In this document: one piece after another, positions 1 to 64,000 of the stretch
How positions within the stretch are numbered: the first letter of the stretch is position 1
How the letters are laid out: the number at the start of each line of letters is the position of its first letter
DNA from: Phycisphaerales bacterium Planc_01
GTDB lineage: Bacteria; Planctomycetota; Phycisphaerae; Sedimentisphaerales; Anaerobacaceae
DNA length: 64,000 bases
Direction of reading: 5' to 3'
NCBI GenBank assembly: GCA_001603075.1
Contig: LVBB01000148.1
Coordinates: 1 to 64,000 of the forward strand
The notes under the pieces: generated by a model
Database searches by the model: none
The model's input: the letters and a program-made list of their open reading frames with translations, nothing else
Told to the model about the DNA's origin: nothing
Made by a program: the position numbers and the translations under genes

Positions 1-34
1 ACAAATGTACGATATTCTACTTGTACAAATGTAC
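1..34. promoter_or_regulatory. Putative BlaI/MecI operator: two copies of ACAAATGTAC (1-10 and 25-34; the second within GTACAAATGTAC 23-34)
   Basis: Near-palindromic TACA/TGTA repeats 24 bp apart, just upstream of a blaI-like start codon at 52; BlaI family operators carry TACA/TGTA half-sites. Confidence 0.6.
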
Positions 35-51
35 AATGAAGGAGATTCGCC

Positions 52-426
52 ATGAAACATCACAACCTGCCCGCGACCAGTCCCGCCGAGACGGAGATCC
101 TCCGGCTCATCTGGCAACTGAAACGGGCCACCGTTCAGGAGGTGTGTCATCAGCTCCCGGCCGCACGCAAAATCGCATATGCCACGGTCCAGACCCTTCT
201 GCGACGGCTGGAAAAAAAGGGCTATCTCAAGCACGACCTCGAAGGCAAAGCCCACGTGTTCTATCCGAGCGTAGAGCAGGACCACGTGATCCGCCGGTCC
301 GTCGGCGATTTCCTCGACCGCCTCTTCGGAGGCGATCCCAGACCGCTGATGCAGTTCCTGGCAGAAGACGGTCGGCTCGAAGCCAAAGACCTCGACCAAC
401 TCAGGAAGCTCATCGAAAACACATAG
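52..426 (+). CDS. BlaI/MecI/CopY family transcriptional repressor
   Basis: Winged-helix protein 'SPAETEILRLIWQLKRATVQEVCHQL...AYATVQTLLRRLEKKGYL', followed by an M56 peptidase gene. Confidence 0.93.
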   Translation: MKHHNLPATSPAETEILRLIWQLKRATVQEVCHQLPAARKIAYATVQTLLRRLEKKGYLKHDLEGKAHVFYPSVEQDHVIRRSVGDFLDRLFGGDPRPLMQFLAEDGRLEAKDLDQLRKLIENT

Positions 427-451
427 ACTCGTTCACTGCGGAGGTGCAACG

Positions 452-3400
452 ATGAATCTCTATCTGACCGAACTGGTACGCTATCTGGCCGCTCAGAGTT
501 GGCAGATTGCCGTGCTGACCCTTGTGGTGGCCGCTGCCACGTGGGCCCTGCGGCATAGGACCGCCCACATCCGCTACCTGCTCTGGCTGATCGTCCTGGC
601 CAAGTGCCTCGTGCCGCCGCTGTACATGGTGCCGATCCGGGTCTTGCCCGAAGGGACGGCCCCAGCCATGGTTGCGGAGGCCGCGCCCGTCGAGCCCGTG
701 GCAATCGAACCACGGAGCAGCATTCCGATCCAGGCGAGCCCCCCCTTGCGGCCGCAAGCAGTGGCCGAATCAGGCCGGGTCGAGCGAGCGACTCCGCCGG
801 GTGTCGAGGACCGCCCGAGCGGGCCGTTGGACCTGCGGATGTATGCCGGGATCGCCTGGATCGCCGGTGCAGGTCTGTATCTGGCGATGAACCTGCTGAG
901 GGCGGTGCGAGGCCGGCACTGGCTCCATGCGAGGCGCCGGCCCCTGCCCGATGCGATACGGAAGGAGACGGAGACCCTGCTCTCGACTCCCGGTCGAAGG
1001 CCTCTGCCTCCGGTCTGGGTCATCGACGAGATCGGTCAGCCTTTTGTCTGGGGCCTTCTGCGTGGTAGCATCTACGTGCCTTCCCACTTTCTGAAGATCG
1101 GCGACCGCGAACATCGCAAGCACGTGCTGGCCCATGAACTGAGCCACGTTCTCCGTTTCGATGCGGCGGTCAACGCCCTCCAGACCCTCGCCCAGGGGCT
1201 GTTCTGGTTCCATCCGTTCGTCTGGTGGGCCAACCGCGAGATTCGACGAGAGCGAGAGAAATGCTGCGACGAGATGGCGGTCGCGCAACTGGGGACGGAA
1301 CCAAGAGAGTATTGTCATGCGGTGGTGGAGACCCTGATGAGTGCGGAGACGTCGGCCCGGCCCGTTCCCTCGTTGGCCGTAGCCGGGCCGGCGAAGAACC
1401 TTGAGGAAAGGATCAAAACCATGTTGATGCCAGGCAAGAGATTCTACAAGCGCCCGAGCCTGATCACAGCGAGCCTCATCTTTCTAGCGGCCCTCGTGAC
1501 GGTTCCCACCGCCCTGGTCCTGACCGCCCGGGCCCAGACAGAATCGCCGAAGACAGAAACCAACTCGCCCCAGACCCTGCACGAGGCCGCCGCTGCCGGG
1601 GACCTGGAGCAAGTCAACAAGCTCCTCGCCCAGGGGGCGGATGTCCACGCCAAAGACGAGGACGGACGCACGCCGCTGCACAGGGCGGCCTGGTACGCGC
1701 GAAAGGACGTGGCGGAGGTGCTTCTCACCCGGGGAGCGAATGTCAATGAAGCGGATGGCTCCGGCCAGACTCCTTTACACCTGGCGGTGCAGTTTGGGGC
1801 AAAGTTCGTGCCCGAGTTCCTCCTCGCCAGAGGGGCTCAGATCAATGCGAGGGACAAGGCAGGCAATATGCCCTTGCACATCGCGGCGGGCGTTTCGTCT
1901 GTCAGCGGCGATCTGCTGGAGTTGCTGATCGCCAAAGGCGCTGACGTGAAGGCGAGAAACGAGGCCGGCCAAACACCCCTTCATCGTGTATCCATGATAG
2001 GAAGGGGGAACAAACGCCTTGGACTTGCGGCGGAGCTCCTCCTGGCCCACGGGGCAGAGGTCGACGCCGAAGATCAGAGCGGGTGCACACCCCTCCATTT
2101 CGCTGTCGAAGATGCTAACAAGGAGCTGGTCGACTTTCTGGTGGCCAAAGGCGCTGACGTAAAGACCACGGCGGCGGGCGGCACGACCCTTCTTCACCGA
2201 GCCGTCGAGAGCGGACAGCTCGAGATGGTAGAATGGTCCCTGAGCCGGGGAATCGACGTCAACAGCGCCCGGTCCAACGGCCGGACGGTTCTGCACGTGG
2301 CTGCGTGGACCGGCGAGAATAGCATCGTAGAGGCACTGATCGCCCGAGGCGCCGACGTGAAGGCCAGGGACGCTCGTGGCGACACACCTGCCCAGCTCGC
2401 CGCTCGCTCGAACCATAAGGACACCGTTCGCCTGCTCGTTGACAAGGGGGCTGAAGTCTCCACCATGCAGATCGCGGCGTGCCTCGGAGACCTCGACGCC
2501 ATCAAGGGCTTCCTGGAGAGGGGAGGCACTGTCAATGGCCAGGATGGGGACCCGCTGTCTCCCTTGGGGGCCGCCGCTTGGGCAGGACAGAAGGATGTCG
2601 TTGCTTTTCTCATCAGCCAAGGCGCTTCGGTCGATGCAGGTGTTGGACAAAAGGGAATGACCCCCCTGCACTACGCCGCTCGGGAAGGCTCCAAAGAAGT
2701 TGCGGAATTGCTGATCGCCAACGGAGCCAAGGTCAACGCCAACGGAGCCAAGATCAGCGGAACACAAGCGGGATTAACGCCTTTGCACTTTGCCGCCCAA
2801 AGCGGAGACAGGGACGTAGTATTGCTGCTCATCGATCATGGCGCCGATGTCAATGCCGAGACTGAGACTGCGCGGAAATCGAGACCTTTGGACTGGGCGG
2901 TGGGGGCCGGTCGCAAAGACGTGGCGAAGCTCCTTGCCGACAAAGGCGCTGGTACTTCCCAGCCGGATGATCTTCTCTTCCGGGCCTGCATGCAGGTAGA
3001 CAGAGAGCTGGTCGAACTCCTCATCCGCAAGGGCGCCAACGTCAACTCCGAAGCCTTGGCTTATGGTTATCCGCCTGCGATGGGGGCAATATGGAGTGGA
3101 TACACACACGCGACGAAACCCGCGGATGTCCCCCGGCTCCTTGGCGTCCTTAGAGTCCTTCTGGATCATGGCGCCGATCCCGACAGCAAAGACCGATGGG
3201 ACTGGACCTTGCTGCATTATGCATGTGAAGAGGTCGATTTGGCCAAGTTGCTTCTCGACAGAGGCGCCAATCCGAACGCCGTGGAAAATGAGCGGGGGCG
3301 ACGGCCTCTGCACCTGGCCGCGGATGAGGGCCGCACGGCGGCGGTGAAACTGCTCATTAGTCGCGGAGCCGATGTCAATGCAAAAGACTACTACGGACAC

Positions 3401-3538
3401 ACAGCGTTATCGTATGCCGAAGACGTCGGCGATAACAACAGGTTCGGTCGTCCCAGGAAGACGCCCCTGACGGCGGAGGCCAAAGCAGCCAAGAAGGAAG
3501 TGGCGCGACTTCTGCGTGAGCACGGGGCGACGGGATAG
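452..3538 (+). CDS. BlaR1-type M56 metallopeptidase with C-terminal ankyrin-repeat array
   Basis: HELSH zinc motif in 'HVLAHELSHVLRFDAAVNALQTLAQGLFWFHPFVWWANREIRREREKCCDEMA', a TM segment near 'LITASLIFLAALVTVPTALVL', then many repeats of the 'G.TPLH.A...G...v.elLl..GAdvna.d' type. Confidence 0.93.
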   Translation: MNLYLTELVRYLAAQSWQIAVLTLVVAAATWALRHRTAHIRYLLWLIVLAKCLVPPLYMVPIRVLPEGTAPAMVAEAAPVEPVAIEPRSSIPIQASPPLRPQAVAESGRVERATPPGVEDRPSGPLDLRMYAGIAWIAGAGLYLAMNLLRAVRGRHWLHARRRPLPDAIRKETETLLSTPGRRPLPPVWVIDEIGQPFVWGLLRGSIYVPSHFLKIGDREHRKHVLAHELSHVLRFDAAVNALQTLAQGLFWFHPFVWWANREIRREREKCCDEMAVAQLGTEPREYCHAVVETLMSAETSARPVPSLAVAGPAKNLEERIKTMLMPGKRFYKRPSLITASLIFLAALVTVPTALVLTARAQTESPKTETNSPQTLHEAAAAGDLEQVNKLLAQGADVHAKDEDGRTPLHRAAWYARKDVAEVLLTRGANVNEADGSGQTPLHLAVQFGAKFVPEFLLARGAQINARDKAGNMPLHIAAGVSSVSGDLLELLIAKGADVKARNEAGQTPLHRVSMIGRGNKRLGLAAELLLAHGAEVDAEDQSGCTPLHFAVEDANKELVDFLVAKGADVKTTAAGGTTLLHRAVESGQLEMVEWSLSRGIDVNSARSNGRTVLHVAAWTGENSIVEALIARGADVKARDARGDTPAQLAARSNHKDTVRLLVDKGAEVSTMQIAACLGDLDAIKGFLERGGTVNGQDGDPLSPLGAAAWAGQKDVVAFLISQGASVDAGVGQKGMTPLHYAAREGSKEVAELLIANGAKVNANGAKISGTQAGLTPLHFAAQSGDRDVVLLLIDHGADVNAETETARKSRPLDWAVGAGRKDVAKLLADKGAGTSQPDDLLFRACMQVDRELVELLIRKGANVNSEALAYGYPPAMGAIWSGYTHATKPADVPRLLGVLRVLLDHGADPDSKDRWDWTLLHYACEEVDLAKLLLDRGANPNAVENERGRRPLHLAADEGRTAAVKLLISRGADVNAKDYYGHTALSYAEDVGDNNRFGRPRKTPLTAEAKAAKKEVARLLREHGATG

Positions 3539-3580
3539 CCGGACGCCGAAGGGCCACACCGGGCCGGCGTGCGTGAGAAG

Positions 3581-3620
3581 GAACCCGGCGAGGTCAACGG
3601 AGGCCCCGCCGGTTCTTTGT
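3581..3620 (+). terminator. Probable Rho-independent terminator after the M56-ankyrin gene
   Basis: gaacccggcgagg-tcaacgga-ggccccgccggttc hairpin followed by tttgtctctgttt. Confidence 0.5.
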
Positions 3621-3627
3621 CTCTGTT

Positions 3628-3756
3628 TACATGCGTTTATATCGCGGGTCGCCGGCGCCTTCGGGGGCGGTCCAGCGGATGTTGTCGAACGGGCACTTGC
3701 GCTGGCAGGTCTTGTCGTGCAGGCAGTTCGAGGGGTTGGCCAAGGGTCGCTTGACC
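3628..3756 (-). pseudogene. Displaced duplicate of the 3' end of the ETF-QO gene
   Basis: Minus-strand frame reads '[37 protein letters not shown]', near-identical to the ETF-QO C-terminus '[37 protein letters not shown]' encoded at 4672-4795; one Fe-S Cys is replaced by Asp. Confidence 0.9.
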
Positions 3757-3831
3757 TTCTCTCGACCATGGACTATATTGAGGGCGATCGACAGTGATCG
3801 TGGATAGCGTGCCTCTCGCGAAAGCAGCGAT

Positions 3832-4161
3832 ATGGAATTGAGCGTCGAAGAACAAAAGGCCCTGTTGCAGGTGGTGCGAATACTGCATAGTCGATTCGGG
3901 GCGGTGGAAGTGATCCTGTACGGCTCTGCGGCCCGAGGGGATCTTGACGAAGAGTCGGACATCGATCTGCTTGTCGTGCTTCCCCGGCTCGATTGGACGA
4001 TGCAGAAGGAGATCATCGGCGTCTGTTTCGATGCCGAATTGCAGTGCGGCAGGGTCATTTCTGCGATCTGTTACACGATGGATGAGATAGAGCACAGTCC
4101 TCTTCGGTCGTCACCTCTCGTAACAACTGCTCGCAGGGAGGGACAGGCTCTGCATGAGTGA
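3832..4161 (+). CDS. Minimal nucleotidyltransferase (MNT/MntA-type, pol-beta fold)
   Basis: [19 protein letters not shown] matches GSxxxGxxxxxSDxDL; overlaps the next ORF by 8 bp. Confidence 0.9.
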
Positions 4162-4552
4162 GGATATTCGCAGGTTGATCGCCTATCGGCTTGACCAGGC
4201 GCAGGAAACGCTGAACGCCGCGAGGGAGTTGGCGGCCGCCGGACATGAACGCGATGCCGTCAATCGCGCGTACTATGCGATGTTCTACGGCGCGTTGGCG
4301 ATGCTCGCGTCCAAGGGACTCGGAGCCAGCAAGCACAGCGGCGTACTGAGCCTGCTCGGCCGCCATTTCATCAAGACGGGCGCCTTCCCCGTAGACTATG
4401 GCCGGTACTTGCGAGAGGCGTTTGAGTTGCGCCAGGGCGCCGATTACCGCGAGTTTGTTCAGGTTACGCAAGAGCAGGTGCAGGAGACCATTGCACATGC
4501 TGACGCATTCCTTCAATGCGCGCGGCAAATGCTCGGGGACTCCGAACCGTAG
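4154..4552 (+). CDS. HEPN domain protein (UPF0332/HepT-like), partner of the MNT
   Basis: 'AARELAAAGHERDAVNRAYYAMFYGALAML...FELRQGADYREFV' HEPN pattern; overlaps the MNT gene. Confidence 0.88.
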   Translation: MSEDIRRLIAYRLDQAQETLNAARELAAAGHERDAVNRAYYAMFYGALAMLASKGLGASKHSGVLSLLGRHFIKTGAFPVDYGRYLREAFELRQGADYREFVQVTQEQVQETIAHADAFLQCARQMLGDSEP

Positions 4553-4580
4553 GATGGCCGGACGGGTCATCCTACGGTTC
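4544..4580 (+). terminator. Perfect 13-bp inverted repeat with 11-nt loop spanning the HEPN stop codon
   Basis: gaaccgtaggatg-gccggacgggt-catcctacggttc; no clear T-tract, so terminator function is inferred. Confidence 0.5.
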
Positions 4581-4671
4581 CACGATCACAGGCAATATCT
4601 CCACGCTGCAGGGCGCCCTTGCAGGCACACCACAAACGAGCGTCATCATTCACCCTATTCGATGATGTTCT

Positions 4672-6399
4672 CTACATGCGTTTGTATCGGGGTCCGCCGC
4701 CGCCTTCGGGGGCGGTCCAGCGGATGTTGTCGAACGGGCACTTGCGCTGGCAGGTCTTGCAGTGCAGGCAGTTCGAAGGGTTGGCCGGCTTGACCTCGTC
4801 GTGGATGGTCTCGTAGACGCCGGCCGGGCAGAACGTGATGCACGGACTGCCGTAGACGGGCGTACACTTGGTCTCGCAGATCGTCTTATCGAGGATCGTC
4901 AGGTGCGACGGCTGCTCCTCGCGATGCTCGGTGGCCGCGACCGCGGTGAACGTGTCCTTGTCGAAGTTCTGGTTCGGCTTGAGACGATAAGGCGCCGTCG
5001 TCATCATCTCATAGTCAGGCTCGACTTTGAACTTCGGCAGCCAGCCGCCCAGCACCGACAGCGGCATGCCCTGCAGCGGGCCGAACTTGGCGATCGTGTG
5101 CCGCGAGTTCCTGGCGATCTTCATCTCCTTGGCGATGTTCGAGCCCTCGACATTGTCGGTATACCGCCTAGCGGCCCCTTCGGGCTTGTCCATGCAGGTG
5201 ACGATGGCCCGCGCGGCCTGCATGCCCGACTCAAGGGCGTTGTGCAGGCCCTTGATCTTGAGCATGTTGACGAAGCCGGCGCTGTCGCCGAGGATCATCA
5301 CGTTGTCCTTGCCGATGCTGCCGGTGTGCGGATCGCGCGGGACCGCGTACCAGCCGCCTTCCGGGATCATCTTGGCGCCGGCCTCGACGACCGTGCCGCC
5401 CGCGATGAACGGCTTGACGTAGCTGTGCTCCTTGAAACGGACCAGGGCGTCCTGTGCGTTGAAATTGCGATACTTCCAGTCCAGCCCGACGATCATGCCG
5501 ACCGCCAGATGGTCCTCGGCGCCGGCGTAGACGATCCCTCCGCCGAACATGCCGGGCCCGATGACCGGGGTCCAGATCGGATAGCCCATCGCGTGGATGA
5601 CGCGGCCGCGCGAGAACCTGGCGTACTGCTCCGGCGTGACCTTGATCAGCTCCTTGACGCCGAGCGAGTAGAGCTGGTGCGATTCGCGTTTCAGACCGGC
5701 GGCCTCGACAAACCGCTCGGTGACCAGGCCGTCGCAGCCCTCGGCGAGCACAATGAATCTGGCCTCGATGGTCTCGCCTTCGACGTAGTTGGGCTGCTTG
5801 TGTCCTTCCTTATCGACGCCCTGGTCGATCAGCTTGACGCCGATGGCCGTCGGGCCGTCCATCACGATGCGATCGGCGGCGAACCCTGTCAGCACCTCGA
5901 CGCCCTTCTCGCGGGCGATATTGCCCAGCCATTTGGTGAGTTTGCTGATCGAGAGCGAGTAGTCGCCGTGGTGGATCATCTGGCCCCAGCCGATGCCCAT
6001 GCTCTTGGCCATCTTCAGGGCCCAGAAGATATTGAACGACATACCCCGCCCGAGCAGAAACAGGATGTCGTCTTTGTCGATCACGTTGGCCAGGACGTCC
6101 TTGGCCTCGTCGGTGTCGCGCCAATCGGGCTTGGCCGCATCGAGCAACGAGTGCAGCGGCTCCTTCTCGAGCACGGCGCCCGAGAGATTGTGGTTTCCCA
6201 GATCGAGGGCCTTGTCGATGACGCACACGTCGATGTCGGGCCGCAGGACCCGCAGTTGAATCGCCGTGGCCAGACCGGCCGGGCCGGCGCCCACCACCAA
6301 AACCGAGACCTTGTTGTATTCGTTGTTGTTCGGCACGTTCCGTTCCTCAATCAACAGGGAATAGGTCCGGCTGGACCCATTGGACCTATGGCATTTCAC
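4672..6399 (-). CDS. Electron transfer flavoprotein-quinone oxidoreductase (ETF-QO)
   Basis: N-terminal FAD motif VVGAGPAGLATAIQL; C-terminal 4Fe-4S region '[33 protein letters not shown]'; adjacent to the ETF gene. Start may lie ~20 codons inside the ORF. Confidence 0.93.
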   Translation of the reverse strand: MKCHRSNGSSRTYSLLIEERNVPNNNEYNKVSVLVVGAGPAGLATAIQLRVLRPDIDVCVIDKALDLGNHNLSGAVLEKEPLHSLLDAAKPDWRDTDEAKDVLANVIDKDDILFLLGRGMSFNIFWALKMAKSMGIGWGQMIHHGDYSLSISKLTKWLGNIAREKGVEVLTGFAADRIVMDGPTAIGVKLIDQGVDKEGHKQPNYVEGETIEARFIVLAEGCDGLVTERFVEAAGLKRESHQLYSLGVKELIKVTPEQYARFSRGRVIHAMGYPIWTPVIGPGMFGGGIVYAGAEDHLAVGMIVGLDWKYRNFNAQDALVRFKEHSYVKPFIAGGTVVEAGAKMIPEGGWYAVPRDPHTGSIGKDNVMILGDSAGFVNMLKIKGLHNALESGMQAARAIVTCMDKPEGAARRYTDNVEGSNIAKEMKIARNSRHTIAKFGPLQGMPLSVLGGWLPKFKVEPDYEMMTTAPYRLKPNQNFDKDTFTAVAATEHREEQPSHLTILDKTICETKCTPVYGSPCITFCPAGVYETIHDEVKPANPSNCLHCKTCQRKCPFDNIRWTAPEGGGGPRYKRM

Positions 6400-8495
6400 G
6401 CATTCTCAAGAGCCTGCACCAGCTCCGGAATCACGTCCTCGGCGGTTCCCACGATATAGTAGTCGCACTGCTTGAAGATCGGTGCGTTCGGATCGCTGTT
6501 GATCGCCACGATCGTTTCGGTGTTGGCGACACCGATCATGTGCTGGATGGCACCCGAGATGCCAATCGCAACGTACAGCTTCGGCCCGACGGCGGTACCC
6601 GTCTGGCCGACCTGATGGACGCGCTCGACGAACCCCTGCTCGACCGCCGCTCGCGAGGCGCCGAACTCGACGGCGGTATCCAGCTTCTTGCCCAGCTCGG
6701 AGCAGAGCATGCGAAGGAGCCGATCGAAACTGTCGCGGCTCTGCATGCCCTTGCCACCTGAGACGATGGCCTCGGCACCGAAGTTGACCTCGCCGCTGCC
6801 CAGCTCGGTCCGGATCACGTCCAAACTGATATCATCCTCGGTCAGCTCGACCTTGTGCTTGATGACCTTGCCCTTGCGCTTGGGGTCGGCGGGAATCCGC
6901 TTCATCACGCCGGGCCGGGCGGTCGCCATCTGGCTCTTCGAGTTTTTCGTGCGAATCGTCGCCATGACATTGCCGCCCAGGGCCGGACGCGTCTGGAGCA
7001 ACAGGCCGATATCGCCCTTTCGCGAGCTGTCGCGGATGTCCAGGCCCGTGCAGTCGGCGGTCAGGCCGCAGCCGGTCTTGTACGAGACCATCGGGGCCAG
7101 CATGCGTCCCTGCGGCGTCGCCGCGTAGAGCACGATCTGCGGCACGTACTTGTCAACCGCATCGGAGACTGCCTTGCAGTAGGACGCCGGGTCGAAATCC
7201 CTGAGCAGCTTGTGCTCGATGGCGTAGATATTGTCGGCGCCGGCCGCGATCAGCTCTTCGGCCATGTGGGCGACGTTGTCTCCGGCGATGCACACGCCGA
7301 CTGTGGTTTCCAGCGAATCGGCCAGCTCTCGCGCCTTGCCCGTCAGCTCGAACGTCGCCGGATGCACGACGCCATCGCCGCTGTGCTCGGCGACGACCCA
7401 GACCTCGCCCCGGAACGACGGATCGGCCAGGCTGAAACCGTTGAGCATATCCTCCAGACCCTTCTTGTGGAACGCTCCGCCCGCCTTCTCAATGATCTTC
7501 TCTCTGGTCTCCTCGGGGGTCTTGCGGACGTCGTCAATCTTCATCTCGCTCAGGATGTTCGTCAGGATATCGTAGTCATCCTGCTCCTTCTTCGTCGCCT
7601 CATACGGCCGCTCCAGCAGGCTTTTGCGCCGCGCGGGCAATGCATAGGGGCCGGGGCCGTCGTCGGCCTTTCCACTCTCGCCGTTGCTGCTCTTGAAGCT
7701 TTCGATGATGATCTTCGCAAGCGAGGCGGCATCCTTCATCTCCTGGCACTTGCGCGTGCTCTTGCCCGGCGGGAAAACGCGAATCACCGCCGTCTTCGAG
7801 CCCTTGGCCCCGATATGGGTCGCCTCCTTGATGTCGTCGGCGCCCCACTTGACGAGGTCCGCCTTGTTGCCCCACCGCGTGCCGGCGAACGTCGCGAACA
7901 GCGGGTATTCGTACTTGGCCACGGTGATGACCGCCGGCATCTTCCTGGTCGCCACGGTCTGGCTGCCGCCGCTGATGATCCGCGTGAACTCGAACCGCTT
8001 GTTCTTGTATTCGGCGTCGGTGGCATAGGCGATGCACGGCACTTCCAGTTCCTCGGCGATCTGCCCCGGCACCTGGGCGGTGTCGCCGTCCACCGACTGC
8101 ATCCCTGCGACCACGAAGTAATCGTCGCCGCACTTGAGGATCTCCTTGACGATCCGCCGGATCGCGTACGCCAGCGGATTGGCCGTCGCCCACGTGTCCG
8201 CGCCGCCCAGCGAGCGGTCCGTCAGAAGCACCACCTGATCGGCCGCACGCGACAGACTGTACCGCAGCACCTCTTCGGCCATCGGCGGGCCCATCGTCAA
8301 CGCCACGATCCGCGCCTTGGCGTCGCCGCTGATCTGCTTCATGTATCGGGCGAAGGCCAGCGCCTGGGCATCCAGTTCGTTGATCACGTTAGCCAGCCGT
8401 GAGCGGACGAGCGTGCCCGTCTCCGGGTCGAAGGCGTTGTCGGTGATCTGCGAGACGTCAGGGACCTGCTTGACGAGAACGATGTAGTCACTCAT
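6396..8495 (-). CDS. Electron transfer flavoprotein, beta and alpha subunits fused in one polypeptide
   Basis: Starts MSDYIVLVKQVPDVSQIT (beta); after a ~100 aa linker, alpha 'GEVWVVAEHSGDGVVHPATFELTGKARELA...VAIGISGAIQHMIGVANTETIVAINSDPNAPIFKQCDYYIVGTAEDVIPELV'. Confidence 0.92.
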   Translation of the reverse strand: MSDYIVLVKQVPDVSQITDNAFDPETGTLVRSRLANVINELDAQALAFARYMKQISGDAKARIVALTMGPPMAEEVLRYSLSRAADQVVLLTDRSLGGADTWATANPLAYAIRRIVKEILKCGDDYFVVAGMQSVDGDTAQVPGQIAEELEVPCIAYATDAEYKNKRFEFTRIISGGSQTVATRKMPAVITVAKYEYPLFATFAGTRWGNKADLVKWGADDIKEATHIGAKGSKTAVIRVFPPGKSTRKCQEMKDAASLAKIIIESFKSSNGESGKADDGPGPYALPARRKSLLERPYEATKKEQDDYDILTNILSEMKIDDVRKTPEETREKIIEKAGGAFHKKGLEDMLNGFSLADPSFRGEVWVVAEHSGDGVVHPATFELTGKARELADSLETTVGVCIAGDNVAHMAEELIAAGADNIYAIEHKLLRDFDPASYCKAVSDAVDKYVPQIVLYAATPQGRMLAPMVSYKTGCGLTADCTGLDIRDSSRKGDIGLLLQTRPALGGNVMATIRTKNSKSQMATARPGVMKRIPADPKRKGKVIKHKVELTEDDISLDVIRTELGSGEVNFGAEAIVSGGKGMQSRDSFDRLLRMLCSELGKKLDTAVEFGASRAAVEQGFVERVHQVGQTGTAVGPKLYVAIGISGAIQHMIGVANTETIVAINSDPNAPIFKQCDYYIVGTAEDVIPELVQALENA

Positions 8496-9392
8496 AGACC
8501 GTTTTCCCCAAAGAAAAGAAACACTCCCGGCATCGGGGCTTTTTCGAGCATTTACCAGACGTGCGACCAGCGCCGCCAGCGAGCTCATAGCGTGCTTCAC
8601 AGGGACGGTGGACCGCCCAACGTTGCACAACCACCGTCAATACTCCGACAGTAGATGGCGCATATTAGGGGTTCGTTACAGACCTGTCAACCCAAAACGC
8701 CCAATTCCGACCCGGAGGCTGTGCCCGGCCTTCCCGGCTGACACACCGGCCGATTCGCAGGAAACATCGCATCGCACGGCGAGCGCCCACGCTCGCCACC
8801 TTCGCGGTGCATTGGCCCCCTGTCCGTCCGACGCCGCCGCCCCGCCGCCGGACAGGCCGTAGCCGCTGATTTGCCACTTGTTACACACATATATACGACA
8901 TGTGTGTGTTTATTCATGAAACGTAATTGTTAGTCTACTTTGGTCGTGTCTTGCTGCCACAAGACGCGACGCCTGCCCGGCCCCGTCCTCCGAGCCGGGC
9001 AAGCGAACCTGCTTGCGCTGCGTCTTCGCGCACTGGGTCCAGCCCGACGTCTCCGCCTTATTCCCCAACGGCTGGATGAGCCGCCTGATGTGCGTCAACT
9101 GCGACAGATCGCCGGGCGAGATGTGCGAGGTCTGGCCCGCCTCGACGTGCCGCCATTCGGGACACCATACGTATTTCATGGGGGAATGGGTGACGCACGC
9201 CATTTTCCCGCTTCCCATTTGCCCGCCGGTGGCGTAGGCACGGATGTCATCCCGTGCCTTCCGCATATCTCCTGTCTCGCGCGCTGCCATCATGCGATTG
9301 TCTCCGACCTTCGGGCATAATAGTAGCCGGTCCGGCCGGAGAGGGCAAGGGCGGATGGGCGGTTCTCTAACGCGGCCATCGCCAAGACTTCG

Positions 9393-10181
9393 CTATGTTG
9401 CGTCTTGCGGGTGCCACCCGCCCTCGATCTGACGGGGCCCTTCATAAGGGATGGCGACATCGTTGACATCCACGCGCAGGACCTTCTCGTCCGTCAGAGC
9501 CTGGTACGAATACCGGATGAGGACCTGCCCGTGACCGTACGGGTCCTCGTTCATGTGGTCGAAGTCTCCGAGAATCCTCTGGACCCTCAATCCCCTGAAA
9601 TAGGTATCCAACAGACTCGCAGGAACGTCCTCGACAGCGAGGCCGGACCTCTGTGCCGCGGCAATGATGCTGCGAATCATCAGAGGCAAGTCGAAATCAT
9701 AATAGCCGATCTCCAAGGCCAGAGCCGTCACGGTTTGAGCAACCTCCGTGCTGTCGGAGCTGGCATACCGAAACCTTGGATACACCGGCACAGCGATCCG
9801 GAGCGAGTCCGCCACAGAGGCGCCGGGAGCGATATACACATACGTTCCTACCGGCCCTGGTGGACGCCAGATCGCGCTGGTGGGAACATCCAGCCGTTTT
9901 CTGATCAGAAGCGTTTGCTTGTCGGACGTCAGGAACACCTCGAAGGGCTCGGAGGTGGAGGCGATGCTGCTACAGACCCAGGCGTCGCGATCGGTCCCGT
10001 TCGTTATGTTGTAGCTCAGCGTCAGTGTGAAATCGTTGACATCCAACGCCGTGATTTCCACCGTCACGCCGGCAGGCTCGCTCATGTCAGGTTCTTCGGC
10101 GTTTACTGCGGCGGACAGTGCCGTGCAAACGCAGCACACAGCCAGCACTCTCGCGCTCCTATCGAGAAGGTTCATCAGCAA
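9393..10181 (-). CDS. Hypothetical exported protein
   Basis: 262 aa ORF with N-terminal hydrophobic signal-like segment and coherent composition. Confidence 0.6.
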   Translation of the reverse strand: MLMNLLDRSARVLAVCCVCTALSAAVNAEEPDMSEPAGVTVEITALDVNDFTLTLSYNITNGTDRDAWVCSSIASTSEPFEVFLTSDKQTLLIRKRLDVPTSAIWRPPGPVGTYVYIAPGASVADSLRIAVPVYPRFRYASSDSTEVAQTVTALALEIGYYDFDLPLMIRSIIAAAQRSGLAVEDVPASLLDTYFRGLRVQRILGDFDHMNEDPYGHGQVLIRYSYQALTDEKVLRVDVNDVAIPYEGPRQIEGGWHPQDAT

Positions 10182-10552
10182 GCTCTTTCCTCATCGTCGA
10201 GCCACGCGCGGTCAGGCGTTTGGTTCGGTCCTCGCGCTCGGCATATCTCTGGGTCCTGAATTCACACCGGAATGCTTCGGCGATCGGCTCTCGTTAGGGA
10301 CATTATGGCAGAACGATGGGGGCAAGGCAAGGGAAAAGGCAGCCGGAGGCCGCCTCAAAGACGGAATGGGGATAACCCGCCGCAGGCGGGTCACTACGAA
10401 CGCACGAGAATCGCGTCAGACGACGCCACACAAAGACGCGCCGGTCGGGGAGCGTTCGGTGGCTCGACGGGAGAGGCCTCGGATGGGAGGCCCTGCGGCG
10501 GGCTTGAGAGGCGAAGCCACGCATCTGTGAAATGGCCCTGCCCCCCATACCC

Positions 10553-10575
10553 GGTACCTGCGAATCGCAGGTACC
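10553..10575. other. Perfect hairpin GGTACCTGCG-AAT-CGCAGGTACC in a long intergenic region
   Basis: 10-bp perfect arms with 3-nt loop. Confidence 0.75.
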
Positions 10576-10891
10576 GCGCCTCCCCTGCTCGCGCGTCCTC
10601 TCGACACTCACCCATGCGGTGGCCCTGTCGCAGATCTGTGGAGTTGCCCCTGGGAAGCAGCCCACTCGCAAGGACCCGCAGAGCGAGTGGGGTGCACATC
10701 TCCGGTCGTGTCTCGTGACTCAGCGGGAGGAAATGCGGTGCGGGTGGCGCGTGGGGCGAGGGAATCGTCCGTTTGCGTCCGGCGTGGCGGGTGGTATACT
10801 GGAGGCATCGGATGACGTCGGAATCATGCGGGAACGATGGGGGACAACGGCGGCCTTCGCGGCGACATTGGCGAACTTGGGAGCATGGGAC

Positions 10892-12040
10892 ATGACGAAC
10901 GGCTTTCGTGCAACGTGTGCATCGGTCTTTCTGGCATTGGCGTTGAGCGTGTGGGCCTGCGGGGATCAAGAGACGTCGGAAGGCACCGGCGTGGGCAGGC
11001 GGTTCCCTGCCGAGAGAGCGACCTATATCGACTCGGTGACGGGCGCGGAAGTCACCATGCTGACGACCTCGCCGGCCCGGGACGACAAGATCTACCAGAC
11101 TCATCCGAACTGGACGGCGGATGGAGAGCATATCGTCTTCGTGTCCGACCGGACCGGCTCGAAGCAGTACTTCACCGTCTCCACGGCGACCGGGGCGATC
11201 ACGCAACTGACCGACGACAGCGGGCCGGGCAACGCCTGCCTGAGCCGTACGAAGAACCGAATGTTCTATTCGTGCGGACGGGCGATCTGGGACCTGGACA
11301 TCGACGCGGTGCTTCAGCCAGGCTCCGACGCCTCGAACCACCCGTATCGCCGCAAGGTGGTCGATCTGCCCGAGAACACGCAGCTCCACGGGACTCTCAC
11401 CGTGGACAGCGACGGCAAGACCATGTACCTGGGCGTTCAACAGGGTGACTCGTGGGCCCTGCTGGCCCTGGACACGGAGCGAGGCGTTTTCCGAACGATT
11501 CGAGACGTGGAGTTTCGCGTGGGGCACTGTCAGGCTCATCCGACGATCTCGGGCCTGATCATGTACTGCTGGGAAACGGGCGGCGACGCACCGCAGCGGA
11601 TGTGGATTGTTCGTGCCGATGGCTCGGACAACGGCCCCCTCTACGAGGAGACGTATGACGAGTGGGTCACGCATGAGGTGTGGTGGGGAGCCGACAAGGC
11701 GCTGTTCACCATCTGGCCGAAAAACGAGGAAATGCTCGGCAAGCCGCACGGCATTGCTTGGGTCGCGCTTGGAGACCGCTCGCTTCACATCCTGGACCAG
11801 AAGAAATACTGGCACGTGGGCGGCGACGCGACGGGCCAGTGGGCGGTGGGCGACACGTTCGACGGGCAGCTCTTTCTTCTGGACGCTCGGACGGGCCAGA
11901 CCAGACTTCTGACGCAAGGCCATCGGCCCAAGGGCGCTACGGTCCATCCCCATCCATCCTTTTCCCCAGACGAATCCAGCGTGCTGTTCTGTTCGGAAAG
12001 GAACAGCAATTGGGATGTGTGCCTCGTTCGTGTGAGGTAA
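10892..12040 (+). CDS. Lipoprotein with TolB/oligogalacturonate-lyase-like beta-propeller
   Basis: Lipobox-like 'LALSVWAC'; 'THPNWTADGEHIVFVSDRTGSKQYFTVSTATGAITQLTD' and C-terminal 'HPHPSFSPDESSVLFCSERNSNWDVCLVRV' PD40-type blades. Confidence 0.8.
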   Translation: MTNGFRATCASVFLALALSVWACGDQETSEGTGVGRRFPAERATYIDSVTGAEVTMLTTSPARDDKIYQTHPNWTADGEHIVFVSDRTGSKQYFTVSTATGAITQLTDDSGPGNACLSRTKNRMFYSCGRAIWDLDIDAVLQPGSDASNHPYRRKVVDLPENTQLHGTLTVDSDGKTMYLGVQQGDSWALLALDTERGVFRTIRDVEFRVGHCQAHPTISGLIMYCWETGGDAPQRMWIVRADGSDNGPLYEETYDEWVTHEVWWGADKALFTIWPKNEEMLGKPHGIAWVALGDRSLHILDQKKYWHVGGDATGQWAVGDTFDGQLFLLDARTGQTRLLTQGHRPKGATVHPHPSFSPDESSVLFCSERNSNWDVCLVRVR

Positions 12041-12213
12041 CGGGGCGGGGTGCGGGCGTTGCGACGGCAGCGGGGAATCGGCGGCGGAGGGGGTGATTCG
12101 ACGAACGCCGGGCCGGGAGCGTCGTAGTAGGCTGTCGGAAACGACGTTTTTCCGTCGCGTTTCGGCTTGTCGTGCGCCGCAAGAGAACCGAACTCTAAGG
12201 AAGGAGAACGACC

Positions 12214-12594
12214 ATGAAGGCACGCATCGTTTGGACCGCCCTGCTGAGCACCGTGGCCCTAGTGGGTCTGGGCTGCAAGACCACCATCGTCGACCCCGCC
12301 TCGCAGAGCCGGGCCACCTACCGGCTGGGCAAGCTGACCGCCGAGGAGCCGCGAGAGATCGACGCCGTCTACGCCGCGTCCGACAGGGCGATGTCCGAAC
12401 TCGGGCTGAAGGTCGTCCAGCGCACGAAGGACGCCCTGCAGGCCGAACTCGTCGCCCGCGACGCCCAGGACAAAAAGGTCTCGGTCAAGCTCCTGTCGAT
12501 CACGAAGGACACCACGAGAATCACCATCGACATCAGTCCGGTCGAGAAGGCCCAGCGTATCCATAGCGCGATCCGCGACAACCTCGGCCTGTAG
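12214..12594 (+). CDS. Small lipoprotein, DUF3568-like
   Basis: Lipobox 'VALVGLGC', 126 aa, 'YAASDRAMSELGLKVVQRTKDALQAELVARDAQDKKVSVKL'. Confidence 0.7.
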   Translation: MKARIVWTALLSTVALVGLGCKTTIVDPASQSRATYRLGKLTAEEPREIDAVYAASDRAMSELGLKVVQRTKDALQAELVARDAQDKKVSVKLLSITKDTTRITIDISPVEKAQRIHSAIRDNLGL

Positions 12595-12763
12595 GCGCGA
12601 TGCGACGAGCCGGCGTGCGGGGAGCATCCCCTGCACACCCGAACGCCTCGCTCCACAATCGCTCGCGCCCGATCGCGTCGCCGCCGACCCTTGACAGGCC
12701 AGGCCCGTGATGGTATGGATGAGACCCTTGCGTCGCTGAACGGGTTCTCTTGCACGGGTTGAT

Positions 12764-13357
12764 ATGCGCAGATTGACAGGGGCTCTCATCCTTCTCATCG
12801 CCGTCCCGGCGTGCGCGGCGGGCGAGCCATCGTGGTACGCCCTGACCTATGTGGGTCAATACAGTCCGAAGAAGTACGACGAGGTCCCCTTCAGTGGGAA
12901 CTGGCACCTGAAGCGACAGTACCTCGGAACGGTGGGCCTCGGCCGCGAGATGACCCGCATCCACCGGATCGGGTCACTCAAGACGGACCTCGGCGTGGAA
13001 CTCGAGGCCCTGGCGTCGCATCATTGGGGCCGGTACAACGACTACGAAGAACTCGCCGGCTCGTTCCATCTGCGCTGGCACCAGTTCCCCTGGAACGCGC
13101 ACCTGCCGACAACGCTGGGGCACGGCATCGGGCTGTCGTATACGACCGTGGTGCCGGAACAGGAGGTTCTCTACCGGCGAGGCCAAAGCGCCCGACTGTT
13201 GGCGTTCATGATGTGGGACGTCACATTCGCCCTGCCCGACCACCCGGCCTGGGCGGTATTCTTCCGCATCCACCACCGCTCCGGGGCCTTCGGCACATTC
13301 AGCGGGGTGCACGGCGCCGCCAACTATCCCTGCATCGGGATCAAGTATAGCTTCTGA
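12764..13357 (+). CDS. Outer-membrane beta-barrel-like exported protein, weakly PagL/acyloxyacyl-hydrolase-like
   Basis: Signal peptide, alternating beta-rich pattern, 'FRIHHRSGAFGTF', terminal aromatic 'IGIKYSF'. Confidence 0.5.
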   Translation: MRRLTGALILLIAVPACAAGEPSWYALTYVGQYSPKKYDEVPFSGNWHLKRQYLGTVGLGREMTRIHRIGSLKTDLGVELEALASHHWGRYNDYEELAGSFHLRWHQFPWNAHLPTTLGHGIGLSYTTVVPEQEVLYRRGQSARLLAFMMWDVTFALPDHPAWAVFFRIHHRSGAFGTFSGVHGAANYPCIGIKYSF

Positions 13358-13462
13358 TCGCCCGGCGTCCCGACGGGCCCACCGAAAGGCGAAAACGCGG
13401 ACGGAGTTTCTGCTTGCCGTGAATGGGACAAAATTGTAAACTTTAATCTCCTGCCTACAATT

Positions 13463-15031
13463 ATGTGGGCCGACCATATGGAATCTGCGAAGAACAGGGC
13501 CGCAATGAAGGCAAAGCAATCGGCGGAAGTACAGCTCCTGAGCGACGTGGCGAAGGCGTTCGCCGAGTCGCTGGACCTCGAAGCGACGCTCAAGAGCATC
13601 CTGAAATCACTGGACACGCACCTGCGACTGCGTCGCGGGACGATCACCCTGCTGGACCCGCAGACCGAGACACTGACGATCCGGGTGGCCCACGGGCTCA
13701 GCGAACAATCCAAGAGCCTCGGCAGCTACAAGGTCGGCGAGGGCATCACCGGCCGCGTGGTGCAGACCGGCGAAGAGATCGTCGTGGCGGACATCTCGAA
13801 GGACCCTCGCTTCCTCGGCCGGACCCGTCCGCGCAAGCAGGACGACGGGAAACGGACGGCGTTCTTCTGCGTGCCGATCAAGCTCGACGGGCGGACGGTG
13901 GGCGCGCTGAGTGTGGACCGGCAGGCCGAGCGGACCGACAGCTTCGAGGCGAACGTGCGTCTGCTGAACATCCTGGCGACGATGGTCGCCCAGGCGATCA
14001 AGCTCAATAAGCTGGTCGAGTCCGAGCGGAAGCTGCTCCAGGACGAGAACGTTCGGCTGCGTCGGGAATTGAAGAACCGGTTCGACATGCGCAACATGGT
14101 CGGGACCAGCAACGCGATGCAGGCGGTCTACCGCCTCGTCGAGCAGGTCGCCGAGAGCAGCGCGACCGTGCTGATCCGCGGCGAAAGCGGCACCGGCAAG
14201 GACCTCGTCGCCCACGCCGTACACTACAACAGCCTCCGCGCCGACAAGCCCTTCATCAAGGTCAACTGCACCGCCATGCCGGAGACCCTGCTGGAGAGCG
14301 AGCTGTTCGGACACGAGAAGGGCGCCTTCACCGGCGCCGTCGAACGCAAGCTGGGCCGATTCGAACGGGCCAACGGCGGCACGATCTTCCTCGACGAGAT
14401 CGGCGACTTCCCGCCCACCCTTCAGGTCAAACTGCTCCGCGTCATCCAGTTCCGCGAGTTCGAGCGCGTCGGCGGCACCGAGACGATTCGGGCGAACGTC
14501 CGCATCATCGTCGCCACACACAAGGATCTCGAGACGCTGATCACCGAAGACCTCTTTCGCGAGGATCTCTACTACCGGATCAACGTTTTTCCGATCTATC
14601 TGCCGCCGCTGCGGGAGCGTAAGGACGACATCATGCTACTGGCGGACCACTTCCTCGAACGGTTCGCCGCCGAGAACGGCAAGCACATCACCCGGATCTC
14701 AACGCCCGCAATCGACATGCTGACGCACTACCACTGGCCGGGCAACATCCGCGAACTGGAGAACTGCATGGAGCGGGCCGTCCTGCTGTGCGGCGACGAC
14801 GTGATCCGCAGCGAGCATCTGCCCCCCTCGCTCCAGATGGTCGACCGGACCCAGGCCAGTGACAATCCCTCGCTGTCGGAGATCATCGCCAACAAGGAAC
14901 GGGAACTGATCGTCGACGCCCTGAAGAAGACCGGCGGCCGCCAGCGTGACGCCGCCAAAGAACTGGGCGTCACCGAGCGGATCCTCGGCTACAAGATCAA
15001 GAAGTACGGCATCCACCCGAAGTATCTGTAG
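13463..15031 (+). CDS. GAF domain sigma-54-dependent transcriptional activator (NifA-like)
   Basis: GAF N-terminus; AAA+ '[16 protein letters not shown]', 'GAFTGA', '[12 protein letters not shown]'; C-terminal Fis-type HTH '[27 protein letters not shown]'. Confidence 0.95.
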
Positions 15032-15076
15032 TCGGCGGGAGACATAGCCCCCACCGCCCTCAGGCAGCCGCGGCCG

Positions 15077-18000
15077 CTATGCGGCGGCCGGCTCCTCGGC
15101 GTAGTCGTCGAACCGCACGCTGATCTTCTTGCTGACGCCCTGCATCTGCATTGTGACGCCGAACAGCACGTCGGCGATGCTCATCGTCCGCTTGGTGTGC
15201 GTGATGACGATGAACTGGCTTTCCTTCTGGAACTCGCGCAGCAGCATTGTGAATCGCTCGGTGTTGGCCTCGTCGAGGGCCGCATCGACCTCGTCCAGGA
15301 AACAGAACGGGGACGGCTTGCTGCGAAACACCGAGAACAGCAGCGCCAGCGCGGTCATGGATTTCTCCCCGCCGCTGAGCAGCGAGATGCTGCGGGTCTC
15401 CTTGCCCGGCGGCTTGGCGATCACCTCAATGCCCGCTTCGAGCACGTCGTCGGCGTCTTCGAGCACGATGTCGGCTTTGCCGCCGCCGAAGAGCTTGCGG
15501 AAGATCTGCTGGAAGTTGATGCGGATCTGCTCGAAGGTCTCGACGAACTTCTCCCGGCTCTGCTTGTTGAGCCGATGGATGAGCTGCTGCAACTGCGTCT
15601 TGCTCTCGTTGAGGTCCTGCACCTGGTTGGCCAGGAACGTGTGACGTTCTTCGAGGCTGGCCTGCTCGTCGATCGCATCGAGGTTCACGTTGCCCAACCG
15701 CTCGATCTTGCCGCGCAGCTCGTTGATCTCGCCCTTGACCTGCTCCCAGTTCACATCGTCGGTCGTGCGCTCGGCATAGGCCTCGGCCAGCTCGATCTGC
15801 AATTCTTCGCGGACGCGTTCGACCAGGTCCTGCTGGCGGACCTCCAACTGGCCGAGCTGGATGCGCAGCTCGCCGATGACGCGTTCGACTTCCTCCTTCT
15901 TCGTTCGCGCGGTGCGGACAAGCTCTTCCTTGCGTTTCTGTTCGGCGGCCAGGTCCTCCAGCGTCTCCTGCAACTGCCGGTTGTCCCGCTGCTGTGTCTC
16001 TTTGTGTACGAAGAACTCCGAGACGCATGACTCGCATTCAAGGATGTCGCGCTGGGCCTCGGCGGTCTGCTCGTTGCATACCTGTACGTCCCGCTCGGCG
16101 GTCGCCACGGTGCGCCGGTTCGTTTCGATCTGATTTTCGAGACTCTCGATGATCTGCTTGAGCCCCTTCTGTTGTTCGACGGCCTGGCCCAGACGGACCT
16201 TCAAATCCGTCAGTTCGCCCACCCGGCTTTGCTGCTGCTCGCGCAGCTCGTCGTACATCGTTTCGAGTTCGCGGATGTGGGCGGCCCGCTGGTTGTTGAC
16301 CGCCTCCAGCTCGGTGAGCCGCTGCTTCGAATCGTACTCTCGCTGCACCGACTGGGCGATCTGCTCCTCGAGCGCTCCCAGTTCTCCGGCGATCAGCGGC
16401 TCTTCCTCCTTGAGTCGCTTGATGTCCTGCTCGAAGTGCGACAGCTTCGAGTTGACCTGGGTCTTCTCGGTATTGGCCTCATAGATGGCGGTGCGCAGGT
16501 CCTTGCACAGCTTCTCCAGGTGGACCTTGGTCTGCGTGTTCCTCTGGATCTCGCCCTCCAACTGGGCGATCTCGGCGTTGATGTGATCGATGGTCTCCAC
16601 GAGCTGGTCGATCCGGCTGCGTCGGGAGATCAGCCCGGACGCCTTGCCGAGCGGGCCGAGGCGCAACAGGCCGTCGGCACTGAGGCATTCGCCGGCCAGC
16701 GTCACGAAGGAATAGCCGGCCCGCAGTTGCTCCGACAGTTCGATCGCCACCGCCAGCGATTCGACCAGGATCGTCTTGCCCAGCAACTGCCAGGCCAGTG
16801 GCGCGTAGCGGCTTTCGTACGAAACGAACTCGACGAGCCGCCCCCGCACGCCGGGACGCCCGGAGAGATCCACGTCATCGACGAACGGTTTCAGGCGATC
16901 GAGGCAGATGAAATGCACGCGCCCCGCCAGCGCCGAGACCGTCTCGCCGTCGACCAGCAGCCGGGCGGCGCTCTTGATGAGCAGGACGTCGGTCATACCC
17001 TCCAGGGCCGCCTCCACCGCCACGGCGTGCTCGACGTCCGTCTTGATCCGGTCGGCAAGAATCCCGTCGATGTAGTCGATCTTGCGATGTTCGTCGGCCT
17101 GGGCCTGGAGAATGCTCCGGACGGCCTGGCCCAACCCCTCGTGACGCCTCTCCATGTCGGTCAGCACCGCCAGCTCGCTGCTCAGCGCGCTGCGGGCCTC
17201 CTTGTTGCTCGCCAGCCGCCGGCCCTCCTCGACCACTTGCGTCTGGGCCTCCTCGATCTTCTGTCGCTTCGATTCGAGGTTCTCTTCCAGATCGACCAGG
17301 ACACGCGCAATGTCGGCCAGGCGGGCGTTGTGCTGGGCCCGATCGGTCAGCAGGCGTTCGAGTTCGGCCTTGGCGATCTGGGCCCGCCCCGCCAGGCGGT
17401 TCCGCTGGTTCGACAGGCTGTCCCGGTAGCTCGAGAGGCTCTGGATCTCATTGTGAAGCTGAGCGGTGCGACGCACGATGTCGATGATCCCCGACTTCTC
17501 GTCGTCCAGTTCCGCTTCGAGTGACGCCAGTTGGGCATCGCCTTCCTCGGCGATCGCCTGGATCTCGCGAATCGCCTCGGTGCGTTTGTGCACGGCCTCG
17601 TCGCAGGCGGTCGATTCCTGCCGGTGGCGGGCCAGGTCGCGATTGACGGCGTCGGCCTGGCCGGCCAGCCGCTCGATCTCACCGGCGGCCGTGGCCTTGC
17701 GTTTGCCCAACTCCTCGATGCGCGACCGCAGGAAGTCGATCCGCTGAAGCTTCTGGTCGATCTGGCTCTGGATCGCGACCAGGCTGTTGCCCGTCTCGCT
17801 GAGCCGGTGCTCCGTCTCGATGACGGCGTTGCCCAGCCGGCTCATCTCGGCCTCGGCGCCGACCTCCTCGGCGGTTACCGCCGAGAACCGCTCGTTCGCC
17901 TCGTGCAGGGCCCGCTGCTTGTCGTCGAGCTGCTCCTTGTTGCGGCCGTACTCGACAAGCGAGTAGTTCACTTGCAGTTCCTTGAGCCGCGAGGTGTATT

Positions 18001-18658
18001 CCAGGTAGTTCCTCGCCTTGCCCGCCTGGAGCTTGACGCTGCGCAGCCGCTTGGCCACCTCTTCGAGGATGTCGGCCAGACGCAGAAGATTCTGCTCGGT
18101 CCGTTCGAGTTTCCGCAGAGCCTCTTTTTTGTGCGCCTTGTATTTGCTGATGCCGGCGGCCTCCTCGAAGACGATCCGCCGATCGGACTTCGAGGCCCCC
18201 ACCAGTTGCTCGATCTGCCCCTGCTCGATAATCGAATAGCCGCGGTTGCCGACGCCGGTGTCCATGAACAGCTCGCGGACGTCTTTGAGCCGGCAGACCT
18301 TGGTGTTGATGCGATACTCGCTTTCGCCGCTGCGATAGATTCGCCGGGAGACCTGGACTTGCTCGGTGTCGATGGGCAGCCGCCCGCTGGTGCCCCCCGG
18401 ATTGGAGATCACCAGAGTCACCTCGGCCGAGCCGGCCGCCTTACGGCTGCCGCTGCCGCTGAAGATCACGTCCGCCATCTGGTCGCTTCGAAGGCTCTTG
18501 AGCTTCTGCTCGCCCAGCACCCATTTGACCGCGTCGACCACGTTGCTCTTGCCGCACCCGTTGGGTCCGACAATCCCGGTGATCGAAGCGTCAAAATGGA
18601 ACTCCGTCCGGTCGGCGAAGCTCTTGAACCCGTCCAGTATGATCTTCTCAAGTCGCAT
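15077..18658 (-). CDS. smc: Chromosome segregation protein SMC
   Basis: 1193 aa; Walker A 'GPNGCGKSNVVDAVKWVLGEQ', long coiled coils, hinge, C-terminal 'LLSGGEKSMTALALLFSVFRSKPSPFCFLDEVDAALDEAN'. Confidence 0.98.
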   Translation of the reverse strand: MRLEKIILDGFKSFADRTEFHFDASITGIVGPNGCGKSNVVDAVKWVLGEQKLKSLRSDQMADVIFSGSGSRKAAGSAEVTLVISNPGGTSGRLPIDTEQVQVSRRIYRSGESEYRINTKVCRLKDVRELFMDTGVGNRGYSIIEQGQIEQLVGASKSDRRIVFEEAAGISKYKAHKKEALRKLERTEQNLLRLADILEEVAKRLRSVKLQAGKARNYLEYTSRLKELQVNYSLVEYGRNKEQLDDKQRALHEANERFSAVTAEEVGAEAEMSRLGNAVIETEHRLSETGNSLVAIQSQIDQKLQRIDFLRSRIEELGKRKATAAGEIERLAGQADAVNRDLARHRQESTACDEAVHKRTEAIREIQAIAEEGDAQLASLEAELDDEKSGIIDIVRRTAQLHNEIQSLSSYRDSLSNQRNRLAGRAQIAKAELERLLTDRAQHNARLADIARVLVDLEENLESKRQKIEEAQTQVVEEGRRLASNKEARSALSSELAVLTDMERRHEGLGQAVRSILQAQADEHRKIDYIDGILADRIKTDVEHAVAVEAALEGMTDVLLIKSAARLLVDGETVSALAGRVHFICLDRLKPFVDDVDLSGRPGVRGRLVEFVSYESRYAPLAWQLLGKTILVESLAVAIELSEQLRAGYSFVTLAGECLSADGLLRLGPLGKASGLISRRSRIDQLVETIDHINAEIAQLEGEIQRNTQTKVHLEKLCKDLRTAIYEANTEKTQVNSKLSHFEQDIKRLKEEEPLIAGELGALEEQIAQSVQREYDSKQRLTELEAVNNQRAAHIRELETMYDELREQQQSRVGELTDLKVRLGQAVEQQKGLKQIIESLENQIETNRRTVATAERDVQVCNEQTAEAQRDILECESCVSEFFVHKETQQRDNRQLQETLEDLAAEQKRKEELVRTARTKKEEVERVIGELRIQLGQLEVRQQDLVERVREELQIELAEAYAERTTDDVNWEQVKGEINELRGKIERLGNVNLDAIDEQASLEERHTFLANQVQDLNESKTQLQQLIHRLNKQSREKFVETFEQIRINFQQIFRKLFGGGKADIVLEDADDVLEAGIEVIAKPPGKETRSISLLSGGEKSMTALALLFSVFRSKPSPFCFLDEVDAALDEANTERFTMLLREFQKESQFIVITHTKRTMSIADVLFGVTMQMQGVSKKISVRFDDYAEEPAAA

Positions 18659-18756
18659 AGTTCTTCCGGTTCCGACTGTTTTCGTGCAAAGACACCCATC
18701 CCGAGTCCGGGGGATTTATCGGACAACACACTGTCATGTTATCGGCCTGAAGGGCG

Positions 18757-20424
18757 TCATTCCTTGACTATTCGGCCGATTTTTGGAGGGGGACCGGCCC
18801 AGAACTCGGCCGTGACGGCGTCCTTGGCGCACAACTGCTCCAGGACGGCGACCACGTCGGTATAAGGGATCCCCAGGCCGGAGACACTCTCCGCCTCCGC
18901 TCGCTGCCGCTCGGACCCCAGGATCCGAACGATTTCGCTGACCGCAAAGCCGCTGCGGACCGGCCCGATCACGCCCGGACGCGAGACGGCTTTTCGCGTC
19001 AGGGACACGTGGTCCTGGCCGGCCCGGGAATTGACGATGACCGTCTCATTGGCCGCCTCGACGAAGATGTCGTCGTGACAATCCAGCGGCGATCCGAAGA
19101 GCACGACGCGCGGCGCGCCGCTTCGGGAGACGTAGATGGCCCGTCGGTCGGTTTGCACCACCTGTTCGAGATGGAAGCTGCGGCCGATGGGCTCCCGCCG
19201 CACCGCCACATCCTCCATGCGGCGCAACGCCTCGTACGCCGCCAGGACCATGTGCGGGTCCTTGTCACGCAGTATCCGCCGGCCCAGCGAGATCGCATCG
19301 TTGCGCCGCGCCGAAACCAGCACGGCATCCAGCGCCTCCCGCCGATACGGCGACGCCTCGTCGAGCGCGATCGTCCGCAACGTCTCCAGCGCCGCGTCGT
19401 CCCGCAGAGCCAGAACGCACCGCGCCGCCCGCAGGCGGACCTCCGTGTCGGGCGCGTTCAACAGAGAACGCAGCTTCGGCAGGCTCTCGCGTCCGACGGC
19501 CTCCAGCGCGAACTCGGCGGGCTCCTTGTCCTGGGATGTGACAAGCTGCCGGGCCAGGGCCTCGACTCGGGTCGGCATCTCCTGGGGCACATCGGCCAGG
19601 AAGGTCGCCGCCACCATGGAGACGAAACGAGCCCTGCGTCCCCGGAATTCCGCGGGGATCGCGAACTCCACGACGCGAGGCGAGACGGCGCGCGCCGTGT
19701 TGGCGCCGTACCGCTCGTTGAGTCGATTGCGGATGGCGCTGGCCATGGCGAAATCGGCCCGACGCAACTGGACCGCGCCGACATAGTCGTACTGAGCGAC
19801 TCCGCCGCCGAGGACGTACCCCGTCAGCAGATCGGGCTGGGCTACGCCGATCGTATTGATGAACACCGGCCCTTCGACCACACCCAGCGTCCGAGCCGAC
19901 GGCCCGAACGTGCCGGCCAGCTTGAGGTCGGCCGCGTAGAGCCAGCCTCCGTGAAGCGACGTGGTGTCGGCGCCGGCGATGGGGGTGACCTTCACATCGA
20001 AGCGGTCGCCCCTGACGCACGTGGCCGGGACCAGCCCTTCCAGCCGGACCACCGCCGTGGTTTTGCTGTTGATCAGCTCGTCCGGCGCCACCGAACTGCC
20101 GGGCACCTGCGCCAGGATGTACTGTTTCAGATAGGCTCGTACGTCGGGAGGACAAGCCCCCGAACCGGTGCCGGCAAGCCGGGCAACCAAACCGTATCCC
20201 TCGACCGCCACAGGCTCCGGCCTGGCCACGTCCGCCACCGAGCCAATGGTCGTACCCAGTTCCTTGCCCAACGACGGATCGACCGTGGCCACCGATTTGT
20301 CCTTCGTGCCGCAGCCGAGCAACAGCACCGGCACGAGCAGAAACCCTATCCGAGGCGCGATGTATCGTAGAAACGTTCTCATATCCGTTGCGTATCCTAT
20401 TGCTAAGATGCGAAGTCCGCGCAA
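18757..20424 (-). CDS. Lipoprotein with FlgI (P-ring)-like domain and HEAT-like repeats
   Basis: Lipobox 'VLLLGCG'; 'VEGYGLVARLAGTGS...RGDRFDVKVTPIAGADTTSLHGGWLYAADLK' resembles FlgI; then 'LRSLLNAPDTEVRLRAARCVLALRDDAALETLRTIALDEASPYRREALDAVL' HEAT-like. Confidence 0.7.
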   Translation of the reverse strand: MRGLRILAIGYATDMRTFLRYIAPRIGFLLVPVLLLGCGTKDKSVATVDPSLGKELGTTIGSVADVARPEPVAVEGYGLVARLAGTGSGACPPDVRAYLKQYILAQVPGSSVAPDELINSKTTAVVRLEGLVPATCVRGDRFDVKVTPIAGADTTSLHGGWLYAADLKLAGTFGPSARTLGVVEGPVFINTIGVAQPDLLTGYVLGGGVAQYDYVGAVQLRRADFAMASAIRNRLNERYGANTARAVSPRVVEFAIPAEFRGRRARFVSMVAATFLADVPQEMPTRVEALARQLVTSQDKEPAEFALEAVGRESLPKLRSLLNAPDTEVRLRAARCVLALRDDAALETLRTIALDEASPYRREALDAVLVSARRNDAISLGRRILRDKDPHMVLAAYEALRRMEDVAVRREPIGRSFHLEQVVQTDRRAIYVSRSGAPRVVLFGSPLDCHDDIFVEAANETVIVNSRAGQDHVSLTRKAVSRPGVIGPVRSGFAVSEIVRILGSERQRAEAESVSGLGIPYTDVVAVLEQLCAKDAVTAEFWAGPPPKIGRIVKE

Positions 20425-20516
20425 GTTACACCGGGTGCGATCCTATGACCGGACCCGGCCGGCGTCAAGTCTATTCGCCCGGTCTCGCTCCCGGGTCCCG
20501 GCGTGTCCGACGGAGA

Positions 20517-22163
20517 TTACTGCCGATTCGCCGGCCCTGCGACGGGCCAGAAGACCCAGTCGCCGTTGTCGGCCCACATACGCGGCTGGCCGTCCTGGCC
20601 GAGGCCCTGCACCCCGCCGTCGTCGGCGAGGTTCTGGCCCCAACTGTACAGCAGGAAGCCCTCGTCCGTCCTGCGATACGACAGCGGGCCGGCGCCGAAT
20701 GGATCGTCCGGCACCGAATCAAGATAGCCCGCCTGCACGAGCTCGTCGAGGCTCTCTGGGAGACTGCCGCGTTCGGCAGCGTGACGAAGTACCGCCACTG
20801 TTGTCAGCGTCGCCAGTTCCCCGGTCTTCATTCGCCAGACCAACTGGCCTACCCTCTGGTGCGCCGGCTCGACCAGGGCCAGAAGCGCGTTTGGCGCCGC
20901 CCGCAGTGCCGGCGTCTCCGGGTCGCCCGACGAACCGTCGCCATAGGGCGTGCGCGACAGACTACCTTCCATCCGCTCGAAATACTGCTCGACCATCGCC
21001 TCGGCGTCACGGCGGTCGGGATAGTCGAAGACCAGAACGCCGAGCAGATTGTCCAGCCAGTCGCCGGCGGTATAGGGCATCCCCTTCGGCAGGGCGCGAC
21101 CGCCGCCTTGCCCATCGTCGGTGAAGGTGCGCTGGATGCGGTCCCGCCAGAACACCTTCTCTCCGTCGAGATGGACCGCGGGACGGCAGGGATCGACCAG
21201 AGCTCTCAGACGCTTGTGAATGCGTTCGAGTATCGTCGGCGGGACTTCGCACCGATGCAGGATGACCGGGACGGAGTGACATCCGACGGCCTCAATCGCA
21301 ATGCCGACCAGTTGCTCGTTGAGCAGACCCTTGCCCTGCATGTGCCAGCCGAACGTCCATGCCGCCAGACAATCATCCAGAGCCTTGTCGAGATCGCCCC
21401 GGGATGCCTGATACGCGACGTTCTCGCGGAGCGCCCGGACCACCTTCCGATAACCGGCGAGTTCCGCCATAGCCTCGGTGAGGAAATTCGGGTCGCCCAA
21501 ATCGGCCTGCTCGACCTCATACTTCGGCCAGTAATGCAGTGTCTTCGCCCCTCGGCGCAGCCTTTCGAAGGCCGGCTCGTTGTCCGCCAGCCATTGGGCA
21601 AGCAAGTGCATCTCGGCATCACTGTGGTCGGGAAACCACCCGGCTGCTGCACTGGTCCAATTGCTGCACTTCCCCTCAAGAGCCTCCGGCGGCACGACGT
21701 ACAGCCTGACCGCCTCGTCGTAATAGCGTTTGGCGTTCTCGACCTCCGCTTGCGCCGGGCGCCAGCGGTCGTTGAGCCAATCGACGTAGTTCACGCGAAT
21801 CGTCGGCTTGCCGAAGTACAACGGCAGCGAACAGATCACAAGGTACAGGACAAACAAAGCGAGCGCCTGAGCAGTGCGGAGCAGGACCTTCTGCCACAAA
21901 GGCCGGCAGCGTTTCTTGGCTCGGCGGCACAGAGCCGCCAGGAGTCTGGCGTCGCCAAACTGCTCGATCAGCTCGCGGGCCCGGGCTTCGCGTTGTCCGG
22001 CGTCTGCACAATCTCTCAGGTCATCCTCGAAATGCGCCGTCAGCTCCTCGTGCACCTCCGCGCGCACGCGCTTGCGCCAGCGGATCGCTCGAACGACCCG
22101 GTCGATGTACTCGACCGCACAGGCTGGAAGACCGGCCGGCCCTTTGTCGGGATTCGCTTCCAT
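20517..22163 (-). CDS. Membrane protein with N-terminal HAAS/DUF1700-like (PadR-associated) domain
   Basis: 'EYIDRVVRAIRWRKRVRAEVHEELTAHFEDDLRDCADAGQREARARELIEQFGD' followed by a TM helix; downstream of a PadR gene. Confidence 0.7.
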   Translation of the reverse strand: MEANPDKGPAGLPACAVEYIDRVVRAIRWRKRVRAEVHEELTAHFEDDLRDCADAGQREARARELIEQFGDARLLAALCRRAKKRCRPLWQKVLLRTAQALALFVLYLVICSLPLYFGKPTIRVNYVDWLNDRWRPAQAEVENAKRYYDEAVRLYVVPPEALEGKCSNWTSAAAGWFPDHSDAEMHLLAQWLADNEPAFERLRRGAKTLHYWPKYEVEQADLGDPNFLTEAMAELAGYRKVVRALRENVAYQASRGDLDKALDDCLAAWTFGWHMQGKGLLNEQLVGIAIEAVGCHSVPVILHRCEVPPTILERIHKRLRALVDPCRPAVHLDGEKVFWRDRIQRTFTDDGQGGGRALPKGMPYTAGDWLDNLLGVLVFDYPDRRDAEAMVEQYFERMEGSLSRTPYGDGSSGDPETPALRAAPNALLALVEPAHQRVGQLVWRMKTGELATLTTVAVLRHAAERGSLPESLDELVQAGYLDSVPDDPFGAGPLSYRRTDEGFLLYSWGQNLADDGGVQGLGQDGQPRMWADNGDWVFWPVAGPANRQ

Positions 22164-22191
22164 GATTCGCTCTCCATTCTCGCAGGGATTT

Positions 22192-22536
22192 TCAGAACGC
22201 CGCCTTGAGCGCACCGCCGAGGAGCAAATCCACGCCCTTGGCCAGTTCGACGAGCTGGGCCTTGCGGCCGGCCAGTTCGGCCTGCCCGGTGCCGGTGATC
22301 GAGTAGTAGCGCCGCTTCCGCCCGGAATCAGCCGTTTCCCACTTGCCCTTGATGAGCTTCCTGGCTTCGAGGTTGTACAGCAGCGGATACAGCGTGCCCT
22401 TGCCCAGCGTCAGGATCTCGGCGCTTCGCTGCTCGATCGCCTGGCTCAGTTCGTAGCCGTACATCGGGCCCCGCGAGAGGATCTCCAGCACCACCACCGG
22501 GGCGATCCCCTTCAACAATTGGCTCTCGAATCTCAT
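22192..22536 (-). CDS. PadR family transcriptional regulator
   Basis: 'LLKGIAPVVVLEILSRGPMYGYELSQAIEQRSAEILTLGKGTLYPLLYNLEARKLIKGKWE...RKRRYYSITGTG'. Confidence 0.96.
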   Translation of the reverse strand: MRFESQLLKGIAPVVVLEILSRGPMYGYELSQAIEQRSAEILTLGKGTLYPLLYNLEARKLIKGKWETADSGRKRRYYSITGTGQAELAGRKAQLVELAKGVDLLLGGALKAAF

Positions 22537-22579
22537 AACGACCTCCACAAGCATGCACGATACCATTGCTGTGCAATGC

Positions 22580-22609
22580 ATAGTATGCTATACATACTAT
22601 TGGTGTCAA
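22580..22609 (-). promoter_or_regulatory. Promoter/operator of padR: -35 TTGACA (22609-22604), 18-nt spacer, -10 TACTAT (22585-22580), overlapped by inverted repeat ATAGTATG-CTATA-CATACTAT (22580-22600)
   Basis: Read directly on the minus strand; 8-bp perfect arms cover the spacer and -10. Confidence 0.7.
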
Positions 22610-22688
22610 GCACAATTTGCTTCTTCTTCGCAAAATATCAACGTGCGTCAGGGGCGTCGGGGGCCGGTCGCGCGGCGACCGGTCCGGC

Positions 22689-23612
22689 CTACACATCGCA
22701 GGCCTTCACCGCCTGCACGAGCGATTCCCGCCAATCCCGTAGCGGAGTGTACTCGTGCGCGACGTAGCCGTCGTATCCGGTTTCGACGATCGCGCGCATG
22801 ACAGCCGGGTAGTAGATCTCCTGGTTCTCGTCGAGTTCGTGCCGGCCCGGCACGCCGGCGGTGTGGAAGTGGCCGATGTGCTGGATGTTCTTGCGAATCG
22901 TGGCGATCAAGTCGCCCTCCATGATCTGCATGTGGTAGATGTCGAAGAGCATCTTGAATCGCGGCGAATCCACCCGGCGGCATAGCTCGAAGGCCCACGG
23001 GTAGTTGTCGCACATGTAGCCGGGGTGATCGACCTTGCTGTTGAGCATCTCCATACAGATGGTCACGCCGTGATCCTCGGCGATCTTAACCGCCTCTTTG
23101 AGGATCGCCCGGCAGTTGTCCATGCCCTCCTCTTCGCCGATCCCGGCCCGGTCGCCCGCCATGCAGATCACGTTGGGCCATTTGTACTCAGCCGCCGCCT
23201 TGATGTTCGTTCGAAAATCGTCCATGAACCTGGCGTGCATCGACTTGTCGTTGAGCCCCTGCTTGATCGACCCGGCGCCCGGCACCATGGTCGCGACCAA
23301 GTCGTACTTCCTGAGCACGTCCCAGTCGTTCTTTCCGACGAGGTCGCGGCCCGCCAGGCCCATCTCGACCAGCAGCCTGGCCGTCTGCTCCTGGTCCAGA
23401 CGGGCCCCGCGCAGACACCCGCCGCAGATCGACTGTTTGATCCGCCCGTTCTTAACGACTCTCCCGGTCTGTCCCCGCGCCGCCCCGGACCATCCTGCCA
23501 GCCCCGACGAGGCGCCGATAACCGCTGCGACGCCGGCAAGCACCTCACGACGCGTCAGAGAGCCTTCGGCGACCCCGATGCCGGCATCGGTGTGGTTGTG
23601 CATGTCGTTCAT
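22689..23612 (-). CDS. TAT-exported hydroxypyruvate isomerase-like TIM-barrel protein (AP endonuclease 2 superfamily)
   Basis: 'LTRREVLAGVAAVIGASSGLAGW' TAT-like signal; 'FDIYHMQIMEGDLIATIRKNIQHIGHFHTAGVPGRHELDENQEIYYPAVMRAI'. Confidence 0.88.
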   Translation of the reverse strand: MNDMHNHTDAGIGVAEGSLTRREVLAGVAAVIGASSGLAGWSGAARGQTGRVVKNGRIKQSICGGCLRGARLDQEQTARLLVEMGLAGRDLVGKNDWDVLRKYDLVATMVPGAGSIKQGLNDKSMHARFMDDFRTNIKAAAEYKWPNVICMAGDRAGIGEEEGMDNCRAILKEAVKIAEDHGVTICMEMLNSKVDHPGYMCDNYPWAFELCRRVDSPRFKMLFDIYHMQIMEGDLIATIRKNIQHIGHFHTAGVPGRHELDENQEIYYPAVMRAIVETGYDGYVAHEYTPLRDWRESLVQAVKACDV

Positions 23613-23735
23613 CTTCTGTCCCTTTCAGCAATCAAGGCGTTTCGACCTTTGAGCCACATCCGCCCCTCATCCCCCGGCAACGTGTATGCCGTTATACCTT
23701 GCCGGCAGTCCTGATCGAACCGGTCTGGTCTGTCG

Positions 23736-23775
23736 GCAAAAAGGCCCGCAACCCCTCTGTGGAGGTGCGGGCCTT
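23736..23775 (-). terminator. Rho-independent terminator for the HEAT-repeat gene
   Basis: AAGGCCCGCA...TGCGGGCCTT arms (23741-23750 / 23766-23775) with a T-tract on the minus-strand 3' side. Confidence 0.8.
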
Positions 23776-23809
23776 GTGCGGGAATCCACCATTCGACGTT
23801 TCGGTGGTT

Positions 23810-24604
23810 CTACTTTCTCGTCGTAGCGGCCAGCATGCCCTTCATGGCGGCCACCTTGACGTGTGCGGGCTGATCGCCGCTGTTGAGCTGTTTGTACAAG
23901 GCCAGCGCCTCGGACTTCTCACCGTCCGCCAGCAACCGCTCGGCGCAGACCAGGCAGGCATCGGCTGCGGCGATCTTCATGTTGGCGGGCGCCTTCTGCG
24001 CAAACGCGCTGAGTTCCTTGGCGGCCGCCGGTGTGCCGATCAGACCGAGCGATTGCGCCGCCGCCTGCGCGACCTGGATATCGGAGTCGCCAAGCAAACC
24101 CGAGATGGCCTTGATGCTCTTGGTGTCACGGCGTACGCCCAGCGAGCCGATCATGCCCGGCTTGAGCTTGCCGCTGACCTTCGGCAGCGCGTCCCGCATC
24201 GCCTCGGCCGCCTTCTCATCGGCGATACGTTCCAGGGCATAGCGTGCGATGTGCGAGGTCTCCTGCGCCGGCAAGAGAGCGGCGAGGGCCTCGATCGACT
24301 GGCTCGTGCCCACGACCTTCAGCTTGCGGCACACGTAGTCCTGCGCGGACCGCGAAAGGCCGCCGGCAAGCGCGTCCACCAGGCGCTTCTCGATCGCTTT
24401 GCGTGCCGCCGCATCGCCGTGGGAGGCGATGATCGCCTGATCGATCGGATTGAGGGCCCCGCGGTCCGAGCCCCAGTCATAGGTCTTGAGCGTTTCGAAC
24501 GCCGCGTCCAATGCCGCCGAACCCGTCTGGGCTACAGCCCTCCCGGCCCCGATCGCAACCGCTCCAACCGCCGCTGCCATTCCTACGCTGTCTGTATTCG
24601 TCAT
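23810..24604 (-). CDS. HEAT-repeat protein
   Basis: Repeated helical units 'IEALAALLPAQETSHIARYALERIADEKAAEAMRDAL', 'IKAISGLLGDSDIQVAQAAAQSLGLIG'. Confidence 0.75.
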   Translation of the reverse strand: MTNTDSVGMAAAVGAVAIGAGRAVAQTGSAALDAAFETLKTYDWGSDRGALNPIDQAIIASHGDAAARKAIEKRLVDALAGGLSRSAQDYVCRKLKVVGTSQSIEALAALLPAQETSHIARYALERIADEKAAEAMRDALPKVSGKLKPGMIGSLGVRRDTKSIKAISGLLGDSDIQVAQAAAQSLGLIGTPAAAKELSAFAQKAPANMKIAAADACLVCAERLLADGEKSEALALYKQLNSGDQPAHVKVAAMKGMLAATTRK

Positions 24605-24636
24605 AGTCTAATCTCCTTGTCGCAACGGTTGCGTTC

Positions 24637-25881
24637 TCAAATCACCCAGGGTTCTCTTCGTGCCACGTCGACAAGGCGGTTGGCTTCGTCGTCGTTGATG
24701 AACTGCTGCCCGGCCGTGTCCCATTTCAGCGACCGTTCCAGTTCGTAGGCGATCAGGAACAGATGGCACACGGTTGCGGTGTGGACGGCGTACTCGATGT
24801 CACGGAACGGCTTGCCGCGCGTCTTGACGCAGTCGATGAAATCGCCGTAGATGCCGCCGGTTCCGGCGTAATTGGGCACCGGCTTCGAGGGACCGGTTTC
24901 GTTCGTGCTTTCCACATCCAGATTGCCCCGGCCGGGGTAGTTATGATGAAGAAGCTTGCCGTTCGGGTAGCGGCAGGTCGCAAACTTCCTGCCGTTTTCG
25001 TTATGGAAGATGACTTCTTCCGGCTCCAGCTCTCTGACATCGATGGCAAAGGTCGCCCCGCCGAAATGATGGGCGCCCCAGTCGGTCATGCCGCCGCCGG
25101 AGTAGTCCTTGAACGAGCGCCAGCTTGTGCCGTCGATGTTGTAGCTGCCGCTGCATCGGTGCGGATGGTACGGCGCCCAGGGAGCCGGGCCAAGCCACAT
25201 GTCCCAGTCGAGGCCGTCGGGGACCGGTTCGCCCGCCTTGTTGCAGTCCGTCGGCAAGGGACCGACATTGACGTTGATCGACTTGACGATGCCCTTGCTC
25301 CCGCCCCAGCAGGCATCGACGATGCCCCGGTAATCCTCGAGCACGCGCTGGCTGCCGCCGGAGACGACCCGGCTGTAGCGCCGGGCGGCATCGACCATCA
25401 GCTTGCCCTCGCGAAGCGTCTTGGTCTCGGGCTTCTGGCAGTAGATGTCCTTTCCATTGCGGCACGCCTCGATCACGATGATCGCGTGCCAGTGGTCCGG
25501 CGTGGCGCAATGGACCGCGTCGATATCACCACGCACCATGACCTCGCGGAAATCGCGATAGGCCTTGCAGTCTTTGTTGCCGTACTTCTCGTTCACACGG
25601 TTCACCTGGCTGTCGCGGACATCGCGCTTCACGTCGCAGACGGCAACGTACTGGACATCGTCCCGGCCGAGAAACGAACCCAGATCGCCGTGGCCCATGT
25701 TCCCGATGCCGATGCCGGCCATCACGATCCGGTTGCTCGGCGCCACGGCGCCGGCATTGCCCATCGCGGACGCCGGGATCAGGTAAGGAAATGCCACCGA
25801 GGCCGCCGTCGTCTTGAGAAATGCTCTTCGACCGGCAGACATCCCCCGGTCCTTCACTGGTTTGCTCTTGCGGTTTGTCAC
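24637..25881 (-). CDS. TAT-exported Gfo/Idh/MocA family oxidoreductase
   Basis: 'GRRAFLKTTAASVAFPYLIPASAMG' signal; 'IVMAGIGIGNMGHGDLGSFLGRDDVQYVAVCDVKRD'; 'ATPDHWHAIIVIEACRNGKDIYCQKP'. Confidence 0.95.
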   Translation of the reverse strand: MTNRKSKPVKDRGMSAGRRAFLKTTAASVAFPYLIPASAMGNAGAVAPSNRIVMAGIGIGNMGHGDLGSFLGRDDVQYVAVCDVKRDVRDSQVNRVNEKYGNKDCKAYRDFREVMVRGDIDAVHCATPDHWHAIIVIEACRNGKDIYCQKPETKTLREGKLMVDAARRYSRVVSGGSQRVLEDYRGIVDACWGGSKGIVKSINVNVGPLPTDCNKAGEPVPDGLDWDMWLGPAPWAPYHPHRCSGSYNIDGTSWRSFKDYSGGGMTDWGAHHFGGATFAIDVRELEPEEVIFHNENGRKFATCRYPNGKLLHHNYPGRGNLDVESTNETGPSKPVPNYAGTGGIYGDFIDCVKTRGKPFRDIEYAVHTATVCHLFLIAYELERSLKWDTAGQQFINDDEANRLVDVARREPWVI

Positions 25882-26118
25882 GTGCTAATCCTTTCCTGGG
25901 GTAGGTGTGGATGATTGCTTCGCGTTGTATCGGTTCTGAATCTCACGTGCGCGTTTCGGCGTTTCCCATCTGCACGGCCACCGCATGCGACCGCCTTCCG
26001 CATGCCGCCGACCATCCTACGAAATATGCCCCGCGCAATCAAGGAATATCACCGGCAAGTCCGAACGCCCGGTTCAGCTTCGGATCGTATGCATCGGAGT
26101 CCTCGGCGCCCGACCGTC

Positions 26119-28446
26119 TCATTCGACGCACGGTACGACCTCATAGAGAACTGCACCGGCCGGCGTCAGTACGTCGGCGATGGTGGCCCGGCCGTTTTCA
26201 AACCGGCCGATTTCCTTGTGGCTTCCGGCACGTCGCCTGTATATGTGTCCCCGGACGGGCAGCCCGTGTTCTTCGCGACTGAGGGCCAGATGCACCTCGT
26301 GCTCCGCATCGGAGATGTTGGCGACCGCCACCGCGATGCGGCCGTCGTCGGCGCGCCAGGCGCCCGCCATGTACTGGGGCACGCGCTTGCGGTATTCCTG
26401 AACGGCCCCCTGCTGGCCGGCATAGATGGACATACGCGACATGTCGATCTCCATCTCGGGAATCTCCATGCGTGGGGGGCGCACAAACGTACCGTGCAGC
26501 AGAAAAGGCAAGGCCGCCTGGCGCAGTTGGACCAGTTGCCTCAGATAGGCCATGTCGGTCTCGCGCTCCACCAGGTGTTTCGGCAGAAAGTTCGAAAGGC
26601 ACGGCTGCTGGCCCCAGACGAAGCTGCGCGCCTGTTCGAGGCGGAACTGGTACCGAAACTTCTCGTCGAGCAACTGCAGGGGCTGCTGCGGGGCGAATTC
26701 CTCGGGCCAGAGCGAGTCGTACGGCGGCCGCGTCAGAGATGCGTAATTGCCGTAGAGAGCGACGTAGTCGTGGTAGACGGCGTGGAAGAACGGGATCGGT
26801 TCCCACAGCCCGGGCGCGGCGTACCGCTCCTGACTGACTTGCAGGCTCAGCATCAGGTCGAGATGGCCCAGCCATGCCTCGCCGCAACCCTCGCCCGCCA
26901 GGCCGATGCCGGGACATCGCCGGCGGATGTCGCATTCGAGGGTGCGAAATCCTTCCATCCAATACGTGCCGCCGCCGGGCGGGTGCCCGTGCTCCGTATC
27001 ATAGCAGACCAGACTCGAACAGGCCTGGTCCATGTAGATACCGCTGACCCCCAGGTTGTTATACACGGCCTCGGACAGACCGGCGTACGTGTCGCGCCAG
27101 AAGGCCGTGCCCATGCACATGGATGCCATGGGCGACCGCGTGAAGGTGTTGTATACCTCCGGCTGGATCGTGCCGTCCGGCTTCTTGACGGCGTAGCGGT
27201 CCGCCTGCCGGGAAACCCAGCTCTCCGCGGTCATGCCCCAGAGCCGCTGGTTCATATAGACGATGGGATTCAGTCCTTGCTGACGGGCCTGTCGCATTGC
27301 CTGGCGAAAGGCGTCCATCCCTTCGCGCGGCGGCAGATACTCCGGGAAGTTGACATCGTAAGCGCAGCCGTGCCACCAGTGCCAGAACACGCTGACCGGC
27401 ACGCCGAGATAGTCTTGCATGGCGGCGGCCGGAGGCAACACGCCGTCGGAGGGGCCACGATTCCAGACCCAGAATCCTGTGTTTCTGACCCAGTCCGGCG
27501 TGCGGCCCTGTTTCAGGCGGCTCTGCCGCGCCCAGGGTTGCTGCAACGCCCAATCGCGATACCTTTGGGCCACCGTGATCCAGTCGCCCTGAAACAGGCC
27601 GACCAGCACATCATAGCCCGGTTCGTAGACCACTTTCGCCGCCAGATCGGCGCCGGGGAAGTGGCAGACCTCCAGGCTGACGCCGCCCTGCACGTCGCCG
27701 AACGCCGCGAAGCTCTTGCTGCGCGCCTCGATATCGTCGGTGGCGAGGTACAGACCCGGGCCGTTCTCGCGGTAGAATGCCATACACTGCATGGACAGGA
27801 TGCCGGGATACGCGAATTCGCGCCGGTGGGCCCGGCCCGGCGCCGGGGAGAGGATCTGCCTGGCCTGCGTCGTCTTCTCGCCCATCCAGTTCGGCACGGC
27901 GAGCACCTCCGATTCCTGCGGCGCGATGGCGCCGATCCGCGGGAAACGCACCAGCAGGGGAACCACTCCGTCCAGGCCCCGCACAGCAATAGAGAAACGA
28001 CTTGCCCGGACCACAGGGTCAAAGCAGACGTCGACAGACACCGACAGATCGGGCAAGGCGTCCCGACCGAATCCGCTCCACGACAGGCGCACTCGAAACG
28101 GATCGTCTTCGTCACGCTGGTATTCGAACTGCCGGGCGTGTTCGGAAAGCAGCGTGCCTCCGGCCTGCTCGGGCAACTCCAACACCCAGAGACTGCCAAG
28201 GCTGCCGGCGGCGATATGGTCGTGACCTGCGCGCTTATCGAACAGCGAAACGAGATGCCCCTGCTCTTCGTCGAAACGCAGGGCGGCCTCCGGAGCATCC
28301 ACGGACAACGCCGAGACGCAGGCGCCCCAACACAGTGTCGCGAGCAGGAAGGCACCACAGGTGAGCACCATTCTCACATCGGATATCCTCATGCGATTCT
28401 CCATGCCGGTGCAGTCTACCATGTCCGCATTCGGGCCGCAACGCAT
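26119..28446 (-). CDS. Exported putative glycoside hydrolase-like protein (DUF6259-type)
   Basis: 775 aa with signal peptide; TIM-barrel-like motifs 'VSVFWHWWHGCAYDVNFPEYLPPREGMDAFRQAMRQARQQGLNPIVYMNQRLW', 'GVSGIYMDQACSS'. Confidence 0.65.
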   Translation of the reverse strand: MRCGPNADMVDCTGMENRMRISDVRMVLTCGAFLLATLCWGACVSALSVDAPEAALRFDEEQGHLVSLFDKRAGHDHIAAGSLGSLWVLELPEQAGGTLLSEHARQFEYQRDEDDPFRVRLSWSGFGRDALPDLSVSVDVCFDPVVRASRFSIAVRGLDGVVPLLVRFPRIGAIAPQESEVLAVPNWMGEKTTQARQILSPAPGRAHRREFAYPGILSMQCMAFYRENGPGLYLATDDIEARSKSFAAFGDVQGGVSLEVCHFPGADLAAKVVYEPGYDVLVGLFQGDWITVAQRYRDWALQQPWARQSRLKQGRTPDWVRNTGFWVWNRGPSDGVLPPAAAMQDYLGVPVSVFWHWWHGCAYDVNFPEYLPPREGMDAFRQAMRQARQQGLNPIVYMNQRLWGMTAESWVSRQADRYAVKKPDGTIQPEVYNTFTRSPMASMCMGTAFWRDTYAGLSEAVYNNLGVSGIYMDQACSSLVCYDTEHGHPPGGGTYWMEGFRTLECDIRRRCPGIGLAGEGCGEAWLGHLDLMLSLQVSQERYAAPGLWEPIPFFHAVYHDYVALYGNYASLTRPPYDSLWPEEFAPQQPLQLLDEKFRYQFRLEQARSFVWGQQPCLSNFLPKHLVERETDMAYLRQLVQLRQAALPFLLHGTFVRPPRMEIPEMEIDMSRMSIYAGQQGAVQEYRKRVPQYMAGAWRADDGRIAVAVANISDAEHEVHLALSREEHGLPVRGHIYRRRAGSHKEIGRFENGRATIADVLTPAGAVLYEVVPCVE

Positions 28447-28560
28447 GTGAGAGCACCGAGGATCCTGTTCCGATTTGCGCTATGGCGATGTGAGCCAACG
28501 GTGAGACGGCGTAAGAATGAGGCTTCCCTGCGACTTTCGGGATGGACCGATAGTGCGGTC

Positions 28561-29994
28561 TCAGCGGGATTTGGCGACACGCTCGACCTGTTCGAGGTAC
28601 TTCTGGACGTCTTCCCGAGGTTTGATGTCCTGGGCCCGCCGCAGCAGAGGCAAGGCTTCGGTATACTTCCCCTGCTGCACCAGCAACTGGGCGTGGCGCA
28701 CTCTGGCGTCGGCCTCATGCTTCTCCAGGCTTTGGGCGCGCTCGTAGTAGAACGCCGCTTTCTCGAAATCGCCGGCGCGGGCGCAGTACTGCCCCAAGAG
28801 GATCAGCGCCTCGCCCTCCAGCGGATCGAGCGCCACGATCTCTTCGAGCACCCGGACCTCGTCCGGCCCGGAGCTTTCGGCGACGGCGATTCGGGCGCGG
28901 AGTTTGAGCAGGTCCTTGCGCTGCTCGGTGTCCAGATCGTTGCCCGGAAGGGTCTCAATGCGCTCGATAAGCTGCTTGGTTTCTTCGTGGGCCCCGCGCG
29001 CGGTCAGCACGCCGGCGGCGCGAATGGCGCGCTGGCTCGTCCGGCGCGGGTCCATCTCAAGGGCCCGCAGATACGAACCGACGGCGATCTCGAACAAGTC
29101 CTGGTTGACGTAGATGTCGCCGAGCATGGTGAGGCTGTCGGCCGTGGACTTGCCCATGTGGTCCACCAGTTCGTAGTTGACGGCGGCTTTGAGCGGCTCG
29201 TTGAGACCGATGTAGGCATTGGCCTGGAGCAGCCAGAGATCGGCTCGGGTCGGGTTCTCGGCAATCAGCGTCCGGCACAATGCTGCCGCGTCGGCGTAGC
29301 GCTGCTGCCGAAACAAACTGCGGGCCAGCCCCATCTTCCAGTCGAGCGTCGCCGGGTCGAGCAGAACGGCCACGCGGTACGCCGATTCGGCCGCCAGGTT
29401 GTTCTCGACCGAGGAATAGGCAAAGCCGAGCGGGCCATAGGTCAGAGCGTCGCCACCGCCCAGTTCGATCGTGCGTGTCAGCGCCGGGATCGCCTTGGCG
29501 AAGTCACCGTTTCGCACGTGGATCAGTCCGAGGTTCTTCCATGCCCGACGGAACTTCGGAAACTTCGCCACCGCGCGCCCGTAGGCTTCGGCGGCCGGTT
29601 CGAGCTGGTCCTTCTGGAAATAGATGTTGGCCAGCGTGAAGTCGAATACGGCACTGGAAGCGTCCTTGGTGTGTCTCTGGAGCAGCCGGGCCGCTTCGTC
29701 CAATGAGTTCGACGAGATCAGCTCGAGTACGGACAGCATCTTCTCGCGTTCGGCCTGCGTGACTCGCGGCTCGACTTCCGTCTCGGCCAGGTAGCTCTCG
29801 GCAAACTGTCTCTGGAAGGCCGCGCTGCGCCAGATCTCCAGTTCCACCTCGCTCAAATGGGTTTCGACAGCAGACGCCAACGCCGATTGCACCATCGCCG
29901 TGAGCGAAAGGCCGAGAACGACCGACCCGAGCAGACACAAGGCCCATGTCCCATGTCCTGTCTCGTATATCTTGTGCTCCGATTCCAGTCTCAT
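28561..29994 (-). CDS. Exported TPR protein of the TonB2-like operon
   Basis: Multiple TPR units; last gene of the TonB/ExbBD operon. Confidence 0.85.
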   Translation of the reverse strand: MRLESEHKIYETGHGTWALCLLGSVVLGLSLTAMVQSALASAVETHLSEVELEIWRSAAFQRQFAESYLAETEVEPRVTQAEREKMLSVLELISSNSLDEAARLLQRHTKDASSAVFDFTLANIYFQKDQLEPAAEAYGRAVAKFPKFRRAWKNLGLIHVRNGDFAKAIPALTRTIELGGGDALTYGPLGFAYSSVENNLAAESAYRVAVLLDPATLDWKMGLARSLFRQQRYADAAALCRTLIAENPTRADLWLLQANAYIGLNEPLKAAVNYELVDHMGKSTADSLTMLGDIYVNQDLFEIAVGSYLRALEMDPRRTSQRAIRAAGVLTARGAHEETKQLIERIETLPGNDLDTEQRKDLLKLRARIAVAESSGPDEVRVLEEIVALDPLEGEALILLGQYCARAGDFEKAAFYYERAQSLEKHEADARVRHAQLLVQQGKYTEALPLLRRAQDIKPREDVQKYLEQVERVAKSR

Positions 29995-29997
29995 CGC

Positions 29998-30684
29998 TTA
30001 TCCTTCCGGGAAAGTGATCGGCGCCATCATGCGGAAGCGGACCGGCTTGCCGCCCCGCTTGCCGGGTTCGAATTTCCATCGTGCCACCGCCGACAGGGCC
30101 GGGGCCTCGAAGAGCGGGTCCGTCGAGCTGCGAACCTTCGGTTCGACCACCCGGCCGTTTTCGTCGACGATGAAGATGATGTTCACCTTGGCCGGCGCCT
30201 TACGGCGGAGTTGGTGAGTCACCGCAGGAGCGGGCTGGTAGATGACCCTCGGCTTCTGGTCGAGATCGGCCATCGAGAAGACGGCGTCCAGATCTTCGCC
30301 ACTCTTGAGCCCGACGGTGTTCAATATCACGGCGAAGTCACCGCCCCCCGTCCAGTTGTCGCCGAACCCCGGATTGAGCGCCAGCTCAAGCTGGGATAGA
30401 TCCAGGGGCGGCGCCTCCTCGACAAACTGTGGCGGCGTCTCCTCGGGTTGCGGTTCAGGTTCCGGCTCCTCGTCTTGTGGCGGGGGCGGAGGCGGCGGTT
30501 CGGCATGGGCCAGGTCCACAGTCTGCAACGGCAGATCATCCGCCGGCGGCCTGCTGATCGTCTGCATCAATGGCAACACAATGAAGAAGGCGAACGTCAG
30601 CGTCACGGCCCCCAGGAGGACCAGCAGTCGATGGCCGGCTTCCCGGACGATGCCGAATCTCTGACAGGTTCGCGCCGTCCCCAT
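29998..30684 (-). CDS. TonB family energy transducer
   Basis: N-terminal TM, 'EPPPPPPPQDEEPEPEPQPEE' Pro/Glu linker, C-terminal 'KVNIIFIVDENGRVVEPKVRSSTDPLFEAPALSAVARWKFEPGKRGGKPV'; start at 30684, not the longer ORF start. Confidence 0.93.
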   Translation of the reverse strand: MGTARTCQRFGIVREAGHRLLVLLGAVTLTFAFFIVLPLMQTISRPPADDLPLQTVDLAHAEPPPPPPPQDEEPEPEPQPEETPPQFVEEAPPLDLSQLELALNPGFGDNWTGGGDFAVILNTVGLKSGEDLDAVFSMADLDQKPRVIYQPAPAVTHQLRRKAPAKVNIIFIVDENGRVVEPKVRSSTDPLFEAPALSAVARWKFEPGKRGGKPVRFRMMAPITFPEG

Positions 30685-30686
30685 GC

Positions 30687-31100
30687 TCAACTCTGCGGTT
30701 TGCGGGTCGCCAGGCTCACCTTGCTGGCGCCGCCCAGTTTGGCTTCGTCGATGACGCGAACCAGCAGGCCGGAATCCGCCGCCGCATCGACCTGAATGAT
30801 GACCGGCACGTCCTCCTTCTGCAGTGTCCGCTTGACCAGTTGGCGTACGCCCCCAAAGCCGATCTCGCGGCCACCGTAGATGACCTCCCCCTTCTCCGTC
30901 AGTGCCAGGAGGATGCTCGTCTTCTCCAACTGAACGGACGAGGCGGCCTGAGGTTTGTCCACCTCGACCCCCGTCTCCTCGACGAAGGTCGTCGTCACGA
31001 TGAAGAAGATCAGCAGGATGAACACGCAGTCGATCAGAGGGGAGATGTCCACCCCGACGTCGCTGCTGTCGTCGGCCGCCATTTCGCGAAAACGTCCCAT
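30687..31100 (-). CDS. ExbD/TolR family biopolymer transport protein
   Basis: 'VDISPLIDCVFILLIFFIVTTTFVEETGVEVDKPQA'. Confidence 0.95.
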   Translation of the reverse strand: MGRFREMAADDSSDVGVDISPLIDCVFILLIFFIVTTTFVEETGVEVDKPQAASSVQLEKTSILLALTEKGEVIYGGREIGFGGVRQLVKRTLQKEDVPVIIQVDAAADSGLLVRVIDEAKLGGASKVSLATRKPQS

Positions 31101-31174
31101 GCTTGTCCTCGATCATTACATTCCCGCCACAGCCGACCGGGTCTCTGGCCGGCGTCTTGATGGCCGCCGCGGTC

Positions 31175-31930
31175 CTATGCCACCTTCCCATGTTTCTGCA
31201 GGATTCGCACCGGCTCGCGGAAGACCTTCTCTGACCGCTGCGGCGTTCGAAGCGGCACCGCCACTCTTCGCTGCGGCCGCACGGCGGGAACCGGCTTGAC
31301 CCTTTCCTTTTCCGTCCGGCTCAGCGTCTTGTGCTGCTTCTGCGTGCAGATCGCCTCCAGATGCGCCAGAAAAGTCCTGTAGCGTTCGAGCTGGCGCGAG
31401 AGGTGATACTGGAAGAATAGCCCCGGCAGCGCGATGATCAGACCCGTCTCCGTGGTCACGAGGGCTTCAGATATGCCCTCTGCGACAAGGCCCATGGTCT
31501 TCTCGCCGCCCGAGCCGGTCGCCAGGGCGCCGAACGTGGCCAGCATCCCGGTCACCGTGCCGAGCAGGCCCAGCAACGGCGCAGCGCTGACGCAGACCTT
31601 CATAACCTGAAGATCGCGCTCGAACGGGACGATCTCCGTACCGCGCAGCTCTTCAAAGAACACGCCCGTCTGCTCGATCGACCGGGCCCCACCGACAAAA
31701 TCCAGCAGCTTGCCGATCGGTCCGCGCCGCCGATCGGGATGATCGATCCAGTGGCGCCAGGTCTTCTCGGGCACCGAACGATGTCCCTTGGTGGCCAGCC
31801 GCACGAGCACGTGCATTCCCAGCGCAAACAGGACCAGCGCATTGATCGCCAGGGCGACCATGGCCCAGCCACCCGACAGCCAGATGCCCACGGCCTGTTC
31901 CCACAAAGTCCTAAGCTGTTCCATAGCCAT
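31175..31930 (-). CDS. MotA/TolQ/ExbB proton channel protein
   Basis: 'VSAAPLLGLLGTVTGMLATFGALATGSGGEKTMGLVAEGISEALVTTETGLIIALPGLFF'. Confidence 0.95.
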   Translation of the reverse strand: MAMEQLRTLWEQAVGIWLSGGWAMVALAINALVLFALGMHVLVRLATKGHRSVPEKTWRHWIDHPDRRRGPIGKLLDFVGGARSIEQTGVFFEELRGTEIVPFERDLQVMKVCVSAAPLLGLLGTVTGMLATFGALATGSGGEKTMGLVAEGISEALVTTETGLIIALPGLFFQYHLSRQLERYRTFLAHLEAICTQKQHKTLSRTEKERVKPVPAVRPQRRVAVPLRTPQRSEKVFREPVRILQKHGKVA

Positions 31931-31932
31931 AT

Positions 31933-33870
31933 CTACTCTCCATTGCGAATGACTCGTCCGACCAGTTGATCGTCGTCGTCAAGGACCGGCATGACACGGA
32001 CGTCATGGGTTCGAAAGAGGTGTTGCACTTCGTCGCGGTCGGTATCCGTGCGTACGAACAAGGTGTCCCGATCGATCAGGGATTCGATTCGCGCCTGCTC
32101 GGGCCGGGTCAACAGCAGGCGGACGTGAAGGTCTCCGACGTATCGGCCCTCTTCGTCCACCACGAAGACGGCGTGGAAATCCTCATCCGATCCGACCGCG
32201 CGCATCGCGTTGAGCGCCTCGGCGACAGTCATGCTCTGATGGATCGTCATCGACGCCGGCTCCATCATGCTGCCGGCCGAGCCGGGTGCATACGGCGCGA
32301 CCTCGCAGGTCTCGTCCAACACATGGGCCCGCCTCCTCAGACGTCGCAGAACTTCCTCCGCCACGGCGGCGGGCATCTCCGCGAGCGTGTTGGCGGCATC
32401 CTGCGGCTGATACGGGGTCTTGCCGACCTGGTTCATGAAGCGGATGGCCGCCTTCTCCATCTGCGCGATCATGCCGCGCGCCTTGCGAGAAAGGAACGCG
32501 TGCAGCAGCAGCGAAGGAATCGCCACGATCAGGCCAAACTCCGTCGTAATCAGGGCTTCGGAAATCCCGCCGGACAGTGTCTTGACGTCCCCCGAGCCGA
32601 ACACGGTGATCAGCTTGAACGTGTTGATAATCCCCGTAACCGTGCCCAGCAGACCCAACAGCGGCGCCGCCGCAGCGCTGATCGCGATAAACGGCAGAAA
32701 CCGCTGAAGCCTCAGCCTGGCGGTGAGAATCTTCTCGTACATCACCTCTTCGATCAGGGCCGGCGGTTCGCGGAGGTGCTCGACACCGGTCGCCAGCATC
32801 GCACCGGTCGGCCCACCGATGGCGGCGGCCTCGGCAGCGGCGACCTCCTTCTTGCGTTCGGAGATCGCTTCGAGCAACGCACGAATCCGTCGCTCCGACG
32901 GCTGACGCAAACGCGCCAGCTCGATCCATTTGAACAGGACCACCAGCATGGCAGCGCCGAAGAGCCCCAGGATCGGGTACATCACCACCCCACCCTTGCG
33001 GATATGCTCGATGAGTGTCTGCTTGGTCGCCTCGATCTTGTGGGCGTTGCCCAGCGTGGGGTCGAACGGGAACTCGCCGGCGCCGGTGGCAACGAGCGTG
33101 GCCGCCGCCTGGGTCATCGCCTCGGAGCCGAAGGGCAGGATCGTCGGTTCGAGAGAACCGAGGCGCTGCTCGGCGATCCCGACGGTTTCGCCGTCATCCG
33201 AGCGAAACAGGGCGACCGGCCCCAGCAGGACGAACGTGCCGCGCCGGACCCGGCCGGAGGAATCCACGGCGCTGCCGTCGAACCGGACTCCGCCCAGGGC
33301 CTCATGCAACCTTTCGAGCGACGCCGTCACGAGCGCGACCTGCGTCTGATACACCTCGGTCTCGCTCAGGTTGCTGTTCTCGGGCGCCAGTCTGGCCGCC
33401 TCGATCAGGTCGCTGTAGCGCTGAATCTCCGCGATATGCAGTCGCGTCTCGAAACTGCGGATGTATTCGCTGAGCAGATTGGAGATGTACGTCTTCTCCT
33501 CGCGGCGCGACTGGACTTCCGAGCGCAGGTTGCTCAGATCGAGCGTGCGGCTGTCGAGAAGGCGCATGGTCTGCTGGTACTCGCGACGCACTTCGAGCAG
33601 TTGCTCTTCGAGTTCGCTGAGCCGGCGGCCCATCGGCACCTTCTCCTCCGCAATCGCCTGTCGCAGCGCCGCCAGCTCGGCGAGGCTCTCTTCAAGCTGT
33701 CGCTGAGCGGAGACCCCGACGGCACTGAGGGTGTCGGCGGGCGGTGTGGCGTGCGATGCGGATGTACCGCCATCGGCACTTTCCTGCCCTCCGGCGATGC
33801 GAGTCGACACGGTCCCCAGCAGGACAGAAAGAATACAGATCAGCAGGTGTATGTTCCTACCGATGGACAT
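31933..33870 (-). CDS. TtpC-like MotA/TolQ/ExbB protein: signal peptide, coiled coil, ExbB domain, C-terminal CBS pair
   Basis: Coiled-coil N-terminus; 'APLLGLLGTVTGIINTFKLITVFGSGDVKTLSGGISEALITTEFGLIVAIPSLL'; then 'SMMEPASMTIHQSMTVAEALNAMRAVGSDEDFHAVFVVDEEGRYVGDLHVRLLLT...VRTDTDRDEVQHLFRTHDVRVMPVLDDDDQLVGRVIRNGE'. Confidence 0.9.
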   Translation of the reverse strand: MSIGRNIHLLICILSVLLGTVSTRIAGGQESADGGTSASHATPPADTLSAVGVSAQRQLEESLAELAALRQAIAEEKVPMGRRLSELEEQLLEVRREYQQTMRLLDSRTLDLSNLRSEVQSRREEKTYISNLLSEYIRSFETRLHIAEIQRYSDLIEAARLAPENSNLSETEVYQTQVALVTASLERLHEALGGVRFDGSAVDSSGRVRRGTFVLLGPVALFRSDDGETVGIAEQRLGSLEPTILPFGSEAMTQAAATLVATGAGEFPFDPTLGNAHKIEATKQTLIEHIRKGGVVMYPILGLFGAAMLVVLFKWIELARLRQPSERRIRALLEAISERKKEVAAAEAAAIGGPTGAMLATGVEHLREPPALIEEVMYEKILTARLRLQRFLPFIAISAAAAPLLGLLGTVTGIINTFKLITVFGSGDVKTLSGGISEALITTEFGLIVAIPSLLLHAFLSRKARGMIAQMEKAAIRFMNQVGKTPYQPQDAANTLAEMPAAVAEEVLRRLRRRAHVLDETCEVAPYAPGSAGSMMEPASMTIHQSMTVAEALNAMRAVGSDEDFHAVFVVDEEGRYVGDLHVRLLLTRPEQARIESLIDRDTLFVRTDTDRDEVQHLFRTHDVRVMPVLDDDDQLVGRVIRNGE

Positions 33871-34648
33871 TGGCCGTTCCTTGGTCTATGGTTGCCGGCA
33901 ACGGAACGAAGCCCGCGACCTTCTCGTTTTTCAGGATGGCGAGAACGTCCGCCACCTGCTCGGCTGCGCCGGCAGCCGGTTCCCAATGCCAGCCGTCAGC
34001 GGCAGGACGCCCGACGCCTGCTGCCGTCCCATTGGCGCCGCTGTAGTAAGCCTGTCCCAGACCCACGTACAGAGCCGCGACCTCGACGGCGCTGCCATCG
34101 GGCATCGTGCGGATCTCGCTGGTCACCTCGATGGCCCGGTTGAATTTGTTCACCTCGTTCAGAAGCCCAATGACGTTTTGGAACCGCTGGGCGAGGGACA
34201 GTTTCGTATCGTTCGGATCGGCCGGGATGCGCTGGCTGAGCGGTTTCATGCGTTCGCGAACCGGGTCCGGCAGGCGCCGGTCCAACACCATTGTTCGAGC
34301 TTCCAGCGCCGCCATCGTCTGGGTCAGTCCGGCGGCGGAAGCCCTCAACGTCTCATTCTCGTCCACCAGCTCGGCGCGCCTGGCGTCGGCCTCGCCGATA
34401 CTCTTCTGCGCCTCGTCGATCTTCTCGCGCAGCGACGCGATTTCTCGCTCGACGAGCTTGATGCGTTCTTCGAGCATTTCGCGGCCGAGTGTCCAGTCCT
34501 GCCGCTCTTTGGAGATCACGCGGCGCGTCTCGACCCATCGCTCCGTCAAGGCGCGGATGTTGTCGATCCGATCGGATTCGACAGCCCCGGCCAGGGAGGC
34601 GAAGATCAGCAATGCCAGGCTCGTCCATCGACACGTTCGTCCGATCAC
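33857..34648 (-). CDS. DUF3450 family protein of the TonB2-like operon
   Basis: GTG start at 34648 preceded by gaaagg; coiled coil 'RWVETRRVISKERQDWTLGREMLEERIKLVEREIASLREKI'; position in operon. Confidence 0.8.
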   Translation of the reverse strand: MIGRTCRWTSLALLIFASLAGAVESDRIDNIRALTERWVETRRVISKERQDWTLGREMLEERIKLVEREIASLREKIDEAQKSIGEADARRAELVDENETLRASAAGLTQTMAALEARTMVLDRRLPDPVRERMKPLSQRIPADPNDTKLSLAQRFQNVIGLLNEVNKFNRAIEVTSEIRTMPDGSAVEVAALYVGLGQAYYSGANGTAAGVGRPAADGWHWEPAAGAAEQVADVLAILKNEKVAGFVPLPATIDQGTANVHR

Positions 34649-34768
34649 AGTCAACCTTTCACCCTGCGACTGGTCCATCCATGCAACCCGTGGACGGTAT
34701 CCGCGAGCCACAGTCACCCGGGTGGGCATACAACGGTGGCTCGGCTGTCTGTATCTTCGCCGGGCCAC

Positions 34769-34812
34769 GTTAGTGGCAGATTAGGGGATGATTGAAATTG
34801 CGTTAATTGGAG
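34769..34812. promoter_or_regulatory. 11-bp-phased operator array: GTTAGTGGCAG ATTAGGGGATG ATTGAAATTGC GTTAATTGGAG
   Basis: Four consecutive 11-mers upstream of the DUF3450/ExbBD/TonB operon; phasing as in PhoB boxes. Confidence 0.6.
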
Positions 34813-34849
34813 GCGGGCCGCTCCCAACTCCCTGCCGGGACAACGCCCG

Positions 34850-36070
34850 TCACCACGGATCGCCCAAGCCCGCCTGGATTTCGCGAATCCGGCTCGCCAG
34901 CACGGCGTCCGGCTCCATGGCGTGCAATGCCAGCGAACAACAGGTGGCCACCAGATCCTCGGCCCGGGGTCTCGAATTGGGGTTCTCCATTCCCGCTTCA
35001 ACCGCCCGCTTGTAGAGATCGAACGCAGCGGCCGTATCGCCCATTGCACAATAGGCCTCGGCGATCGGGCGAAGCGCCCGGGCCCGATAGATGTTGGCAA
35101 TCGTATCGCGCTTCGCGTCGAACAGAGCCAGAGCCCGCTCGGCCTCAGCCCGAGCGCCTGCCTCGTCGCCGGCCCGGAAACGCAATCGGGTCAATTGTGC
35201 CATCAGCGGAATGGCGGACTCGGGTTGCATACGGGCCGCATCCATCAGGTCCTTGGCTTCGTTTAGGAGTGCTAGCGCCTTGGCCGAATCGGCGTGTGCC
35301 AGAGAAGCGTTCGCCAGTTCCATCAGCAGTTCGATGCGAACGAAGACGGGCAGGTTGCCCCAGGACGCTTTGATCTTGTCCTCGGCCCGCGCACGGCAAT
35401 CGGGGTCGTCGTAAAAGCGGTTGAACAACTCGGCGCACGCGTCCAGAGCGTTTCGGACGATATCGAATCTCTGGGTGGCGAACAGTGCGGCCAGAGCCTC
35501 CATCTGCTCGTCGAAGGAATCCGGCGTTGCGATCCTCGCCCTGATCCGAGCGACCTTGCCTCTCTCGGCGGGCTCGACGCCCTGCTCGAACCGGGTCGCC
35601 ATTTCCGCCCGTCCCATGAGGGCATGGACCTGCGCGATCTTGACTCGGATTCGTTCCTTGCGCCAATCCTCCTCGCTGTCGGCCACGTCTGCGGCCCTGT
35701 CCAGAAGAGACTGTACTTCTGTGTCGGCTCGGCGCCGTGCATGGAACAATGCCAGGTCCGCGTAGGCCGCGCCGCGCCGCCAGTCACGGATCTGGGCGGC
35801 GTAGAGAAGCGCCCGCTCGGGTTGCTCCAGTGCCAGGCAGGTCGCTACAACTGCTTCCTGGAGCCGGCTGCGGTCCTTGATGTGTGGGTCCAAGGGCATT
35901 GCCGAGGCGGCCGCGAATGCGGTCTCCAGCAGGCCTACCTGATAGGGGGCCAATAAGGTGTCCCCATCGGTCCCAACTGCCTCCACCTCCTCCGCCCGAC
36001 CGCAGCCAACGGCAAGAACGAGGCAACCCACGCTCAGCAACGAACACGTCAGGACCAGTCGCACTCTCAT
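34850..36070 (-). CDS. TPR-like lipoprotein
   Basis: Lipobox-like 'CLVLAVGC'; helical repeats through 406 aa. Confidence 0.7.
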   Translation of the reverse strand: MRVRLVLTCSLLSVGCLVLAVGCGRAEEVEAVGTDGDTLLAPYQVGLLETAFAAASAMPLDPHIKDRSRLQEAVVATCLALEQPERALLYAAQIRDWRRGAAYADLALFHARRRADTEVQSLLDRAADVADSEEDWRKERIRVKIAQVHALMGRAEMATRFEQGVEPAERGKVARIRARIATPDSFDEQMEALAALFATQRFDIVRNALDACAELFNRFYDDPDCRARAEDKIKASWGNLPVFVRIELLMELANASLAHADSAKALALLNEAKDLMDAARMQPESAIPLMAQLTRLRFRAGDEAGARAEAERALALFDAKRDTIANIYRARALRPIAEAYCAMGDTAAAFDLYKRAVEAGMENPNSRPRAEDLVATCCSLALHAMEPDAVLASRIREIQAGLGDPW

Positions 36071-36097
36071 GATCGGCTCACCGTCACAATCACAGCA

Positions 36098-36134
36098 GAA
36101 CTGATGGCAGCGGATCGGCCACTGCCATCAGTTC
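36098..36134 (-). other. Perfect 13-bp inverted repeat with 11-nt loop
   Basis: gaactgatggcag-cggatcggcca-ctgccatcagttc between the beta-helix gene stop and the TPR lipoprotein start. Confidence 0.7.
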
Positions 36135-36188
36135 GACTACTACCACCGAGTCTGGCCTCGGAGGTCTCATCACAAGGAGGAACGCCGT

Positions 36189-37640
36189 TTAGTCGGTCAT
36201 GCCGAACGCATGAGCGGCCGTCCAGCCGACCAGCCAGTTGTGGTCAAGGAAGGCGCCCTTGTATGGCGCCGGCGTGATGAACCCGCAATCGCGGACGTGG
36301 TCGCTGTGGCGGGCATCGTTGGCGGCGCGGGGGTTCAGATAGGTCACATTGGCCATGGCCTTGCCGGCAACGACCACGGGGGTCTCGCGGACGATCTCCT
36401 GAATCGGGCTGTCTTCCGCGATGACGTTGCCCTTGCTCTCGTCCATGACACCGAACTGAACCAGCGAATCGGTCTCAAACAGGTTGTAGAACACATTGTT
36501 GGTGAAGTCACACCAGTTGCCCGACGTGAGGTCTGGGTAGAGCACCATGGGATTGATATTGGCGGTATTGGTCGGATAAGCATTGTACGGCGTGCTGAAC
36601 AGTTCCGCCAGCGTGGGAACGCCGGCCGAGCCGTAGCCGCCGCCGTCGCCGGCGGTGCCGTCATCGCGAATCATCCGCTCACCGACGTCCATGAAGATGC
36701 AGTTGTGGAACTGGGCCCGCATGTTGTCGCGCCAGGCGGTGGCATGGTCGCCGTCATAGGGCTGCCCGATCGCCGTGAAGTTGTAGAACAGCGCGGTGCC
36801 GAACGGCTGAGCCGACGCATCCTCGGCGCCGTCCATCTCGAAAATGTTGTCGCCGATGCCCGAGCCCTGGCTGTTCGAACCACAGTAGCCCTGGACGAGC
36901 AGGCCGAACTGGGCCTTGCCGCGCCAACCCTGGTCCACGTCGAAGCTGTCGTCACCGATGTTCCAGATGCTGACGTACTTCATGTTAACGGTGCCGCCCC
37001 AGATCTCGATTCCATCGTCGACGTTGTTCATGATCTCGATGTATTCCATGTCGGTGCCGCGTCCGACGCCGCCAAGGGACATGCCGTTCAGCTCGTTGGC
37101 CATACTGACGACATGGCCGCCGTAGCGCAGGGAGACGTAGCGAACGACGCCGCTGTCGTCGTCATCATCGTTGCCGCCGTAGAGCGGAAGCATGTCACCG
37201 GCGAACCGGGCGACGAGGCCTTCCATCTGAGCGGTGTCCGTGCCATCCGGCTGGCCCGTGCCGTCGCCGTCCATCGTTGCGGCGATCAAGCCGTTGCCCA
37301 GGATCGTCAGGTTGCCCCACTCTTCAGACACCGCACGCCAGGTCGTCAGGTCGTCCTGCACCGACGTCATGATGATCGGGGCGTCCTTGCGGCCGTTGGC
37401 GAAGATCTTGGCACCCTTGGCCACGACCAGTGCGCTGGCGGTGTTGCCGCGAATCAGGGTGCCGGGCTCGATCGTCAGGCTTGCGCCGGGCTCGACGTAG
37501 ATGACGTTCTGGAGATAGTACACGTTGTCGGCGGTCCATGTTGTGGACGTGACGATGTTCTCCGTCACGTCAATGTCGGCCGCACCGGCTGTGCCGGCGG
37601 CCACCATGCCCATCAGGGCAAGCAATGCGAGTCTCTTCAT
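36189..37640 (-). CDS. Exported right-handed beta-helix-like protein
   Basis: MKRLALLALMGMVAAGTAGA signal; 'VEPGASLTIEPGTLIRGNTASALVVAKGAKIFANGRKDAPIIMTS'; start taken at 37640. Confidence 0.75.
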   Translation of the reverse strand: MKRLALLALMGMVAAGTAGAADIDVTENIVTSTTWTADNVYYLQNVIYVEPGASLTIEPGTLIRGNTASALVVAKGAKIFANGRKDAPIIMTSVQDDLTTWRAVSEEWGNLTILGNGLIAATMDGDGTGQPDGTDTAQMEGLVARFAGDMLPLYGGNDDDDDSGVVRYVSLRYGGHVVSMANELNGMSLGGVGRGTDMEYIEIMNNVDDGIEIWGGTVNMKYVSIWNIGDDSFDVDQGWRGKAQFGLLVQGYCGSNSQGSGIGDNIFEMDGAEDASAQPFGTALFYNFTAIGQPYDGDHATAWRDNMRAQFHNCIFMDVGERMIRDDGTAGDGGGYGSAGVPTLAELFSTPYNAYPTNTANINPMVLYPDLTSGNWCDFTNNVFYNLFETDSLVQFGVMDESKGNVIAEDSPIQEIVRETPVVVAGKAMANVTYLNPRAANDARHSDHVRDCGFITPAPYKGAFLDHNWLVGWTAAHAFGMTD

Positions 37641-37924
37641 GGTTGTTCTCCATACTGGTTGCACTTCGTCTGTTTGCGCTGCCTGCGCAGCATCCGTCGG
37701 CCATCTGGAGGAAGTCCGAGTCACGCCTCCTCCGCACTGCTTCTGTCCGAGCCATCGGTTCCGGAGGCCGATCGCTCACGCCGGGAGATGCCCGGCACAC
37801 TATGCCAACTCGCGAGTACGCGACAAAGCAGATCGCCAGGAGGCGCGCTATCCCTTGAACTCAATCACATCGTCGCGTGACCATTTTGACCCTGGCGATC
37901 CGGGGCTCATTGTGGTCGCGCCAC

Positions 37925-37990
37925 ATTAGCAGACTATTAGCAGCATACTGGTAATGCGTTAACTTTCTGTTTGTTTCTCGTTTCAGCGTC
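37925..37990. promoter_or_regulatory. 11-bp-phased operator array of six units: ATTAGCAGACT ATTAGCAGCAT ACTGGTAATGC GTTAACTTTCT GTTTGTTTCTC GTTTCAGCGTC
   Basis: Intergenic between divergent beta-helix and TonB-dependent receptor genes. Confidence 0.6.
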
Positions 37991-38088
37991 TTTGCCCGCC
38001 CGAGGCCGCGTTGCGACTAAATCCGCTTTGGCTTTGCGTCTAGGCACCCTGTCTTTCGCGGCTGGACCGCTGCTCGGCCCCCAGCAAT

Positions 38089-38121
38089 GTTAACTTTGGG
38101 TTAGACCCGTCATTCTGCTTG
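38089..38121. promoter_or_regulatory. Second 11-bp-phased array: GTTAACTTTGG GTTAGACCCGT CATTCTGCTTG
   Basis: Same repeat type, ~100 bp upstream of the receptor start codon; third unit is degenerate. Confidence 0.5.
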
Positions 38122-38219
38122 AAATTGCCCAGCCTGACATCTATCCTATACAGACATCCTTTGGCAGACTTGAAACGATGAGCTTTTGAGACAACAGTCG
38201 CTTGAATTGCAGGTGGTCC

Positions 38220-41126
38220 ATGCCGACAGAACCGCTTCTGAGACCCTTTTACTTGTATGCTTTAGGGTTACTCTGCCTGGTGTCCGCCGTCTCGGCCCAA
38301 CAGGTCGGCGGGGTCCGTGGCGTGGTCTACGACCAGGATTTCGACGTGCCGCTGCCCCTGGTCCGGGTATGGATCAATGAGACCGGCGAGACGACGACCA
38401 CCAACGACGAGGGGGTCTTCGTCTTCGGACAGGTGGCTCCGGGCACCTACACCCTGGTCTTCTCGAAGGACGGCTATACCCGTCAGTTCACCCCCAATGT
38501 GGTCGTCTCGGCCGGAGGAATGACCGAAGTAAATGCCTCTCTGGCCGGCGAATTCACGGAGATGGAGGAGTTCGTAGTGCAGGATCTCGAACTGGGCGGC
38601 TCGGAGATCGGCCTTCTGAACCTGCGGATGGAGAGCCCTTCGTTTCTGGACGCGATCAGTTCGGACCTGATGAGCCAGGCCGGTGCCAGCGACGCCGCCG
38701 GTGCCTTGCGGCTGGTGGCCGGCGCCACGGTGGAAGACGGCAAATACGCCGTGGTGCGCGGCCTGCCGGACCGGTATGTCAATTCGCAGTTGAATGCGGT
38801 ACGCCTGCCCACCGCCGACGTGGACAAACGAGCGGTGCAGCTCGACCAGTTCCCCGCCGCCCTGGTCGAGAGCATCCAGGTCAGCAAGACATTCACACCC
38901 GACCAGCAAGGCGATGCGTCCGGCGGAGCGGTGAATCTCGTGCTCAAGGGAATCCCCGATGAACGCGTGCTCACCGCCAAGATCGGAACCGAGTACAACA
39001 CGCAACTGCGATACCGCGACGACTTCCTCACCTACCGTGGAGGCGGAGTGGATTTCTGGGGCATCGACAGCGGCAGGGACATCCCACGCAACAACCAGTT
39101 CGGCGGGGTCATGGGGACCACGCCCGACGACGCCCCTCTGATCTACAGCGGCTCCTTCACCGCCGGAGGCAAACACGAACTCGACAACGGCGTTCGCATC
39201 GGGGCGTTCGGCAGTATGTACTACAAGCACGACGCCTCTTACTACGATGGCGGAACGTTTCACATCTATGAGGCCCGCCTGGCCAATGGCCGCTATGCGA
39301 TGAGGCCCTTCGAGCAATACGGATTTACAACCCTCTACGATGTGACCAAGGCAGTGGAAGCAGTTCAATGGGGGGCCCTGGGAGCCGTCGGCGCCGAATG
39401 GGACAATCACGCCCTCTCGCTACTCTATATGCGGACGCAGATCACGGAGGACGAGGCCACCCTTCTCGAGGACACCCGTGGAAGTCTGTATCGCGATGAA
39501 CTGGATATCGACGCACCGTTCCACCGCAACGAGACGCTGGAGTACACCGAGCGATCCCAATCCACACTCCAACTGAAGGGACGACACGGCCTGAGCATTC
39601 CGGAGTATTCGCTGGGCAAAGTCGCACACACTCTCGACCCGGAACTCGACTGGACGCTCTCGCACAATGAAGCCCGCATGGACCAGCCCGACAAGAGGAC
39701 GTTCCGCACGTGGTGGAGCCCCGGACGCGTCGTCATCCCCGACATATTGGAGTTCCCTGCCGCCCACTACGGACACGATCCCAGCGGAAGCGGCAACGAG
39801 TTCGCCCAGCGGATCTGGAAGGACATCACCGAGAAGAGCGACCAGGCCGCCGTCAACGGCAAGCTGCCGTTCGAACAGTGGAGCGGCCGGGAAGGCTATC
39901 TGAAAGTCGGCGCATTCCACGACCGCACCGACCGCAAGTACAACCAGGACGGCTTCTTCTATCAGTTTGACGGGACCTCCTATCAGGCCCCGTGGGAGCA
40001 GAATTGGGGCAACGTCTATGTCGGCGAAGGACATACGATCGTCGCCTCCGACCAGGATGTGGACTACAGCGGCGATCAGAAGATCACGGCGTGGTACTAT
40101 ATGATCGATCTGCCGTTGACCGGCTTTCTGAAGGTGGTCGGGGGCGCTCGCCATGAATCGACGGACCTGAAGATCGTCAACCATCCTGAAAGCGAGAACG
40201 CCCAGTACCTGCCTCCCGGAGGCACCGGCTGGACGCGGTTCGGGCCGGAGGCAGACGTATCCTACTCCCAGGACGATGTTCTGCCGTCGATCGGGATCGA
40301 AGTGACACCGAGGGAGAAGGTCAAGCTCCGAGCCTCGTACAGCGAGACCGTGGCGCGCCAGACGTTCAAGGAGCTTTCGCCGGTGATGCAGATGGAGTAT
40401 CTCGGCGCCGACATCTTCGTCGGAAACCCGGAGCTGACGATGAGCGCGCTGAGGAACTACGACCTGCGGGTCGATTACGAGCCGTATCCCGGATCCCTTC
40501 TCTCGGCCTCCTGGTTCCACAAGGACGTAGACGACCCGATCGAGTACGTGCAACGCTTCCAGGCGTCGCTGTTCTACACGACCGCCGTCAATTACCCGGA
40601 AGGCTGGCTCGAAGGGTACGAGTTGGAGGTCCGCCAGGACCTGGGGAGGTTCTGGGAACAGTTCCGTGGCTTCACGCTCGGGGCCAACGCTACCTTCATC
40701 GACTCCGAGGTCACCCTGCCGGATGGAGAGGCCCAGGCCTTCGCCGCGGTCGGCGCCCCGAGAAGGCGTCGCGACATGACGAACACGCCCGAGTTTCTTT
40801 ACAATCTGAATCTGACGTACCACAGCGAGAAATATGGAACGCGACTCGGCCTCTTCTACACCGTTCGCGGCGACACCCTGGTCGAAGGCGGCGTGGCCCT
40901 GGGCCGGGGCTACGTTCCCGACGTCTATGAGAAGGAATATGGCTCGCTGAACCTCGGCGTCGTGCAGCCGATCGGTGAACAAACAAAGCTCTCGCTCCAG
41001 ATCAAGAACCTGACCGATCCCAAGATCGAGAGGGTCTATCGTTCCGACTACATCGACCGCGAGGCGACCAAGACGTCCTACAGGAGAGGCATCGACGTCG
41101 TCCTGAGCATGGAACACGAATTCTGA
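38220..41126 (+). CDS. TonB-dependent receptor with N-terminal carboxypeptidase-regulatory-like domain
   Basis: 'GGVRGVVYDQDFDVPLPLVRVWINETGETTTTNDEGVFVFGQVAPGTYTLVFSKDGY', plug 'SQAGASDAAGALRLVAGATVEDGKYAVVRGLPDRYVNSQLN', beta-barrel, terminal F. Confidence 0.95.
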   Translation: MPTEPLLRPFYLYALGLLCLVSAVSAQQVGGVRGVVYDQDFDVPLPLVRVWINETGETTTTNDEGVFVFGQVAPGTYTLVFSKDGYTRQFTPNVVVSAGGMTEVNASLAGEFTEMEEFVVQDLELGGSEIGLLNLRMESPSFLDAISSDLMSQAGASDAAGALRLVAGATVEDGKYAVVRGLPDRYVNSQLNAVRLPTADVDKRAVQLDQFPAALVESIQVSKTFTPDQQGDASGGAVNLVLKGIPDERVLTAKIGTEYNTQLRYRDDFLTYRGGGVDFWGIDSGRDIPRNNQFGGVMGTTPDDAPLIYSGSFTAGGKHELDNGVRIGAFGSMYYKHDASYYDGGTFHIYEARLANGRYAMRPFEQYGFTTLYDVTKAVEAVQWGALGAVGAEWDNHALSLLYMRTQITEDEATLLEDTRGSLYRDELDIDAPFHRNETLEYTERSQSTLQLKGRHGLSIPEYSLGKVAHTLDPELDWTLSHNEARMDQPDKRTFRTWWSPGRVVIPDILEFPAAHYGHDPSGSGNEFAQRIWKDITEKSDQAAVNGKLPFEQWSGREGYLKVGAFHDRTDRKYNQDGFFYQFDGTSYQAPWEQNWGNVYVGEGHTIVASDQDVDYSGDQKITAWYYMIDLPLTGFLKVVGGARHESTDLKIVNHPESENAQYLPPGGTGWTRFGPEADVSYSQDDVLPSIGIEVTPREKVKLRASYSETVARQTFKELSPVMQMEYLGADIFVGNPELTMSALRNYDLRVDYEPYPGSLLSASWFHKDVDDPIEYVQRFQASLFYTTAVNYPEGWLEGYELEVRQDLGRFWEQFRGFTLGANATFIDSEVTLPDGEAQAFAAVGAPRRRRDMTNTPEFLYNLNLTYHSEKYGTRLGLFYTVRGDTLVEGGVALGRGYVPDVYEKEYGSLNLGVVQPIGEQTKLSLQIKNLTDPKIERVYRSDYIDREATKTSYRRGIDVVLSMEHEF

Positions 41127-41164
41127 GGGCACAGGTGTCCTTCGAGACTGTCCAAGGAGATCTT

Positions 41165-41857
41165 ATGAGTAAGCTCATTGCCGCGTCGATAGCGATCCTT
41201 CTGCTGCTTGCGTCGAATGCATTGGCCGAGACGCAGGATGTCACGTGGGAAACGCTGAATGCCGAAGCTCTATCCCTGTACCGACAGGGCGAGTATCAGC
41301 GCGGCATGGAGAGGGCGAAAAAGGCGCTCAGAGTAGCCGAGCAGACAGGAGGCCTGTACCATCCGACCGTCGCCCTGAGCATGAACAACCTGGCGCTGCT
41401 GCACAAGGCCCAGGGCCAGTACGAACAAGCCGAGCGGCTTTACCTGTTCTCGCTGATGCTCGGAGAGGAGGCCCGCGGCCTCGACCATCCGTCCGTGGCG
41501 ACGACCCTGAACAACCTGGGAGCCCTGTACAATGCGCAGGGCTGGTACGCCAAGGCCGAACCACTCTATCGGCGGGCCCTCGACATCAAAGAAAAGGCCC
41601 TCGGCCCGGACCATCTTTCGGTGGCTCTGAGCCTGAGCAATCTGGCCGAGTGCTATTGCGGCCAGGGCCGCTACGATCAGGCGGAGCCGCTCCACCAACG
41701 AGCGCTGACGATCCGGGAACGCACCCTCGGGCCTGGGCATCCCGCCGTGGCCTGGAGCCTGGAAGCCCTGGCGATGGTCTATCAGAAGACCGCACGCCCG
41801 GACGAAGCGACGGCGATCCGCAAACGCGCCGCCGCCATCGGCGCCGAGCAACGCTGA
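41165..41857 (+). CDS. Exported TPR (kinesin-light-chain-like) protein
   Basis: 'PTVALSMNNLALLHKAQGQYEQAERLYLFSLMLGEEARGLDHPSVATTLNNLGALYNAQGWYAKAEPLYRRALDI'. Confidence 0.85.
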   Translation: MSKLIAASIAILLLLASNALAETQDVTWETLNAEALSLYRQGEYQRGMERAKKALRVAEQTGGLYHPTVALSMNNLALLHKAQGQYEQAERLYLFSLMLGEEARGLDHPSVATTLNNLGALYNAQGWYAKAEPLYRRALDIKEKALGPDHLSVALSLSNLAECYCGQGRYDQAEPLHQRALTIRERTLGPGHPAVAWSLEALAMVYQKTARPDEATAIRKRAAAIGAEQR

Positions 41858-41888
41858 AGCCCGCCGCCTCAACCGTCGGTCGGGGAGC

Positions 41889-42665
41889 CTACGACGGGCT
41901 GTCCTTGAAGCGGTAGCCGACGCCCCGGACGGTCTCGATGTAGTCCTTGCAGTCGCCGAGCTTCTTGCGGAGGTAGGCGATCTGGACGTCCACCGCCCGC
42001 TCGCTGACGATGTAGTTGCCCCCGTGCAGAGAATCGACGATCTGGTATCGCGTGAACACCACGCCCGGCCGGCGCGCCAGGACGCGAAGGATGTTGAACT
42101 CCGAGAAGGTCAGCGAAAGGGCCGTGCCCTTGAGCAGCGCCTCACATCGGACCGGATCGATACTCAGATCGTGAATCCGTATGACGCCCTCATCCGAATC
42201 CTGATCGGCCGTCTTGCGCAGCACGCGACGCACGCGCGCCACCAGCACCTTGGAGCTGAACGGTTTGGTGATGTAGTCGTCGGCCCCCAGTTCCAGCCCT
42301 GTGACGACGTCACTCTCCTCGCTTTTGGCGGTGAGCATGATGATCGGCATGTTCCGCGTCTTGGCATTGGCCTTGAGGATCTGACAGACCTGCAGCCCGT
42401 CGATTCCCGGCAGCATCAGGTCCAGGATCGTCAACGCAGGCTGTTTGGCCTGCGCCACCTCCAAGGCCTCTTCGCCCGAGCCGGCAGTGCAGACATCGTA
42501 GCCCTCCCGGACAAGATGGAGTTCCACCAGTTCCTGTATGTCCTCTTCGTCATCGACGACAAGAATCGTTCCTTTTCCCATTGCGTGCCCTGCGAACAAA
42601 TCATCATGGCCATTGCCCTGGCGCTGTGCAGACATATTCCTCTCATCAGAAGACATCGTTTCCAT
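41889..42665 (-). CDS. PhoB/OmpR-family response regulator
   Basis: Receiver 'ILVVDDEEDIQELVELHL...LTILDLMLPGIDGLQVC...PIIMLTAKSEESDVVTGLELGADDYITKPFSSK' plus winged helix 'RAVDVQIAYLRKKLGDCKDYIETVRGVGYRF'. Confidence 0.95.
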   Translation of the reverse strand: METMSSDERNMSAQRQGNGHDDLFAGHAMGKGTILVVDDEEDIQELVELHLVREGYDVCTAGSGEEALEVAQAKQPALTILDLMLPGIDGLQVCQILKANAKTRNMPIIMLTAKSEESDVVTGLELGADDYITKPFSSKVLVARVRRVLRKTADQDSDEGVIRIHDLSIDPVRCEALLKGTALSLTFSEFNILRVLARRPGVVFTRYQIVDSLHGGNYIVSERAVDVQIAYLRKKLGDCKDYIETVRGVGYRFKDSPS

Positions 42666-42718
42666 TAGAGCAGCGCTTGGATCTCTTTAGTTTTTCGTTA
42701 GCGGTGGATTCTTGCCGA
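42664..42718. promoter_or_regulatory. 11-bp-phased array overlapping the phoB-like start: ATTAGAGCAGC GCTTGGATCTC TTTAGTTTTTC GTTAGCGGTGG ATTCTTGCCGA
   Basis: RTTAG-like units in one 11-bp register, abutting the phoB-like ATG. Confidence 0.5.
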
Positions 42719-42752
42719 CCCGCTCGCGGCGGCTCGGCGTAACCGAGGCGGT

Positions 42753-42796
42753 CTCCGGAAAATGCAAATCTAACCTTTCTCCAATTCCGGCCTAAC
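42753..42796. promoter_or_regulatory. 11-bp-phased array read on the minus strand: GTTAGGCCGGA ATTGGAGAAAG GTTAGATTTGC ATTTTCCGGAG
   Basis: 26 bp upstream of the MFS transporter start (42822). Confidence 0.55.
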
Positions 42797-42821
42797 ACAC
42801 GGCGGCTAATGTCGCCGGTCT

Positions 42822-44144
42822 ATGACCGTGGAAGCACCACCAATCCGCCGTGTGGGTTCCGACCCACCGCAGGTCGGCCGCAAAGCAGCGACATCCCCTT
42901 CGGCCACACTGAGGCTCTGGCAGATGCGGGCCTTCTTCAGCATGGCCGTGCTCTATCTGTTCTATTACTTCGGCAAGAAGAACATCGGCGTTGCCGCCGG
43001 AGCGATCGAGCAGAGTCTCGGCCTGTCCCACCGCCAGTTCGGCTGGGTCCTGACGGCGTTCACCCTGACCTATGCGTTGGGCCAGTTCCTCAACGGCTTT
43101 CTGGGCGATCGCTACAGTCCCAAACGCATCATGCTCATCGGCGCTCTCGGAGGCGTCGCAGCCAACGTCCTCTTCGGCTTGAGCCACACACTGATTCTCT
43201 TCGTCGTATTCTGGGCCATCAACGGCTATTTCTCCTCCATGGGCTGGGCGCCCGGATGCCGGATCCTGTGCAACTGGTTCCCCGAGCGACGCTGGGGCTG
43301 GTGGATGGGCCTGTACAACTTCTTCCCTTACTTCGGCGGCGCGCTCGTGGCGCCGGTCGCGGCATACTCCATCGAACGCTGGGGCGGGTGGCAAGGGGCC
43401 TTCTTCCTTCCCCCGCTTTTCCTGGCGGGCATGGCGGCCCTGTTCGCCGTTTTGTGCAAGGACTCCCCGCAGCAGGTCGCAATTGCTCCACCCTGGAACC
43501 CTCCCGGTGGCCAGACGCATTCGCCCGCCGACGCCCAGGCGTACTGGCACGCATTCAGCCATCGGCGAATGATGGTGCCGTACATCGTCGCTTTCGGGGC
43601 CAACGCCATCCGCTGGGGACTGCTGCACTGGATCATCCTGATCCTGCAAACACCTGCCGTCGAGGGCGGCTTCGGCCTGGCGCTGACCAGGGCCGGCTGG
43701 ATCGGTTCGTTGGTCGACTGGGGCGGGATGTTCTTCGCGGTAAGCCTCGGCGTGCTGTCCGATCGCCTCTTCAGGGCCCGCCGCTGGCAGACGATCGCCC
43801 TGAGTATGGTCGCCGCCGGGGGGGCGCTGTTTGTTCTGTCCCGAAGCGCCGCTCTGTTGGATTCGCCCGTCGGCACGTTCGTCCTTTGTGCCTCCGTCTT
43901 CGCCTCCGGCGGACTGATTCAGGGGATCCACACGCCCCTGTTCTGTCTGCCGGGCGACATTCTGGGCCAGCGTCTGTCGGGCACCGGCGCCGGGATCATG
44001 GACGGATGGATGTACATCGGGGCCGCGCTGGCCGGCTATCCCCTGGGTTGGTGGCTGGATACACACGGCCTGGCGTCGGGCATCGCGCTGCTCGGGACCG
44101 TGAGCATCGTCTTCGGACTTATCGCCATCGCCATCCGACGATAG
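42822..44144 (+). CDS. MFS transporter, organophosphate:phosphate antiporter (OPA/GlpT-UhpT)-like
   Basis: ~12 TM; '[19 protein letters not shown]', '[39 protein letters not shown]'; upstream of phnWX. Confidence 0.85.
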
Positions 44145-44232
44145 ACTCTCGTCCGTCGCGGTGTGTTCCGGAATTGTTGTCACATATGCGTTCTGTAATG
44201 AACACCAGATTTGGCAAGGAGAAAGCAACCGT

Positions 44233-45390
44233 ATGAAATCAACGACACCGCTGTCCGGCTGGAAAGACCGGATCCTCTTCACGCCGGGGCCGCTGACGAC
44301 CAGTCGCCCGGTCAAACAGGCCATGCTGCGCGATCTGGGCTCGCGCGATCACGAGTTCATCGCGGTCGTGCACGATGTTCGCCGACGGCTGGTCGCGCTC
44401 GGCCAGACGACGCTGAAGCAGTACACCGCCATCCCGATGCAGGGTAGCGGGACCTTCGCACTGGAGGCGGTCGTCTCCTCCGTCGTCCCGCCCGATGGAA
44501 GGTTGATGGTCGTCCTCAACGGCGCGTACGGACGGCGCATCGCGCGAATCGCTTCTGTCCTCGGCATCGAGACGATCACCGTCGAGTTTCCGGAAAACCG
44601 CTGTGTGGACGTCGAAGAGGTACAACAACAACTGGACGCACACGGCGACGTCGCGATGGTGGCCGTCGTACACTGCGAGACCACCACGGGCATCGTCAAC
44701 CCGATCGAACCGATCGGGGCGGCGGCAAAGACCGCCGGCGCGAAGTACTTCGTCGACGCAATGAGCAGCTTCGGCGCCATTCCAATCTCACTGCCCGGCT
44801 GCCACATCGACTATCTCGTCTCCTCTGCGAACAAGTGCATCGAGGGGGTGCCCGGCTTCGCCTTCGTCCTGGCGAGGCTCGGCTCGTTGAAGGATACGAA
44901 GGGCTATGCCCGCAGCCTCAGCCTGGACCTGTACGATCAATGGGCGGGTCTCGAGAAGAACGGCCAGTTCCGATTCACGCCGCCGACCCACGCGATCCTC
45001 GCCTTTCACCAGGCCTTGCTGGAGTTGGAGGCCGAGGGCGGAGTCGCCGGCCGGGCCGCACGCTATCGAGCCAACTACGAAACCCTCGTTGCCGGCATGC
45101 GCCATATGGGCTTCACAGAGTATCTGGCGCCTCAGGACCAGGGTTACATCATCACATCGTTTCGTTATCCCGACGATCCGGCGTTCGATTTCGAGCGATT
45201 CTACGATGCCCTGAACGCGCGAGGTTACGTCATCTACCCGGGCAAAGTCAGTGATGCCGATTGCTTCCGCATCGGGAACATCGGTCGGATCTTCGAGTCG
45301 GACGTGAGGGACCTGCTGGGCGCCGTCGAGGACGTCGTTCAGGAATGCGGCATCAAACTGAAACCCCAGGAAGCAGGAGCAAGCCACTGA
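44233..45390 (+). CDS. phnW: 2-aminoethylphosphonate-pyruvate transaminase
   Basis: '[29 protein letters not shown]', PLP-Lys region '[16 protein letters not shown]'; overlaps phnX (TGATG). Confidence 0.96.
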
Positions 45391-46208
45391 TGGATATGAA
45401 TCGCAGCGGATACAGCGGGCCCGTGAAGGCGGTCATCAGCGACCTGGCCGGGACGACGGTGGATTTCGGCAGTTGCGCCCCGGCCGGCGCCTTCGTGGAG
45501 CTCTTTGGACGCGACGGAATCGAAGCCACCACCGCCGATGCCCGCGGCCCGATGGGCATCCACAAGAAGGACCACATCCAAGCCATGCTGCAGTTGCCTC
45601 ACATCGCCGAGCAGTGGCGTCGCATACACGGCCATGACTGGACCGGCGATGACCTGGAGGCGCTGTATCAGAAGTTCATCCCCATGCAACTGGAGGCGCT
45701 GCCCAAATACGGGGACGTCATTCCCGGCGTGGTGCAAGCCGTGGAGCAGTTGCGACGTCGAGACATTCCCGTCGCCGTCAACACCGGCTACAACCGAGAG
45801 ATGTTGGACATCGTGCTCCGCAAGGCGGCCGAGGGAAACTTCGTGCCGGATGCGGCGTTGTGTGCATTCGATGTGCCGAAAGGCCGCCCGGCGCCGTGGA
45901 TGGTCTTTCGGCTCATGGAGACGCTCGACGTTTATCCCCCGGCGGCCGTCGTCAAGGTCGGCGATACGATCGCCGATATCGAAGAGGGCCTCAACGCGGG
46001 CGTCTGGACGGTGGGCGTCACGCAGACCGGCAATCTGATCGGATTGACGCAAGCAGAACTGGAAGCATTGGATCGAAGCGAACTGGAGAAGCGGACTCAG
46101 GCGGCAGAGCGAACATTCATGGAAGCCGGGGCGCACTACGTGATCGAATCGTTCGCCGATATGCCCACTGTTGTAGAGCAGATCGAATCACGGCTCCATC
46201 ACGCTTGA
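45390..46208 (+). CDS. phnX: Phosphonoacetaldehyde hydrolase
   Basis: 'VISDLAGTTVDFGSCAPAGAFVELFGRDGIEATTADARGPMGIHKKDHIQAM' including the Schiff-base Lys region; 'VKVGDTIADIEEGLNAGVWTVGV'. Confidence 0.96.
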   Translation: MDMNRSGYSGPVKAVISDLAGTTVDFGSCAPAGAFVELFGRDGIEATTADARGPMGIHKKDHIQAMLQLPHIAEQWRRIHGHDWTGDDLEALYQKFIPMQLEALPKYGDVIPGVVQAVEQLRRRDIPVAVNTGYNREMLDIVLRKAAEGNFVPDAALCAFDVPKGRPAPWMVFRLMETLDVYPPAAVVKVGDTIADIEEGLNAGVWTVGVTQTGNLIGLTQAELEALDRSELEKRTQAAERTFMEAGAHYVIESFADMPTVVEQIESRLHHA

Positions 46209-46526
46209 TGGACTCCACGAATTCGATTTCATGCTGTACCGCGTCGTTCTTGGGTGGCCCGGGACGTAAGGTCCCTGTGGTTGGTCTGTGGCGTGCCTTT
46301 TCAGGCGTCGTTCGAGTTGGTCGTCATAGAGCGATGACGGCTTCAGGCCGCCACCTTGTCCCGGTCCCTCGGTGAGGTCTTCGGGTTCGGTCCCTTCGGC
46401 AGAACGGCCGGCCACGCTGGTTTCCACGCGGATGTCGCGGGTGCCAATGATATAGCCTCTGCCGGTAGAGCCGAAGTCCCAGTTGGGGAAGAGACTATGC
46501 CGGCCGGCGACGGCCCGTGGCAACGG

Positions 46527-46617
46527 AAGCATGGTTCGCGGTATGCGAAGCTTCCGATGCGAGGTATCGAGCTTCGAACACGGCAGATCAAGCTTCGAAT
46601 GCAGCATCTGAAGCGTC
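46527..46617. repeat. Degenerate 21-bp tandem repeat, five phased copies of AAGCTTC-like core
   Basis: Cores at 46527 (aagcatg), 46548 (aagcttc), 46569 (gagcttc), 46590 (aagcttc), 46611 (aagcgtc), exactly 21 bp apart. Confidence 0.75.
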
Positions 46618-46689
46618 CTCAGCGGCCCGCCAAACCGCCCCTGCCGCCTGTAGTCAACCGCGCCCATGAGGCGTGGCATTAGGAAGGCC

Positions 46690-46771
46690 CGCCCAATCCG
46701 ATGCCGGACCTTGCCATACAGTGCTTTTCGCCGGTACTTCGGTATAATCACCGCGTGATACTTACACTCCC
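46690..46771 (-). pseudogene. Remnant of an IS200/REP-associated Y1 transposase (N-terminus only)
   Basis: Minus strand encodes 'ECKYHAVIIPKYRRKALYGKVRHRIG', typical of the TnpA/RAYT N-terminus, then family-like sequence stops. Confidence 0.75.
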
Positions 46772-46950
46772 TCGGAACGTGGGACAGGCGTTGCCCACAA
46801 ATCAGCCAAGAGGGTCCAAGAATCCTCTGTGCAAGCTGTTTTTCGTTGAAACATACGTGGTTGCCAGTCAGAATCCAATACAGTCGGGCTCATGGATACG
46901 AGCCCGCTGTCGGAATCATGTCGGGGTGACATGGATGGCGGCCAGGACAA

Positions 46951-48375
46951 ATGACTGACATGAGAAAGAATCAAATGGTCCCCGCGGACTCACCGAGGCA
47001 AGCAGCCTTGTCATTCGACCGGGGCACGCTGCTGCTGGCGGGCCTGGAACGCACGGAGTCCCCCACCATTGCCGATCCTTCCATCTGGGCGTGGGACCCC
47101 CGCGTCGGGGCCTGGCGCTGTGACGCGATTCATTATTCCAGCGTCCGAGCCGCAGGAGGCTGTCGCGATGATGTGCCGCAACCCGTCTCCGTCCCCTGGC
47201 CAAGAACGGAGTTGCCCGAACTCAGGCCGGAGCAGGTGGAGGCCCTTGCCGCCTGGTGCAGGCTTTCCCGGCGAGGTCAGATCATCATGCCCACCGGGAC
47301 CGGCAAGACGGAAGTGGCCTTTGCCGCGATGGCCGAGGCCAAGGTGGCGACGCTGGTTGTCGCGCCGGTGCGCGATTTGATGTATCAGTGGCACAGGCGG
47401 ATACTGAAGACATTTGGCTACGATGCAGGGATCGTCGGTGACAACCTCTTCGACATCCGGCCGGTGACCGTAACGACGTATGACAGCGCCTACATTCACA
47501 TGGACAAGATGGGAGCCGGATTCGGCCTGTTGATCTTCGACGAGGAGCATCACCTGCCGGGCAAGTGCCGGCGTGAGGCGGCGGTCCTCAGCACCGCCCC
47601 CCTGCGGCTCGGACTGACGGCAACACCGGAACGGTCCGACGGCCTGCACGCCGACCTGGACTGGCTCATCGGCCCCGTTGCGTACCGCATGCCCTTCCAC
47701 AAAGCGAAGGGGTCTACTCTTGCCGATTTTGACATCGTGCGTATCCCGGTTGCGCTGAACGACGACGAGCAGGCAATCTACGACCATTGCAGCCGAACGG
47801 TGCGCCAGTTCATCGCATCGCGTCGCAAAGACCAGCCGAGCTATACGTGGCAGGACCTCTGCAAAGAGTCGGGCACGGACCCCGAGGCCCGTCACGCACA
47901 GAAGAGCTACTATCGCAAACAGTCCATCGAGGACCGGGCCGCCGAGAAGCTTCGCGTGCTCGAGGACATCTTTCGCCTGCACAACGGCCAGCAGGTCCTG
48001 GTGTTCGCAGGCTCCAACGCCATGGCGATCGAGGTCTCCAGGCGGTTCCTGCTGCCGACGATCCTGTCGCACACACGAAAACGTGAGCGGCTGGCCGTTC
48101 TGGAAGGGTTCGCCAAGGGCCTCTTCAGCGTCCTCATCGCCAACCGGGTCCTCGACGAAGGGGTGGATGTGCCGGAGGCGAAGGTGGCGGTGGTGATCGG
48201 CGGCCAGGGTTCGACACGGCAGGCCACCCAGAGACTGGGCCGCGTCCTGCGAAGATCGGGCAATTCCAGGGCCACCCTGTACGAGGTCGTTTGCGAGGAT
48301 ACCAAGGAGGTCGAGCGTTCCCGAAAGAGACGCCGCAGCGATGCTTACGAGCGAACTGTCCATCGTCGAGTATGA
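46951..48375 (+). CDS. XPB-like superfamily 2 DNA helicase
   Basis: 'LRPEQVEALAAWCRLSRRGQIIMPTGTGKTEVAFAAM', 'LLIFDEEHHLPG', 'RLGLTATPERSDG', 'RVLDEGVDVPEAKVAVVIGGQGSTRQATQRLGRVLRR'; paired with a Bax1-like gene. Confidence 0.85.
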   Translation: MTDMRKNQMVPADSPRQAALSFDRGTLLLAGLERTESPTIADPSIWAWDPRVGAWRCDAIHYSSVRAAGGCRDDVPQPVSVPWPRTELPELRPEQVEALAAWCRLSRRGQIIMPTGTGKTEVAFAAMAEAKVATLVVAPVRDLMYQWHRRILKTFGYDAGIVGDNLFDIRPVTVTTYDSAYIHMDKMGAGFGLLIFDEEHHLPGKCRREAAVLSTAPLRLGLTATPERSDGLHADLDWLIGPVAYRMPFHKAKGSTLADFDIVRIPVALNDDEQAIYDHCSRTVRQFIASRRKDQPSYTWQDLCKESGTDPEARHAQKSYYRKQSIEDRAAEKLRVLEDIFRLHNGQQVLVFAGSNAMAIEVSRRFLLPTILSHTRKRERLAVLEGFAKGLFSVLIANRVLDEGVDVPEAKVAVVIGGQGSTRQATQRLGRVLRRSGNSRATLYEVVCEDTKEVERSRKRRRSDAYERTVHRRV

Positions 48376-49603
48376 GGCGGGCCGGGCCATTCCCGACCGC
48401 CTGACACAGACCCGGCATCGGCACTATGTGGACTATGCCGAGCGGATGCTGGCCGTCTATCGCACCGGCCTCGGCCGCCAGCGTCGATGGCTGCACCAGC
48501 AGATCGAGGCGATCTTCGCCGATGAACCCAACTGCCCCGTTCGGCGAATCCAGGCGTTCTGCAAGCTGCTCGATGACAAGTCCACTTTCCGGACCGATCC
48601 GACCGGCACAGCCGCCAAACTGCGGTTGGACGTGTTCTCACAGGTTGCGTGTTTCCATCCGCTGGTTCAGCAGTCGGACCAGCTCTTCGAGCATGAGGAA
48701 GGCAAAGCGAAGACCGCTCTTGCGGAGAGCTTGGGCATGCCGTGGGACGAGATAGACCGTGCGCTGTATGCCGATGTCATGGCGTACCAGCCTCTGGAGG
48801 AGTTTGCCGGCTATCCCGACCCGGCCGCCCTCCTGTCGCGCTACAACGTGGCCCAGCTTCAGGCGTGCCTCTACCGGGCCGAGAGCATGACCGTTGTGGC
48901 CACCAGTGACCTGAAGACCATCGTCCGATACGCCAAACTGGCGCGGCTGCTGCACGAAATCGTAAGGCTTGGTCCTTCGCATTTTCGTTTGACCTTCTCG
49001 GGGCCCGCCTCGGTGCTGCGGGAGACACGCCGCTATGGTGTGAACTTCGCAAGGTTCCTGCCGGCCTTGCTCGTCTGCGAAGGCTGGAGCATGACGGCCG
49101 TCGTGCGAACCCCCTGGAACACCCGCGCCACACTCGCGATCTCGGATCGAGACCGCTTCACCAGCCATTTGCCTGCGCCGCAGGAATTCGACTCGGCCCT
49201 GGAAGAGTCCTTCGCCGGGAAGTTCGGGCCAAAACGCGATGGCTGGGAGTTGATTCGGGAAGGCGAGATCCTGCACGATCGCCAGAAGACCTTCCTTCCG
49301 GATTTCACGTTTCGCCATGACGATGGCACGGAGGTGTTTCTGGAGATCGTCGGCTTCTGGACGCCGGAATATCTGGCCAGCAAACGCGAAACCCTCGGGC
49401 AGTTTCGGCATCACAACATCCTGATCGCCGTGCCGGAAGCGTCCGTCCGGGAAGGGGCACGCCTCTTGGAGAACGTACTGGTCTACAAGACGGCTCTGAA
49501 ACTCGCGCCATTGATGGAACTGCTGGAAACAACCCGAGCGAAACGCGCCACAGTCAGCCGCCAAGGTGAGCGCATCACCCCGGACCAAAGCGACAGACCG
49601 TGA
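48341..49603 (+). CDS. Bax1-like nuclease (DUF790 family)
   Basis: 'LDVFSQVACFHPLVQQSDQLFEHEEGKAKTALAESLGM', 'RYNVAQLQACLYRAESMTVV', 'FLPDFTFRHDDGTEVFLEIVGFWTPEYLASKRETL'; 35-bp overlap with the XPB-like ORF. Confidence 0.85.
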   Translation: MLTSELSIVEYEAGRAIPDRLTQTRHRHYVDYAERMLAVYRTGLGRQRRWLHQQIEAIFADEPNCPVRRIQAFCKLLDDKSTFRTDPTGTAAKLRLDVFSQVACFHPLVQQSDQLFEHEEGKAKTALAESLGMPWDEIDRALYADVMAYQPLEEFAGYPDPAALLSRYNVAQLQACLYRAESMTVVATSDLKTIVRYAKLARLLHEIVRLGPSHFRLTFSGPASVLRETRRYGVNFARFLPALLVCEGWSMTAVVRTPWNTRATLAISDRDRFTSHLPAPQEFDSALEESFAGKFGPKRDGWELIREGEILHDRQKTFLPDFTFRHDDGTEVFLEIVGFWTPEYLASKRETLGQFRHHNILIAVPEASVREGARLLENVLVYKTALKLAPLMELLETTRAKRATVSRQGERITPDQSDRP

Positions 49604-49664
49604 GCGTACCCCAGCGTCTGCGGACACGTAGCTGCGAATCTCTTCGCCCTGCCAGGTCCACCGC

Positions 49665-50014
49665 GTGCTCCGCCTTATGCGCCGGAGGTCGTCGGGGGAT
49701 GTCTATTCACTCAGATCTAGGGGACAGCCTATGTCAAAAAGGCCGGCGACGTGCCGCTGTTCGGCGATTGCGCGATCACCGGCGCGACGCCCACCGATAC
49801 CGACCGGCCGCCGGCGCATGCGGCCGACTGCCATTGCGTCTGGGGCACAAGTGACGGCACGAATGAAATCCGGTGGTTCTGTATGAGTCGTCACAGCGGC
49901 CACACGAATTTTCTGTTCATGGATCGGACGTGGAGCACGGCCAATCGGTTCACGACGCTCGGCGATGTCACCGCCGAGGACTGGCCCCAATGGATGCGGG
50001 GGTTCAAGGACTGA
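49665..50014 (+). pseudogene. Truncated remnant of an H-X9-DG type pseudopilin
   Basis: C-terminal-type sequence 'RHSGHTNFLFMDRTWSTANRFTTLGDVTAEDWPQWMRGFKD' with no prepilin N-terminus; DG is DR. Confidence 0.65.
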
Positions 50015-50128
50015 CGATTTCTACTCCAGCAGGGCGCGGTTGCGTCGCGCGCAGGCCGACGATAGGATATCATCCACGGGGATACTGTATCTGCCAACCT
50101 CAACGAAGCGCCGAGGTCTGACAAGGAG

Positions 50129-51592
50129 ATGAACATGGATCGACGGGAGTTTTCGAAGCGGATGTTGGTGGCCGGCGCGGGGGCGGGCCTGGGGTTGAAC
50201 GCGGCGCCGGCGGTCGGGGGCCGTGGCGACTACTATGAAGAGCCGGCGAAGCGGCTGCCGATTCGCGCGTTCGACGTGGTGGTGGCCGGAGGCGGCACGG
50301 GCGGCGTGGTCGCGGCGATCGCCGCTGCACGGCAGGGAGCCAGGACCGCGCTGATCGAACTGAAGGGCTATCCGGGCGGAACCGCCACCGAGGGCGGCAC
50401 CGCCCTGCACAGCTACTACAACCTCTGGAAGGCGTTCGACGTCGAGAAGCGGCAGGTGGTGCGCGGCATCCCGCAGGAGATCATCGACCGGCTCATGCAG
50501 GTCGGCGGCTGCACGGGCCACGCCGAGATGCTCGAACACTACAACTACGATTCGGTCTGCACGGCGATCGACACGGAACTCTACAAGCTGGTGACGTTCG
50601 AGATGCTCGTTGAAGCGGGCGTTCAGGTCTTCGTGAACACGCGGGTGGTCGGCGCGATCATGGACGGCTCGCGGGTGCGCGGGGCCATCGTCGAGAGTCG
50701 TTCGGGACGCGAGGCGTTCTACGCCAGGTCGTTCGTCGATTGCACCGCCTACGGCGACTTGTGCGCTTATGCGGGGGCGAAGTACAGCGAACCGAACGAT
50801 TATGCCGTGTGCAACAGCGTAGGCATCGGCAACGTCGATATCGACAAGTACTACGACTTCTTCCGATCGAACAAGCTCAGCGGCCAACTGGCCAGGGGCA
50901 TGCGCGGCGGACGGCCCAACCTGATCGTTCGCGCCGGCGCCGATACATCGCAGATCAACGTGCCGGAGCTTGCCGAGGGAGCCAGAGCCATCGGCATGTC
51001 CTTCATCACCACCACGGTCCACGACAATTACTTCATGTTCATCAAGTGCAATCTCAAGCTGCCGGTCAGCCCGACCGACCGCGACGAAGTGACCAAGGCC
51101 GAGTTGGAGATCCGCCGGCGGATGGCCCGCGCTGTCGAGCTGTTCCGCCAGTACATCCCCGGCTGCGAGAAGGCGTTCATGGCCCGCACGAGCCCGAACC
51201 TGTGCATTCGGCGAGGCCGGCTGATCGAGTGCGACTATGACATCACCCACGAGGATGTGATCGAGGCCCGGCACTTCGACGACGAGATCATGGTCTACGC
51301 CTTCCACGATATGGCCCCGCGATTCCAGGTCAAGGGCGGGGGCACGTACGGCGTGCCGTATCGGGCCCTGTGCGCCAAGGGAATCGAGAACCTCTACGCC
51401 TGCGGCATGATGATCACCTCGGACCATCGCGCCCATATGTCCACACGGAACACCGTCTGCTGCATGGGCCAGGGCCAGGGCACCGGCACCGCCGCCGCCC
51501 TGTGCGCCGCCAGGAATGTCGGCGCGCGCGACCTGCCCTACGGCCTTCTCCGCGACGCCCTCAGCCGCGCCGGCGCTTATTTCGAGAGTTAG
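50129..51592 (+). CDS. TAT-exported FAD-dependent oxidoreductase (FAD_oxidored type)
   Basis: 'MDRREFSKRMLVAGAGAGLGL'; 'FDVVVAGGGTGGVVAAIAAARQGARTALIELKGYPGGTATEGG'. Confidence 0.93.
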   Translation: MNMDRREFSKRMLVAGAGAGLGLNAAPAVGGRGDYYEEPAKRLPIRAFDVVVAGGGTGGVVAAIAAARQGARTALIELKGYPGGTATEGGTALHSYYNLWKAFDVEKRQVVRGIPQEIIDRLMQVGGCTGHAEMLEHYNYDSVCTAIDTELYKLVTFEMLVEAGVQVFVNTRVVGAIMDGSRVRGAIVESRSGREAFYARSFVDCTAYGDLCAYAGAKYSEPNDYAVCNSVGIGNVDIDKYYDFFRSNKLSGQLARGMRGGRPNLIVRAGADTSQINVPELAEGARAIGMSFITTTVHDNYFMFIKCNLKLPVSPTDRDEVTKAELEIRRRMARAVELFRQYIPGCEKAFMARTSPNLCIRRGRLIECDYDITHEDVIEARHFDDEIMVYAFHDMAPRFQVKGGGTYGVPYRALCAKGIENLYACGMMITSDHRAHMSTRNTVCCMGQGQGTGTAAALCAARNVGARDLPYGLLRDALSRAGAYFES

Positions 51593-51599
51593 GACAAGG

Positions 51600-52000
51600 A
51601 GAACAGATCGACGCTCCCCCGAAGATCGACGTTGAGTCCGGTGCTCTCAAAGTGACGACAGCCCCGCATTCTGCCGGATCATTTCTCTTGCGGCTCGAAG
51701 TGACCGGAATGGCGGGCCGGACCGTGAAGGGCGCCGAGATATGGTTGAAGCAGTCCCGGGGATCGGATGTCGGCGGCACCGCCCCGGAGGTGCGGCCTGT
51801 GGCAAACGCATGGAGCGAGAACTCCTCCTGGAACACAAGATTGCCGGTGGGAACGACCGTGCTCGGCCATCGCCTAGTTTGCTCAGGCGATTGCCAGAGC
51901 GGACTATGTGGCCACCATCGTTATCGACCTCAGAGGCGTAGCGGCCCGATTCGTCCGACTGAACGTGCATGGCGGCTGGGGTCGAGTTGCTTCATCACAA
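51600..52000 (+). pseudogene. Frameshifted remnant, possibly of a discoidin/CBM-bearing protein
   Basis: Coding-like pieces in different frames: 'APPKIDVESGALKVTTAPHSAGSFLLRLEVTGMAGRTVKGAEIWLKQ' and 'VATIVIDLRGVAARFVRLNVHGGWG'. Confidence 0.45.
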
Positions 52001-52022
52001 CGTCGGGCAATCGTGCCGTTTC

Positions 52023-53060
52023 TCAGCCGATCTCGCCGACGGTTACTGGCCGTCCCTTCTCGGCCGACTGATAGACTGCCTCCTGGACGGCCAGGGTGCG
52101 GAGGTAGTCGGGGCCGTTCGTTTCGAAGGGTCGGCCGTCGAGCAGGCGATCGATGAAATGACGCTGGGTCGTGTAGCAGCAATCGCCGGCGAAGTTGCGG
52201 TCTTCATGCGGATAGGCATGCTCGGTCTCGGGGCTGCCAAGCTTCTGGATCGTCAGGCGGCCGTCATTGTAGAGCCGGATCGATCCGCCATCGCCATCCA
52301 CGAGGAATTCGCCGAACGTGTAGCGCGGATTGGGGCAACTGCTTTCGTTGTAGCGATTGGCGTCCCACAGGCCGGTCGCCCCGGATGCGAAGTTGAAGAC
52401 GACCACACCGAAATCCTCGCCTGCGATCACCGGATTGAGTTTCCTGAGCACGGCGTAGACGCTCTCAATCTCGCCGCCCAGATACCGATATGTGTCGATG
52501 AAGTGCACACCGTTCTCGTAGACGAGCAGGCGCGGATAGTCCCTGAAATAGGGCTGGCGGTTCAGGTAGGCGTCCTGGCCCCAGCCGTCTCCCATGCGTG
52601 AGCGGAAGGCCATGGCGTGGATCGTCTCACCGATCGTCTGGTTGTCGAGCAGGCGTTTGATTTCACGGTACCACGGCTGGAACCGCCAGTTCTCATGCAC
52701 CATGAATCGAATGCCCGCCTTGCCGGTATGGTCGACGATCTGTTTGGCCTCTTCAAATGTCGGCGCCAGGGGCTTCTGGCAGATGACGTGAATGCCCAGA
52801 TCCGCCGCGATCCTGCACATGTCCAGGTGCGTGGGCGGCGGCGTGATGATATCGACGAAATCGGGCCGCTCCTTCTCGAGCATCTCACGGTAGTCCGTAT
52901 AGTGGTTCTCGATACCGAACGTCTCCACAATGCTCCTGGCTCGTTCGGCATCGCGGTTGCATATCGCAGTGATGGTCACTTCACCGATTCGCTTCCAGGC
53001 CTCATACTGGAAGCGGCTGAAGTATCCCGCCCCGACGCAAACGCCTTTGAACTGTGCCAT
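52023..53060 (-). CDS. Gfo/Idh/MocA family oxidoreductase
   Basis: 'GVCVGAGYFSRFQYEAWKRIGEVTITAICNRDAERA'; 'HVICQKPLAPTFEEAKQIVD'. Confidence 0.94.
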   Translation of the reverse strand: MAQFKGVCVGAGYFSRFQYEAWKRIGEVTITAICNRDAERARSIVETFGIENHYTDYREMLEKERPDFVDIITPPPTHLDMCRIAADLGIHVICQKPLAPTFEEAKQIVDHTGKAGIRFMVHENWRFQPWYREIKRLLDNQTIGETIHAMAFRSRMGDGWGQDAYLNRQPYFRDYPRLLVYENGVHFIDTYRYLGGEIESVYAVLRKLNPVIAGEDFGVVVFNFASGATGLWDANRYNESSCPNPRYTFGEFLVDGDGGSIRLYNDGRLTIQKLGSPETEHAYPHEDRNFAGDCCYTTQRHFIDRLLDGRPFETNGPDYLRTLAVQEAVYQSAEKGRPVTVGEIG

Positions 53061-53086
53061 GGTTCACTCCCGAAGTCTTACACCGC

Positions 53087-54526
53087 TTACGGCCCAACGG
53101 AATCGGTGGCATCGTTGACGTCCACCCGATTCGGCTCTACCACTGCGGCTGGTTTCTTCTCAACAGACTCGTAGATATGGTAGCCGACCGCGCCGCCAGT
53201 CAAGACGAATAGGGACGTCAGCATGGCGATGAAGCGCGTTCGAATCGCGGACGGGGAGAGTTTCCGATCCGACACCCGATTGGGATTCATGAAGCACCAC
53301 GCGACGACGGCGATCAGATTCAGGCCGGCCGCCAATACGAAAAAGGTGTTCGCGCTGCCGGTCTGGGCGTTTTGCAGGAGCGGGAACACGATCGCGCTGA
53401 GGGCTGCTCCGACGTTGCCCACCATGTTCATCGAGCCCGACACGGCGCCGGAATTGGCGCCACCGATGTCGTTGCAGAAGGCCCAGCTCGGACTGAGCGT
53501 CATATCCACTCCGAACGTCGCGAGGCTGAACAAGAGCACGAAGAGGTAGAGACTCTCGGTTTGCGTCGCGAGCAGCAGACCAGCCGCTCCGAGGGCGAAC
53601 CCGACGATCGCGGTGATCCGCCGGGAGCCGACGGGCATGCCGCGCTGGAACAACCGGGTGACCATCGTTCCGGCGACCCAGTTGGCGAAGGCGGCGAAGA
53701 TCAGCGGCGTCGCCGACCAGTAGACCGCCCTCGGATCGTCGGGCCATTGATTTTTCAGATAGCTCGGCAGCCAGGTCAGGCAGATGAAGAACGTCACGTT
53801 GCTGGCGAAATACCGCACCATTGCCAGCGACATATTCATCGAGGTGAAGACCTCGGCAAAGGAGGACTTCACCGTCGTTGCGAAGCCACTGGCGCGCCCC
53901 TTCTCGATGTAGTCCAGCTCTTCCTGGTTGACCTTCGGATTGTCCTTCGGATTGTCGCGGAACCAGAGGAGCCAAATGGTCGCCCAGAGAATCCCGATCA
54001 ATCCATTGACGACGAACGTCCAGCGCCAGCCGATCTGGAGGATCAGCCAGGGCATGAAGAACAGCGAGAAGGCCGCCCCGAGACGGCTGCCCGAGAAATT
54101 GATCCCGTGGGCCAGCCCCCGGTCCTTGGCCGGCAGCCAGCGAAAGAACGCCTGGGCGGCCCCCGGAAAGGCTCCCGCCTCTCCGACACCGAAGAGGAAC
54201 CGCAGGATGAGCATTTGGAGGGCGTTTCGCGCAGCACCCGTCAGGGCCGTGAAGACACTCCAGACCGAGACCACGATGGTCAACGCCTTGCGCGGGCCGA
54301 GTCGGTCGGCGATCCAACCCGACGGCACCTGGAACAATGCATACCCCACGGCGAAGATGCCCAGCACCAGCCCCATCATCTCGGCGGAAATGGACAGATC
54401 GCGCTTGATATAGTCCACAGCCGAGGCGATGCAGGCCCGGTCCATATAGGTATTGACGCTGTGGAAGAACAGGATACCGATGAGGACGAAGCGCTGGCGA
54501 CTCATGCGCGGCAGACGTATGGTCAT
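53087..54526 (-). CDS. MFS transporter, ACS (hexuronate/organic anion)-like
   Basis: 'YMDRACIASAVDYIKRDLSISAEMMGLVLGIFAVGYALFQVPSGWIADRLGPRKAL'. Confidence 0.92.
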   Translation of the reverse strand: MTIRLPRMSRQRFVLIGILFFHSVNTYMDRACIASAVDYIKRDLSISAEMMGLVLGIFAVGYALFQVPSGWIADRLGPRKALTIVVSVWSVFTALTGAARNALQMLILRFLFGVGEAGAFPGAAQAFFRWLPAKDRGLAHGINFSGSRLGAAFSLFFMPWLILQIGWRWTFVVNGLIGILWATIWLLWFRDNPKDNPKVNQEELDYIEKGRASGFATTVKSSFAEVFTSMNMSLAMVRYFASNVTFFICLTWLPSYLKNQWPDDPRAVYWSATPLIFAAFANWVAGTMVTRLFQRGMPVGSRRITAIVGFALGAAGLLLATQTESLYLFVLLFSLATFGVDMTLSPSWAFCNDIGGANSGAVSGSMNMVGNVGAALSAIVFPLLQNAQTGSANTFFVLAAGLNLIAVVAWCFMNPNRVSDRKLSPSAIRTRFIAMLTSLFVLTGGAVGYHIYESVEKKPAAVVEPNRVDVNDATDSVGP

Positions 54527-54547
54527 GTCGTCAGTCCTTTCCAGAGG

Positions 54548-55615
54548 TCAGCGGACAGTTCTTGTCCGCAAAGCCGCGCGCCGCTTGGCGATGAGATCGA
54601 GCGTGTTCTCCCAGGCGCTGACAAACATGTCCCGAAAGTAACGAACCGGACCGAATTCTTCATATTCCTCGACCGTCAGACCGTCTTCCATGTATGCCTG
54701 TCGGAACCCTGGCACCTTCGCCAGCAGCGTATCCAGGACATGGTCCTGAACCGGGTTGAACAGCCGGGCCACCACGGGCGGGTCCAACTCCAGAAGTGCT
54801 TCGGCCTGTCCCTGCCAGTTCATCGTGATGCACACGTCTCCCCCGACCATCTCGGTGAAGTGCTGCAACCCGCGCACCCCGCCGCCGATGAAACCGAGCG
54901 AGTACCCCCTGTCGTGCACGAAACGATAGACCTTCTTGGCGATGACCAGCCCGGCCTGGTAGAGAATGTCCGGCGAGATGCCGATCTCCTGTGCTGCCAC
55001 TTCGTTAGTCAGCCACTCGTCATAGATGCCGGTGATGAGAGAGAAGTACATGACCGGTTTCTTTTTCGTCCTGGCCGTGATCTTCTCGTACATCTCACAG
55101 ACGTCGATCACCTGGCTCAGGCCCATGACCTCTGTCGCGTTGAGCGGCGTGTTCTCCTCGATCAGCGTCTCCATCGCTTCGAGTCCGGCGGCGGTAGCGG
55201 GGATCTTGATCATGATGTTCGGGCTCATCTGGCGATTCTTGCGTCCTTCGTCGATAATGACCTGCGCATCTTCCTCGTGGATCGGATCGCCCTGGATGCT
55301 GACATAGCCGTGGGCGCCGTCGGTCCGCTCATAGGCCGTCATGAACGCCTCGGCCACCCGCTGGACAAGCTTGCGCTGGAGAATGCACTCGACCTCGTTG
55401 TCGTCCTCGCAGTTGGCCACGATCTCGTCGAGCAGACCCAGAGCGTGCATCCTGCCCGTCTGGTGATTCAGCATCTTCCATGTGTACGATGGATTCTGCG
55501 TGCACCCCATCGCCCCCGCGGCGATGGCCATTCGCGCTTCCTCGGGGGTGACGTTATTGATCCACATCTTGGTCGGCGTCAGCGCGGCGACCCGATGGAA
55601 GTAGTCCCGTTTCAT
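54548..55615 (-). CDS. Transaldolase family protein
   Basis: 'TQNPSYTWKML', 'NIMIKIPATAAGLEAMETLIEENTPLNATEVMGLSQVIDVCEMYE'. Confidence 0.8.
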   Translation of the reverse strand: MKRDYFHRVAALTPTKMWINNVTPEEARMAIAAGAMGCTQNPSYTWKMLNHQTGRMHALGLLDEIVANCEDDNEVECILQRKLVQRVAEAFMTAYERTDGAHGYVSIQGDPIHEEDAQVIIDEGRKNRQMSPNIMIKIPATAAGLEAMETLIEENTPLNATEVMGLSQVIDVCEMYEKITARTKKKPVMYFSLITGIYDEWLTNEVAAQEIGISPDILYQAGLVIAKKVYRFVHDRGYSLGFIGGGVRGLQHFTEMVGGDVCITMNWQGQAEALLELDPPVVARLFNPVQDHVLDTLLAKVPGFRQAYMEDGLTVEEYEEFGPVRYFRDMFVSAWENTLDLIAKRRAALRTRTVR

Positions 55616-55629
55616 CGGTCGGTTCCTTT

Positions 55630-56265
55630 CTACTGGTCTTCGATGGCGATCGCACGGACCGGGGAGCCGTCTCCGCCAACGATTCGCAATGGCAGCGCCA
55701 TGAACATCACTTTCTCACTGTGAATCTCATCGAGATTGGCCAGTCCTTCCACGACGATCACGCCGGCGCCGAGCAGCACCTTGTGCACGGCCGTCAGCTC
55801 TTCGATGTTGTTGACGTCGGCCACGGACGGCGGCTCGACCCCGAGCATGCGCACACCCTTCTCGGCGCACCAATGCGCCAACTCCAGGCTGACTCTCGGC
55901 AAGGCGTTCCGATACGAGGGGTTGCCGATGCGGCGGCCCCAGCCGGTTCGCAGCAGCAGTCCATCGCCGGCGCAGACCTTGTCTTTCGTCCGGCCCAGAT
56001 GTCCGATGCCGATCAGGGCGCGCGGCTCGATTCCCGTCAGGTCCACCACCCAGGCCGGTCCCATGCAGCGGTCCAGAGGAATTCGGTCGATGGTCTCGCC
56101 CGACACGCCGAAATGAAGCGGCGCATCCATGTGCGTGCCGCAATGTGAGTACAGACGGAGCGTTGTGGCGTTCCAGCCATCGCGTTCGAGCGTTTTGGCC
56201 GGCTCGATGCCAACGCCTCTTTGGCCGCTCTCCAACGGTACGGTTAAGTCGACGATACGAGTCAT
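55630..56265 (-). CDS. Cyclase family protein (kynurenine-formamidase-like fold)
   Basis: 'LRLYSHCGTHMDAPLHFGVSGETIDRIPLDRCMGPAWVVDL' metal-binding HxGTHxDAP motif. Confidence 0.92.
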   Translation of the reverse strand: MTRIVDLTVPLESGQRGVGIEPAKTLERDGWNATTLRLYSHCGTHMDAPLHFGVSGETIDRIPLDRCMGPAWVVDLTGIEPRALIGIGHLGRTKDKVCAGDGLLLRTGWGRRIGNPSYRNALPRVSLELAHWCAEKGVRMLGVEPPSVADVNNIEELTAVHKVLLGAGVIVVEGLANLDEIHSEKVMFMALPLRIVGGDGSPVRAIAIEDQ

Positions 56266-56271
56266 GGTCTT

Positions 56272-57345
56272 TCACACCGTCCGAACGGCATCGGCCACGC
56301 GGCCGGCGATCTCGTCTGTTCCGGCCGATCCTCCGAGATCAGCCGACAACGTGCCCTCCGCCACGGTTTTCTCGATTGCCTTGACGATCGTCTCGGCAGA
56401 TTCCTGCTCGCCGAGGTGCTCCAGCATCAGGGCGCCCGACCAGATCGCTCCGATCGGATTGGCGATTCCCTTACCCGCGATGTCCGGCGCCGAGCCGTGA
56501 ATCGGCTCGAACATCGACGGATACTCCTTCTCCGGATTGATGTTCCCACTGCCGCCGAGGCCGAGACTGCCCATGATCGCGCCGCCGAGGTCGCTGAGGA
56601 TGTCACCGATGAAGTTGGTGGTGACGATAACGTCGAATCGCTCGGGATGGAGCACGAAATTGGCCGAAGCGTTGTCCACGTACATCTTCTGGTACGCCAC
56701 ATCCGGATAGCAGAGGCCGACGTCCTCAATGACACGGTCCCAATAGGCCAGCGAGTGAATCAGGGTGTTGGACTTGGTGATGCTCGTGAGGTGTTTGCGT
56801 CGGCGCCGGGCCAGTTGGTAGGAATAGTGCGCCACACGCTCGATTCCTTTGCGGGTGAACACGCTCGTGTCAATCGCCATGCCGCCGTCGAAGTCTTCGT
56901 GGACGAACCCGCCGACCTGGACAAATTCGCCTTCGGTGTTCTCACGGATGACCACGAAGTCAATGTCGCGGGGCGTTTTGTCTCGCAGCGGACCTTCGAT
57001 CCCGTTCAGCAGGCGCGCCGGCCGATAGTTCACGTACTGGTTGAAGCTCTTGCGCACCTTGAAGGTGAACAGCCTGGCGGGCAGCGTGTCGTCGACGTCG
57101 GGCAGCCCCACGGCCCCGAAGTAGATCGCGTCAAAATCCTTGAGAACGTCCAGACCGTCGTCCGGAAGGAACGTCCCGGTCTTCTTGTAGTAGCCCGCTC
57201 CATAGGGGAATTCTTCCGTCGCAATCCGGAACCCGAATCGCTGCGCCGCCGCATCCAACACGCGGACGCCCGCAGGGACGATTTCGTGGCCGATTCCATC
57301 ACCCGGAACCACGGCGATTCTGTACTGACGTGTCATATTCTTCAA
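56272..57345 (-). CDS. Isocitrate/isopropylmalate dehydrogenase family, tartrate dehydrogenase-like
   Basis: 'IAVVPGDGIGHEIVPAGVRVLDAA', 'VVIRENTEGEF', 'VTTNFIGDILSDLGGAIMGSLGLGGSGNINPEKEYPSMFEPIHGSAPDIAGKGIANP'. Confidence 0.9.
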   Translation of the reverse strand: MKNMTRQYRIAVVPGDGIGHEIVPAGVRVLDAAAQRFGFRIATEEFPYGAGYYKKTGTFLPDDGLDVLKDFDAIYFGAVGLPDVDDTLPARLFTFKVRKSFNQYVNYRPARLLNGIEGPLRDKTPRDIDFVVIRENTEGEFVQVGGFVHEDFDGGMAIDTSVFTRKGIERVAHYSYQLARRRRKHLTSITKSNTLIHSLAYWDRVIEDVGLCYPDVAYQKMYVDNASANFVLHPERFDVIVTTNFIGDILSDLGGAIMGSLGLGGSGNINPEKEYPSMFEPIHGSAPDIAGKGIANPIGAIWSGALMLEHLGEQESAETIVKAIEKTVAEGTLSADLGGSAGTDEIAGRVADAVRTV

Positions 57346-57364
57346 TCCTGGCTTAAATGAAGAT

Positions 57365-60265
<2,901 letters not shown>

Positions 60266-60431
60266 GATTCATGGCCTCCATTGCTGGATGAAGAAGCACT
60301 GTGGACGAAGAACCAACGTGGATTATCGCTGATGTGCGCCTCCCGAACAATACCACAATGTGCACTCCTGCGCCCCAAAACGCGCACGAGGACACCCACA
60401 GACAGGAGAAGACGGCGCGGTCTTGGTCCGG

Positions 60432-61616
60432 CTACTTGACGCAGTGCCGCAGTCGATAGGCCGTCGGGGTCGTCCCCTGGAACCGCGTGAAGACCCTGTC
60501 CAGTTGCTTAGCGCTGGAAACACACATCTTCTCAGCGATTTGCGCGACCGTCAAATCGGTTTCGACCAGCAGTTGAGTGATCCGATTGACACGTTCGCGG
60601 AGGATTTGTGAATGCACGGACCGTCCGATTGCCTTGGAGAACCTCTGCTGCAAGCTGCGTCGCGACAGCGCTATCGCCTCCGCGACATCATCGACCTGGA
60701 GAGGACGGTCCGCATTTCTGCGGATGAAGCGGATGGCCTCAGAGACCTCCCGATCCTCGACCAGAAGAATATCGGTGGAGCTGCGCGCCACAACATGGGT
60801 CGGCAGTCCTTCGATGGTCGTCTCGTGGCAGGCTTCGCCGGCCATGACCCGGTCGAGCAGTTGCGCGGCGCGGTAGCCGAGCTTCTCCGCGTTCAAGCAG
60901 ATGCTGGAAAGAGCGGGGTTGGCCAGGCGACAGATGAACTCATCGTCGTCGACGCCGAGAATGGCCACTTCACTGGGCACGTGGATTCGCGCAACGTGGC
61001 AGGCGTCGAGGACGTGCTGGCTTCGGTCGTCATTGCAGGCCATGATTCCCACCGGTTTGGGCAGGGATTGCAGCCAGGCCACCAAGTGGGGTTCCTCCTT
61101 CTCCCACAGGGCCTGCATGTCCTTGCCCTTGAGCGGCTCATAGAGGCAACAGGCGAATCCGGCTTCGGCGATCCGTTTCTGAAAGGCTTCGCCCCGTTTG
61201 GCCGACCAGTAGATGTCCTCGAGTCCGCAGTAGGCGAAGTGGCGAAATCCGCATTGCAGCAGGTGCTCGGCCCCCAACGTGCCGACCGCATCGTTGTCGA
61301 TGATGATGTTGATGAAACCCTCGATGGTTCTCTTGGTTACGGGAGCGCAGATGCCGGGTATCCTACGCCGGATGATTTCCTCGATCCGCTCAGGCTCGCG
61401 CATGATGATGCCGTCGACCTGTCCGGTGCTCAGGCGGTCTGTGACCTTCTTCTTCCAGTCGATGGCGTGATAGTGTGGAGGCTCTCGATAAAATGTCCAG
61501 GGACCGCGTTCGTTTGCGTACTGGGCGATCCCCTGAAGGAGTCCCCGGTCAAACGCCCGGGTCGGTGCGATCAGCAGAATGACTCTTCGTGCTCTGAACA
61601 TCCTCGTCTGCCTCAT
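60432..61616 (-). CDS. XylR-type transcriptional regulator (LacI-like sensor domain + AraC HTH)
   Basis: 'RVILLIAPTRAFDRGLLQGIAQYANERGPWTFYREPP', 'VAILGVDDDEFICRLANPALSSI', C-terminal AraC 'IAEKMCVSSAKQLDRVFTRFQGTTPTAYR'. Confidence 0.94.
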   Translation of the reverse strand: MRQTRMFRARRVILLIAPTRAFDRGLLQGIAQYANERGPWTFYREPPHYHAIDWKKKVTDRLSTGQVDGIIMREPERIEEIIRRRIPGICAPVTKRTIEGFINIIIDNDAVGTLGAEHLLQCGFRHFAYCGLEDIYWSAKRGEAFQKRIAEAGFACCLYEPLKGKDMQALWEKEEPHLVAWLQSLPKPVGIMACNDDRSQHVLDACHVARIHVPSEVAILGVDDDEFICRLANPALSSICLNAEKLGYRAAQLLDRVMAGEACHETTIEGLPTHVVARSSTDILLVEDREVSEAIRFIRRNADRPLQVDDVAEAIALSRRSLQQRFSKAIGRSVHSQILRERVNRITQLLVETDLTVAQIAEKMCVSSAKQLDRVFTRFQGTTPTAYRLRHCVK

Positions 61617-61760
61617 ATGGTGCGTTGCCAGCCGGCGTCGGATTGTACACGAGATCGCAAGGCACGTAAAGCGACCCAATTCGCATGGCATCACGCTGCT
61701 ATTCGCGGGGAGACGATGACCGAAGGACCACTGCGTGAACGTGTGGATCAACGACCCATC

Positions 61761-62477
61761 CTATGGTTTTTCGGGTTCTGTGCGGGGCAGGCCGAAATCC
61801 CAGGCGGTCAGCTCCAGAGGGTTTTTCCTGCTGGCGTGTCCATCGACGAAAAGGCAATTGACGTTCTTGTCGTGCCGCTTTCTGGCGATTCGACGCTGTA
61901 CGTCCGAACTCGGCAGATGGACCTGGGCGTAGACGTCCAGCCAGCGGAGTTTGTCTTTCAGCATCTGTGCTTCATCGTCTCTTCGAACGATCTGGATGTG
62001 AGCGGCCTCGGGATCGTGCTCGTAATCGGCCAGATAGACCGTTTGGCCCGGGCGACGGAACTCGTCGAGCTTGCTGGCTCCGCGCTGTTCTTTGCCGATG
62101 GTGTTGCCCGATTTGATGTCCCAGGCGTTGATGCAATAGTCTACCGTCTGTTCGCGGTCCGGGTAGCTGGGACAATCGTAGATCTTGACCTCGGAATAGT
62201 GTTCAACCTTGTCCGACAACCCGCCGACGTATCGCATGAACAACACCGACCACAGGCCGTCCGTCTCGTCTCGCGGCACCTTCATGTCGTTGTCCTGGGC
62301 GTACATGTGCATCGCCAGACCGATCTGTTTGAGGTTGCTCAGGCAGCGGACCGTCTTGGCCTGTTCCCTGGCCTTGCTCAGCGAGGGCAACAGGACCGCC
62401 AACAGCAGTGCGATGATAGCGATGACGACCAGTAATTCGATCAGAGTGAAACCGACAGCACGTTTCTCGACTCGCAT
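61761..62477 (-). CDS. Prepilin-type N-terminal domain protein with H-X9-DG motif
   Basis: '[36 protein letters not shown]'; '[15 protein letters not shown]'. Confidence 0.93.
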
Positions 62478-62697
62478 TGCACTGTTTCCCTGTTGAGTGT
62501 CGATTTCAATCAAGCACACACAACCCTGTCTGAAATGTAGAAGACCGCGTCCGTGGCAACAATCCCATTCCGCGCAAAACCGCTGCCCAAAATGCACGGC
62601 CCCCCCTCGGCGCGCAACGCCGAAGACATTCGCATCCTGATCGGAGTGGGCGTTGCGTCCCACTCATATGGATCGCAGGGCTTCCATTTTGCAGGGG

Positions 62698-64000
62698 TTA
62701 AGGTGCGGCCACGGCACAGATGCAGGCCGGGTCGATGCCGGTGACGCCTCCCACCGGTGGCAGAATTGTGATCCCGAAGATCGGTTCATCAGCCGTAATG
62801 ACGATGGCGCCGGCCGCCTGACCTTCGATTGTCAGGCCGGGCTTGTACCAGTCGCCTTGTGCAAATGCGGCCGTGCCACCCATCGGATTGCCGTCGGCGT
62901 CCCATGGCTGGATCAGCCCCTGGTCGTTGCCGCCGCGTTCGACGATGAAGATGGTCGTCACCGGCACGGCAAACACAACCGTCACCAAGCTCGAATCGTC
63001 CAGGCTGGCATACGTGCCGAGATTGAAATTGTCCGCATCGACCGCCGGATGAGCGGCGTGCTTCTCGAAATCCGCCGAGGTCGTGCCCAGGATCAGGCCG
63101 CTGACATCAATCCCATTGATCGACAGGAGCATCCCGTCGTTGCCGGCGGCCTCAAGGCTGTTGGCGGGACCAATCGTGATCGCGGCCGCTGCGGTGGAAA
63201 CGCCGGGCAGGAGCCGGAAATCGTCCACGTACAGGACACCCGAACCACTGCCTTCCACGCCGATCGCCAGCGTCCTGACGCTTCGCAGGTTTGTGGCGAC
63301 GGAGGCGAGATCGATACTCCACTGGGTCCAGAAGGCCGATGTGATGGCGTCGGCATTGCCGTCGTAGGCGACCTTGACGCCACCGATCTTCACGTAAACC
63401 TGGCCACCCGTGTTGTCGGCGCTGCCCCGGAAGTACAGCGTTAGAATTGCGGCGCCGGCGCGCGTCCAGTCCTGAGGGGTCTCAAAGGTGATCTGGGCTT
63501 CGGAGTAGGCAACGCCGCCCATGTTGTTGTAGAACAGCGGCATCGACTGTCTTCCGCCGTTGATAATGGCCTTCTCGGCAAACGGGGCATCCAGGTAGCC
63601 AACCTGAGAACCGTTCGCGTCGTCCTCAAAGCCATCGGTCCAGCTCTGCCAGATGGTCCCGCCCGCGTCGACGTTGTCGGTGTAGCCCTCGAAATCCTCC
63701 ACAACAAAGAACGCCGGCGTGAAGAAGCTCCAGATGTCGCCTTCCCACGCGCCGATGCTCTCGGCCTCGTTCACTTCGTTGATCTTCCAGTAGTAGGTCG
63801 TTCCCAGCTTCAGGTCCAGATCGCTCAACGCGTAGCGGCTCTGGTCGACTGTGTCGATCAGAGATGTCCCGTCGGTTACCGCGGATCTCTTGTCGCTCAG
63901 ATAGACCTCGTGCGAAACGGCCTCCCGACCGGCGCGCCAGCTCAGAACGGCGTCCGGCGCAACGCCGGTCGCGCCATCGGCCGGCTGCGGCTCTTTCGCA
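62698..64000 (-). CDS. Large exported protein (fibronectin-III/LamG-like modules), truncated by window edge
   Basis: 'LGTTYYWKINEVNEAESIGAWEGDIWSFFTPAFFVVEDFEGYTD'; the frame continues upstream of 63828 to the window end. Confidence 0.75.
   Translation of the reverse strand, partial: AKEPQPADGATGVAPDAVLSWRAGREAVSHEVYLSDKRSAVTDGTSLIDTVDQSRYALSDLDLKLGTTYYWKINEVNEAESIGAWEGDIWSFFTPAFFVVEDFEGYTDNVDAGGTIWQSWTDGFEDDANGSQVGYLDAPFAEKAIINGGRQSMPLFYNNMGGVAYSEAQITFETPQDWTRAGAAILTLYFRGSADNTGGQVYVKIGGVKVAYDGNADAITSAFWTQWSIDLASVATNLRSVRTLAIGVEGSGSGVLYVDDFRLLPGVSTAAAAITIGPANSLEAAGNDGMLLSINGIDVSGLILGTTSADFEKHAAHPAVDADNFNLGTYASLDDSSLVTVVFAVPVTTIFIVERGGNDQGLIQPWDADGNPMGGTAAFAQGDWYKPGLTIEGQAAGAIVITADEPIFGITILPPVGGVTGIDPACICAVAAP

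Follow-up and report, generated by a model that had tools for sequence, protein, structure and literature searches.

Can a motor that powers nutrient uptake across the outer membrane be governed from the cytosol? The question is raised by a locus in a window of 64,000 nucleotides (the whole stretch of DNA analysed here, from contig LVBB01000148.1 of the planctomycete Phycisphaerales bacterium Planc_01), in which TtpC, a subunit of such a proton-driven motor, carries as its tail a sensor-like module from a magnesium channel. The proton-motor fold is common to TonB, Tol and flagellar stators, and we know of no TonB energiser with demonstrated gating from the cytosolic side. A naturally occurring fusion to a sensor-type domain, single in origin and maintained by purifying selection, gives direct access to the question whether such motors can be throttled, and by what means. 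An original prediction, made from the sequence alone, proposed a TtpC-like ExbB protein ending in a pair of MgtE-like CBS motifs, with proton flow for TonB energisation perhaps gated by a ligand. The locus holds a real, lineage-specific domain fusion in a system of familiar type. The identity of the fusion, a TtpC/ExbB-family protein with an MgtE-derived CBS tail, is secure, as is its origin, and a regulatory role for the tail, with a ligand other than in MgtE, is possible.

The reading frame was found on the minus strand together with both peptides quoted in the prediction. The features of the gene and its protein are as follows:

31933..33870, minus strand: ttpC-like gene, ATG at 33870 and stop at 31933-31935, 645 aa
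aa 9-27: N-terminus of the ttpC-like protein, signal peptide/transmembrane segment (TM)
aa ~50-250: periplasmic part, coiled coil and small beta domain
aa 295-313, 391-409 and 439-457: the three TMs of the MotA/TolQ/ExbB core
32455..32808, minus strand: MotA_ExbB domain, aa 355-472 (Pfam)
31936..32412, minus strand: MgtE-derived tail, aa 487-645, about 40 aa of the MgtE N-domain end plus the CBS pair
32119..32274, minus strand: CBS motif 1, aa 533-584 (Pfam and AlphaFold)
31948..32097, minus strand: CBS motif 2, aa ~592-641 (Pfam and AlphaFold)

Profile searches with Pfam recover MotA_ExbB and CBS in one protein, both above cut-off: MotA_ExbB scores 101.7 bits against a cut-off of 22.9, and CBS matches in two stretches, the best (aa 533-584) at 44.4 bits against 24. 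With the NCBIfam mgtE model, aa 488-641 score 72.5 bits, short of the cut-off set for whole proteins, as a fragment should be; only model positions 91-243 are covered and, because the match starts at aa 488, the fused piece begins about 40 aa ahead of CBS motif 1. The MgtE transmembrane channel domain found no match in the protein with either Pfam or NCBIfam. Among PDB sequences, the tail best matches cytosolic domains of MgtE (2yvy, E 1.8e-19), and the core matches ExbB/TolQ. On alignment to 5sv0, the channel residues T148, E176 and T181 of E. coli ExbB correspond to T410, E438 and T443, invariant across 41 homologues. The three-TM core with its conserved Thr/Glu/Thr is thus common to E. coli ExbB/TolQ and the ttpC-like protein, but the latter adds a large periplasmic coiled coil and a cytosolic CBS tail, and works beside a separate ExbB2.

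In an AlphaFold single-chain model (41 sequences; mean pLDDT 82.6), the CBS region mostly reaches pLDDT ~80-95 with strands and helices in the expected order, and the top Foldseek matches of the model are MgtE (2yvy, 1.2e-10) and ExbB/TolQ (5zfp, 3.0e-7). Pfam, AlphaFold and Foldseek agree on a CBS pair, two motifs above cut-off with a beta-alpha-beta-beta-alpha fold, closest to the cytosolic domain of MgtE; a different fold for the tail is ruled out by the AlphaFold models and Foldseek matches. An assembly join or chance artefact is also ruled out, as the same fusion is seen in 15 separate genomes or contigs. The TM3 helix of the model runs on unbroken to aa 484, where the tail follows; since homology to ExbB has TM3 entering the cytosol, the tail is, by that analogy, cytosolic and at the base of the stator. 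In MgtE (2yvy, 2zy9, 5x9g), the end of the N-domain and the CBS pair are homologous to the tail in sequence and fold, but the cytosolic domain stands ahead of the TMs, whereas here the tail is placed after them, has neither the plug helix nor most of the N-domain, and has largely lost the Mg2+ and ATP residues.

The setting of the gene comprises:

33857..34768, minus strand: ttpB-like gene (DUF3450, 103 bits; Pfam)
31175..31930, minus strand: exbB2-like gene, beginning 2 bases past the ttpC stop
30687..31100, minus strand: exbD (Pfam)
29998..30675, minus strand: tonB, start approximate (Pfam TonB_C)
28561..29994, minus strand: ttpD-like TPR protein
34850..36070, minus strand: TPR-like protein of the conserved cluster
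36189..37724, minus strand: secreted protein of no family, conserved with the cluster
38202..41126, plus strand: TonB-dependent receptor with a carboxypeptidase-regulatory-like N-terminal domain, the cluster's partner receptor

The minus-strand order is TPR, ttpB (DUF3450), ttpC, exbB2, exbD, tonB and ttpD (TPR), and contains a complete operon of TonB2 type (ttpB/DUF3450-ttpC-exbB2-exbD-tonB-ttpD). The Vibrio TonB2 system is a six-gene operon to which TtpB, TtpC and TtpD belong (PMC6957404). Vibrio TonB2/TonB3 and the present operon have in common the order ttpB(DUF3450)-ttpC-exbB2-exbD2-tonB2-ttpD(TPR) and a second ExbB-family protein beside ExbB2, and in Vibrio TonB3 a receptor gene adjoins the operon, as here (PMC6957404). 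The passages drawn on here mention no CBS tail on Vibrio TtpC, compared here by description only, whereas one is present in our protein (PMC6957404). The profile score and the Foldseek matches to ExbB and TolQ place the protein in the MotA/TolQ/ExbB proton-channel family, and the operon setting bears out the TtpC-like assignment; the predicted CBS pair has likewise held up, and literature text searches turned up no characterised ExbB or TtpC described with CBS domains, in line with what the prediction had supposed.

The whole genome contains one detectable TonB (the sole TonB_C match) and one ExbD, together with two receptor plug domains; with one TonB and one ExbD detected, any control would affect all its TonB-driven uptake. 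The gene set of the cluster is kept at loci in Planctomycetota, Verrucomicrobiota, Kiritimatiellota and Sumerlaeota. The secreted protein at 36189-37724, which lacks a Pfam or NCBIfam family and lies beside the receptor in most loci across several phyla, is probably beta-helical, judging from its sequence. In a Sumerlaeota TtpC homologue (L051 6420-8300), the ExbB region carries an insertion of ~80 aa at window aa 351-354. An Rfam search of the window found no known RNAs, Mg2+ riboswitches included.

The tail is narrowly distributed. Orthologues (E<=1e-90) occur in 20 of 161 genomes of the order that holds the window, very probably Sedimentisphaerales, with the tail present in 14 and absent in six; a fifteenth tail belongs to L046, a metagenome-assembled genome labelled Omnitrophota. 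None of the orthologues outside the order, in class and phylum samples, aligned into the CBS region, which for this sample rules out a widespread architecture. The tailed TtpC of L046 (6845-8806) has a degraded second CBS, and represents either a transfer or a mislabelled bin. L040 lacks CBS but retains an apparent stub of the N-domain piece, and genome G125 has two ttpC copies (L069, L071), one aligning to window aa 532 with a stub-like end and the other tailless. From the most diverged tails, those of the L009 group, the N-domain piece is gone; these tails still model as a CBS pair, with Foldseek matches to MgtE and other CBS structures, the OpuCA CBS 5iip among them.

In a tree of tails and MgtE, all 15 tails group as a single clade (support 100/99, recovered in 100% of bootstrap trees), which sits with the order's own MgtE and not with that of Thermus. 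Most tails end around RNGNG or RNGE at the position of the MgtE plug helix, the window copy at RNGE. As judged from these sequence comparisons, the fusion donor is shown to be a fragment of the order's own MgtE and the tail to be of single origin, a likeness to MgtE stronger than the prediction had claimed. In the ExbB-core tree, the tailed proteins are not monophyletic (6 changes; a single clade is rejected with p-AU 0.0007), and some long branches and low backbone support leave the number of losses unfixed. The simplest reading would be that the fusion arose once and was then lost several times, horizontal exchange perhaps also playing a part. Among close pairs, dN/dS is 0.10-0.15 for the tail (diverged family included) and 0.04-0.10 for the core, values that place the tail under purifying selection, though evolving faster than the core.

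Whether the tail could work as it does in MgtE depends on residues described in Thermus. Its MgtE has cytosolic Mg2+ sites at D91/D247 (Mg4), D226/D250 (Mg5), D95 (Mg6) and E59 (Mg7), mutation of any of Mg2-Mg7 blocking closure (PMC5882242), and ATP residues at Y170, R187, D188, N203, V207 and F227 (PMC5529423). One rival reading is that cytosolic Mg2+ (with ATP) binds the tail and closes or opens the TtpC proton path, as in MgtE; the derivation of the tail from MgtE speaks for such a gate, as does an acidic patch left in the window copy (D609, D611, D613, D623). Against it, the plug helix with D247 and D250 is absent from all tails, as is the E59 segment; the window protein has Q and N in place of D91 and D95; and D226 is kept in 7/15 tails, D214 in 5/15 and E216 in 1/15, the positions of all three being kept in nearly all of 17 local MgtE copies. 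The six ATP positions read A, R, L, D, L and V in the window protein, so that R187 alone is kept; it is also the sole common ATP residue among the tails (9/15), the position of F227, which is required for ATP, being V, L, I or D (PMC5882242, PMC5529423). D188 and F227 are missing from local MgtE also, and both losses therefore predate the fusion. The tail thus lacks the complete Mg2+-sensor set (E59, D91, D95, D226, D247/D250), and the window tail the complete ATP set. Because these residues are largely lost, MgtE-style gating of TtpC by Mg2+/ATP appears unlikely from sequence, and we regard such a gate as improbable; the ligand-gated proton flow of the original prediction accordingly finds no backing in the MgtE residues.

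On balance we favour, with moderate confidence, the explanation that ttpC belongs to a TonB2-type energiser serving the neighbouring outer-membrane receptor, and that early in the order its 3' end became joined, in a single event, to part of a local mgtE. TtpC would thereby have gained a CBS pair at the stator base, right after the long C-terminal helix from TM3, and the tail, on the cytosolic side, would serve the TtpC/ExbB2 stator as a regulatory or assembly module, perhaps through a bound small ligand or through self-association, without duplicating the Mg2+ gate of MgtE. The further step, a motor for outer-membrane import with a proton channel that a CBS-bound small molecule switches from within the cell, amounting to direct allosteric control of TonB energisation and possibly reporting energy or phosphorus state, is put forward tentatively. 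The main rival, somewhat unlikely in our estimate, is a structural role without a regulatory ligand, the CBS pair serving protein-protein interaction or dimerisation and thereby stabilising or clustering TtpC/ExbB2 stators. Even the most diverged tails retain the fold, whereas residues of known ligand sites vary, and the columns conserved among tails are mostly fold-core positions; faster tail evolution and varying ligand-site positions fit a mainly structural role equally well, and so count against the favoured explanation. A purely structural tail is less easily squared with E596, R607 and H622, which the tails conserve better than local MgtE does, or with the common binding of nucleotides by CBS pairs. 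Two further points weigh on the favoured regulatory or assembly module: several orthologues of the same order do without a tail, and, since CBS pairs (Bateman modules) usually dimerise and ExbB is a pentamer (6ye4, a Foldseek match), a mismatch would be expected by analogy unless some further arrangement exists. The tailless lineages, together with the L040 stub and the degraded second CBS of L046, could instead mark a neutral leftover of a chance fusion that is being lost, and rejection of one tailed clade in the core tree would be expected under repeated loss or transfer; with tail dN/dS at ~0.10-0.15 in close pairs, the diverged family too, and an open frame retained in 15 genomes, such a passenger is very improbable, and in the window lineage already disfavoured.

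Ligand-gated transporters with CBS domains, of known ligand and gating, include OpuCA/OpuA and ClC. They resemble the present protein in bearing a C-terminal cytosolic CBS pair on a membrane transport machine, but are transporters, whereas CBS-tailed TtpC belongs to a stator motor.

The speculative proposal that the tail ligand reports energy or phosphorus state arises because the operon adjoins Pho-type genes in several genomes. In the window (41889-46208), a PhoB-like regulator, an organophosphate (OPA)-type MFS transporter, PhnW and PhnX lie beside the cluster, and likewise in G005. Ppx, polyphosphate kinases, PhoB and alkaline phosphatase lie upstream in G023, an alkaline phosphatase near ttpD in G119, and PhoB directly after ttpD in L036 (12074-12859). 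Phosphorus genes also occur near the TonB cluster at L103, L105 (1323-10082) and L111 (6850-9733), and those of loci other than the window include alkaline phosphatase with YibE/F. No phosphorus genes were found at the cluster in G040 and most other loci, a search for a Pho box near the cluster found none, its single match being at chance level, and a literature search on Pho-linked TonB operons of planctomycetes found nothing relevant. Import of a phosphorus compound by the cluster is thus a hint, to be taken as a lead and not a result. Further along the window (46951-49603), an XPB-like helicase gene adjoins a Bax1-like nuclease gene, a pair familiar mainly from archaea.
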